Below, piece after piece: positions 1 to 38,272 of a DNA stretch of 38,272 bases. The position numbers were made by a program, and so were the translations under genes. The first letter of the stretch is position 1. The number at the start of each line of letters is the position of its first letter. The notes under the pieces were generated by a model. The model saw only the letters and a program-made list of their open reading frames with translations, was not told where the DNA came from and made no database searches. The DNA is taken from the NCBI GenBank assembly GCA_026399195.1, contig JAPLRK010000085.1:1-38272 (forward strand), written 5' to 3'. The DNA is from Legionellales bacterium (GTDB taxonomy: Bacteria > Pseudomonadota > Gammaproteobacteria > Legionellales > Legionellaceae).

Positions 1-100
1 CAAAACGGAGCACTTTGCACAAAATATAATACCTAAGGTCGAAAAAATTCCTTTCTAAAGATCTACAAGCTATACAGAAGATTAATCAGGGGATGGGATC

Positions 101-445
101 TCATGCGGGGAAAATTACCGCGTAGCGGTTTCGTCCAATGTCAAAAGTTAAGGTGCAGCTTGCGCCTGGTTGTAGGGTCATTGATTTTGGACAGTAGCCC
201 CCTGATAGATTTTGCGTAGCGTGGGCTGTTGAATTAGCCAGTTGCAGTGAGTAATTGCGTAATGTTTTACTTGTGTTATTGGTAATTGTGAAATAAGCAC
301 TTGTTGATCCCTCGGGATTGACGGTTAGAGGGATTGGGTGCTCCGAGGATTGACTGATACTCAAATTACTTTTTGCAAAGTTCGGGTTAAGTAAAAAAAG
401 GAGTGAAAGACATAAGAGGATACGGCTCAAGGTGATGGTCTTCAT
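101..445 (-). CDS. Short secreted protein, Ig-like domain only (truncated paralogue of the propeller proteins)
   Basis: A 114-residue protein starting at MKTITLSRIL, chosen because a signal peptide follows directly (hydrophobic LLCLSLLFLLNP, then FAKS) and a GGAG lies about 12 nt upstream. The mature part (GSTSAYFTITNNTSKTLRNY, then YCPKSMTLQPGASCTLTFDI) matches the N-terminal domain of the two ~600-residue secreted proteins at 32123-33916 and 35409-37259. This domain looks like an ASH/Ig-type fold with a Cys pair. The reading frame stops right after this block, so the whole C-terminal repeat region is absent. It lies 28 nt downstream of an outer-membrane barrel gene, the same order as the pair at 35.4-38.1 kb. 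It could be a functional single-domain protein or a decayed remnant. Function is unknown. Confidence 0.6.
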   Translation of the reverse strand: MKTITLSRILLCLSLLFLLNPNFAKSNLSISQSSEHPIPLTVNPEGSTSAYFTITNNTSKTLRNYSLQLANSTAHATQNLSGGYCPKSMTLQPGASCTLTFDIGRNRYAVIFPA

Positions 446-473
446 GGCGGGGTTAATCTCCATAAAAAAATTG

Positions 474-1256
474 TTATATGACATAACTAAGCTGCGCCAC
501 AAACTGATTCGCAGTAATATTTTGGGCGCTGGGCGTGAAGGGAACAGGGGCCGAATAGTTTGCGAAAGTAACGGTTCCTGAGCCAAGGGATACTCTGTCA
601 AACCATGAAAATCGATAGCCTAGACCTAAGCGCAGGTGTTGGTTTAAATGGGTGTCTACCCCAATGCCAAGTTGGTAACTAAAAACCGTTTGATGGTGAT
701 TCAGAAACGTCGGGGTTAAATTGCGATTGCCTGTTTCTTCAGTGAAGGCCTGATATGAGTTGAGTTGATTAAATGCTGCCCCAACACCGCCTGAGATATA
801 AGGATGAAACCTATCATAAACTGTGCCAAACAGCTTTCCTACTGCGAGGACTTGTTGTGTTTGATAACGATACTGATACTGATATAGCGTATCGGTATTT
901 GGCTGAACCCCAGCGGCGTTTAGCCCTTTCTGGGTCACCGGTGAATAATAATCATACTCAACGCCAACATCTGCAAAGACCCCCGAGCGCCAAAGATCAT
1001 GCTCAACCCCAAGAAATCCACCCATAAAGCCATCTGCTCTGGGGTCTCCCTTGTTGTTATAAGTAAAGGAGTCCTCATTTTCATTTAAAAAGGATTGTGA
1101 AGTGCTTACTCTAAACCAAGAAGCCCCCCCTAAAATCGCTATCACAGGTCGAAAGGATGTTCGATCTGTCGCTATGGGCCCCATGTCCCCAGCAAAAACA
1201 GTCGTATATCCAAAAGCTCCTCCCAAAATCCCTAGAATCCAATATTTTGAGGCCAT
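474..1256 (-). CDS. Outer-membrane beta-barrel protein
   Basis: About 260 residues. The ATG at 1256 is preferred over the one at 1262 because an AAGGA sits 8 nt upstream of it and only 2 nt from the other. The signal peptide MASKYWILGILGGAFGYTTVFA is followed by GDMGPIA. The mature chain alternates polar and hydrophobic residues with many Gly, Tyr and Phe (GVEYDYYSP, YQYQYRYQTQQ, LGLGYRFSWFD) and ends in a C-terminal strand QFVAQLSYVI, as in small OmpA/OmpW-like porin barrels of the outer membrane. It is a clear paralogue of the protein at 37268-38059 (shared FRPVI/FRPVVTLTGGA, NTDTLYQYQ/NTSTLYQYN, HPYISGGVGAAF/HPYVSVGLGGAF, ANQFVAQLSY/ANQFIAQLSY). Ligand and role are unknown. A tetranucleotide repeat lies in its upstream region. 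Confidence 0.8.
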   Translation of the reverse strand: MASKYWILGILGGAFGYTTVFAGDMGPIATDRTSFRPVIAILGGASWFRVSTSQSFLNENEDSFTYNNKGDPRADGFMGGFLGVEHDLWRSGVFADVGVEYDYYSPVTQKGLNAAGVQPNTDTLYQYQYRYQTQQVLAVGKLFGTVYDRFHPYISGGVGAAFNQLNSYQAFTEETGNRNLTPTFLNHHQTVFSYQLGIGVDTHLNQHLRLGLGYRFSWFDRVSLGSGTVTFANYSAPVPFTPSAQNITANQFVAQLSYVI

Positions 1257-1295
1257 TTCCATTGTCCTTTATCGGAAAGAATTTTTTACTTTATC

Positions 1296-1314
1296 ATCAA
1301 TCAATCAATCAATC
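1296..1314. repeat. Tetranucleotide repeat (ATCA/TGAT, about 4.75 units)
   Basis: The stretch ATCAATCAATCAATCAATC is a perfect 19-nt tandem of a 4-nt unit. It lies 40-58 nt upstream of the start codon of the minus-strand barrel gene, where the promoter spacer or 5' leader would be expected. It sits between that gene and the plus-strand rpiA promoter. Confidence 0.85.
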
Positions 1315-1353
1315 TTGCTATGCAAGACATGTATGGACCGATCCTGACTTAAG

Positions 1354-1382
1354 TTGTGATAAGATTTTTGATCCCTTATGAT
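1354..1382 (+). promoter_or_regulatory. Putative sigma-70 promoter of rpiA
   Basis: TTGTGA (1354-1359), a 17-nt spacer and TATGAT (1377-1382). The rpiA start lies 35 nt further on, with GAGGTGAAAG as ribosome-binding region. Assigned by eye from consensus similarity. Confidence 0.45.
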
Positions 1383-1417
1383 ACCCATTCTTTGTTTGTT
1401 GTTTGACGAGGTGAAAG

Positions 1418-2071
1418 ATGAGTTCCGATGCATTAAAGGCACGAGTTGCAAAAGCCGCCCTGGATCATATTGAAGATCAGATGATCATTGGGGTTGGGAC
1501 GGGCTCGACTGTGAATCATTTGATATCAGCTCTGGCAAGTATTAAGCATCGAATCGATGCTTGTGTCGCAAGCTCTGTCGCGACAGAGCAGCGTCTGCGT
1601 GCGGCGGGTCTTGTGGTGATTGATTTGAATTGTGCCCCTGATGTTCCGTTATATTTTGATGGTGCGGATGAGGTGAATCCGCAACGAATCATGATCAAAG
1701 GGGGGGGAGGGGCTTTGACACGTGAAAAAATCATTGCAACGGTTGCAACCCGATTCATCTGTCTTGTAGATGAGTCAAAGGTCGTTGATCATTTGGGTCA
1801 TTTCCCTGTTGCCGTAGAGGTTCTTCCCATGGCACGCTCTTTTGTTGCTCGAGAGTTGGTCAAATTGGGAGGAGATCCTATGTATCGTGAAGGGTTTCAA
1901 ACGGACAATGGCAATATCATTTTAGATGTATTCAATTTACCTTTTTCAGATCCCATCGCCATAGAACAGGAGATCAATCAGATGGTCGGTGTCATTGAAA
2001 ATGGTGTGTTTGCAAGGCGCCAAGCGTCGTTGGTCTTGGTGGCAGGGGAAAGTGGAATAAGAACATTTTAG
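1418..2071 (+). CDS. rpiA: Ribose-5-phosphate isomerase A
   Basis: 217 residues, close to the 219 of E. coli RpiA. It interconverts ribose 5-phosphate and ribulose 5-phosphate in the non-oxidative pentose phosphate pathway, in the cytoplasm. Visible motifs are the phosphate-binding GVGTGSTVNHLI (25-36), DGADEV (81-86), KGGGGALTREKI (94-105) and VDESKVV. The residues corresponding to the E. coli active site (Asp81, Asp84, Lys94, Glu103) fall at the same numbers here, so it is very likely active. The start ATG has GAGGTGAAAG just upstream. It is monocistronic and convergent with the acetolactate-synthase-like gene. Confidence 0.96.
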   Translation: MSSDALKARVAKAALDHIEDQMIIGVGTGSTVNHLISALASIKHRIDACVASSVATEQRLRAAGLVVIDLNCAPDVPLYFDGADEVNPQRIMIKGGGGALTREKIIATVATRFICLVDESKVVDHLGHFPVAVEVLPMARSFVARELVKLGGDPMYREGFQTDNGNIILDVFNLPFSDPIAIEQEINQMVGVIENGVFARRQASLVLVAGESGIRTF

Positions 2072-2128
2072 GGCTATTTTCTAAAAGTTGGACTTTACTG
2101 GACTTCCGAATAACTTCCTTCCTTATTC

Positions 2129-2180
2129 TCTTCTCCCCAGACATGGTGAGAAGGTGCCCGCAGGGCGGATGAGGGGATTT
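2129..2180. repeat. REP-like palindromic intergenic sequence
   Basis: Within the 209-nt gap between convergent genes, TTCTCCCC...GAGGGG flanks a small perfect hairpin GCCCGCAGGGC (2156-2166). The overall pattern (CTTCTCCCC, GGTGCCCGCAGGGC, GGATGAGGGG) resembles repetitive extragenic palindromes found in many proteobacteria. Just upstream, CGAATAACTTCCTT (2108-2121) resembles part of the inverted end of the element at 38095-38272. No second copy of the REP-like core was found in this window. Confidence 0.4.
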
Positions 2181-2280
2181 CTTGCAAGTTATTTGATGAA
2201 GTGGTGCACGTACGTGCTTGAGACGCTTTGGACAATGATGTTTTTATCTTAGCACAGTTCATCTTGATATTATCCTATTT

Positions 2281-3927
2281 TTAGATGGAGGCCGTAGTGC
2301 TTTTTAAATGATAAAATAGCTTCATATTTTCGCTGTAATCTACGGGTACGACAAGTACCGATGGACGATCTACGTTGGACAAAGCTCGAAGAAGTGCAGG
2401 CTTGAAGTCTTCACTTCTGGTGATACGCTCAGAGAAGCAGCCCATGGCACGAGCCGTATCAGCCAAATCGGTGTGTTTCAGTAAGGTATGTGAGTGTTGT
2501 TGATAATGCATTTCTTGTTTCCACCGGATCAAGCCATACTCTTGATCTTCCCAAACCACGACCGTAAAAGGGATCTTTTCTGCGACCCCTGTAAAAAGAG
2601 TCTGGATACTCATCATGAAGCCGCCATCCCCACACACCGCCACCACATTTTTTTCAGGATGTAAGCGTTTGGCTTCCATGGCCCCAGGCATACTACCCCC
2701 CATAGAGCAAAAGCCATTGCTGATAAAGCATGTTTTTGAATGTCGTGCACCATACTGGCGGGCAATCCACATTTTATGAGCGCCCACATCGCTAACCAAG
2801 ATGTCAGTGTCTGCCAAGACATCTCTCAAATCTTTTAAGAGACGTTTCGGCTTCATTGGAAAGCCATCATCGTCAGCAAAACCACGGATATCTGCTTCGG
2901 CGCGGTGTTGAATATCGGCAAAATAGGCTTCTTTTTTTCGACACGCGGGAGTGACTTCATCCGTGAGTTGTTGAACAATTCTCGGGATCGAGCCTACCAG
3001 CTCAAGTTGTGGGATATAATGCTCGTCGATTTCTGCCGGGGCTGAATCAATGTGAATGATGGTCTTTTCAATGCCTATGTTCCAATGTGCAGGAGACCAT
3101 TCAACCAGGTTGTAACCGATACAGATGACCAGATCAGATTGCTCAAAGGCTTGTAAGGCAATGTCTTTTAATCCAAGACCCACACAATGCAGGGATCGTT
3201 CATAGAGGTTGCTTATCACGCCTTTGCCCATAAAGGTATAGGCCGTATATAACTCGGTTTTTTTTAAAAAATTCCGGACGGGGTGATCGCTTTCGGTACG
3301 GGTTGCCCCATCTCCCAATAAAAGCAGTGGTTTCATACTCTTTTGAAGAAGTAAAAGAGCTTGCTGGATTTGGCTTTGTGGAGCCTCCTCCTCGGCACCA
3401 TAGCTTGTTTTTTGGATCACTTTTGATTGCGTTTCAGCTTTTGCGATATCTTCAGGCAATTCAATCACCACAGCACCTGGTCGGCCGGATGTGGCAATTT
3501 TAAATGCTTTGGCGATGACTTCCGGAATCACATCGGCAGATAAAATGGTCGTGGCCCATTTGGTGACCGGCTTAAAGACCTCAATGGAGTTGATGTTTTG
3601 ATGCGACATTTTATGTAAGCGTGTGGTTTCTGCTTGACCAATCACCGCGATCAACGGAGCACCATCCAGGTTCGCCTGTGCAACCCCTGTGAGTAAATTG
3701 GTGGCACCAGGCCCAAGCGTTGCTAGGCAAACACCGGGAATGTTCGTCAGCAGACCATGCATACCGGCCATGAACGCGGCAGTTTGTTCATGGCAACAGG
3801 TCATAAATTGAATGGGGTGGGTCAACAGCGAAATCATGATGTCCGCATTTTCCTCACCAGGGACCCCGTACATCATGTTGACGCCTTGCTTTTCAAGACA
3901 GAGTAAAAATAGATCTGATGCTTTCAT
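2281..3927 (-). CDS. Acetolactate-synthase-like thiamine pyrophosphate enzyme
   Basis: 548 residues with the full three-domain layout of TPP decarboxylases. The N-terminal pyrimidine-binding domain has YGVPGEENADIM and the catalytic Glu47 in CCHEQTAAFMAG. The central domain has GRPGAVVIELPEDI. The C-terminal pyrophosphate-binding domain has GDGGFMMS near residue 435. The usual NN at the end of the TPP motif is replaced by WEDQEYGLIRWKQ, which I recognise from the AlsS/IlvB-like subgroup annotated as acetolactate synthase large subunit in pseudomonads. It probably condenses two pyruvates to acetolactate, but other 2-oxoacid substrates are possible. No small regulatory subunit (ilvN/ilvH) and no acetolactate decarboxylase lie next to it. 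The upstream ribosome-binding sequence is weak (GAGACC). Confidence 0.85.
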   Translation of the reverse strand: MKASDLFLLCLEKQGVNMMYGVPGEENADIMISLLTHPIQFMTCCHEQTAAFMAGMHGLLTNIPGVCLATLGPGATNLLTGVAQANLDGAPLIAVIGQAETTRLHKMSHQNINSIEVFKPVTKWATTILSADVIPEVIAKAFKIATSGRPGAVVIELPEDIAKAETQSKVIQKTSYGAEEEAPQSQIQQALLLLQKSMKPLLLLGDGATRTESDHPVRNFLKKTELYTAYTFMGKGVISNLYERSLHCVGLGLKDIALQAFEQSDLVICIGYNLVEWSPAHWNIGIEKTIIHIDSAPAEIDEHYIPQLELVGSIPRIVQQLTDEVTPACRKKEAYFADIQHRAEADIRGFADDDGFPMKPKRLLKDLRDVLADTDILVSDVGAHKMWIARQYGARHSKTCFISNGFCSMGGSMPGAMEAKRLHPEKNVVAVCGDGGFMMSIQTLFTGVAEKIPFTVVVWEDQEYGLIRWKQEMHYQQHSHTLLKHTDLADTARAMGCFSERITRSEDFKPALLRALSNVDRPSVLVVPVDYSENMKLFYHLKSTTASI

Positions 3928-3974
3928 ACGAGGTCTCTTAATGGTTATAGCCCGTTCCTAAGTATGGATTGAAC

Positions 3975-5204
3975 TCACCCAGGAGTCATCAGTTTTTTAT
4001 GTTTTGCTGACTCATGGCGCTCTAAAAGATCAATATCATTATAGCGATCTGTGATGGCACTTGAACTATGTCCTGCATCATCTCGTACGTGTGCTACGGG
4101 CCTTCCACGCTTATTGATATCGTCGGAAATTCCTGTCTGTCTTAACCAGTGGACAGCCGCTGATTCCAAGAGATCGGCTTCCGTTGTACACCCTTGATGT
4201 CTTAATTGTTGAATGGTGCTATCAAAACAATCTTGAATTAATCGACGAAGGTGTCTTGAGCTGGTCATAGGCCCTTTTCCTGTTTCTTTCGATAACAAAG
4301 GGATTTTTTCGTTGACAAAAGGAAGCGGGGATAATTGCATGCTGAGGCGATATCGCCTAAGGGCCAAAAGCATATCATCAGGCACTGCGATCTCACGCAT
4401 TTTATTGCCTTTCCCAACCGTTTTAAACCACCAACAACTGGCGCTGTCTTGATAAAAATGACCCATTTCTGGAGTCCAACGATCTGAAGCGCATAACTCT
4501 GAGACGCGTAAGTATAACAAATACAGCGCGGAAACGATGAATAAGGTGCGCTCGTGATGCTCTGGTCTTTGGTTGGCCATGATTTTTACGGTTTCAAGAC
4601 AAGATTGCCATTGCTTGTCACTCAAACGCATCACACGATCTTGATATTGATGTTTTTGAATGTACTTGCTTTTCTGTTTGATGAGAGCAATGGGATTCAT
4701 GCTGATTTTCTCACAGAGCACCAAATAATTATAAAAGCTGCTCAGCACCGTGAATATTTCACGGATGGCTTTTTGTGATAATTGATAATCATCTAGACTG
4801 GGTTTCAAACCCATTTTATGCTGAAGTTTGCTCACACTGACAACAAAAGGGCGCCACTGTGGATTGGGTGCTCTGAGCCCCAGCACCGAGACAAAACGCG
4901 CCACTCGTTTCAATCCAATCCAAGATTTGGGTGGATCAAGACAAAACTCAATATAATCCTCCATGTCTTGTCGGCTTAACGCGAGCAAAGACTTTTGCTT
5001 AATGAACCAAGTCCATTGAAGAAGCCGCTCAATCTCTCGTCGATAGGATTCAAATGTGGCATTGTTATGATCATATTGTTTTAGAAAATCCAAACAACAG
5101 ATAAGATCATTTGGCGGAGCAGAAGGAGGGGGTAATATGATCCAATGATTTTCATTGAGCTGTTGGCAGGTGTCAATCAATGGTATGGGTAAAGGTATGC
5201 TCAT
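3975..5204 (-). CDS. Tyrosine recombinase / phage-type integrase
   Basis: 409 residues. The ATG at 5204 is chosen because GGAG lies 5 nt upstream; an in-frame ATG at 5222 overlaps the stop of the preceding small ORF and is less well supported. The N-terminal half looks like a SAM-like core-binding domain (about 35-180). The C-terminal catalytic domain has the full set: Arg233 (YLRVSEL), Lys265 (GKGNKMRE), His352 and Arg355 (HWLRQTG), His379 (AGHSSS) and nucleophile Tyr388 (TDRYND). It should cut and rejoin DNA at specific sites through a 3'-phosphotyrosine. No excisionase, relaxase or phage gene is adjacent and no attachment-site duplication was seen, so its substrate is unknown. Confidence 0.9.
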   Translation of the reverse strand: MSIPLPIPLIDTCQQLNENHWIILPPPSAPPNDLICCLDFLKQYDHNNATFESYRREIERLLQWTWFIKQKSLLALSRQDMEDYIEFCLDPPKSWIGLKRVARFVSVLGLRAPNPQWRPFVVSVSKLQHKMGLKPSLDDYQLSQKAIREIFTVLSSFYNYLVLCEKISMNPIALIKQKSKYIQKHQYQDRVMRLSDKQWQSCLETVKIMANQRPEHHERTLFIVSALYLLYLRVSELCASDRWTPEMGHFYQDSASCWWFKTVGKGNKMREIAVPDDMLLALRRYRLSMQLSPLPFVNEKIPLLSKETGKGPMTSSRHLRRLIQDCFDSTIQQLRHQGCTTEADLLESAAVHWLRQTGISDDINKRGRPVAHVRDDAGHSSSAITDRYNDIDLLERHESAKHKKLMTPG

Positions 5205-5218
5205 CGTTACTCCTACCT

Positions 5219-5443
5219 TCATGGCGTAACGACAAGGGATATGGAGGTCGTATTTTTCTTACCACCCCCGCTCATACTTCCCCAGCCCGTCACTTGGCTG
5301 TTGACCACGTCAGGAACATGGCGAGTAAGCACTACTTGAGCTTGAGATGGAAGGCAAGAAACGAGAAGGGTCAAGGTCAAGCCAAGGAACCCAAACAGTC
5401 GTTTGATAACGGCATTTCTCGAATTTTTTGGAATCCATAGCAT
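5219..5443 (-). pseudogene. Small secreted ORF, probable N-terminal stump of an S53 (kumamolisin-type) protease
   Basis: 74 codons with an excellent Shine-Dalgarno (AAGGAG, 6 nt before the ATG at 5443). A signal peptide is visible: positive N-region (PKNSRNAVIKR), hydrophobic core (LFGFLGLTLTLLVSCL), cleavage near SQAQ. The mature start VVLTRHVPDVV resembles the beginning of the S53/pro-kumamolisin activation propeptide (LTxHVP followed by a Leu-rich strand such as ISLVV), after which the frame stops. An S53 enzyme would need several hundred more residues, and none follow. The stop overlaps the alternative ATG of the recombinase gene. It is either a gene truncated when the recombinase arrived, or a short exported peptide still made from strong translation signals. 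The family match is from memory of the motif only. Confidence 0.45.
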
Positions 5444-5542
5444 GTTACGCTCCTTGATAAAACGGGTGAAGTTCTGACCCTACTTTATCGGAAATTATAA
5501 ATCAATGCTTAGGCCTGAATCGTGTTTTTTCATTCCAGATGC

Positions 5543-5571
5543 TTGTTTCTAGATTCATGTCTTGGTAGAAT
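5543..5571 (+). promoter_or_regulatory. Putative sigma-70 promoter of rpsO-pnp
   Basis: TTGTTT (5543-5548), a 17-nt spacer and TAGAAT (5566-5571), about 50 nt upstream of the rpsO ATG. AGGAG precedes the start (TCAGGAGTTAACC-ATG). Confidence 0.55.
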
Positions 5572-5622
5572 GCGTCCTTTTGACAGTATGCAATTGCTAT
5601 TGAAGAACTTCAGGAGTTAACC

Positions 5623-5898
5623 ATGTCGCTAACGAGCGTACAAAAAGCTGAAATTGTAGATGATTTTAAAAGAGCTGCAAAAGATACTGGCTCGCCGGAA
5701 GTTCAGGTTTCTCTGATGACTGGCCGTATTAAGTATTTGACGGATCATTTCAAAATCCATATGAAAGATTTCCATTCTCGTCGTGGTTTGCAAGCCTTAG
5801 TAAACAAGCGTAGAAAGTTGCTTAAGTATTTGAAAAAAAATGATCAATCAAGATATGGTGCTCTCATTCAACGCCTAGGGCTTCGAGATTCCTATTGA
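5623..5898 (+). CDS. rpsO: 30S ribosomal protein S15
   Basis: 91 residues, of normal length for the family (E. coli 89). S15 binds the central domain of 16S rRNA early in 30S assembly. Recognisable family motifs are [33 protein letters not shown] and [13 protein letters not shown]. It is followed by pnp, the standard gammaproteobacterial rpsO-pnp pair, with a terminator-like hairpin between them. Nothing unusual. Confidence 0.97.
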
Positions 5899-5950
5899 GT
5901 GATTTAACTGCGCCTCATACAACTTTGAGCAAACTTAAGATGAAACGAAA

Positions 5951-5977
5951 GGCGCATTGAACTGCGCTTTTTTTTAT
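5951..5977 (+). terminator. Rho-independent terminator between rpsO and pnp
   Basis: GCGCA, a 6-nt loop and TGCGC are followed by eight T; flanking AAA can extend the stem into the T-run. In E. coli a similar partial terminator separates rpsO from pnp, allowing readthrough into pnp. Confidence 0.7.
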
Positions 5978-6004
5978 TGCACCATCATAACGAGGTAACA
6001 CACT

Positions 6005-8149
6005 GTGTCTAAAATTACGAAAGAAATACAGTTTGGGGAACATATACTAACGCTCGAAACGGGTGAAATTGCACGACAAGCGGATGGTGCTGTTTTTGTT
6101 AGTCAGAATGGTACGCAAGTTCTAGTGACTGTGGTTGCTAAAAAAGAGGGATCTGTCAATCATAACTTTCTGCCTTTGACCGTTCATTATCAAGAAAAAA
6201 CCTACGCAGCAGGTCGAATCCCGGGTGGTTTCTTAAAGAGAGAAGGGCGTCCAAGCGAGCATGAAACGTTGGTGTCTCGTTTGATTGATAGACCTTTACG
6301 GCCTCTTTTCCCTGACGGTTTTTATCATGAAGTGCAAATCATTGCCACGGTCATGTCGCTTAATCCGGATGTTCCTGCTGATGTACTTGCGCTGATCGGC
6401 GCATCCGCAGCGTTGGCCATTTCGGGCATTCCATTTGAGGGGCCTATTGGTGCTGTGCGTGTTGGATACGACGATGGCATTTACCTCCTGAATCCTTCCA
6501 GCAAAGTAAATTCAGCGTTGGATTTGATCGTTGCGGGCACTGAAGACGCCATTTTGATGGTTGAATCTGAAGCGCGTGAACTGAGTGAGGACGTGATGTT
6601 AGGAGCAGTCCTTTTTGGTCACGAAATGATGAAGAATGTGATACGCGGGATCAATGATCTTGCAACAGAAGTCGGCAAGGCTACGTGGGATTGGGTCGCA
6701 CCTCCTGTTGATGCTGATTTACAAGTACGAATTGAGTCGCTCGCAACATCTGACATCACTGAAACTTATCTCTTGAAAGATAAAACACAACGTCATCAAC
6801 GTTTGAGTGACATTCGTCAAAAAGTAGGTGATGCGTTGATTTCCGAGCATCCTGACTTAAGCCGGGATGTGATCGTTCATGGGATCAGTGTGATTGAGAA
6901 AAATGTTGTGCGCCATCGTATTTTAGATGGTGAGCCTCGTATCGATGGCCGGGATCTCAAAACAGTCCGACCCATCACCATTCGCACGAAACTCTTAGAA
7001 AGAGCGCATGGCTCAGCCTTGTTCACACGTGGTGAAACGCAGGCAATAGTTGCTGCCACCTTGGGCAATGATCGTGACGCACAAACTTTGGATAAATTGG
7101 ATGGCGAAGTAAAAGATAGATTCATGCTCCATTACAATTTCCCTCCTTATTCTGTTGGAGAAACCGGGATGGTGGGCAGTCCAAAGCGCCGTGAAATTGG
7201 TCATGGTCGGCTGGCTCGACGCAGTATGATGGCGGTTCTTCCCAGTGTTAGCGAATTTCCTTATGTGTTGCGAGTTGTCTCTGAGATCACCGAATCGAAT
7301 GGTTCAAGCTCAATGGCTACTGTTTGTGGAACCAGTCTGGCTTTGATGGACGCTGGTGTTCCTATAAAAGCACCCGTGGCTGGTGTGGCGATGGGTCTCA
7401 TCAAAGAAGGTGACAGATTTGCTGTATTGACGGATATTTTGGGTGATGAAGATTTCTTAGGTGACATGGACTTTAAAGTAGCAGGTACTGAGAAGGGTGT
7501 GACAGCTTTACAAATGGATATTAAAATCTCAGGGATCACCAAAGAGATTATGGAACAAGCCCTTGAGCAAGCTCACGCAGGCCGTTGCCATATTCTAGGG
7601 GTTATGAAGAATGCCTTAGCGGAACACCGCGGTGAATTATCCGAACATGCGCCAAGAATTGTTACCATGAAAGTCCCTGAAGATAAAATTCGCACAGTGA
7701 TTGGAAAAGGTGGTGTGACCATCAAAGGGTTAATTGAAAGCACTGGCGTATCGATTGATATTGATGATCAAGGTGTTGTTCAATTGTTCTCACCAAGTAG
7801 AGACGCTCTGGATGAAGCGCAACGACAAATCAAGGCTTTGATTGCCGATGTTGAGGTAGGGCAAACGTACCATGGGAAAGTGAGCAAAATCGTTGATTTT
7901 GGCGCATTTATTAACCTAATTCCTGGTAAAGATGGGTTGCTTCATATTTCACAAATTTGTCAAGAGCGCTCGCAAAAGGTAGAAGCTGTTTTACACGAAG
8001 GCCAAGAGATTGATGTATTTGTAGCCGGCGTTGATAAACAAGGACGCGTCAAACTCGAGTGGAAAGACAAACCGGGCGCATCTGTTGTGAACGAATCTGT
8101 CGAAGAATCGCCTGAGGTTGTTGAAGAAGGTGCTGAAAAAGAAGAATAG
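6005..8149 (+). CDS. pnp: Polyribonucleotide nucleotidyltransferase (PNPase)
   Basis: 714 residues (E. coli 711). A 3'-to-5' phosphorolytic exoribonuclease and degradosome partner that forms a trimer in the cytoplasm. Domain order: first RNase PH domain (about 10-210, with [14 protein letters not shown] and [12 protein letters not shown]), an alpha-helical linker, the second RNase PH domain (about 300-540, with RGETQAIV and [10 protein letters not shown]), KH domain ([12 protein letters not shown]), S1 domain ([20 protein letters not shown]) and an acidic C-terminal tail. Translation starts at GTG, with GAGGT 8 nt upstream. The gene follows rpsO after the terminator at 5951-5977. Confidence 0.97.
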
Positions 8150-8208
8150 CCTCGAGAAAACTGCAGCATGGGAGGGTGATTGCATTTAAACCCTCTACAG
8201 TCCCTACG

Positions 8209-8229
8209 TACCGCGGCTTGTCCGCGGTA
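8209..8229. repeat. Palindrome TACCGCGG-N5-CCGCGGTA
   Basis: A perfect 8-nt-arm inverted repeat downstream of pnp. With its flank (CTACGTACCGCGGCTTGTCC) it matches, apart from a few substitutions, the reverse complement of the sequence at 10558-10590 inside the 485-bp element, where CCGCGGATAAACCGCGG occupies the centre. It lacks a T-run, so it is not a typical terminator, although it could protect the pnp mRNA end. Confidence 0.6.
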
Positions 8230-8381
8230 TATACGTCCTCTTAATAAGTCGATACGGATCGTCAAACGATATTTAAGTTTTTTGAATCGATTTCTTCCCG
8301 TTCATGTCATATAGGATCCCTGCTGGAGGTCAAAAAAACAGGGGTTATAATAGTTCATCGATGATGAATTGGGTGTTATAG

Positions 8382-8600
8382 GTGAAGTTAACAAAGGTCA
8401 ATGTCACTAAAACCATAGCAGATGCAACTGCTCTTCTAGAAAAAGAGGAACAGATGACGTCTGCTTTAAAGGTGATGTTTCAGTTGCTATTAACACTGAT
8501 TACCTTGCTTGCAGAACGCTATGCCATGAAAAGGGCGGGCGTGGTTTCATTTGAAAGCAAGGGTCTTGGTATTCGAAAGATAAGACCTTCGATGGGATGA
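8382..8600 (+). pseudogene. Transposase N-terminal remnant (IS66-like)
   Basis: A 72-codon frame starting at GTG. The first ~50 residues (TALLEKEEQMTSALKVMFQL, then LLTLITLLAERYAMKR) look like the helical N-terminus of IS66-type transposases, where the family usually continues into LNSxNSSKPPS. Here that signature, the zinc finger and the DDE domain are missing, and the sequence changes character after residue 50. No terminal inverted repeats were found around it. It is a decayed insertion-sequence fragment; family assignment is from memory of the motif. Confidence 0.5.
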
Positions 8601-8749
8601 CGCTTGAACGGACCTTTGAGCATGGTCGTAAAGAGAATAGAACTAAAAGAACCCTTGTCTCACTCGGCTGGATGGACCATGACGGAGAGATCCTGGCGGG
8701 TGCGCCTGAACAGGTGAAACCTCACGGGGGTGGTGGTCCAATCATTTAA
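8597..8749 (+). pseudogene. Unrecognised C-terminal coding fragment
   Basis: A 50-codon open frame (ATG 8597, TAA 8747-8749) whose in-frame extension upstream reads WYSKDKTFDGMTLERTF before a stop. The peptide (HGRKENRTKRTLVSLGWMDH, then [22 protein letters not shown]) has a protein-like composition, but I recognise no family. No good ribosome-binding site precedes the ATG. It overlaps the 3' end of convergent folE by 8 nt. Probably the tail of a gene whose body was lost in the same deletion that truncated the transposase upstream. Confidence 0.3.
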
Positions 8750-9281
8750 TCAAATTTAAAAACTCCATCCGACTGGTTGGGTTGTCGCGCATCTCACCCA
8801 GCATGACTGAGGTGGTCATAATGGAGTTTTGTTTTTCCACGCCTCTCATCATCATACAAAGATGCCTGGCCTCCATGACCACAGCCACACCCCTTGCGTG
8901 CGTGATGGAAGCAATGCACTGAGCCACTTCCGTGGTCAAGCGCTCTTGAATTTGCAAACGCCTTGCAAAAAAATCAACGATACGGGCGATTTTAGACAGA
9001 CCGATGACTTTTCCATTGGGTAAATAGCCTACGTGGCATTTTCCAAAAAAGGGCAACAAATGATGTTCGCACATAGAATACATTTCAATGTCTTTTACGA
9101 TGACCATCTCATTCATCTCGGATTCAAATAGGGCTCCGTTAATGATGTCATCGAGGTTCTCATGATATCCTTTGGTCAAGTATTTCATCGCTTGAGCTGC
9201 GCGCTCTGGGGTGTCTTCCAATCCTGGGCGATTAACGTTTTCGCCAATATTGATCAAAATTTGTTTGTATAGTTTTTGCAT
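8742..9281 (-). CDS. folE: GTP cyclohydrolase I
   Basis: 179 residues, shorter than E. coli FolE (222) but with the complete catalytic core. It converts GTP to 7,8-dihydroneopterin triphosphate, the first step of folate synthesis. Zinc ligands are visible as Cys71 and His74 (CEHHLLPF) and Cys142 (HLCMMMRG). Other signatures are [27 protein letters not shown] and [15 protein letters not shown] lies just before the start. It follows the HIT gene with a 25-nt gap and probably shares its promoter. Confidence 0.96.
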
Positions 9282-9306
9282 CTATTCACCTTAGAAAGTC
9301 TGCTGT

Positions 9307-9648
9307 TTACCCAGGAGGCCATGTCATCTGCCTGCCACCCAGAAGATGTAAATGAATGTGGTAAACCATTTGTCCCCCGCCGCTGTTTACATTAAACACC
9401 AGCCGGTATCCTGCCTCACTGAGGCCTTCGGTGCGAGCTAATTTTTGAGCAGTTAGAATGATTCGACCTAATAAGCCGTCGTCTTGGACGTCGACCTCAT
9501 CAATGGTTGCAATGTGGCGTTTGGGAATGATGAGAAGATGTGTGGGGGCTTGAGGGGAAATGTCATGAAAAGCCATGAGCTCTGCGTCATCATAGGCAAT
9601 TTTGGCCGATAGGTCACCAGAAGCAATTTTACAAAATAAACAAGTCAT
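9307..9648 (-). CDS. HIT-family nucleotide hydrolase (HinT-like)
   Basis: 113 residues starting at MTCLFCKIASGD, the usual N-terminus of the family; an upstream extension to 9678 is rejected because it crosses the promoter region. The histidine triad HIHLHLL near the C-terminus gives the nucleophile and phosphate-binding histidines. FCKI and HLLIIPKRHIATIDEV are typical of the HinT branch, which hydrolyses purine nucleoside phosphoramidates and aminoacyl-adenylates. The tail GGRQMTWPPG is also typical. It is the first gene of a two-gene unit with folE. Confidence 0.93.
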   Translation of the reverse strand: MTCLFCKIASGDLSAKIAYDDAELMAFHDISPQAPTHLLIIPKRHIATIDEVDVQDDGLLGRIILTAQKLARTEGLSEAGYRLVFNVNSGGGQMVYHIHLHLLGGRQMTWPPG

Positions 9649-9678
9649 GATGTTCCAACAGAGTGTGTCTCGACACAA

Positions 9679-9708
9679 ATTATACGCTGACTCGGTGGGT
9701 GTTCACAA
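9679..9708 (-). promoter_or_regulatory. Putative promoter of the HIT-folE unit
   Basis: On the minus strand, TTGTGA (9708-9703), an 18-nt spacer and a perfect TATAAT (9684-9679), ending 30 nt before the HIT start codon. It is divergent from the ppa promoter. Confidence 0.55.
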
Positions 9709-9726
9709 ATTTTGAAGCAAGATTCT

Positions 9727-9755
9727 TTGCCTTTTAAAGGTAATTTGATCATAAT
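9727..9755 (+). promoter_or_regulatory. Putative promoter of ppa
   Basis: TTGCCT (9727-9732), a 17-nt spacer and CATAAT (9750-9755), 31 nt before the ppa ATG. Confidence 0.45.
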
Positions 9756-9786
9756 ATGAATCTTTTATTTTTAGGGGGTTGGAACC

Positions 9787-10314
9787 ATGGGCTTGTTAGA
9801 CATCAAAAGTGGGCGTGATATCCCTAATGAAGTCAATGTGATTATTGAAATTCCTATGCATGGGGCGCCGGTTAAATATGAAGTCGACAAAGCTTCCGGA
9901 GCCTTGTTTGTCGATAGGTTTCTCGGAACAGCCATGTTTTATCCCGTCAACTATGGGTATATTCCGGCGACTCTGTCTGAGGATGGTGATCCCGTTGATG
10001 TCTTGGTGGTGACCCCTGTCCCTTTGATTTATGGGGCTGTGATCAGATGTCGGGTTGTTGGGCTTTTGAAAATGACCGATGAATCTGGCGTTGATGCCAA
10101 ACTTCTTGCCCTACCCATCAGCAAACTTTCCAAAATGTATGAATCCATCCAAACCTATTCAGATTTGCCCGAGCCTTTGCTAAAATCTATTGAGCACTTT
10201 TTTCAGCATTATAAGGACCTAGAAGAAGGTAAGTGGGTGAAAGTTGACGGTTGGGCGGGGCCAGAAGCGGCTCGTCATGAAATCATGGCCAGTGTTGAAC
10301 GGTATGAAAAATAG
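9787..10314 (+). CDS. ppa: Inorganic pyrophosphatase (soluble, family I)
   Basis: 175 residues (E. coli 176). It hydrolyses pyrophosphate to two phosphates and so pulls biosynthetic reactions forward. The metal-binding signature [11 protein letters not shown] is present, with [15 protein letters not shown] and [10 protein letters not shown] upstream and [13 protein letters not shown] near the C-terminus, all standard. AGGGGGTTGGAACC precedes the ATG. Monocistronic; the region downstream is a mobile-element insertion. Confidence 0.97.
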
Positions 10315-10351
10315 GGGTAGTCCGGGAGAAAGATCTCCTGGACCAAGATCA

Positions 10352-10836
10352 CTAGTGTCTTTTCTTGTTAATTCGTTCTCTTAAGCTGTCATCCCCGCGC
10401 AGGCGGGGATCCATCCATCAATATAATCCTATACTCAAATCAAGCCACTGAGGGTTGTGTTGTTTAATTAGATTGATTTTCCACTTCCTCCTTCAGTAAT
10501 GCTAATCGCTTTTCTACTTCCACCCAAAAATCTTCCATTTATACAAGCATCTCCTGGATGCCGCGGATAAACCGCGGCACGTCGGCGACGGGGGAGATCA
10601 AATGTCAACAGCCCTTACTCAAAAATTCCAATTTATTGTGATAAGCGCTTGGATGATGCTCTTGAAACGCTAGATAAAGCATGGGATACAATGACAGAAA
10701 ATATTCGTTTAAATCGTAATCCGGGGTTCAATCTAAAAGTATCCAAAGATGGGCAACTCGAGTGATTTGCAAGATGGATCCCCGCCTGCGCGGGGATGAC
10801 AGATTGAGAGATCGAATTAACAAGAAAAGGCACTAG
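10352..10836. mobile_element. 485-bp MITE-like element with 64-nt inverted ends
   Basis: The left end (10352-10415) and the reverse complement of the right end (10773-10836) both read CTAGTGYCTTTTCTTGTT, then AATTCG, and finish in TCATCCCCGCGCAGGCGGGG and ATCCATC; they differ at only about six of 64 positions. The inner part of each end is itself a hairpin (CCCCGCGCAGGCGGGG). Inside are a second palindrome (CCGCGGATAAACCGCGG, about 10561-10577), a 24-codon minus-strand ORF (10464-10538, MEDFWVEVEKRLALL...) and a 39-codon plus-strand frame (10646-10765, RLDDALETLDKAWDTMTENI...), neither firmly recognised. No transposase gene is present. The right end stops one base from the stop codon of the HdeD-like gene. 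Confidence 0.7.
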
Positions 10837-10837
10837 C

Positions 10838-11395
10838 CTAACTACGCCGACCCGCTAGTGCTAGAAAAATATAAGTCCAGCCGTTAATGATGAGCTCTAT
10901 GGCAATGAACAACCCGAGCACCCACAGACCGCTATAGGGCCACTGCAATAGGATAAGGACGCCGAGGATGATAGCTGTGAGTCCTGCAAAAATGAGCCAA
11001 CCCCATCCTCCTTGGGAGCGAAGGGAATTTGCCATAATAAGGCGTGTCACTCCGATGATGATCAACATCCAAGCGATGAGAACGGTGATCAAGGTAGAGG
11101 CAAGGATCGGGTCATAAATCACAACCCCACCACCGAGAATATAGAGAATGGCAATCAAAGCATGCCAAACAGCCCCCCTCCATTGCTTACTTGTGAACAC
11201 ATCAACAACTTGAGAAATCCCTGCAATCAGTAAAATAACACCTAAAAACAACACACTGGCAATAGTTAGTCCTACGACCATTCCCATACCGATGCAACCC
11301 AAAATGACAAATAAGATGCCTAAGGCCAATAACCAACCCCAGTTACGCTGAAATGTAGCCGATCCATCGGTGACAACTACTTGAATTTTTGCCAT
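10838..11395 (-). CDS. HdeD-family (DUF308) inner-membrane protein
   Basis: 185 residues with six predicted membrane segments in three hairpin pairs: LLALGILFVILGCIGMG, ASVLFLGVILLIAGISQ, ALIAILYILGGGVVI, STLITVLIAWMLIIIGV, WLIFAGLTAIILGVLIL and LWVLGLFIAIELIINGW. This is the HdeD/DUF308 repeat architecture. HdeD is linked to acid resistance at high cell density in E. coli, but the biochemical role of the family is not established. It is monocistronic, and its stop codon lies one base from the end of the MITE-like element, so the insertion may have fixed its current 3' end. Confidence 0.85.
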   Translation of the reverse strand: MAKIQVVVTDGSATFQRNWGWLLALGILFVILGCIGMGMVVGLTIASVLFLGVILLIAGISQVVDVFTSKQWRGAVWHALIAILYILGGGVVIYDPILASTLITVLIAWMLIIIGVTRLIMANSLRSQGGWGWLIFAGLTAIILGVLILLQWPYSGLWVLGLFIAIELIINGWTYIFLALAGRRS

Positions 11396-11542
11396 AAAAT
11401 GTCCTTATAAAAAGTGAATGAAACATGTTCCAATACCCAATGTATCTGAGATTGCTATTTCCCGCCACTTTTTCTTCTCGGAACCACCGAACCTTGGGTT
11501 GCAGGGCGATTGCATTAAAACGCTCAATATATGCACAGAAAA

Positions 11543-11568
11543 TCCGAGCCGTGACCGTTAGGGAGCGG
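11543..11568. repeat. Dispersed repeat, copy 1 (TCCGAGCCGTGACCGTTAGG)
   Basis: Twenty-six bases matching 26098-26123 at 24 positions. The family consensus (CCGCGACCGTCAGGGAGCGG) is a dispersed repeat I recall from several proteobacterial genomes. Both copies here are intergenic. Confidence 0.6.
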
Positions 11569-11574
11569 AAGAGT

Positions 11575-11623
11575 ACTAGTGCCGCCCCCTTTATTGAGCG
11601 AGTTTAAAGGACTCGGCACTAGT
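11575..11623. repeat. 49-bp palindrome ending in ACTAGTGCCG
   Basis: Perfect 10-nt terminal inverted repeat (ACTAGTGCCG / CGGCACTAGT) with an inner 6-bp pairing (CCTTTA / TAAAGG). The tips share CTAGTGCC with the ends of the 485-bp element at 10352-10836, so it may be a deletion derivative or minimal relative of the same family. Confidence 0.55.
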
Positions 11624-11792
11624 GTGTATGTAGACCCTGTTTTTGGTCAACATGAGTTGGCCTTAGATTGTCTCAACATTGTCGAGGATACTTTGAGGTG
11701 CGATTTTTATGCTGAAATGTGTCGTGTTCCGCGCTGCATCGTTTGTGCATTACAAAAACAACTTGACGCAAGAAACTTTAGATAGGGGGTTG

Positions 11793-11821
11793 AAAATAAG
11801 CCGCGCCCTAAAGACGCGGCT
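11793..11821 (-). terminator. Rho-independent terminator of rplM-rpsI
   Basis: On the minus strand, AGCCGCG, a 9-nt loop and CGCGGCT are followed by TTATTTTC, 11 nt after the rpsI stop codon. Confidence 0.75.
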
Positions 11822-11831
11822 GAGAATGGGT

Positions 11832-12263
11832 TTAACGTTTTGAATACTGAGTTGCTCGGCGTGCTTTGTGTAAGCCTACCTTCTTTCTTTCCACACATCG
11901 TGAGTCACGAGTCAGTAAACCACGTGAGCGCAATTTTCGACGATATGAATCAGGAAGCGGTTCTGCTCCTTCAACAAGGCCTTTCTCGTCATATTGAACC
12001 AACGCTCTAGCAATGCCCAGACGAATGGCCCCAGCTTGGCCTGAAATGCCGCCACCAGTAACTGTTGCGTAAATGTCGAATTGATTGAGAACGTTTACGG
12101 CTTCTAAGGGTTGCTTGATGATCATACTTGCCGTTTCACGACCAAAATAGTCTGTCAGAGCACGATCATTGACTTTGATGTTGCCCTTCCCAGGACGCAG
12201 GAAAACTCGAGCTGTGGAGCTCTTCCTTCGGCCAGTACCGTAGTATTGTTGTGCTTGGGCCAT
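11832..12263 (-). CDS. rpsI: 30S ribosomal protein S9
   Basis: 143 residues with [55 protein letters not shown] and the C-terminal tail ending QYSKR that reaches the ribosomal P site. It is 13 residues longer than E. coli S9 (130). The extra residues lie around 94-110 ([17 protein letters not shown]), where E. coli has a short ESLRSELRK stretch. It follows rplM after 5 nt in the standard rplM-rpsI operon and ends in a clear terminator. Confidence 0.97.
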
Positions 12264-12268
12264 ATGAC

Positions 12269-12703
12269 TTATTCCTCAATTTCAAGTGTTTTAGGAAGCT
12301 GTGCTTCATGTGGATGTTCGTTGCCAACGTAAATTTTGAGTTTACGGTACATATCTCTACCCAATGAATTCTTGGGGAGCATCCCTTTGACGGCGCGCTC
12401 GATGATGCGTATTGGATTTTTAGCCTGTAGTTTATCAAAAGAAATCGACTTGATGCCACCTGGATAACCACTGTGGCTGTAATATTGTTTTTCTTTGAAC
12501 TTTCGGCCGGTGACCATGACCTTTTCAGCATGGGTGACAATAATATAATCACCGGTATCAACGTGTGGGGTATATTCGGCTTTATGTTTTCCACGTAATC
12601 GACGAGCGATTTCTGTGGCAAGACGGCCCAAAACTTTGTTTGTGGCATCTACCACATACCAATCACGTCTGACTTCGTGTGCCTTGGCGCTAAATGTTTT
12701 CAT
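12269..12703 (-). CDS. rplM: 50S ribosomal protein L13
   Basis: 144 residues starting [20 protein letters not shown], the usual L13 N-terminus. The in-frame ATG seven codons upstream is rejected because CGGAG lies 9 nt before 12703 and family length fits. Family motifs are [33 protein letters not shown] and [14 protein letters not shown]13 is an early 50S assembly protein. First gene of rplM-rpsI. Confidence 0.97.
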
Positions 12704-12755
12704 GAAACTAACTCCGTAGGGCAAAATGTATTCTATAAATGTTCTTGGACGGGCG

Positions 12756-12784
12756 ATTTTAACTAAAAGCTAAGAAGCACACAA
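12756..12784 (-). promoter_or_regulatory. Putative promoter of rplM-rpsI
   Basis: On the minus strand, TTGTGT (12784-12779), a 17-nt spacer and TAAAAT (12761-12756), about 50 nt before the rplM start. It lies downstream of the long hairpin at 12821-12920. Confidence 0.4.
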
Positions 12785-12820
12785 GTAAAATGTGATTTTT
12801 ACAGCATTTATTTTGATTTA

Positions 12821-12920
12821 GGGATCCAAATGTTAATAATATACCCGTTTGGCATCCGATCATGGCAAAATGATGACAAGAAGGGATGCCAAACGGGTAT
12901 ATTATTAACGTTTGGATCCC
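12821..12920. repeat. 100-bp element: 37-nt inverted repeat with a single mismatch
   Basis: The left arm 12821-12857 begins GGGATCCAAATG and the right arm 12884-12920 is its reverse complement with one substitution. The arms contain TAATATACCCGTTTGGCATC and enclose a 26-nt loop. The pairing would give a very stable hairpin RNA. It lies 27 nt past the ihfA stop codon and upstream of the rplM promoter. No T-run follows the stem on the minus strand. It resembles in architecture, but not in sequence, the inner hairpin at 38144-38223. Confidence 0.85.
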
Positions 12921-12947
12921 TTCTGTCGCACGGAGGGGGACTCTACG

Positions 12948-13241
12948 TTATTTCTCAATCTCTTCAATTCTTGTTTTTAATTTTAATCCAGGCTTAAAAG
13001 TAACCACGCGACGAGCCGCCACGGGGATTGGTTCGCCTGTTTTAGGATTTCTGCCAGGTCTTTGTAATTTATCCCTCAGCGTGAAATTGCCAAAACCAGA
13101 CAGTTTTACGTGGTGGCCGTTCTCTAGAGCGGTTCTGATTTCCTCAAAGAATTGTTCAACCATATCCTTGGCGTCTGATCGGGTCAGTTGTATCTCGTCA
13201 CATAAGGCTTCAGCCATTATAGCTTTACTTAAAGCATTCAT
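12948..13241 (-). CDS. ihfA: Integration host factor, alpha subunit
   Basis: 97 residues of the HU/IHF family. It pairs with IHF-beta to bend DNA sharply. The beta-arm signature [20 protein letters not shown] and [14 protein letters not shown] are closer to IhfA than to HU or IhfB. Location downstream of pheT is the classic gammaproteobacterial pheST-ihfA order and supports the alpha assignment. The gap to pheT is 37 nt. Confidence 0.94.
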
Positions 13242-13278
13242 GTTAGGTCCCTCATAAGTCTATCGTGCGATGAGTTAT

Positions 13279-15669
13279 TTATGGTGTAGCTTCTGCACGA
13301 CATTGTATTCCCAATTTCTTATCTAGTTCTGTGAGTATAGCACTGATTATTGAATTGATCTCAGCGTCTACCAGTGTTCGATGGTCGTCTTGCAAGATCA
13401 AGGCTATTGCTACACTTTTTTTGCCCTCGGGGATAGACGCACCGGTATACACATCAAACACATCGAACGACTTAAGTAAATTGGACGCGACAACGTCACG
13501 AACCGCTTTTTCTATTTGGGCGGCGTTTATTTCGCGGTCGACGAGCAGCGATAAGTCTCGTTTGATCTGAGGATATTTTGAAATGGGTTGATATTGCGCG
13601 TGCGGCTGCTGACACAATGGTTTTAAATTTAATTCAAATAGGATGACATTGTTCGTAAGATCAAGAGCATCCATGAGACGAGGATGAAGCACGCCTATCC
13701 AACCGATTTCTGTAGTATCTAACATCAGTTGCGCGGTTTGACCTGGGTGAAGGGCTGGGTGAGTTGCTGACACAAAGTGGACATTTGAATGCGAAAGCCC
13801 GTCTAAAAGAGATTGCAAATCGCCTTTCAGGTCAAAAAAATCATAAGGTCGTGTGCTTTCGCTCCAGTTTAGCTCACCGTGAGTTCCTGTGATTAAGCCT
13901 GCGAAACAAGGTCTCTCTTCCAAGACATCACCCTTCATATCAAACACAACGCCGGCCTCAAAGCACTTGATAGCTGTTTGTTGACGATGGGCGTTATAAA
14001 CAGTCGATGCCAATAACCCTGGCCACAACCCGACGCGCATGACAGATAATTCGGAGGAGATGGGATTTATCAGTTGCATGGATTGGCTTTCAGGGTACAG
14101 GGCTTGCTGGAGCTCTGGGTCAACAAAACTATAGGTGATGGTTTCACAATAGCCTCGATGACTAAAAAAGGCTGTCATTTGGCGAAGTAATTGTTCATAT
14201 GGGTTCGTCAATCCTGGTCGTATCAATGCTTTCATAGGGGTCGGTATCATATGATCATAACCGTGAAGACGTATGATTTCTTCTACCAAATCCACATCCA
14301 ATTCGAGATCAAAACGATGTGCTGGTACAGTGACAGACCAGGGTTTTTTCTGATGGTCCACCGTCATTCCAAGTGCTGTTAAGCTCGAGATCATTTCTTC
14401 ATCCCCTACCTTTACCCCTGTTAATTGTTGAACTTGTGAGGGTTGAAAGGAGATGTGGATTGGTTTGGGTAAGGCTTTCGCATGACGAACTGAAGTGATG
14501 GGTCCAACCTGACCGCCTACAATGGATTGTAATAATTGTGTTGCGCGTTCTAAGGCATCGGTTTGTAACGTTGGAGAGACCCCTCTCTCATAGCGTAGTG
14601 AGGCATCACTGTGTAATGCATAGTGTCTAGCGACCCCAGCGATGTTCAAAGGATTAAAAAAAGCACTTTCGAGAAATAAATCGGTTGTATGGTCTTGAAC
14701 GGCACTGGCTTCGCTCCCCATGATGCCGGCTATGGCTAATGCTTTGTTGTCATCAGCTATCACGAGCACTTGGTCATTTAAGGTGATTTCTTGTTCGTTC
14801 AGCAACTTGATGGTTTCAGAGGGATGGCCAAAGCGGACTTGGATGCCACCGGTTAAAGTTTGTAAATCAAAGGCATGCATAGGCTGACCAATTTCAAGCA
14901 TGACATAATTCATCACATCAACCACAGGGTGAATCGAACGAAGCCCTGATCGGCGTAGTCGCTCCTTTATCAAAAGAGGTGTGGTTGCTTGGGGGTTTAT
15001 CCCGCGGATGATTCGCCCACAATACGCGGGGCATGCATCCATGGCGTGCACTTTTATGGACAGGGTTTCATCAAGTGTGGGGGTGATTGCTTTGGGCGGG
15101 ATTGGTGAAAAGGGCAGCTGGTTCAGGGCTGCAATCTCTCTGGCCACGCCTAAAACGCTGAAACAATCCGCACGGTTCGGGGTCAAATCAAGATCAAGTA
15201 CCTGATCGTCTAGCATGAGGTATTCACGTAAATCAACGCCAAGTGGCGCATCATCCGGAAGTTCCATGATCCCCTCAGATTGATCGGCGATGCCAAGTTC
15301 AACTTGAGAACAAAGCATCCCTTGTGATAATTCACCACGGAGCTTGGATTCTTTGATGATGAGGTCTTTCCCTAAGTGGGCACCCATCTTTGCCAATGCA
15401 ACGGTTAATCCATTGCGAACATTCGAAGCGCCGCAGACAACTTTAAGGATGGACCCAGATCCGTCATCGATGTCACACAGGGTCAATCGATCTGCTTGTG
15501 GGTGCGGTTTGGTTTGCAGAACTTTAGCAACCACCACGTTTGAAAAAACGTCGGCAACGGGGTGCAGCGCATCGACTTCAAGACCTGCCATGGTTAATTG
15601 CGTTGCCAGTTGGGAGCCTGATAATGTTGGATTCACCCATTCGCGCAACCACAACTCACTGATTTTCAT
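13279..15669 (-). CDS. pheT: Phenylalanyl-tRNA synthetase, beta subunit
   Basis: 796 residues, the same size as E. coli PheT (795). Together with PheS it forms the alpha2-beta2 enzyme that charges tRNA-Phe. Domain order: N-terminal MKISELWLREWVNP, tRNA-binding OB-fold (about 40-150, with VVVAKVLQTKPHPQADRLTLC), B3/B4 editing domain (about 210-375), B5 domain (about 400-475) and C-terminal ferredoxin-like anticodon-binding domain (about 700-793, with PISKYPQIKRDLSLLVDREI). It starts 8 nt after the pheS stop and is followed by ihfA. Confidence 0.96.
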   Translation of the reverse strand: MKISELWLREWVNPTLSGSQLATQLTMAGLEVDALHPVADVFSNVVVAKVLQTKPHPQADRLTLCDIDDGSGSILKVVCGASNVRNGLTVALAKMGAHLGKDLIIKESKLRGELSQGMLCSQVELGIADQSEGIMELPDDAPLGVDLREYLMLDDQVLDLDLTPNRADCFSVLGVAREIAALNQLPFSPIPPKAITPTLDETLSIKVHAMDACPAYCGRIIRGINPQATTPLLIKERLRRSGLRSIHPVVDVMNYVMLEIGQPMHAFDLQTLTGGIQVRFGHPSETIKLLNEQEITLNDQVLVIADDNKALAIAGIMGSEASAVQDHTTDLFLESAFFNPLNIAGVARHYALHSDASLRYERGVSPTLQTDALERATQLLQSIVGGQVGPITSVRHAKALPKPIHISFQPSQVQQLTGVKVGDEEMISSLTALGMTVDHQKKPWSVTVPAHRFDLELDVDLVEEIIRLHGYDHMIPTPMKALIRPGLTNPYEQLLRQMTAFFSHRGYCETITYSFVDPELQQALYPESQSMQLINPISSELSVMRVGLWPGLLASTVYNAHRQQTAIKCFEAGVVFDMKGDVLEERPCFAGLITGTHGELNWSESTRPYDFFDLKGDLQSLLDGLSHSNVHFVSATHPALHPGQTAQLMLDTTEIGWIGVLHPRLMDALDLTNNVILFELNLKPLCQQPHAQYQPISKYPQIKRDLSLLVDREINAAQIEKAVRDVVASNLLKSFDVFDVYTGASIPEGKKSVAIALILQDDHRTLVDAEINSIISAILTELDKKLGIQCRAEATP

Positions 15670-15677
15670 CTGGTTTC

Positions 15678-16691
15678 CTAAAACTGGTTTAAAAAGGTCA
15701 AGTCATTCTCAAACATCATACGCAAATCATCGATGCCATAGTAAAGCATAGCCAATCTATCGAGGCCCATCCCGAAGGCCCAGCCTTGATATTCTTTAGG
15801 AGAGATATTGACAGAAGAAAGCACATTGGGATGAACCATGCCACACCCTAAGACCTCAAGCCAACCCGTGAATTTACAAGCGCGACAGCCAACGCCCATA
15901 CATTGAGTACATTCGATATCGACCTCTGCTGAGGGTTCCGTAAATGGAAAATAAGAAGGCCTGAACCTTACCCCTAATTTTTTATTAAAAAATTGCGCAA
16001 AAAAATCGATCAAGAGGCCTTTTAAATCAGATAAAGTGGCTTCCTTGTCGATCAATAAGCCTTCGACTTGGTGGAACATGGGTGTGTGGGTCAGATCCGA
16101 ATCACATCGATATACCCGTCCTGGGGCTATCAATCGAAAAGGAGGAAGGCGATTCTCCATGCTTCGAATTTGAACCGGAGAGGTGTGAGTACGTAACAGG
16201 CGTCCATCACCAAAATAGAAAGTATCATGCATGGCGCGGGCTGGATGATGGTGTGGGATATTGAGAGCCTCAAAATTATAAAATTCAGTTTCAATTTCAG
16301 GGCCATCGATGATATCAAACCCCAAGCAGCTGAAATAGTCATTCACCCGTTGTTTGACTTGAGTGACAGGATGAATCGAGCCTGAAGAATGACCTCGTCC
16401 TGGTAGGGTCACATCAATATGATCCTCTGCCAATTTCTGAAGCAGAGCCTGTTCTTTGAGTTGCAGCATCTTTTGTTCGATGCATTCGGTGATCTCTCGT
16501 TTGGCCTGGTTCACCCAAAGACCTATTTTAGGTTTTTCTGATGGGGGCAGGTGCACGAGGGTCTTAAGAATATCAGTTAAGCGCCCTTTTTTGCCGAGAT
16601 AGTCGACTCGGATCGCTTCAAGCAAACTGATGGTTTCAGTTTTTTCAATAGCATCAAAGGCTTGTTGTTGAAGAAGGGTGATGTCTTGCAT
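15678..16691 (-). CDS. pheS: Phenylalanyl-tRNA synthetase, alpha subunit
   Basis: 337 residues (E. coli 327). The catalytic class II core shows motif 2 ([20 protein letters not shown]) and motif 3 ([20 protein letters not shown]). [10 protein letters not shown] and [14 protein letters not shown] are family signatures. The N-terminal coiled coil (about 1-85) binds tRNA. No strong Shine-Dalgarno is visible before the ATG. The gene is preceded by a perfect hairpin plus T-run, suggesting control separate from rplT. Confidence 0.97.
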
Positions 16692-16704
16692 AGTATCATC
16701 GCCT

Positions 16705-16738
16705 AAAAATCGCGAATTTATAATCTATAAATTCGCGA
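16705..16738 (-). terminator. Hairpin plus T-run between rplT and pheS (possible attenuator)
   Basis: On the minus strand, TCGCGAATTTATA (16738-16726), a 3-nt loop and its perfect 13-nt complement TATAAATTCGCGA (16722-16710) are followed by TTTTT (16709-16705). The element ends 13 nt before the pheS ATG. It has intrinsic-terminator form inside an operon. In E. coli pheST is controlled by attenuation through the pheM leader peptide at this place. Here only a 9-codon ORF (MYASRIYRL) overlaps the hairpin and it has no Phe codon. Confidence 0.65.
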
Positions 16739-16764
16739 AGCGTACATTATTTAATGAGCGCGGC

Positions 16765-17124
16765 TTATGCAGCAAGGGCCGATTTTGCGCGTTCTGCAAC
16801 GGCTGCAAAAGCAGGTTTGTCGTGCACTGCCATATCTGCCAGTACTTTTCTATCCAGTTCAATCGCTGCCTTTTTTAAGCCATCGATCAATTTGCTGTAG
16901 GATAAGCCACATTCTCGTGCTTGCGCATTGATACGCGTGATCCAAAGGGCACGAAATTGTCGTTTCTTTTGGCGACGATCTCGATAGGCATATTGGCCTG
17001 CTTTAATAACGGCTTGCTTCGCCATTCGGTAAGTTCGACTATGCGAACCATAATACCCTTTGGCTTGGTCTAAGACCTTTTTGTGACGGGCTTTGGCCGT
17101 CACACCACGTTTAACTCTTGGCAT
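16765..17124 (-). CDS. rplT: 50S ribosomal protein L20
   Basis: 119 residues, near the usual 118. The N-terminal basic extension [18 protein letters not shown] and the [19 protein letters not shown] / [18 protein letters not shown] segments are diagnostic. L20 is needed early in 50S assembly, and in E. coli it represses rpmI-rplT translation. GGGGAG precedes the start by 8 nt. The gap to rpmI is 14 nt. Confidence 0.97.
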
Positions 17125-17138
17125 GTTTCATTCTCCCC

Positions 17139-17339
17139 TTAACTACCCTGCAGCATACGCTCAGCCAGACGCGCATCACATTTTTTTAATGTGCCCGAAG
17201 CAACGCGTAAATGACGCTTTTGCTTAGTCGACTTTTTGGTGAGGATATGATTTCTATAAGCACCACGACGTTTGATCGCACCACTTGCCGTTTTGCGAAA
17301 GCGTTTAGCTGCTCCGCGATGTGTTTTTAACTTTGGCAT
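17139..17339 (-). CDS. rpmI: 50S ribosomal protein L35
   Basis: 66 residues starting [20 protein letters not shown], the invariant family N-terminus. The six-codon upstream extension is rejected. [23 protein letters not shown] is typical. It sits between infC and rplT in the standard order. CGGAG lies about 10 nt upstream. Confidence 0.97.
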
Positions 17340-17377
17340 AACAAATGAACTCCGCATTAAGGATCACATGATCCTCG

Positions 17378-17911
17378 TTATTTTTTCTTCGGTGATAATA
17401 CCATCAGTAGTTGTCGACCTTCACGTTTTGGATGCTGCTCAATCACAGCAATTTCTGACGTGTCTTGTTGAACTCGTTCTAAAATTTTCATTCCGAGTTC
17501 CTGATGTGCCACCTCACGCCCACGAAAACGTAGTGTGATTTTGACCTTATCACCATGATTTAGGAAACGGATCAGGTTGCGTAGCTTGACCTGATAATCT
17601 CCTACTTCCGTCGTTGGACGGAATTTTATCTCTTTGACTTGAATTTGCTTTTGCTTCTTCCGTGCTTCAGCTTGTTTCTTACTCGCTTCAAAAAGAAATT
17701 TACCATAATCCATAATACGACATACTGGGGGCTTGGCTGTGGGTGAAATTTCCACCAGATCAAACCCTCCTTCCTCAGCGGCACGCAAAGCCTCGCGTGT
17801 CGAAATAATGCCAGCTTGGTTGCCATCTACATCAATTAAACGTACCTCGGGTACATTGATCTGCTCGTTAATTCGTGCGCGATCACTATCACGCTTCGTT
17901 GATGCACTAAT
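17378..17911 (-). CDS. infC: Translation initiation factor IF-3, with AUU start codon
   Basis: 177 residues. The reading frame has no ATG near the expected N-terminus. A GGAGG (17923-17919) lies exactly 7 nt before ATT at 17911-17909, whereas the in-frame TTG at 17917 is only 1 nt from it, so AUU is the likely start, as in E. coli infC, where it underlies autorepression by IF-3. The N-domain includes [20 protein letters not shown] and [20 protein letters not shown], then a Lys-rich linker ([20 protein letters not shown]) and the C-domain ([30 protein letters not shown]). It follows thrS after 52 nt. Confidence 0.95.
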
Positions 17912-17963
17912 GGTCAATCCTCCAACTGGGGATAGGAAGTTATTTTGCTCCCGAACCCGATTT

Positions 17964-19865
17964 TTACATTAAATGTTCTTGATGCAATAATTCATAAAAA
18001 GCATCAATCGACATTTCACCTAAATCTTTTCCCTCACGATGACGTACGGTCACCAGGCCTTTTTCGACCTCTTTATCACCGACAATCAACAAATAGGGGA
18101 CTTTTTGCAATGTGTGCTCGCGGATTTTAAAGCCAATCTTCTCATTTCTCAAGTCAAAAATAGTACGAATCCCCTTTTTTTGCAAAATTCTACTCATTTT
18201 TTCTGCAAAGTCACCTTGTTTTTCAGTGATGGTGAGGACTGCTGCTTGAATCGGTGCTAACCATAATGGTAAATTTCCGGCATGGTGCTCGAGTAATATT
18301 CCCATGAAGCGTTCGAAGGTCCCTAGAATGGCACGATGAATCATCACAGGGTTTTTTCGACTGCCGTCTTCGGCAATATATTGCGCTCCCAGACGCTCTG
18401 GCATAGAAAAATCAACTTGTATGGTACCACACTGCCAGATGCGCCCTAAACAATCCGCCAAGGAACATTCAATTTTTGGACCGTAAAATGCGCCTTCTCC
18501 TGGGGCGTCAGACCACGTCACATGTTCGCCCTGCATGGCCTCTCTTAAGGCACCTTCGGCTTTGTCCCAGATCTCATCGCTACCCACACGTTTTTCAGGG
18601 CGAAGCGCCAAACGATAAATGATGTTCGTAAAACCGAAGTCACAATATACGGATTTGACCAGCTCAAGCAGCATAGCAACTTCCGATTGGATTTGGTCCT
18701 CACAACAAAAAATATGGCCATCATCTTGTACAAAGTTACGCACTCGCATCAAGCCATGCAAGGCGCCAGAAGGCTCACACCGATGACAATTGCCAAATTC
18801 CACCAATCGAAGGGGTAAATCTCGATAACTCTTCAGCCCATGGTTGTAAACTTGAATATGGCACGGGCAACTCATGGGTTTGATGGCATATTGGCGATTT
18901 TCGGTTTCAGTAAAAAACATGTTGTCCCGAAAATTATCCCAATGCCCTGACTTTTCCCAAAGCACTTTATCGGCCAGTTGAGGTGTTTTAATTTCTTGAT
19001 AATCAAGTTCATTCAAGCGTTTGCGCATGTATTGTTCAAGTACTTGATAAATGGCCCAACCTTTGGGATGCCAGAAGACCATTCCTGGCGCTATCTCTTG
19101 AAAATGGAAGAGATCGAGCGCTTTCCCTAATTTGCGATGGTCACGTTTTTCAGCTTCTTCTTGGCGGGTTAAGTGCTCTGCAAGTGATTTTTTATCAAGC
19201 CAGGCTGTTCCATAAATACGCTGTAGCATTTCGTTGCGAGAATCACCACGCCAGTAAGCACCAGCACAATGTGTTAATTTAAATGCTTTTAAGTGGCTTG
19301 TTGAGGGCACGTGAGGGCCACGGCACAGATCTTCAAAATCGCCTTGTCGATAGAGCGAGAGGGATTCACCAACGGGAATATCAGCAATGATTTGTGCTTT
19401 GTAGGACTCACCGAGACCTTCAAAATAAGCGATGGCCTCATCCCGACCAAGTTCTCGACGTGTGATGCAAAGGTTTGCTTTGACAAGCTCTAGCATCTTT
19501 TCTTCTATCGTTTGTAGATCTTCAGGTGTAAAGGGTCTTTCGAAGCAAAAATCATAGAAAAAACCATCGTCAATCACAGGCCCAATGGTAACAAGGGCCG
19601 TAGGAAATAATAATTTGACAGCTTGCGCTAAAAGGTGGGCCGTGGAGTGTCGAATGATCTCTAAACATTCCTGGTCTTTTTCCGTGAGAATGGAAAGCGT
19701 GCAATCACGTGTGATGAGGTGACTGAGATCAACCAATGCCTCATCCATACGCGCAGCAATGGCAGCTTTTGCTAAACCAGGACTGATGCTATGAGCCACA
19801 TCATAAATGGTTAAAGGGTGTTCAAACCCTTTCGATTGTCCGTCAGGTAATGTGATAGTGAGCAT
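17964..19865 (-). CDS. thrS: Threonyl-tRNA synthetase
   Basis: 633 residues (E. coli 642). Class II enzyme that charges tRNA-Thr. The TGS domain is N-terminal (about 1-62). The editing domain (about 63-225) has [16 protein letters not shown] and [14 protein letters not shown]. The catalytic core includes the zinc-ligand Cys in [12 protein letters not shown], motif 2 [20 protein letters not shown] and motif 3 region [20 protein letters not shown]. The anticodon-binding domain is C-terminal (about 530-630). It heads the run thrS-infC-rpmI-rplT-pheS-pheT-ihfA. No convincing promoter or tRNA-like operator was found in its short upstream region. Confidence 0.97.
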
Positions 19866-19944
19866 TTTTATGTTCCATTTACGATGCTAATGGGCTGTGC
19901 ATGAGTCAACCCAACATTTTTCCAACGACTAAGGTTGGGTAACA

Positions 19945-20019
19945 TGGTAGGCACGAGTGGGATCGAACCACCGACCACCACCATGTCAAGGTGGTGCTCT
20001 ACCACTGAGCTACGTGCCT
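19945..20019 (-). tRNA. tRNA-Val (anticodon GAC)
   Basis: A complete cloverleaf on the minus strand: acceptor stem AGGCACG/CGTGCCT, D-arm GCTC-AGTGGTA-GAGC, anticodon arm CCACC-TTGACAT-GGTGG with anticodon GAC (19987-19985), and T-arm GGTGG-TTCGATC-CCACT. Discriminator A and an encoded CCA follow. It lies just upstream of thrS in the same orientation. Confidence 0.96.
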
Positions 20020-20192
20020 ATTATTCGTTGTACTAAAAAACGGCGTGGCACGCAGTATATAAAACTAGAGCGAGCAAAGCAAATGAATTCCCGACTAATC
20101 AGAGATTCCCGCTAGAACCAATTAATCTCCACTCCCGGCATTTGATGGGCTATTTTTATCATTCCAGGCACTACCACGCTAAATTTCATGAT

Positions 20193-20562
20193 TTAAAGAC
20201 ATGGGTTTTCGTGCTTATTTAAAGCATCTTTCGGTTCGGGTGCTAATGGAATAACTACACTATGTTCGGGATGAACTAACACAGCGCCCAGCATATGATG
20301 GTAATAACTTTTGCTTCCATCACGGTGGTTTTTTTCGCAACAATTATCGCAATGAACCTTTTTGGAACAATATTGCCCCGTTCCGTCGATCGAAATAATG
20401 TAATGTCCACCTAAATATCGAAATTGCTCTAATGCCTTGCCTCGTTGTAGGTAGGCAAATATTTCCGTACAAATCCCACAACCAATTCATCCTTAACACG
20501 TTAATAAAAGTGCCCTGCCTTGATGAGGGGGTAGATCGTGCTAACTGATAAGCTTTGCGCAC
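20193..20562 (-). pseudogene. Decayed DDE-type transposase
   Basis: On the minus strand one frame reads GGHYIISIDGTGQYCSKKVH, CDNCCEKNHRDGSKSYYHHM and LGAVLVHPEHSVVIPLAPEP before a stop at 20193. This resembles the centre of a DDE transposase family (first catalytic Asp in SIDGT, Cys-rich segment, HxMLGAVLVHP strand) that I recall from Legionella-type insertion sequences. The preceding segment (to 20562, with ...LWDLYGNICLPT...) is in a different frame, so at least one frameshift exists, and no C-terminal catalytic Glu region follows. No terminal repeats could be placed. It is an inactive remnant. Confidence 0.6.
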
Positions 20563-21048
20563 GACTCCCTCAAAAATAGTAGTTTACGAAATGTTTTTTC
20601 AACTTGCACCTAAAACCCTTTGTTTATTACGATTTTTTTATGTCCGGGAATTGCTGCCGACTAATAAGTCTGGATACTGTTTTGAGAGGATTGGGATTCC
20701 GATTGTCAATTGAATCCATTTGATGGCTGACTTAGAAATATGGCCGGGGTCATTTTCATGACGTCCGACCATGACAACGCACGAGGTTGGCAGCTATGGT
20801 TAAGCCACTGTTTCAATCAACCGTCTGAACAAGGCATTTTGTTCCATCGCACACCTTGTTTTCCATGATTTGGACTTTTAAGATCCCAATGAGAGTCTTG
20901 GTCACTTCATGCTTTCAACAACTCTTTTTGGGTTGAAGCAAGGTTCGCTTCTTTTGGCATTGTAGCGACCCTTCACGAAATGTCAACCAAAGGTATTCAT
21001 TGGAAACTTTGAGTTTCGATATGGCGAGAACTGTTCATACTCCTGGGG
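20563..21048. other. Gene-free stretch with a possible coding fragment
   Basis: About 490 nt between the transposase remnant and the XRE regulator without a supported gene. A minus-strand frame at 20638-20772 (MVGRHENDPGHISKSAIKWI...) has protein-like composition and could be another piece of decayed DNA. I recognise no family and see no ribosome-binding site. Confidence 0.3.
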
Positions 21049-21087
21049 GTGTGTTACTCTGCATCATTTGAAGAAATGATTTGCTGC

Positions 21088-21558
21088 ATGGAAAAAGTCG
21101 ATTTATTGCGTCAGTTTGCTCAGCGTTTGCGTGAAACCATGATAGCGGCGGGGTTTAATTCACACCGATCGCCTTCAGGGGTCAATATCAAAAAGCTCTC
21201 AGAAATTTCGGGCCATTCCTTGCAAATTTGTAGAAAATATCTACGCGGGCAAACCATTCCTGAGCCTCTCAAGTTGACTGAAATCGCCAGAATGCTTCAT
21301 GTGTCACCTGGATGGCTTCTTTTTGGTGACAGTCACCACGACGCATCGGCTGAAACAAATCAGTTAAGCATCAGCAAAAGTTTGCTTCATTATCTTTTAA
21401 GTCAAGCCAGTCCCCTGTATCATTCCACACACTCCGGGGAGAGTATTACCGACTTTCTGGTCGAGTTAACTCAGAATGTGAGTCAAATGAATGCCAAGGA
21501 AGAGCAATCGAAACAAATCATCGATCTTGCGTTGTCCTCAATTAGGCACTTTGGTTAG
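21088..21558 (+). CDS. XRE-family helix-turn-helix transcriptional regulator
   Basis: 156 residues from the ATG at 21088 (upstream GTG 21049 and ATG 21076 are possible starts; no site has a strong Shine-Dalgarno). The N-terminal half forms a Cro/CI-type helix-turn-helix: FAQRLRETMIAAG, then GVNIKKLSEISGHSLQICRK with the turn at ISGHS, then LKLTEIARMLHVSPGWLLFG, the usual end of such domains. The C-terminal 75 residues are helical and unassigned and may dimerise. The next gene starts 11 nt after its stop, so the two probably form an operon. Target genes are unknown. Confidence 0.8.
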   Translation: MEKVDLLRQFAQRLRETMIAAGFNSHRSPSGVNIKKLSEISGHSLQICRKYLRGQTIPEPLKLTEIARMLHVSPGWLLFGDSHHDASAETNQLSISKSLLHYLLSQASPLYHSTHSGESITDFLVELTQNVSQMNAKEEQSKQIIDLALSSIRHFG

Positions 21559-21569
21559 GGGTCGTGCAT

Positions 21570-22112
21570 ATGGAAGATAACCCGCAAGTGATTACGCCCC
21601 ATGGACGTTTTTTAGACATCCTTTTTGCATATCTTGGCGCCGTCAGTCATGTGTTCCAAGATGTGAAAGGTCTTTACGGCATCAGTCATATCGCGATAAC
21701 GCATATTGAAAATCATCGCATCATGACGTTTTCATCAACCCCGTCGCTTGAGTTTAATTTGTTCAGTAGCAACCTTTGGCGCTTTGACAAAACCTATCAA
21801 ACCAGTTGGTACCAACGCTGCGCTATGTCCGCATGGCCCTCATTATATACGAAAGCACACTATGATGAATTGTATTATTTAAAGCAGCTGAAGCATCATC
21901 TGCCTTTGGGCGTGACTTTTTCGACGAGATCAGCGACAGGGCATGTCATTTACTCTATGGCGAGTCATAATGCGGATCAGGAGACCCAAGATGCCTTCAA
22001 AAATCAGCAGGAGCACTTTTGCAAAATAGGTCAATATTGCGCTTCTTTGCTGTTGCCTTTTTTTCAGGAGGCACTCAGTTCAGGAGCATCCGCCAATATC
22101 TCTGCTAAATGA
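21570..22112 (+). CDS. Orphan LuxR-type sensory (autoinducer-binding-like) domain protein
   Basis: 180 residues. The ATG at 21570 has AGGGG 8 nt upstream and is preferred over GTG 21564. The sequence FQDVKGLYGISHIAITHIEN, SSNLWRFDKTYQTSWYQRCA and HHLPLGVTFSTRSATGHVIY resembles, from memory, the N-terminal sensor half of LuxR-type regulators seen in Legionella (GI-x-HF...Y followed by a GITF...R segment). The LuxR helix-turn-helix that should follow is absent, and no frame downstream supplies it. The partner gene immediately upstream encodes a DNA-binding protein of a different class, so the sensor may act through it. Ligand is unknown. Confidence 0.5.
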   Translation: MEDNPQVITPHGRFLDILFAYLGAVSHVFQDVKGLYGISHIAITHIENHRIMTFSSTPSLEFNLFSSNLWRFDKTYQTSWYQRCAMSAWPSLYTKAHYDELYYLKQLKHHLPLGVTFSTRSATGHVIYSMASHNADQETQDAFKNQQEHFCKIGQYCASLLLPFFQEALSSGASANISAK

Positions 22113-22466
22113 CACAAGGCCCATGCCATGGGATACACCGTGTTGTTCCAGTGGTAAATTGATCGGTTGATCACTGATGCTCATCATTTTGCTGCCAAAC
22201 ACTGACCCATTGCAGGTTTTTTTGAGCCAGGTAAATGGCAACGAACTGATCAACTCGCCAACAGGAAATTATTTATATACTGAGCCAAATAGATCAAATG
22301 GCTATCAAGATCAAATCATATTGGTTTGCAAATGGAAGATTCTTTGGTATAAATGGCGTTACCTTTTTTGAGGCCTGTTGAATCTTCTCAAGGGTGCAAC
22401 ATTTTGGCCAAAAGGTCTTTATTTCTTTTGAGTAGAGATAGAGTGTTCTGGACATAAGGAACCACT
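22113..22466. other. Intergenic region upstream of petA
   Basis: A 354-nt gap. A 64-codon frame (22177-22371) has no ribosome-binding site and no recognisable product. The 3' part probably holds the petABC promoter (22326-22353). Confidence 0.4.
22326..22353 (+). promoter_or_regulatory. Putative promoter of petABC
   Basis: TTGCAA (22326-22331), a 16-nt spacer and TATAAA (22348-22353), about 113 nt before the petA ATG. Confidence 0.35.
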
Positions 22467-23069
22467 ATGGATATACCTGCAGATGGATTACCTGAGGAGT
22501 CGGTTGATGAAGCGCGACGTCGTTTTTTATTGACGACGACCGGTGTTTTGGGGGGGGTTGGCGCGATGTGTGCTCTGACGCCTTTTGTGTCTTCGTGGAT
22601 GCCTAGCGCTAAAGCTGAGGCTGAAGGGGGTCCGATACAAGTTGATTTGAGTAAAATGGAGCCTGGACAGCAAGTCACCGTGGAGTGGCGTGGAAAACCT
22701 GTGTGGATCATTCGGCGTACGCCTGAGATGTTGAAAGGCTTGGATGGTGATAGACAGCTTTTGCGAGATCCTGATTCCTCGGTGGAGCAACAACCCGCCT
22801 ATGCCAAAAACAAGTTTCGATCCATCAATCCTGAGTACTTGATTTTGGTTGGTGTTTGCACACATTTGGGGTGCTCTCCGAAATACAAACCTTTCGAAAA
22901 AGAGATGGGTCCTGATTGGCCGGGCGGATTTTATTGCCCGTGTCATGGCTCCATGTTCGATCTTTCGGGCAGGGTGTTTAAAAGTGTTCCTGCGCCAATA
23001 AACTTAGAGGTTCCTCCCTATAAGTTTATTAGTAAGCATGTGATTGTGATTGGGGAAGAAGAGAAATAA
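22467..23069 (+). CDS. petA: Ubiquinol-cytochrome c reductase, Rieske iron-sulfur subunit
   Basis: 200 residues. A membrane-anchored subunit of the bc1 complex that takes electrons from ubiquinol and passes them to cytochrome c1. It has an N-terminal EARRRFLLTTTGVLGGVGAM segment (Tat-like RRRFLL signal-anchor) and one membrane helix. The [2Fe-2S] ligands are in CTHLGC and CPCHGS, with GGFYCPCHGSMFDLSGRVF fully typical. AAGGAACC precedes the ATG. First gene of petABC, 9 nt before petB. Confidence 0.97.
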   Translation: MDIPADGLPEESVDEARRRFLLTTTGVLGGVGAMCALTPFVSSWMPSAKAEAEGGPIQVDLSKMEPGQQVTVEWRGKPVWIIRRTPEMLKGLDGDRQLLRDPDSSVEQQPAYAKNKFRSINPEYLILVGVCTHLGCSPKYKPFEKEMGPDWPGGFYCPCHGSMFDLSGRVFKSVPAPINLEVPPYKFISKHVIVIGEEEK

Positions 23070-23078
23070 GGATTGAGC

Positions 23079-24287
23079 ATGAATGGATTGGTGGGTTGGG
23101 TTGATGAACGTTTTCCACTGTTAAGCACTTGGAAAGAACATATTAGTGAGTATTACGCACCCAAAAACTTAAATTTTTATTATTTTTTTGGATCATTGGC
23201 CATGGTTGTCTTAGTGAACCAACTGGTCACCGGCTTATGGTTAACAATGTTTTACACCCCGACCGCGCTTGAGGCATTTGGTTCGGTAGAATACATCATG
23301 CGCGATGTGAATTATGGCTGGTTGTTGCGCTATATGCACTCTACAGGGGCCTCCGCATTTTTTATTGTGGTTTATGTTCATATGTTTCGAGGATTACTTT
23401 ACGGATCATACCAAAAACCTCGGGAGCTCATTTGGATTTTAGGAATGGCTCTGTTCGTTCTCTTGATGGCTGAGGCCTTTTTTGGATATTTACTTCCCTG
23501 GGGGCAAATGTCTTACTGGGGAGCTCAAGTCATCACCTCCTTGTTTGGTGCTATTCCTTATGTAGGGGATACTCTTGTCGTATGGCTTCGCGGCGACTTT
23601 CATGTGGGGAATGCTACCTTACAACGTTTTTTTGCTTTGCACGTCATTGGGATCCCTTTGATGCTGGTCATTTTAGTGTTTTTGCATTTGGTGGCGTTAC
23701 ATCGGGTCGGTTCTAACAACCCCTTAGGCGTGGATATCAAAAAGCATTTGGATAGTGATGGCAAGCCCTTAGACGGGATTCCGTTTCATCCTTATTATAC
23801 CATCAAGGATTTCGTTGGGGTGCTTGTGTTTTTAATGGGGTTCTTTGCGATCGTTTTCTTTGCACCGGAAGGGGGCGGGTACTTTCTCGAGCATGCTAAT
23901 TTTGCTCCGGCCGATCCTATGGTCACGCCAGAACACATTGCGCCAGTTTGGTACATGACGCCATTTTATACCATGTTGCGGGCGGTTCCTGACAAGTTAT
24001 CAGGGGTTATCGTGATGGGGGGCGCGATTCTCATCTTGTTATTCATTCCCTGGCTTGATAAAAGTCGGGTCAAGGCTATGCGTTTCAAGGGGCTTCCTTC
24101 CAAGATATCCTTGTTGATTTTCGTCATCAGCTTTTTTATTCTGGGTTATTTGGGCACGGTTCCTGTGACTTTGGGAAAACAGTTGGTGGCTCGAGTGTGT
24201 ACGGCCATTTATTTCGCGTATTTTTTGTTCATGCCCATCTACAGTCGCCTTGAATCGACTCGACCTGTACCTGAGAGAATCGTATGA
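23079..24287 (+). CDS. petB: Ubiquinol-cytochrome c reductase, cytochrome b subunit
   Basis: 402 residues from the ATG at 23079, which has AAGGA 6 nt upstream (a TTG at 23073 is in frame but badly placed). Eight membrane helices. The two b-type hemes are held by paired His in helices B and D (YMHSTGASAFFIVVYVHMF and FALHVIGIPLMLVILVFLHL). The quinol-site PEW-type motif is seen as PEHIAPVWYMTPFYTMLRAVP. It overlaps petC by 4 nt (ATGA). Confidence 0.96.
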   Translation: MNGLVGWVDERFPLLSTWKEHISEYYAPKNLNFYYFFGSLAMVVLVNQLVTGLWLTMFYTPTALEAFGSVEYIMRDVNYGWLLRYMHSTGASAFFIVVYVHMFRGLLYGSYQKPRELIWILGMALFVLLMAEAFFGYLLPWGQMSYWGAQVITSLFGAIPYVGDTLVVWLRGDFHVGNATLQRFFALHVIGIPLMLVILVFLHLVALHRVGSNNPLGVDIKKHLDSDGKPLDGIPFHPYYTIKDFVGVLVFLMGFFAIVFFAPEGGGYFLEHANFAPADPMVTPEHIAPVWYMTPFYTMLRAVPDKLSGVIVMGGAILILLFIPWLDKSRVKAMRFKGLPSKISLLIFVISFFILGYLGTVPVTLGKQLVARVCTAIYFAYFLFMPIYSRLESTRPVPERIV

Positions 24288-25024
24288 AAAAACTAGGGCT
24301 GTTTCTTATTTTTGTGGTGTCATGGGCGAATGCCTTGGCGAGCGTCGAATTACTCCCCGTGTCCATTGATTTGCATGATCAAGAAGCGATGCAGCGTGGT
24401 GCAAAGATCTTTATGAATTATTGTTCCGGTTGTCACTCGTTAAAGTATATGCGATACAACCGGATGGCTAAGGATCTTGGTTTAACCAAGTTTACTGGGG
24501 ATGTCGATACGGATCTGCTGGTGAATAATTTGATCTTCACCACCGCGAAAATCCCTGATCCTATCGAAAACAGTATGCCAGAAGTTGATGCGCGACAGTG
24601 GTTTGGGCGAGTGCCTCCTGATTTATCCTTGGCGGCAAGGGAGCGCGGCTCGTCGTGGTTATATACGTATTTGAAAAGTTTTTATGCCGATAAAAATCGG
24701 CCTTATGGTGCCAACAATCTTTTGATTCCCGATGTGTCTATGCCGAATGTTCTTGCCCCATTACAAGGCTTAGTGATTGCGGAAAATGGGAAACACCCTC
24801 AAGAGCAACCAACCCCCATGCATTTGCTTTTGGTGGAGCCCGGTGACATGAGTCAGCAACAATTTGACAGTACAGTTCGAGATCTGGTAACTTTTCTCAC
24901 CTATGTCGGAGAGCCCGGTCAACTGGTTCACCATCGGATAGGGTGGTTTGTATTATTGTTTTTAGGGATGTTTTTGGCGATTGCTTATCCATTGAAAAAA
25001 ATATATTGGCGAAATATTCATTAG
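24284..25024 (+). CDS. petC: Ubiquinol-cytochrome c reductase, cytochrome c1 subunit
   Basis: 246 residues with a cleavable signal (KKLGLFLIFVVSWANALAS), a single heme c site CSGCH in MNYCSGCHSLKYMRYNRM, and a C-terminal membrane anchor (GWFVLLFLGMFLAIAYPLKK). The heme Met ligand is probably the one in DVSMPNVLAPLQG. It passes electrons from the Rieske centre to soluble cytochrome c in the periplasm. Last gene of petABC. Confidence 0.96.
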   Translation: MKKLGLFLIFVVSWANALASVELLPVSIDLHDQEAMQRGAKIFMNYCSGCHSLKYMRYNRMAKDLGLTKFTGDVDTDLLVNNLIFTTAKIPDPIENSMPEVDARQWFGRVPPDLSLAARERGSSWLYTYLKSFYADKNRPYGANNLLIPDVSMPNVLAPLQGLVIAENGKHPQEQPTPMHLLLVEPGDMSQQQFDSTVRDLVTFLTYVGEPGQLVHHRIGWFVLLFLGMFLAIAYPLKKIYWRNIH

Positions 25025-25078
25025 ATGCAGAGAAACTGTGGTAAAATAGTGGCCTTTATGAGATGACGAGGAACGGCG

Positions 25079-25699
25079 ATGGCCATTATTGCGAAGCGCA
25101 CGATTATGTCTTTGTATTCTGACAGTGATGATATTTATAGTCATCAGGTTCGAATTGTGTTGGCTGAAAAAGGGGTCAATGTTGAAATTATGTTTGCCAA
25201 GTGCGGAGAGGCCACTCCTGAATTATTGGCTGTGAACCCTTATGGCACTATTCCTACCTTAATCGATCGCGAGTTGGTGTTATATGAAGCGCGAATCATT
25301 ATGGAATATTTGGATGAACGTTTTCCTCATCCGCCGCTTTTGCCGGTCTATCCGGTTGCTCGGGCTGAAACTCGTAAAATGATGCATCGAATTGAGCAAG
25401 ACTGGTATGGGTTGCTGCAACACATTCGAGCAGGGGCTGAGGCTAATGAGGCCAGAGCTCAACTTCTTGAAAGTTTGACAAGTCTCGAGCCCGTGTTTGC
25501 GGACAAGGCTTATTTTTTGAGTGATGAATTTTCCTTGTTAGATTGTGCCTTGGCGCCTCTTTTATGGCGTTTGCCACAATTGCGTGTGGAGATTTCTGAA
25601 GACTTCCAAGGGTTGAATGCGTATATGCAGCGCGTTTTCAAGAGGGACTCATTCCAGGCCAGTTTAACGGATGCAGAGAGGCAACTGAGGGCGGCATAA
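25079..25699 (+). CDS. sspA: Stringent starvation protein A (GST-fold RNA polymerase-associated)
   Basis: 206 residues with a glutathione-transferase fold: N-terminal thioredoxin-like domain (MSLYSDSDDIYSHQVRIVLAEKGVNVEI, NPYGTIPTLIDRELVLYEARIIMEYLDERFPHP) and helical C-terminal domain. SspA lacks GST activity and binds RNA polymerase in E. coli, affecting stress and phage genes. GAGGAACGGCG precedes the ATG. The position after petABC and before sspB is the normal order. Stop and next start overlap (TAATG). Confidence 0.94.
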   Translation: MAIIAKRTIMSLYSDSDDIYSHQVRIVLAEKGVNVEIMFAKCGEATPELLAVNPYGTIPTLIDRELVLYEARIIMEYLDERFPHPPLLPVYPVARAETRKMMHRIEQDWYGLLQHIRAGAEANEARAQLLESLTSLEPVFADKAYFLSDEFSLLDCALAPLLWRLPQLRVEISEDFQGLNAYMQRVFKRDSFQASLTDAERQLRAA

Positions 25700-26094
25700 T
25701 GGCAACCATGACATCAAACAAACCTTATCTTATCCGTGCCATGTTCGATTGGATTGTGGATAATGAGCTGACGCCGCATCTTTTGGTGAATGCAGAGTAT
25801 CCCGGTGTTGAGGTGCCATTAGAGCATGTGAATAATGGACGTATTGTCTTGAACATTTCTCCCAAAGCCTGTCGTGGTTTACATATGGAAAACGATAAAA
25901 TTTTGTTCACGGCTAGATTTGCAGGCATTCCCGTTCAAATGGTCTTACCCCCCGAGAGTGTCTTAGCCATTTATGCCAAAGAAAATGGGCGTGGTATGGA
26001 GTTTGGTGAAGAATATGGTGATGTTACTCCACCCCCAGCCGTTCCTAAACATAAAAAAACAGCGAAAAGACCGGCCTTAAAATTGGTGGAGTAA
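25699..26094 (+). CDS. sspB: ClpXP protease adaptor SspB
   Basis: 131 residues. The substrate-binding core (KPYLIRAMFDWIVDNELTPH, VNAEYPGVEVPLEHV, NGRIVLNISPKAC) recognises ssrA-tagged proteins. A flexible linker ends in RPALKLVE, equivalent to the E. coli ClpX-binding tail (RPALRVVK), so delivery of tagged proteins to ClpXP should be intact. The acidic FGEEYGD precedes the linker. The frame starts within the sspA stop, indicating coupled translation. Confidence 0.95.
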   Translation: MATMTSNKPYLIRAMFDWIVDNELTPHLLVNAEYPGVEVPLEHVNNGRIVLNISPKACRGLHMENDKILFTARFAGIPVQMVLPPESVLAIYAKENGRGMEFGEEYGDVTPPPAVPKHKKTAKRPALKLVE

Positions 26095-26097
26095 ACT

Positions 26098-26123
26098 TCC
26101 GAGCCGCGACCGTCAGGGAGCGG
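26098..26123. repeat. Dispersed repeat, copy 2 (TCCGAGCCGCGACCGTCAGG)
   Basis: Begins 4 nt after the sspB stop and matches 11543-11568 at 24 of 26 positions. Followed by a C-rich run (CCACCCCCCCAACCCCC) before nnr. Confidence 0.6.
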
Positions 26124-26195
26124 AACCCTTCCACCCCCCCAACCCCCACAACCATACCGGCCCAATACAAGCCATCAGTTACGGAGCCCCGTCCC

Positions 26196-27680
26196 ATGAG
26201 CAAGTCAAAAAATGCACTTTATCTCACGCATCAGATCCGTCTCTGTGAACAACATGCCATTGATGAGTTAGGGATTTCTCAGGAGCTCTTAATGCGTCGT
26301 GCAGGAACGGCGGCGTTCAATACCCTAACCTCTTTATACCCAGATGTTCGTGACATTGCGGTTTTTTGCGGTGGCGGGAACAATGCGGGGGATGCCTACG
26401 TGTTGGCGCGTCTTGCACATGAGGAAGGATTTTCTGTTCTTTTGGTGCAATGCAAAGAGATAGAACAACTACCTCCTGTGGCACAAATCATGGCACGTGA
26501 TGCAGCATCCTCTGGTGTTCCTTGTAAGTCTTTTGATGATGTCTCTCTCTGTGAAGCAGAATTAATCGTGGATGGGTTACTCGGTATTGGTTTAAAGGGT
26601 ACAGTGCAAGGTCAAATCGCTCTGGCCATTCAATTCATCAATGACAGTCAGCAACCTGTGTTATCTCTCGATATCCCCTCTGGATTGGATGCGGATCTGG
26701 GGTGTGTGATGGGCTTGTGTGTGAGGGCTTCGGTCACGGTCACCTTTATGGCAGAAAAAATTGGATTATATATTTTGGATGGCCCTGATCATGCCGGTAA
26801 AGTGATTTGTCATTCTTTGCAAGCGGCTGCCGGATTGGCGAGTCTGTCGCCAGCGGCTTATCGGCTGGATGATACGGCTTTTCATGGCATCATGCCCTCG
26901 AGGCTTAAAAATTCACACAAAGGGGATTATGGGCACGTGCTTATTATTGGGGGTGGACTTGGGATGCCGGGAGCCACTTATTTGACAGCACTTGCAGCTC
27001 TTAGGGTAGGGGCTGGGTCGGTCACGATTGCCACTCGACCTGAATATGCTGAAAGTGTTTTACCGGGGTTACCTGAAGTGATGATCCATGGTGTGGATGA
27101 GATTGATTCATTAAAGTCACTCCTTTCGAAGGCCACCATTTCTGTGATTGGCCCGGGGCTCGGTGAGGATGAATGGGCGCAATCTTTGTTTGCGACGACC
27201 ATAGCCGCTCAGGTACCGCTTGTGATAGATGCTTCAGCCCTTCGTCTTTTAGCGAAGCAACCGCAGCATGATGACAATTGGATTTTGACCCCGCACCCAG
27301 GTGAAGCTGCGAGTTTGTTGGCCTGCAGTACTTCGGATATCCAGAAAAACAGACATCAAGCCGTCCAACAGATTCAACAACAGTATGGTGGATGCGTGGT
27401 GCTTAAGGGATGTGGAACGGTTGTGAATACGGGCGAGCCCGTTTCTTATATATGTACCTCGGGTAATCCTGGGATGGCTACTGCGGGCATGGGGGATGTG
27501 TTAAGCGGGGTTATCGGCGGACTTTTGGCGCAAGGGATTTTGTTGTCGGATGCGGCCAAGCTTGGCGTGTGGCTTCATGCTCGTGCTGCCGATGAGGCGG
27601 TTTTGTCACTGGGTGAGCGGGGGCTAATGGCCAGTGATTTGATGCCCTATTTGCGCCGTCAAATCAACCAGTGCTCTTGA
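26196..27680 (+). CDS. nnr: Bifunctional NAD(P)H-hydrate epimerase / ADP-dependent dehydratase
   Basis: 494 residues. Repairs damaged (hydrated) NADH and NADPH. The N-terminal YjeF epimerase domain (about 1-215) has VFCGGGNNAGDAYVLARLA and VDGLLGIGLKG. The C-terminal ribokinase-like dehydratase domain (about 230-490) has SHKGDYGHVLIIGGG, LTPHPGEAA and the nucleotide-binding GNPGMATAGMGDVLSGVIGG. First gene of a tight five-gene run; it overlaps tsaE (TGATG). Confidence 0.95.
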   Translation: MSKSKNALYLTHQIRLCEQHAIDELGISQELLMRRAGTAAFNTLTSLYPDVRDIAVFCGGGNNAGDAYVLARLAHEEGFSVLLVQCKEIEQLPPVAQIMARDAASSGVPCKSFDDVSLCEAELIVDGLLGIGLKGTVQGQIALAIQFINDSQQPVLSLDIPSGLDADLGCVMGLCVRASVTVTFMAEKIGLYILDGPDHAGKVICHSLQAAAGLASLSPAAYRLDDTAFHGIMPSRLKNSHKGDYGHVLIIGGGLGMPGATYLTALAALRVGAGSVTIATRPEYAESVLPGLPEVMIHGVDEIDSLKSLLSKATISVIGPGLGEDEWAQSLFATTIAAQVPLVIDASALRLLAKQPQHDDNWILTPHPGEAASLLACSTSDIQKNRHQAVQQIQQQYGGCVVLKGCGTVVNTGEPVSYICTSGNPGMATAGMGDVLSGVIGGLLAQGILLSDAAKLGVWLHARAADEAVLSLGERGLMASDLMPYLRRQINQCS

Positions 27681-28153
27681 TGAAGTCCGGCGAGTTGAGA
27701 TTTGAGTTGAAAAATCTTCAGGTTACCGAGAGGTTGGCTGCTCGTTTAGCGTCACGTTTGATTTTCCCATTGGTGTTCACTTTTAGCGGGGATTTAGGAT
27801 CAGGCAAAACCACGTTCATCCGCGCATTGCTCCGTCATTTGGGTGTCGATTCGGTCATCAAGAGCCCTACGTTCTCTTTGGTAGAAAGCTATGAGGTTGA
27901 AAAGGGTCTCATTCATCATTTCGATCTGTATCGAATTCATGATGAAACAGAGCTTGACGATATTGGCTTTCGTGACTATTTCGGAGACAATGCCTTATGT
28001 TGTATTGAATGGCCGGAGCGCGTGGCACATCATCAACAATGGGCTGATTTGGCGTATACTTTAGGCTTTCATGGGGACGGGCGGGAGATGCGGATTTGTG
28101 CATTGACGGTTAAGGGGGATGCCTTGTTGTCTTGTTTTGACGTGACGTTATGA
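27680..28153 (+). CDS. tsaE: tRNA threonylcarbamoyladenosine biosynthesis ATPase TsaE
   Basis: 157 residues from the ATG at 27680, which shares its A with the nnr stop (an upstream GTG at 27671 is possible). Walker A is GDLGSGKTTFIRALL; SPTFSLVESYEV and HHFDLYRIHDETELDDIGF are family signatures, with CIEWPERV near the C-terminus. It acts with TsaB and TsaD in making t6A37 of tRNA. It overlaps the amidase gene by 4 nt. Confidence 0.95.
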   Translation: MKSGELRFELKNLQVTERLAARLASRLIFPLVFTFSGDLGSGKTTFIRALLRHLGVDSVIKSPTFSLVESYEVEKGLIHHFDLYRIHDETELDDIGFRDYFGDNALCCIEWPERVAHHQQWADLAYTLGFHGDGREMRICALTVKGDALLSCFDVTL

Positions 28154-29472
28154 GAGCCCTGTTATTTTTGATGCTCATTCATAGTTCGTGGGCCGCCATG
28201 GCTTCACAAATGGATGCTCTTTGGGTTAAAGAGGATTCTCAAAAAACATCTGTCATGATGACTCTTTCTGGCGTTCTCAAATACAAAGCTTTTATCTTAA
28301 GCCATCCTGATAGGCTGGTGGTTGATTTGAATCAAACGAAGACGGCTGTTCAACTGAGTCGAGTCATGCTGGGTCATGATTTGATTTTAAGTGTACGCCG
28401 TGGCGCGCCCGATCCTAAAACAGTCAGGCTTGTTTTTGACCTGAGGCGTCCTGTGCGCTTGAGCACACATGTGGATAGTGCTCATCAGGGTTGGGTTGGA
28501 TTGCAACTGGATCTCATCTCAAAAACAGGCGCACCTCCTTCAACGCCTCATCCATCGAAGATCCCAATCCGCGTTCAGCACACCCCACCTAAGTCGTTGC
28601 GAGATGTGATTATTGTTCTTGATCCAGGTCATGGAGGGAAAGATCCGGGGGCCATCGGGCCGAGGCATATTGCTGAAAAAGTGGTCGTGCTTGCCATTGC
28701 CCAAAAACTCAAACAGCTGATAGATAAAGAGCCTGGAATGCATGCGGTATTGACGCGCCAGGGAGATTATTATGTGGGATTGAGGGAGCGGTTGACGATT
28801 GCTCGGCGCTATAAGGGGGATGTCTTCATCTCTATTCATGCGGATGCTTTTATTAATCACCACTCAAATGGCGCGTCAGTGTATGCCTTATCGCAAACGG
28901 GTGCGACCAGTGAGGCGGCGCGTTGGCTTGCTGAGAAGGAAAATAACTCTGAATTGGGTGGCGTAAATTTGTCCAATTTGGACGATCAAAGTGGCTTGAT
29001 AAGGACCGTCTTATTAGATCTCTCACAAACCGCGACCATCACTTCCAGTGTGACGATGGGGGACGAGGTGCTGCATCATATCGACAAAGTGACGGCTCTT
29101 CATCATCATTCCGTAGAGCAAGCGCGCTTTGTTGTTTTAAAGTCGCCTGATATTCCTTCCATTCTCGTTGAAACAGGCTTTATCACAAACTCACAAGAAG
29201 AAAGAAATTTAAACAACCCCAATTATCAATCTCGTTTGACGCAGGCGATGGTCTCGGGGATTAAACGTTATTTTTGGGATTATCCTCCGCACGGCACTCG
29301 TCTTGAGGCAAGGAATACCTCGAATTGGCATATTGTGCGAAATGGTGAAACATTGCCGACGATTGCTGCAAGATATCAAGTGAGTCTTTCTGCGTTAAAA
29401 TCAATCAACCACTTAACGAAAGATAGGCTGTCTGTGGGCCAAAAGTTAAGTATTCCAACGTCACTCGCATGA
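28150..29472 (+). CDS. N-acetylmuramoyl-L-alanine amidase (AmiB/AmiC type) with LysM domain
   Basis: 440 residues. A short signal peptide (LLFLMLIHSSWAAMA) is followed by an AMIN domain (about 22-120) that targets the divider or peptidoglycan, a Pro-rich linker, the zinc amidase_3 domain (about 153-375) and a C-terminal LysM (about 393-438, WHIVRNGETLPTIAARYQVS). Zinc and catalytic residues lie in LDPGHGGKDPGAIG (His161), AEKVV, SIHADAF and VETGFITN. It cuts the stem peptide from MurNAc during daughter-cell separation. The AmiB-like layout with LysM and place between tsaE and mutL suit amiB, but AmiB and AmiC are hard to tell apart here. Confidence 0.93.
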   Translation: MRALLFLMLIHSSWAAMASQMDALWVKEDSQKTSVMMTLSGVLKYKAFILSHPDRLVVDLNQTKTAVQLSRVMLGHDLILSVRRGAPDPKTVRLVFDLRRPVRLSTHVDSAHQGWVGLQLDLISKTGAPPSTPHPSKIPIRVQHTPPKSLRDVIIVLDPGHGGKDPGAIGPRHIAEKVVVLAIAQKLKQLIDKEPGMHAVLTRQGDYYVGLRERLTIARRYKGDVFISIHADAFINHHSNGASVYALSQTGATSEAARWLAEKENNSELGGVNLSNLDDQSGLIRTVLLDLSQTATITSSVTMGDEVLHHIDKVTALHHHSVEQARFVVLKSPDIPSILVETGFITNSQEERNLNNPNYQSRLTQAMVSGIKRYFWDYPPHGTRLEARNTSNWHIVRNGETLPTIAARYQVSLSALKSINHLTKDRLSVGQKLSIPTSLA

Positions 29473-31097
29473 AGCCTCATCGAATACAGCAGTTATCCAT
29501 GACGGTAGCGAATCAAATTGCGGCGGGAGAGGTGATCGAGCGTCCGGCATCGGTTGTGAAAGAGTTGCTTGAAAATGCATGGGATGCGGGTGCTGATAGC
29601 ATTGATGTGGAGATTGGGTTTGGGGGATTCAATCAGGTGAGGATCAGTGACAATGGTTCTGGCATAGATGTCGCCGATCTCCCTTTGGCCATAGCCGCTC
29701 ATGCGACCAGTAAGATAGTTGAGCTGAATGATTTATATGCCCTTACGAGCCTTGGATTTCGTGGTGAGGCTTTGGCGAGTATCGCCAGCGTCTCGCGTAT
29801 GAGTATCAGTTCAAAACCCAAACATCAAGCGAATGCGATGATGTTGGAGATGGCGGGTGGCTGCTCCCCTAAGATCACCCCATGTGCTAGATCGGAGGGC
29901 ACAACGGTAGATGTGCTTGATCTTTTTTATAATGCGCCTGTTAGAAAAAAATTTCTCAAATCTCAGCGCAGTGAGTTTCAAGCCATTGAATTTGTGGTCA
30001 AGCGCTTTGCTTTAAGTACACCCGGGATTGCTGTGACGCTCTCACACGATGGGAAGCAGGTTTTGAATTTGCCACCTGCAACGTGTGAGCATTCTCGGTT
30101 ACAGCGAGTCAAAAAAGTGCTCGGAAAGTCGTTTGTTGAGCAGGCTGTATTTCTTGATGTTTCGCATGCCGGCATGCGGGTGATGGGGTGGGTGAGTTCT
30201 CCTTCCTATCAGCGTAGCCAAAATGATAAGCAATGGGTTTATGTGAATCAACGGATGATGAAAGATAAACTACTACATCATGCCATCAAGTTTGCTTATG
30301 GTTCTCTGTTGTATCCAGGGAGATATCCTGCCTGTTTGTTGTACTTTACCCTTCCTGCAGATGTTGTGGATGTGAATGTACATCCCACCAAGCATGAAGT
30401 CCGATTTCAGGAACCTCAATGGGTGCATGATTTTATCAGCAGTGCCATCACTGGAGCCTTGGCAAAAATCGAGGAAAGCACCCCCCCCATACTCGCGATG
30501 AAGTCGCAGATTTCGTCTGCACTAACCCCTCCCTCGTTACAGTCATTTAGAGCAGAGCCATGGGAGAAATCTCAATGGGTGACCTTAAATGAGCGTTTTG
30601 CCTGGGTATTTTTGCAGGGAAAATCTTATCTTCTAGATGTTTCTATCGCTTATCAATATTGGCTTTTATCGCGAATTCTTGAGTCGCCTTATCCCTTGGC
30701 GAGTCGTCCGTTATTGGTCCCTGTGAGTCATAGCATTGATAAAGCCAACAGCCGGTTGATTGAGCTTTATCAGTCCCCGCTGATGTCCTTAGGGATCTCT
30801 TTGGATTGGATCGGGGAGCGTGAGGTGATTGTGCGAACACTGCCTTTGCTTCTTCCCCAATTAGATCTCAAAAAATTGTTGCACCTTTTAAATGGCCCTG
30901 CCGTTCAAGCTGCGAGCATAAGGGATTGGTGCAAGGTGTTGATGAGTTGCCAATCGTTTGATCTCACGCTCCTGTCTGACGAAGACAAAGCAGGGCTTAT
31001 GGGGGATCTTAATCTAAAGGGGCCTTTGAACAACGGGTGTGTGCCTTTTGGCATGGCGCAGTGTTTGGCGTTGTTTGGGGAAGGTGCGAATGTATAG
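29469..31097 (+). CDS. mutL: DNA mismatch repair protein MutL
   Basis: 542 residues, shorter than E. coli MutL (615), mainly in the linker. The N-terminal GHKL ATPase is complete: VIERPASVVKELLENAWDAG with the Mg ligand Asn, DNGSGID, TSLGFRGEALASIASVS, then the transducer domain (DLFYNAPVRKKFLKS, VNVHPTKHEVRF). The C-terminal dimerisation domain (about 360-540) is divergent and has no DQHA-x2-E-x4-E endonuclease motif, as expected for a methyl-directed-type MutL. Whether MutH exists cannot be seen here. Overlaps the amidase (4 nt) and miaA (8 nt). Confidence 0.95.
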   Translation: MKPHRIQQLSMTVANQIAAGEVIERPASVVKELLENAWDAGADSIDVEIGFGGFNQVRISDNGSGIDVADLPLAIAAHATSKIVELNDLYALTSLGFRGEALASIASVSRMSISSKPKHQANAMMLEMAGGCSPKITPCARSEGTTVDVLDLFYNAPVRKKFLKSQRSEFQAIEFVVKRFALSTPGIAVTLSHDGKQVLNLPPATCEHSRLQRVKKVLGKSFVEQAVFLDVSHAGMRVMGWVSSPSYQRSQNDKQWVYVNQRMMKDKLLHHAIKFAYGSLLYPGRYPACLLYFTLPADVVDVNVHPTKHEVRFQEPQWVHDFISSAITGALAKIEESTPPILAMKSQISSALTPPSLQSFRAEPWEKSQWVTLNERFAWVFLQGKSYLLDVSIAYQYWLLSRILESPYPLASRPLLVPVSHSIDKANSRLIELYQSPLMSLGISLDWIGEREVIVRTLPLLLPQLDLKKLLHLLNGPAVQAASIRDWCKVLMSCQSFDLTLLSDEDKAGLMGDLNLKGPLNNGCVPFGMAQCLALFGEGANV

Positions 31098-32031
31098 CCC
31101 CCTCTTTTGTTTGATGGGCCCCACGGCTTCTGGCAAATCGGCATTGTCTTATGAGTTGGCAAATTATTTTCCAGTTGAAGTGATAAGCATTGATTCAGCG
31201 ATGATTTATCGGGGAATGAACATCGGGACAGCAAAGCCTGAGCCCGACATTTTAGCGCGTATTCCTCACCATTTGATGGACATTCTCGATCCACCCGAGA
31301 GCACTTCGGTAGCCGCGATTTGCGCGGAGGTGGAGCATTTGGTGGACGACATTCGACAACGGGGAAAAATCCCATTGCTCGTGGGTGGGACCATGATGTA
31401 TTTTCGAGCATTGCAAGAAGGCCTGTCTACTTTACCTTCGTCAGATCTTAAGGTTCGGGAGCATCTCTCAGAGCTCGCCCATGCCAAGGGGTGGGATTAT
31501 ATGCACCAGATGTTGACTAAGGCTGATCCATTGACGGCATCAAAAATTCATCCTCATGATGCCCAGAGAATTCAGCGAGCCCTTGAGGTGGTTCAACTCA
31601 CCCAAACCCCATTGTCAGAGATTTTGGCAAGACCCCGTACCGTTTCAAAGCATCATTGGATTCATCTGGCACTGATGCCAACAGACCGTTCGTGGCTACA
31701 TCTTCGGATTGCCGAGCGCTTTGAAAGAATGTTAGCTGAGGGTTTGATTGATGAAGTGGAGGGGCTATTAAAAAAATGGCCGTTGACCTTAGCCCATCCC
31801 GCCATGCGATGTGTGGGGTATCGTCAAGTGATGCTCTACCTGTCGGGAGAGTACGGTTATGCGACCCTTGTGGACAAAGGTGTTGCCGCCACAAGGCAAT
31901 TGGCGAAACGTCAATTAACTTGGCTCAGATCTTGGCCAAAGCTGCTCAGTTTTGGTGCTGAGAACCCTGGGAGTTTGGGGGAGATCATCGAGATGATTCG
32001 GGGAACCGTATCGCGTGTCGATCCATTTTAG
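31090..32031 (+). CDS. miaA: tRNA dimethylallyltransferase
   Basis: 313 residues (E. coli 316). Adds a dimethylallyl group to A37 of tRNAs reading UNN codons. P-loop LMGPTASGKSALSYELA, then DSAMIYRGMNIGTAKP and PLLVGGTMMYFRALQEGL; HPHDAQRIQRALEVV is also typical. The start ATG at 31090 lies inside the mutL 3' end; the longer upstream frame is rejected. The hfq-hflX genes that often follow miaA in gammaproteobacteria are absent; a secreted-protein gene comes next. Confidence 0.95.
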   Translation: MYSPLFCLMGPTASGKSALSYELANYFPVEVISIDSAMIYRGMNIGTAKPEPDILARIPHHLMDILDPPESTSVAAICAEVEHLVDDIRQRGKIPLLVGGTMMYFRALQEGLSTLPSSDLKVREHLSELAHAKGWDYMHQMLTKADPLTASKIHPHDAQRIQRALEVVQLTQTPLSEILARPRTVSKHHWIHLALMPTDRSWLHLRIAERFERMLAEGLIDEVEGLLKKWPLTLAHPAMRCVGYRQVMLYLSGEYGYATLVDKGVAATRQLAKRQLTWLRSWPKLLSFGAENPGSLGEIIEMIRGTVSRVDPF

Positions 32032-32122
32032 GCCATATTTTTTATAGACATCATAGTGAAAGAACTTGTATGATAAATCTTCGTTTACTCAGCATGCGCT
32101 CATTCTTGAGAAGGGAAACAGA

Positions 32123-33916
32123 ATGCCTATAAACTGCCGACAAGCACCTGTTGCTCTATTAACGACACTGATATTGAGCTTAACTTCTGATATATCATTG
32201 GCCGGAAATTTTAGCATCGATCCAGCGCCCGGACGCCCTATCATTATCAGCGTTGGGGCTGGGAGCACAGCTTCAGTTTATTATCTTGTAAAGAATCTAA
32301 CACAGAAGACTCTGAGTGGTTATACGCTTCAAGGGGCTCCAGATACGGTGAAGCAAAATGTAACGAGTCCTTATTGTCCTAATCAGGTGACTCTTGACGC
32401 CGGAGAAAGTTGCGAATTGCGGCTTGATATTACTGGGAAAGTCAACTCAAGCTTTGCACTTTGTCTTGGTGCAAATTGTACAGCTGCGAGTGTACGGTTG
32501 AAGGTGGAGCTGAATTCGGGGGATTTCCCTTCTGCTGTTGCCGTTGGTTCTTATGTGGCTTTAAATAATCCCAATGTTTTATTGGCAGACAACAGTTCTT
32601 CCAACTGGTCCTATCCGGTCATAGCCCCCCCCCCTGATCAAGGTAATTATTACAGCACGTTCACCAGCACCAGTTGCCTTAATGGCGTTAGTGGGGCTAC
32701 CTATTGCATTGCTGCGGGCGCATATGATACCTCAACTGAGATCCAGTATCCCTTGCTTTACTTAAAATCGACCCAAGAAGGGGGATGGGAAAACATCATT
32801 AATAGTGAGACTTCCTTGCCAAATAATTTCGCCGGAAATGGAACATTTACGAGTTCTGCCTGCAGCTATGCCACAGAGCCATACTGTATTGCCGTGGGTC
32901 AATATGGTACGGGGCAGGCTCCGGAAGTACTGTATCCGTTGATTGCCCTAGTGGCATCAAATTCGTACACATACACCTTTGATGCTTCAAGACCACTTCC
33001 AAGCGGTTATCGTGCTCTAGGCATTTTTAACACAGCAAGTTGTGTTAATAATATATGCGTTGCCGCCGGCCAATATGAATCTACCCTTCAAGTCCCCCCC
33101 TATCTTCGAGTTTTGTATCCGCTGGCTGTAACTGCAAGATATGGAGGCTTGCCCCCTACCCCATGGACCTACGCAATTGATGGTTCAACAACTGCAAGAC
33201 CTTCAGACTATCTCGACCAAGGAAATTTTACATCCTCGAGTTGTAGTGAACTCAACAATAAAGCCTCTTGTGTTCTATCAGGATCTTACACATCGTCTAC
33301 TAATCCACAAGCAGGATACCCATGGATTGCTGTAAACAATGATGTGGAAGGCGCCGGTGCTTGGACTTTTACCCTCAGCAGCACAATGCCTTCCTGGCCA
33401 TACCTGAATTCTAGTAAGGCTACTTTCAACAGTGTCAGTTGTAGCGGCTTAAACTGCGTTGCGGTTGGCTCTTATACGTTAAATGGATCACTAAGTGGTT
33501 TGATGACCAACAGTGTTGATGGTGGTCAGGTCTGGACGTACATTCCTGTTATAAAACCCAGAATACCAAATGTTACTGATTTCTCATTTTCCTCAGTTAG
33601 CTGTAGTGGTTCAACCTGTCTAGCAGTTGGATCGGCGAAGGCTACCTACTCTTATGGTATTTGGTCCTACAGCTCTGATGGCGGAGTGACTTGGCAACGC
33701 ATCCAAAGCGATCAAAATCCAAGTTCTTACACTAGCGTCAATTGCTCTGGACAAAATGGTGTGATTACGGGAACACAGCCTGGCGTGAACACTCAATATC
33801 CTTACCTATTGACAAGCAACGACGGTGGACAAACGTTACAACCAACTATAGATATAGAAACTGCATATCCTCTGAATCTAAGCAATGGTTATTTCAGCAG
33901 TAATACTATCACTTAA
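32123..33916 (+). CDS. Secreted protein: Ig-like domain plus seven Cys-containing propeller-type repeats
   Basis: 597 residues from the ATG at 32123 (AAGGG 7 nt upstream; a TTG-initiated extension to 32066 is rejected). Signal peptide with hydrophobic VALLTTLILSL, cleavage near SLAGNF. Residues 28-132 form an Ig/ASH-like domain (GSTASVYYLVKNLTQKTLSG, SPYCPNQVTLDAGESCELRL). Then seven repeats of the form SC-n-C(V/I)A(V/A)G.Y occur at Cys pairs 185/195, 247/255, 307/312, 374/383, 440/445, 494/499 and a last one (541) whose second Cys is lost. Asp-box-like SxDGGxTW elements occur in the later repeats (NSVDGGQVW, SSDGGVTW, SNDGGQT). This suggests a seven-bladed beta-propeller with intrablade disulfides, in the periplasm or exported. 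Function and ligand are unknown. Paralogous to 35409-37259. Confidence 0.75.
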   Translation: MPINCRQAPVALLTTLILSLTSDISLAGNFSIDPAPGRPIIISVGAGSTASVYYLVKNLTQKTLSGYTLQGAPDTVKQNVTSPYCPNQVTLDAGESCELRLDITGKVNSSFALCLGANCTAASVRLKVELNSGDFPSAVAVGSYVALNNPNVLLADNSSSNWSYPVIAPPPDQGNYYSTFTSTSCLNGVSGATYCIAAGAYDTSTEIQYPLLYLKSTQEGGWENIINSETSLPNNFAGNGTFTSSACSYATEPYCIAVGQYGTGQAPEVLYPLIALVASNSYTYTFDASRPLPSGYRALGIFNTASCVNNICVAAGQYESTLQVPPYLRVLYPLAVTARYGGLPPTPWTYAIDGSTTARPSDYLDQGNFTSSSCSELNNKASCVLSGSYTSSTNPQAGYPWIAVNNDVEGAGAWTFTLSSTMPSWPYLNSSKATFNSVSCSGLNCVAVGSYTLNGSLSGLMTNSVDGGQVWTYIPVIKPRIPNVTDFSFSSVSCSGSTCLAVGSAKATYSYGIWSYSSDGGVTWQRIQSDQNPSSYTSVNCSGQNGVITGTQPGVNTQYPYLLTSNDGGQTLQPTIDIETAYPLNLSNGYFSSNTIT

Positions 33917-34035
33917 CCTTTCAGGGTTTTATCTTCGAAGGACGGGCACGTGACAAGGATTGCAAAAAAAGTGACAATAACAAAAAAACAATCTGACACT
34001 TTGAGTCAGGTCGTCTTGAGCCGTACGCATCGACC

Positions 34036-34117
34036 GGATTATATTGATGGATGGATCCCCGCCTGCGCGGGGATGACAACTTAGGATCGCGGCCGAAATA
34101 ACAAGAAAAGACACTAG
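34036..34117. repeat. 82-nt dispersed palindromic repeat, solo copy
   Basis: Reads GGATTATATTGATGGATGG, then ATCCCCGCCTGCGCGGGGAT, and ends AACAAGAAAAGACACTAG. The first and last thirds are identical to the reverse complement of the left end of the 485-bp element (10352-10429). The middle differs: here it carries TTAGGATCGCGGCCGAAATAAC, which is identical to the tip of the element at the window end (38092-38113). It lies in the 256-nt gap after the propeller gene, which holds no gene. Confidence 0.75.
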
Positions 34118-34172
34118 AGATCTGATAAACGATATGGCCGAATTGACGGTTTGTGAAATATAAAGGACTGGA

Positions 34173-34370
34173 ATGATGATTGAAACCAAAAAACAAGCGG
34201 CGTGCACTGAGAAAAGCTATTTGGTGCATCTAAGGGATTTGCCTTTGAGCTGCCCTACCGAGGAGATGGCTCTTTGGAATGCACATCCGAAAGTATATTT
34301 GTCGATTGAGAGTTCAGGAGTGGCTGTGTGTCCTTATTGTAGCGCACGGTTTGTGTTGAGCAATGACTAA
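34173..34370 (+). CDS. Small zinc-finger (CHCC-type) protein
   Basis: 65 residues; the ATG at 34173 follows AAAGGACTGGA (the next ATG codon is equally possible). The C-terminal half HPKVYLSIESSGVAVCPYCSARFVL matches the zf-CHCC family, with Zn ligands His and the CPYC pair plus an upstream Cys, related to the small zinc-binding subunit linked to respiratory complex I assembly in eukaryotes. The bacterial role is not settled. It overlaps the next gene by 8 nt, so the two are co-transcribed. Confidence 0.75.
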   Translation: MMIETKKQAACTEKSYLVHLRDLPLSCPTEEMALWNAHPKVYLSIESSGVAVCPYCSARFVLSND

Positions 34371-35412
34371 ATCTATTTGTATCGTTCGTCTGTCAGCTCT
34401 GGGTGATGTTTTGATGTTGGTCCCTCTGATAAGAACATTGCAGGCTCATCTTACCTGCAGCATCACCTGGGTGATTTCTCGCCCGGCGTATGATTTGGTT
34501 GAAGGCCTAGAGGGCGTGGAATTTATAGTGGTGGACAAGCCCAATCGACTGGCGGATTATTGGCGCTTTAAAAAGCACATGCAAGATAGACCATTTGATA
34601 TTCTGTTAGCAACTCAGGCAAGTTTTCGTGCTAATTTGTTATACCCATTGATTAAGGCAACGCGTAAAATCGGATACGATTCGGCTCGAGCCAAAGATGG
34701 GCATGGTTGGTTTGTTCGAGAAAGGATAGCGCCAGGGTATGATCATACTTTAGAAGGGTTTTTAAAGTTCGCGGATGTCTTGGGTGTTCATCAAAAAGAG
34801 ATCAGTTGGGATGTCCCTATTCCTAAATCGGCTCATGATTGGGCGATGCGGCAAAAACCCGCCACAAAAGGACCGTGGGTTCTGATCAATCCAGCTGCAA
34901 GCAAACCTGAGCGTACTTGGTCTGCCGATCGTTATGTCCAAGTGATTCAGCACCTTCAAAAACGCTGGCAGGCTCATGTTGTTTTGGTGGGAGGTCCTGG
35001 TGCTGCCGATAGGTCGCTCGGGGATGCGATTGGTGCCGGTGTGCAAGTCACTGATTTGATAGGTCAAAGCACGCCCAAAGAGTTGTTGGCGTTGATATTG
35101 CTTGCAGATGTATTACTATCTCCAGATACAGGACCATCACACATGGCTTCGGCCGTTGGCACGCCAGTGGTGGCACTTCATGCTGTCACGAGCTCAAAAG
35201 TATCGGGTTCGTATCGATATTTAGATTTAACGGTGGATTGTTATCCTGAAGCCATGAAAAGATTGTTCAAGAAAGACAGTGCCTGGGGAACTCAGGCACA
35301 TGGGGAAGGGGTGATGGGCTTGGTGCGAGTTGAGGCGGTTGTTTCTAGGCTGGATGAGGTCTTGAAGGGGTTAGGATTCTCTAACCCCTTATCCAGAATG
35401 CACCTGATTTAA
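34363..35412 (+). CDS. Glycosyltransferase family 9 (heptosyltransferase-like)
   Basis: 349 residues. N-terminal ICIVRLSALGDVLMLVPLIR and the C-terminal nucleotide-sugar site SPDTGPSHMASAVGTPVVALHA are diagnostic of ADP-heptose:LPS heptosyltransferases (WaaC/WaaF/WaaQ). VLINPAASKPERTWSADRYVQ is the typical inter-domain segment. It probably adds heptose to the LPS core at the inner face of the inner membrane; the exact acceptor is unclear. It overlaps the zinc-finger gene and also overlaps the convergent propeller gene by 4 nt at its 3' end. Confidence 0.88.
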   Translation: MTKSICIVRLSALGDVLMLVPLIRTLQAHLTCSITWVISRPAYDLVEGLEGVEFIVVDKPNRLADYWRFKKHMQDRPFDILLATQASFRANLLYPLIKATRKIGYDSARAKDGHGWFVRERIAPGYDHTLEGFLKFADVLGVHQKEISWDVPIPKSAHDWAMRQKPATKGPWVLINPAASKPERTWSADRYVQVIQHLQKRWQAHVVLVGGPGAADRSLGDAIGAGVQVTDLIGQSTPKELLALILLADVLLSPDTGPSHMASAVGTPVVALHAVTSSKVSGSYRYLDLTVDCYPEAMKRLFKKDSAWGTQAHGEGVMGLVRVEAVVSRLDEVLKGLGFSNPLSRMHLI

Positions 35413-37259
35413 AAGGCGTTGCCAATACTAGCGCTATTCAATAGACCAGGCGTTAAATCTGTGCGACTGTTGTTGACGATCGGTGTCATTATTGAGCTAT
35501 CATAGTCGTAGGATAGCAATAACGGAGAGGTTGTGGGATCAGAAGGGGCACGCTCAAGCCCGGATATTGCGCAGCCTGCGTTACTGCAGCTCACGTCGGA
35601 GAGGGGGCTCCTTTTTACTATGGGTTGTAGTGTCCATGTTTGACCCCCATCGGTACTCAAATCTATTAAACCTAAAGTATTTTGTTGTGGATCGTATCCG
35701 GTGCCCACAGCCATACAAGTTGGCGTGATAACACCGCAACTGACACTGCTGTAGAATGAAGTGGGAATGCCGCTCGGTGGCGTCCTCATGACGTAGGTCC
35801 ATGTGTTCCCACCGTCACTGCTGTTGGCCATTAATAGTTTTTTTGAGCTAAATGATTCGCTGGTTTGATAGGAACCTACGGCGACACAATTCAATGAGGC
35901 AATTCCAGAGCAAGACACACTGTTGAAGACTCCAGAGTAGGCCTGTGCTGTTGGAAATCCTGCAGTGGAACTATCGAGGTTGTAATTCCATGTCAGACCA
36001 GCGTCCACGCTCACGGCTATTAAGGGGGCTATAAAGGGGGAGGAGCTCACTGTAGTGTACGATCCTACAGCAATACAGGTCTCGGATCCGGTACCTTGCT
36101 CATTAAGGCTGCAATTCACGTTGTTAAATCCATTTGAGTATAAATAATCCGTGGGATTTGAGGGGGTTGTACTATCCATAGTGTAGCTCCACGTCTGACC
36201 AGCGTCCGAGCTTGTTGCGGCTAGCGGCGAAAAGGTTATCCCATTTTGGGGGGGCGGGTTGTTGGCGTAATACCCTCCTGCGGCAACACAGGTGGCAGCA
36301 TTGCAACTGACAGATGCAAAGTGGCCACTATTAAAGTCTGATAGCTCCTCCGTCGTTATTGGATATTCAATCACGTATCCGTTGGTTAACCCTGCCCTTG
36401 TGGTCCGATAAGCCAGGGGGATTGTTCCGTCGACTCCTGAAGTACCTGCGGTATAGGAACCCACGGCAACGCAATATGAGTCTGGATTTCCACTCCCACT
36501 ATTCGCGCAACTAGAGCTCACAAGCATTCCCATGGAATCATATGCTGTTGGTAAAGAGGTGGCAGAAATCAGTAAGCGCCATACGTTGCCTCCGAGAGTA
36601 TCGTATAATAAGGGATACATAGAGCCGTCCCTATAGAAACCGACAGCAATGCAATAAGGGCTTCGGGTGATTGTTTGGTCGCAACTGGCGCTTAACAGTG
36701 GAGGGATCATGAGTGTAGGAGAATACGCTGGGAGAGGTGGAAAAGCAACTGTCACAACCCCCTCTAAATTACTTTCTACCATTAGGGGGCTACTATATAT
36801 TGGGACGTAGTAGACATTTATTTCGTAACCACCAACAGAAACGGCTGGTTGGAGTAACGGTGAACTCAGATCCACATCCAATGGGACGCTGGCTGTTGTG
36901 CAATTATCGCCCTTACAGAGAGCGAAGCTTGACTTAGCCCTCCCGCTGATATCAAGCCGCAATTCGCAACTTGCTCCGGCGGAAAGGATCACCGGATTGG
37001 AACAATAAGGACTTGTTCCATTATGTATCACCGTATTTGGGCTTCCTTGTAGGACATAACCGCTCAGGGTTTTCATGGTTTGATTCGTTACGGTGTAATA
37101 GGCTGAGGCTGTGCTCCCTGGCTTTACACTGATGATCCTAGGATGTCCTGGTGCTGGATCGATGGTAAAATTCCCCGCCAATGTGGTGTGGGTGGTTGTT
37201 CCCAATATCACGGCGGAAAACAAACTTAACAAGGCACTATCATTTGGTTGATGCATCAT
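35409..37259 (-). CDS. Secreted protein: Ig-like domain plus seven Cys-containing propeller-type repeats (second copy)
   Basis: 616 residues; AAGGG is 5 nt before the first of two ATGs. Signal peptide with ALLSLFSAVILGTTTHTTLA, cleavage before GNFTID. The Ig/ASH-like domain (30-132) is clearly homologous to that of 32123-33916 (DPAPGHPRIISVKPGSTASA, SPYCSNPVILSAGASCELRL). Seven SC-n-C(V/I/M)A(V)G repeats lie at Cys pairs 193/203, 251/263, 319/324, 383/395, 450/458, 508/515 and 558/563. Asp boxes SSDAGQTW (350), SVDAGLTW (417), SSDGGNTW (480) and STDGGQTW (535) suggest a beta-propeller. It starts 8 nt after the barrel gene 37268-38059, so barrel and propeller are made from one transcript. Function is unknown. 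Confidence 0.75.
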   Translation of the reverse strand: MMHQPNDSALLSLFSAVILGTTTHTTLAGNFTIDPAPGHPRIISVKPGSTASAYYTVTNQTMKTLSGYVLQGSPNTVIHNGTSPYCSNPVILSAGASCELRLDISGRAKSSFALCKGDNCTTASVPLDVDLSSPLLQPAVSVGGYEINVYYVPIYSSPLMVESNLEGVVTVAFPPLPAYSPTLMIPPLLSASCDQTITRSPYCIAVGFYRDGSMYPLLYDTLGGNVWRLLISATSLPTAYDSMGMLVSSSCANSGSGNPDSYCVAVGSYTAGTSGVDGTIPLAYRTTRAGLTNGYVIEYPITTEELSDFNSGHFASVSCNAATCVAAGGYYANNPPPQNGITFSPLAATSSDAGQTWSYTMDSTTPSNPTDYLYSNGFNNVNCSLNEQGTGSETCIAVGSYTTVSSSPFIAPLIAVSVDAGLTWNYNLDSSTAGFPTAQAYSGVFNSVSCSGIASLNCVAVGSYQTSESFSSKKLLMANSSDGGNTWTYVMRTPPSGIPTSFYSSVSCGVITPTCMAVGTGYDPQQNTLGLIDLSTDGGQTWTLQPIVKRSPLSDVSCSNAGCAISGLERAPSDPTTSPLLLSYDYDSSIMTPIVNNSRTDLTPGLLNSASIGNAF

Positions 37260-37267
37260 ATTTTCCC

Positions 37268-38059
37268 TTATGCTAAATAGCTGAGTTGAGCAATGAATTG
37301 GTTTGCGTAGAGAGGGGACGTGTTTAGTCCAAAAGGCACTGGGAAGGCATATTGATTTAGTTCAATTTGGCCCTTGCCAAGAGAGGCTTCTCCAAACCCT
37401 GAAAATCGATACCCAAAACCAAGTCGTACGCGTTCACTGATGTTCGTATCCAGACCTAAACCCACGCTGTAACTAAATGCAGACTGAGATCTGTTTTCAT
37501 AGTTAGGCGTTAAATTAAGACTTCCTGTTTCCGTGGATGATGTGGCAAAGGAGCTCGCTTGATGAAAGGCGCCCCCCAAGCCCACAGAGACATAGGGGTG
37601 GAAAACGTCATGCATTGTGGTTAATAGTTTGGCTACAACGAGCGCTTGTTGGGTTTGGATGTGGTAGTTGTATTGATAAAGGGTAGAGGTGTTTGGCTCG
37701 ATGCCGACAGAGTTCAGACCACCCACATTCGCCCCTCCAAAGTAGGTGTATTCAAGCCCTGCTTGTACGAGGAAATTCGGATTTTGGAGGGGGTGCTCGA
37801 TGCCTAGAAACGCACCGACAAGTCCCGTGGTATGATTGGAGTTATTACGGTGATAAGCAAATAATTCTCCGTCTGTCCCAGAGAAGGTTTGAGATTGCGT
37901 GGTATTGATCCATGCGGCCCCACCCGTTAAGGTCACCACAGGCCGAAAGCGAGCTGGGGGGGTGAGTGGTCCAAGCTCACCCGCTGTCGCCAGTGGGGCG
38001 CTCAATAAGCATCCTATCAAACTACAAGCCAAATACGGTCTTTTTTCTGTATTTTTCAT
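37268..38059 (-). CDS. Outer-membrane beta-barrel protein (second copy)
   Basis: 263 residues. AAGGAAGACC precedes the ATG. Signal peptide PYLACSLIGCLLSAPLATA is followed by GELGPL. The mature part has Gly/aromatic-rich amphipathic strands (GLEYTYFGG, YQYNYHIQTQQALVVAKLL, LGFGYRFSGFG) and a C-terminal barrel strand (NQFIAQLSYLA). Paralogous over its full length to the barrel at 474-1256, including the order barrel then secreted Ig-like protein downstream. Probable small porin or adhesin-type barrel in the outer membrane; ligand unknown. It does not have the tetranucleotide repeat seen upstream of the other copy. Confidence 0.8.
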   Translation of the reverse strand: MKNTEKRPYLACSLIGCLLSAPLATAGELGPLTPPARFRPVVTLTGGAAWINTTQSQTFSGTDGELFAYHRNNSNHTTGLVGAFLGIEHPLQNPNFLVQAGLEYTYFGGANVGGLNSVGIEPNTSTLYQYNYHIQTQQALVVAKLLTTMHDVFHPYVSVGLGGAFHQASSFATSSTETGSLNLTPNYENRSQSAFSYSVGLGLDTNISERVRLGFGYRFSGFGEASLGKGQIELNQYAFPVPFGLNTSPLYANQFIAQLSYLA

Positions 38060-38094
38060 GGTCTTCCTTGTCAGTTAAACATAAAAACTCTTTA

Positions 38095-38272
38095 GGATCG
38101 CGGCCGAAATAACTTCCTATTCTTGCATCAAACCGAACATCATCTTGACGCGTTCGGATCCATTAAAAAGCTCGGTGGACAACAAGTACACCTGCGTTTT
38201 TTAATGGATCCGAACGCGTCAAGCTAATGTCCAGCTTCGCGCAAGAATAGGAAGTTATTTCGGCCGCGATCC
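38095..38272. mobile_element. 178-bp nested palindromic element at the window end
   Basis: Outer perfect 32-nt inverted repeats (38095-38126 and 38241-38272, tip GGATCGCGGCCGAAATAAC) enclose an inner perfect 26-nt inverted repeat (38144-38169 and 38198-38223, GACGCGTTCGGATCCATT inside). The sequence between the inner arms is 28 nt. No ORF is present. The tip is shared with the repeat at 34036-34117. It lies 35 nt upstream of the barrel gene start, on the promoter side, and ends exactly at the last base of the window. Confidence 0.75.

What the first reader, a model, noticed from the sequence alone, without database searches (positions are those of the whole stretch)
35409..38059. Two-gene unit: outer-membrane barrel plus secreted Ig-like/propeller protein, present at both ends of the window
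The order barrel then secreted protein occurs at 37268-38059/35409-37259 (8-nt gap) and at 474-1256/101-445 (28-nt gap), with clear paralogy in both members. Conserved pairing with such tight spacing suggests the two proteins work together, for example a barrel that displays, anchors or exports a propeller. I do not know a described system with this composition; novelty is inference.
Basis: partly seen in the sequence, partly recalled or inferred. Interest (0 to 1): 0.65.

Follow-up and report, generated by a model that had tools for sequence, protein, structure and literature searches.

The report
Barrel paired with swappable surface proteins
In Legionella-family bacteria a small outer-membrane barrel gene is often followed by a gene for a secreted protein that keeps the same front domain but carries very different rear parts, which looks like a plug-in system for decorating the cell surface.

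Summary
Each barrel (Pfam OMP_b-brl; model read as 8-stranded) is followed after 8 or 28 nt by a secreted protein. In 20 family genomes, 48 of 124 copies of that protein's ~110-residue N-terminal domain have a barrel directly upstream on the same strand (about 0.05 expected). The constant element is this four-cysteine, Ig-like-looking domain, not the propeller: rear parts include propellers, Lcl_C heads, TIG repeats, lectin and CD39/apyrase domains. Within genomes, N-domain similarity tracks the adjacent barrel (rho 0.88, p 0.0005), not its own passenger (0.21, p 0.14). One genome has two copies identical through barrel and N-domain with different passengers. Best explanation (inferred): the N-domain docks the exported protein on its barrel, giving interchangeable surface display. 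Against: pairing is not obligate (69 of 124 N-domains lack a barrel within 3.5 kb), co-duplication could mimic co-variation, and contact was not tested; the window's left pair is a stub and a third paralogue is unpaired. Closest analogue: Salmonella ZirTS. Open-licence literature searches found no description.

The parts
37268..38059 (-). barrel of the complete pair: hydrophobic leader plus outer-membrane beta-barrel (263 aa)
   Evidence: PF13505 35.6 bits, above cut-off; AlphaFold2 pLDDT 82.4, read as eight long strands; Foldseek list includes OmpA, Ail, OmpX, NspA, OmpW and also the larger OmpT/Pla and FadL barrels
37260..37267 (-). 8-nt intergenic gap; the sequence reads TAA GGGAAAAT ATG, so a purine-rich ribosome-site-like run abuts the barrel's stop codon (translational coupling likely, inference)
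   Evidence: sequence
35409..37259 (-). secreted partner (616 aa): leader, N-domain, Asp-box/BNR-type propeller passenger
36849..37175 (-). N-domain (about 110 aa, all-beta in the model, four near-invariant cysteines), the constant module of the secreted family
   Evidence: A2/A7 profiles; no Pfam family above chance
35412..36866 (-). passenger: probable Asp-box/BNR-type beta-propeller
   Evidence: BNR E 4.4e-6, 26.3 bits, just below the 27-bit cut-off; Foldseek propellers
474..1262 (-). second barrel (262 aa; start could be 1256)
   Evidence: PF13505 32.2 bits; 43% identical to the first
101..445 (-). truncated secreted partner of the second barrel (114 aa): leader and most of an N-domain, no passenger
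   Evidence: profile positions 2-79 of 114; stop codon, then contig end
32066..33916 (+). unpaired full-length paralogue (N-domain at 32201-32521, 70% identical to that of 35409-37259, plus propeller-like rear part)

Best explanation
A two-gene surface-display module. Gene 1 makes a small outer-membrane barrel (read as eight-stranded). Gene 2 makes an exported, apparently non-lipidated protein whose ~110-residue N-terminal domain is the address tag and whose rear part is an interchangeable functional head. [quoted passage not shown] a secretin gene is present in the genome). Its N-domain then docks on the extracellular face of its cognate barrel, holding the head at the cell surface. New heads are acquired by recombination just behind the N-domain. 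SHOWN by computation: recurrent pairing and order, constant N-domain with variable rear part, barrel/N-domain co-variation within genomes, one clean head swap, no lipobox motif, a T2SS secretin gene in the genome. INFERRED: physical contact, docking on the outer face, the export route, the function of the heads (adhesion, glycan binding, nucleotide hydrolysis).
For: 48 of 124 N-domains in 20 genomes have a barrel directly upstream on the same strand within 400 nt (tables; genomes chosen among those with a match). 47 of 82 barrels in 80 named loci are followed by an N-domain gene. 70 of 78 pairs have gaps of -41 to +37 nt. Within 5 genomes (23 pairs, 50 comparisons, pooled): barrel vs N-domain similarity rho 0.88, p 0.0005; N-domain vs its own passenger 0.21, p 0.14; barrel vs passenger 0.17, p 0.17. 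Two copies in G140 are identical over the 1560 bp compared, including the whole barrel and the first 131 aa of the partner, then unrelated. Passengers at E <= 0.001: Lcl_C in 37 of 104, TIG 14, BNR 11, Lactonase 8, others; GDA1_CD39 over its cut-off. 0 of 81 N-domain proteins have a lipobox motif. N-domain present in 129 of 143 family genomes, never without a barrel-family gene. GspD over cut-off in 128 of 143 genomes including this one. Barrel loops read as extracellular carry more information than periplasmic turns (1.87 vs 1.23 bits). Three of three barrels with a long N-terminal extension carry a SPOR domain there, which fits N-terminus inside, loops outside.
Against: No direct evidence of contact. 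The co-variation could follow from co-duplication of a linked block without binding. 69 of 124 N-domains have no barrel within 3.5 kb, and 61 of 115 barrels are not the nearest barrel of any N-domain within 3.5 kb. Barrels outside the 71 used pairs show equal or higher loop conservation (2.14 bits), so the loops may be conserved for another reason. G017 and one G219 locus have the reverse gene order. The T2SS route is unproven: GspD is nearly universal, and two incomplete genomes without any GspD match (G012, G045) still carry N-domains. Signal peptides were judged by eye; an AxA motif near the N-domain start was found in only 36 of 81.
Confidence: 0.55

Rival explanations
1. Co-inherited cassette without physical interaction: barrel and secreted protein are two independent surface or secreted proteins that share a promoter and spread together; the N-domain is only a leader-proximal or folding domain.
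For: Many unpaired members on both sides. Dispersed copies with identical scores within genomes (G142: three barrels and three N-domains; G071: five barrels), the two copies in G140 and a pair on a conjugative plasmid suggest that the block moves and duplicates as a unit, which by itself gives matched barrel and N-domain histories.
Against: Linkage alone does not readily explain why the N-domain tracks a protein in another gene better than the rest of its own protein, pooled over five genomes, nor why N-domains are absent from all four barrel-less genomes (two of these are 0.5-Mb genomes and one is 75% complete).
Confidence: 0.25
2. Two-partner secretion in the manner of ZirTS or FhaC/FHA: the barrel is the translocator that carries the secreted protein across the outer membrane.
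For: Barrel first, secreted gene directly after, as in zirT/zirS, where ZirS secretion depends on the neighbouring barrel ZirT (PMC2270342, abstract and passages). A conserved N-terminal domain is where two-partner substrates carry their recognition signal.
Against: The barrel model reads as eight-stranded; the Foldseek list includes OmpA, OmpX, Ail and NspA, which are not known as protein channels (recalled), though it also includes larger barrels. No intimin-type, POTRA or Omp85 family was found. Many N-domain proteins have no barrel near them.
Confidence: 0.12
3. The N-domain binds the periplasmic side of the barrel and keeps the protein in the periplasm or at the inner leaflet, as part of envelope maintenance.
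For: Some barrels carry an N-terminal SPOR domain, expected in the periplasm. Paired cysteines fit the periplasm as well as the outside.
Against: Passenger families (Lcl_C head, lectin, CD39) make sense outside the cell. Periplasmic turns are the least conserved part of the barrel apart from the leader region.
Confidence: 0.05

Closest known systems
ZirTS of Salmonella enterica (PMC2270342; abstract and passages seen)
   Same: Outer-membrane barrel gene directly followed (26 bp) by a gene for a Sec-exported exoprotein that depends on it
   Different: ZirT is a 660-aa intimin/invasin-type barrel protein; here the barrel is ~260 aa, OMP_b-brl family. ZirS had no bacterial homologues outside Salmonella in that 2008 paper, whereas this is a multi-copy family with interchangeable rear parts
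Two-partner secretion (TpsB/TpsA, FhaC/FHA)
   Same: Adjacent barrel and exoprotein genes; conserved N-terminal domain of the exoprotein; variable remainder (family features partly recalled)
   Different: No POTRA/Omp85 family in the barrel, no haemagglutination-type domain in the N-domains scanned
Lcl, the Legionella collagen-like adhesin (PMC11162425; passages seen)
   Same: 37 of 104 passengers match Lcl_C (PF07603/DUF1566) at E <= 0.001 (the two whose bits I saw are below the 34.9-bit cut-off); this domain lies in Lcl's glycosaminoglycan-binding C-terminal region, and Lcl is listed as a T2SS substrate found on the surface (PMC6617341, passages)
   Different: Lcl's front part is an N-terminal helix plus collagen-like repeats, not this N-domain; no partner barrel is described in the passages I read
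VesB-type serine protease of Vibrio (4lk4)
   Same: Best solved-structure match of the N-domain profile (E 0.0096 with A2, 0.26 with the broader A7); recalled as a T2SS substrate with an Ig-fold domain
   Different: Similarity is at chance level with the better profile; domain order and partner differ
OmpA/OmpX/Ail/NspA/Opa-type small barrels
   Same: Pfam family and fold class of the barrel
   Different: Those are not encoded in a conserved pair with a secreted partner (recalled)

Membership tests
OMP_b-brl small outer-membrane barrels (PF13505) | Match over Pfam's gathering score | tested here: met
   35.6 and 32.2 bits against 28.7 for the two window barrels
OMP_b-brl small outer-membrane barrels (PF13505) | Eight-stranded barrel behind a signal peptide | tested here: met
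   AlphaFold2 model, pLDDT 82.4, eight long strands by my reading of the strand list, after an N-terminal hydrophobic helix; Foldseek matches mix 8-stranded and larger barrels
ZirTS-type secretion pathway | Intimin/invasin-type translocator barrel | tested here: not met
   No inverse-autotransporter family among Pfam hits to E 0.1 for the two window barrels
ZirTS-type secretion pathway | Secretion of the partner depends on the barrel | not testable with these tools
   needs an experiment; see referred step
Two-partner secretion (type Vb) | Omp85/POTRA-type TpsB barrel | tested here: not met
   Barrel is 263 aa; no POTRA or ShlB family
Two-partner secretion (type Vb) | TPS domain at the N-terminus of the exoprotein | tested here: not met
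   19 N-domains scanned against Pfam: nine families, each in one member at E 0.0025 or weaker, none of this kind
Autotransporters (type Va) | Passenger and 12-strand barrel in one protein | tested here: not met
   Separate genes; PF03797 18.2 bits, below the 26-bit cut-off; the one ORF with both profiles (L195) is a degraded copy
Surface lipoproteins | Lipobox cysteine at the end of the signal peptide | tested here: not met
   0 of 81 N-domain proteins by a simple motif search, no signal-peptide program
T2SS substrates | Sec signal peptide and a T2SS in the genome | tested here: inconclusive
   N-domain starts near residue 30 behind a leader in most of 114 ORFs, but no signal-peptide predictor was run and AxA was seen in 36 of 81; GspD over cut-off in this genome
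T2SS substrates | Loss of secretion in a T2SS mutant | not testable with these tools
   no proteomic data for these proteins were found in the passages read
Sialidases (GH33) | Asp-box propeller with catalytic residues | tested here: inconclusive
   Propeller fold suggested; catalytic residues not examined; BNR below cut-off for the window protein

The most novel reading that the evidence does not exclude
A lineage-specific, recombining surface-display system: a polymorphic family of exported proteins shares one docking N-domain, each docking on a cognate small barrel encoded just upstream, and heads (adhesin, lectin, propeller, apyrase) are exchanged behind the N-domain, so that Legionellaceae diversify what they show to amoebal hosts with one anchoring principle.
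Probability: 0.4. Interest if true: 0.8.

Novelty: new variant of a known kind. Interest (0 to 1): 0.62.

Why it matters
If right, it is a previously unnamed way for Gram-negative bacteria to hold apparently non-lipidated exported proteins on the surface, with a portable ~110-residue tag and a small barrel as anchor. It would place genes now annotated 'porin family', 'sialidase family' or 'hypothetical' in one system, suggest how Lcl-type heads could be kept on the surface, and give specific, computable predictions (cognate docking, head swapping).

Tried and rejected
Barrel-to-N-domain fusion in L195 (both profiles in one ORF): rejected. Reading the region in all frames shows a degraded barrel copy lacking its start, with stop codons and a frame change near its end.

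Membership in ZirTS, TPS, autotransporter or surface-lipoprotein families: rejected on tested features.

VesB similarity of the N-domain: E 0.0096 with A2 fell to 0.26 with the broader A7, so it is only a lead.

Sequence relation of the barrel to solved structures, including the Legionella porins that Foldseek listed: none at E 0.1.

NCBIfam gave nothing over a cut-off for nine proteins; the nearest for the barrel were Rick_Adr and T9SS_PorG, far below theirs.

T2SS presence as a discriminator: too universal (128 of 143 over cut-off).

Phage and plasmid origin: no PHROG match for four proteins. Plasmid searches gave only Legionella records (2 of 72,556 for the barrel, 4 for one N-domain), but one complete pair sits on a conjugative plasmid.

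Spread beyond the class: 398 genomes of the phylum gave, apart from this genome, only five partial matches at E 6e-5 to 1e-3; treated as chance or very remote.

Literature: eight searches (open-licence PMC papers only; I saw the listings of 4 to 15 top rows each, and passages of four papers) turned up no description of the pair. Subscription papers and preprints are not covered.

Rows dropped or limited: one search merged split matches (126 to 124 N-domains, 120 to 115 barrels), and the 20 genomes were chosen by few contigs among genomes with a match. Searches list only part of their matches. One search kept 80 of 113 relatives; some of its loci end at contig ends and count as unpaired. One search dropped pairs with passenger <150 aa, barrel <180, N-domain <85 and duplicates (78 to 71); the comparison set is every other barrel, so it may contain a few of the dropped pairs. 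One search dropped passengers <150, barrels <150, N-domains <80 and identical pairs, and used only the five genomes with three or more pairs (23 of 45 pairs). One search dropped passengers under 120 aa and repeats (114 to 104). The alignment used 105 of the 110 non-redundant N-domains listed.
Full report
Setting. The window is the whole of contig C73 of an unnamed 2.26-Mb genome. Its family is Legionellaceae by inference: the barrel alignment brings in Legionella worsleiensis, jamestowniensis, longbeachae, Fluoribacter gormanii and many other Legionellaceae by name. The family set also contains two 0.5-Mb genomes, which I take to be Ca. Legionella polyplacis-like (recalled, not tested); these have neither gene.

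Observation. Both pairs lie at the stated places with gaps of 8 and 28 nt. The barrels pass the Pfam OMP_b-brl cut-off. In the complete pair the barrel's stop codon is followed by GGGAAAAT and the next ATG, which suggests translational coupling. The left secreted gene is a stub: it reaches profile position 79 of 114 of the N-domain and stops.

The unit recurs. A single-sequence search of 37 genomes (this one and 36 relatives) already showed adjacency in several, and reading the loci showed barrel then secreted gene repeatedly, including two tandem pairs in this genome. I built profiles of the barrel (A1) and of the N-terminal domain of the secreted proteins (A2) and searched 143 family genomes, this one included: N-domain in 129, barrel in 139. 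The four barrel-less genomes are all N-domain-less (Fisher p 6e-5; 0.007 without the two 0.5-Mb genomes). A census in 20 genomes (this one plus 19 of one or two contigs, chosen among those with a match) gave 124 N-domains and 115 barrels. 48 N-domains have a barrel directly upstream on the same strand within 400 nt; uniform placement would give about 0.05. 55 of 124 have any barrel within 3.5 kb; 69 do not. 54 of 115 barrels are the nearest barrel of an N-domain within 3.5 kb. In this genome that holds for 9 of 12 N-domains and 9 of 13 barrels. In 80 named loci fetched by the barrel (80 of 113 relatives kept), 47 of 82 barrels are followed by an N-domain gene. Over the window and loci L059-L198, chosen partly because they hold hits, 78 pairs were found; 70 have gaps between -41 and +37 nt (negative values may reflect start choice).

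Exceptions. The order is reversed in G017 and in one G219 locus. G060 has a run of four N-domain genes, three with rear parts that look Lcl-like by eye, beside what looks like a transposase remnant. Several high-scoring barrels (e.g. G075 3094159, G134 2815886) have no N-domain partner. Outside the family, among 369 genomes of the class, three genomes of other families have the N-domain; two of them carry a pair in the usual order (G200, G219), and the third (G171) does not at the locus read. In 398 genomes of the phylum only weak partial matches appeared besides this genome. One pair lies on the conjugative plasmid pLLO-F1157CHC of L. longbeachae, annotated 'porin family protein' and 'sialidase family protein', 10 nt apart; another on an L. 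adelaidensis plasmid, annotated 'outer membrane beta-barrel protein' and 'phospholipase', the latter with an N-domain match at 1.5e-22. Two further plasmid N-domain genes have no barrel in the stretch read.

What the secreted proteins are. The N-domain starts near residue 30 in most of 114 ORFs, directly behind the leader. It has four near-invariant cysteines (A7, 105 sequences), no Pfam family above chance in 19 members, and only a chance-level solved relative. 'Ig-like' therefore rests on its all-beta prediction at low confidence. Behind it, 104 distinct passengers match 52 overlapping Pfam families at E <= 0.001: Lcl_C in 37, TIG 14, BNR 11, Lactonase 8, Sortilin-Vps10 7, legume-type lectin 2, RCC1 1 and others. 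Not all of these reach Pfam's cut-off: the two Lcl_C scores I saw were 33.5 and 30.5 against 34.9. GDA1_CD39 is clear in one protein of this genome (56.8 against 24.9). A thaumatin-domain protein of this genome also follows a barrel after 28 nt, but its front domain does not match A2 (ASH-like, 19.4 bits against 27), so it is a possible divergent member and is counted as unpaired. Thaumatin and apyrase domains in Legionella were reported before as eukaryotic-like (PMC4256840, passages). The Lcl C-terminal region is the glycosaminoglycan-binding head of a surface-held T2SS substrate (PMC11162425, passages; PMC6617341, passages). None of the passages I read mentions a barrel partner.

The barrel and the N-domain belong together. 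Across 71 non-redundant pairs, barrel similarity correlates with N-domain similarity (rho 0.72) more than N-domain with its own passenger (0.36) or barrel with passenger (0.40) (all three exceed every shuffle of 500). To remove species relatedness I compared pairs within genomes only (5 genomes, 23 pairs, 50 comparisons, labels shuffled within genomes): barrel/N-domain rho 0.88, p 0.0005; N-domain/passenger 0.21, p 0.14; barrel/passenger 0.17, p 0.17. In G140 two copies about 6 kb apart are identical over the 1560 bp compared, from 314 nt upstream through the barrel and the first 131 aa of the partner, and then unrelated: a head swap just behind the N-domain. The same pattern would follow if the block merely duplicates as a unit, so this supports but does not prove contact.

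Structure. The barrel model (65-row alignment, pLDDT 82.4) reads as eight long strands. Foldseek lists OmpA, Ail, OmpX, NspA and OmpW, but also larger barrels (OmpT/Pla, OpcA, FadL) and two entries titled as porins of the Legionella Dot/Icm machine; no sequence relation to any solved chain exists at E 0.1. With both termini inside (consistent with SPOR domains on the N-terminus of three relatives), the four long loops face outwards. Their information content (1.87 bits) lies between strands (2.40) and periplasmic turns (1.23). The barrels outside the used pairs show the same order with slightly higher values (2.14, 2.47, 1.49), so loop conservation does not single out paired barrels. The secreted model is of modest confidence (pLDDT 65); its best matches are propellers, mostly of the sialidase Asp-box type, with low TM-scores.

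Mechanism. I favour docking and display: Sec export, then T2SS (GspD present), then capture of the N-domain by the cognate barrel at the surface. Export through the barrel is unlikely for an 8-stranded barrel (recalled). Co-inheritance without contact remains the main rival.

Novelty. The closest analogue is ZirTS (26 bp apart, barrel-dependent exoprotein; PMC2270342, abstract and passages), but its barrel is intimin-type and its exoprotein was not described as a modular family. Searches of open-licence papers found no description of this pair in the rows listed. I rate it a new variant of a known kind (two-partner surface/secretion modules).

Noticed in passing
window 38095-38272: 75-nt inverted repeat (89% complementary, 28-nt loop) at the very end of the contig; part of it recurs at 34081-34102 and near 17932. 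Probably a dispersed repeat at which the assembly broke, or an end artefact.
   Followed up: no
window 10352-10836 and 34036-34123: Dispersed short repeat copies (identical 29-nt core at 10773-10801 and 34050-34078, inverted at 10379-10429), the second lying between the unpaired secreted gene and the heptosyltransferase gene.
   Followed up: no
L188:4506-5666, L167:4533-5681, L067:5402-6517: Some barrels carry an N-terminal SPOR (peptidoglycan-binding) domain: over Pfam's cut-off in 3 of 3 scanned, all chosen for a long N-terminal extension.
   Followed up: partly
L113 (G060 C34:21000-35000): Run of four N-domain genes with similar front domains, with a transposase-like ORF (by eye) among them; G060 has 27 N-domain matches but 11 barrel matches.
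   Followed up: partly
L071:2684-4546: CD39/apyrase domain behind the N-domain and a barrel; Legionella apyrases are listed in PMC4256840 (passage).
   Followed up: no
L074:4026-7224: Barrel followed after 28 nt by a 783-aa thaumatin-domain protein whose front domain is ASH-like and does not match the N-domain profile.
   Followed up: partly
window 3975-5222: Integrase-like gene with a match to Phage_integrase just below the cut-off (22.9 against 27.1 bits), near the left pair.
   Followed up: no
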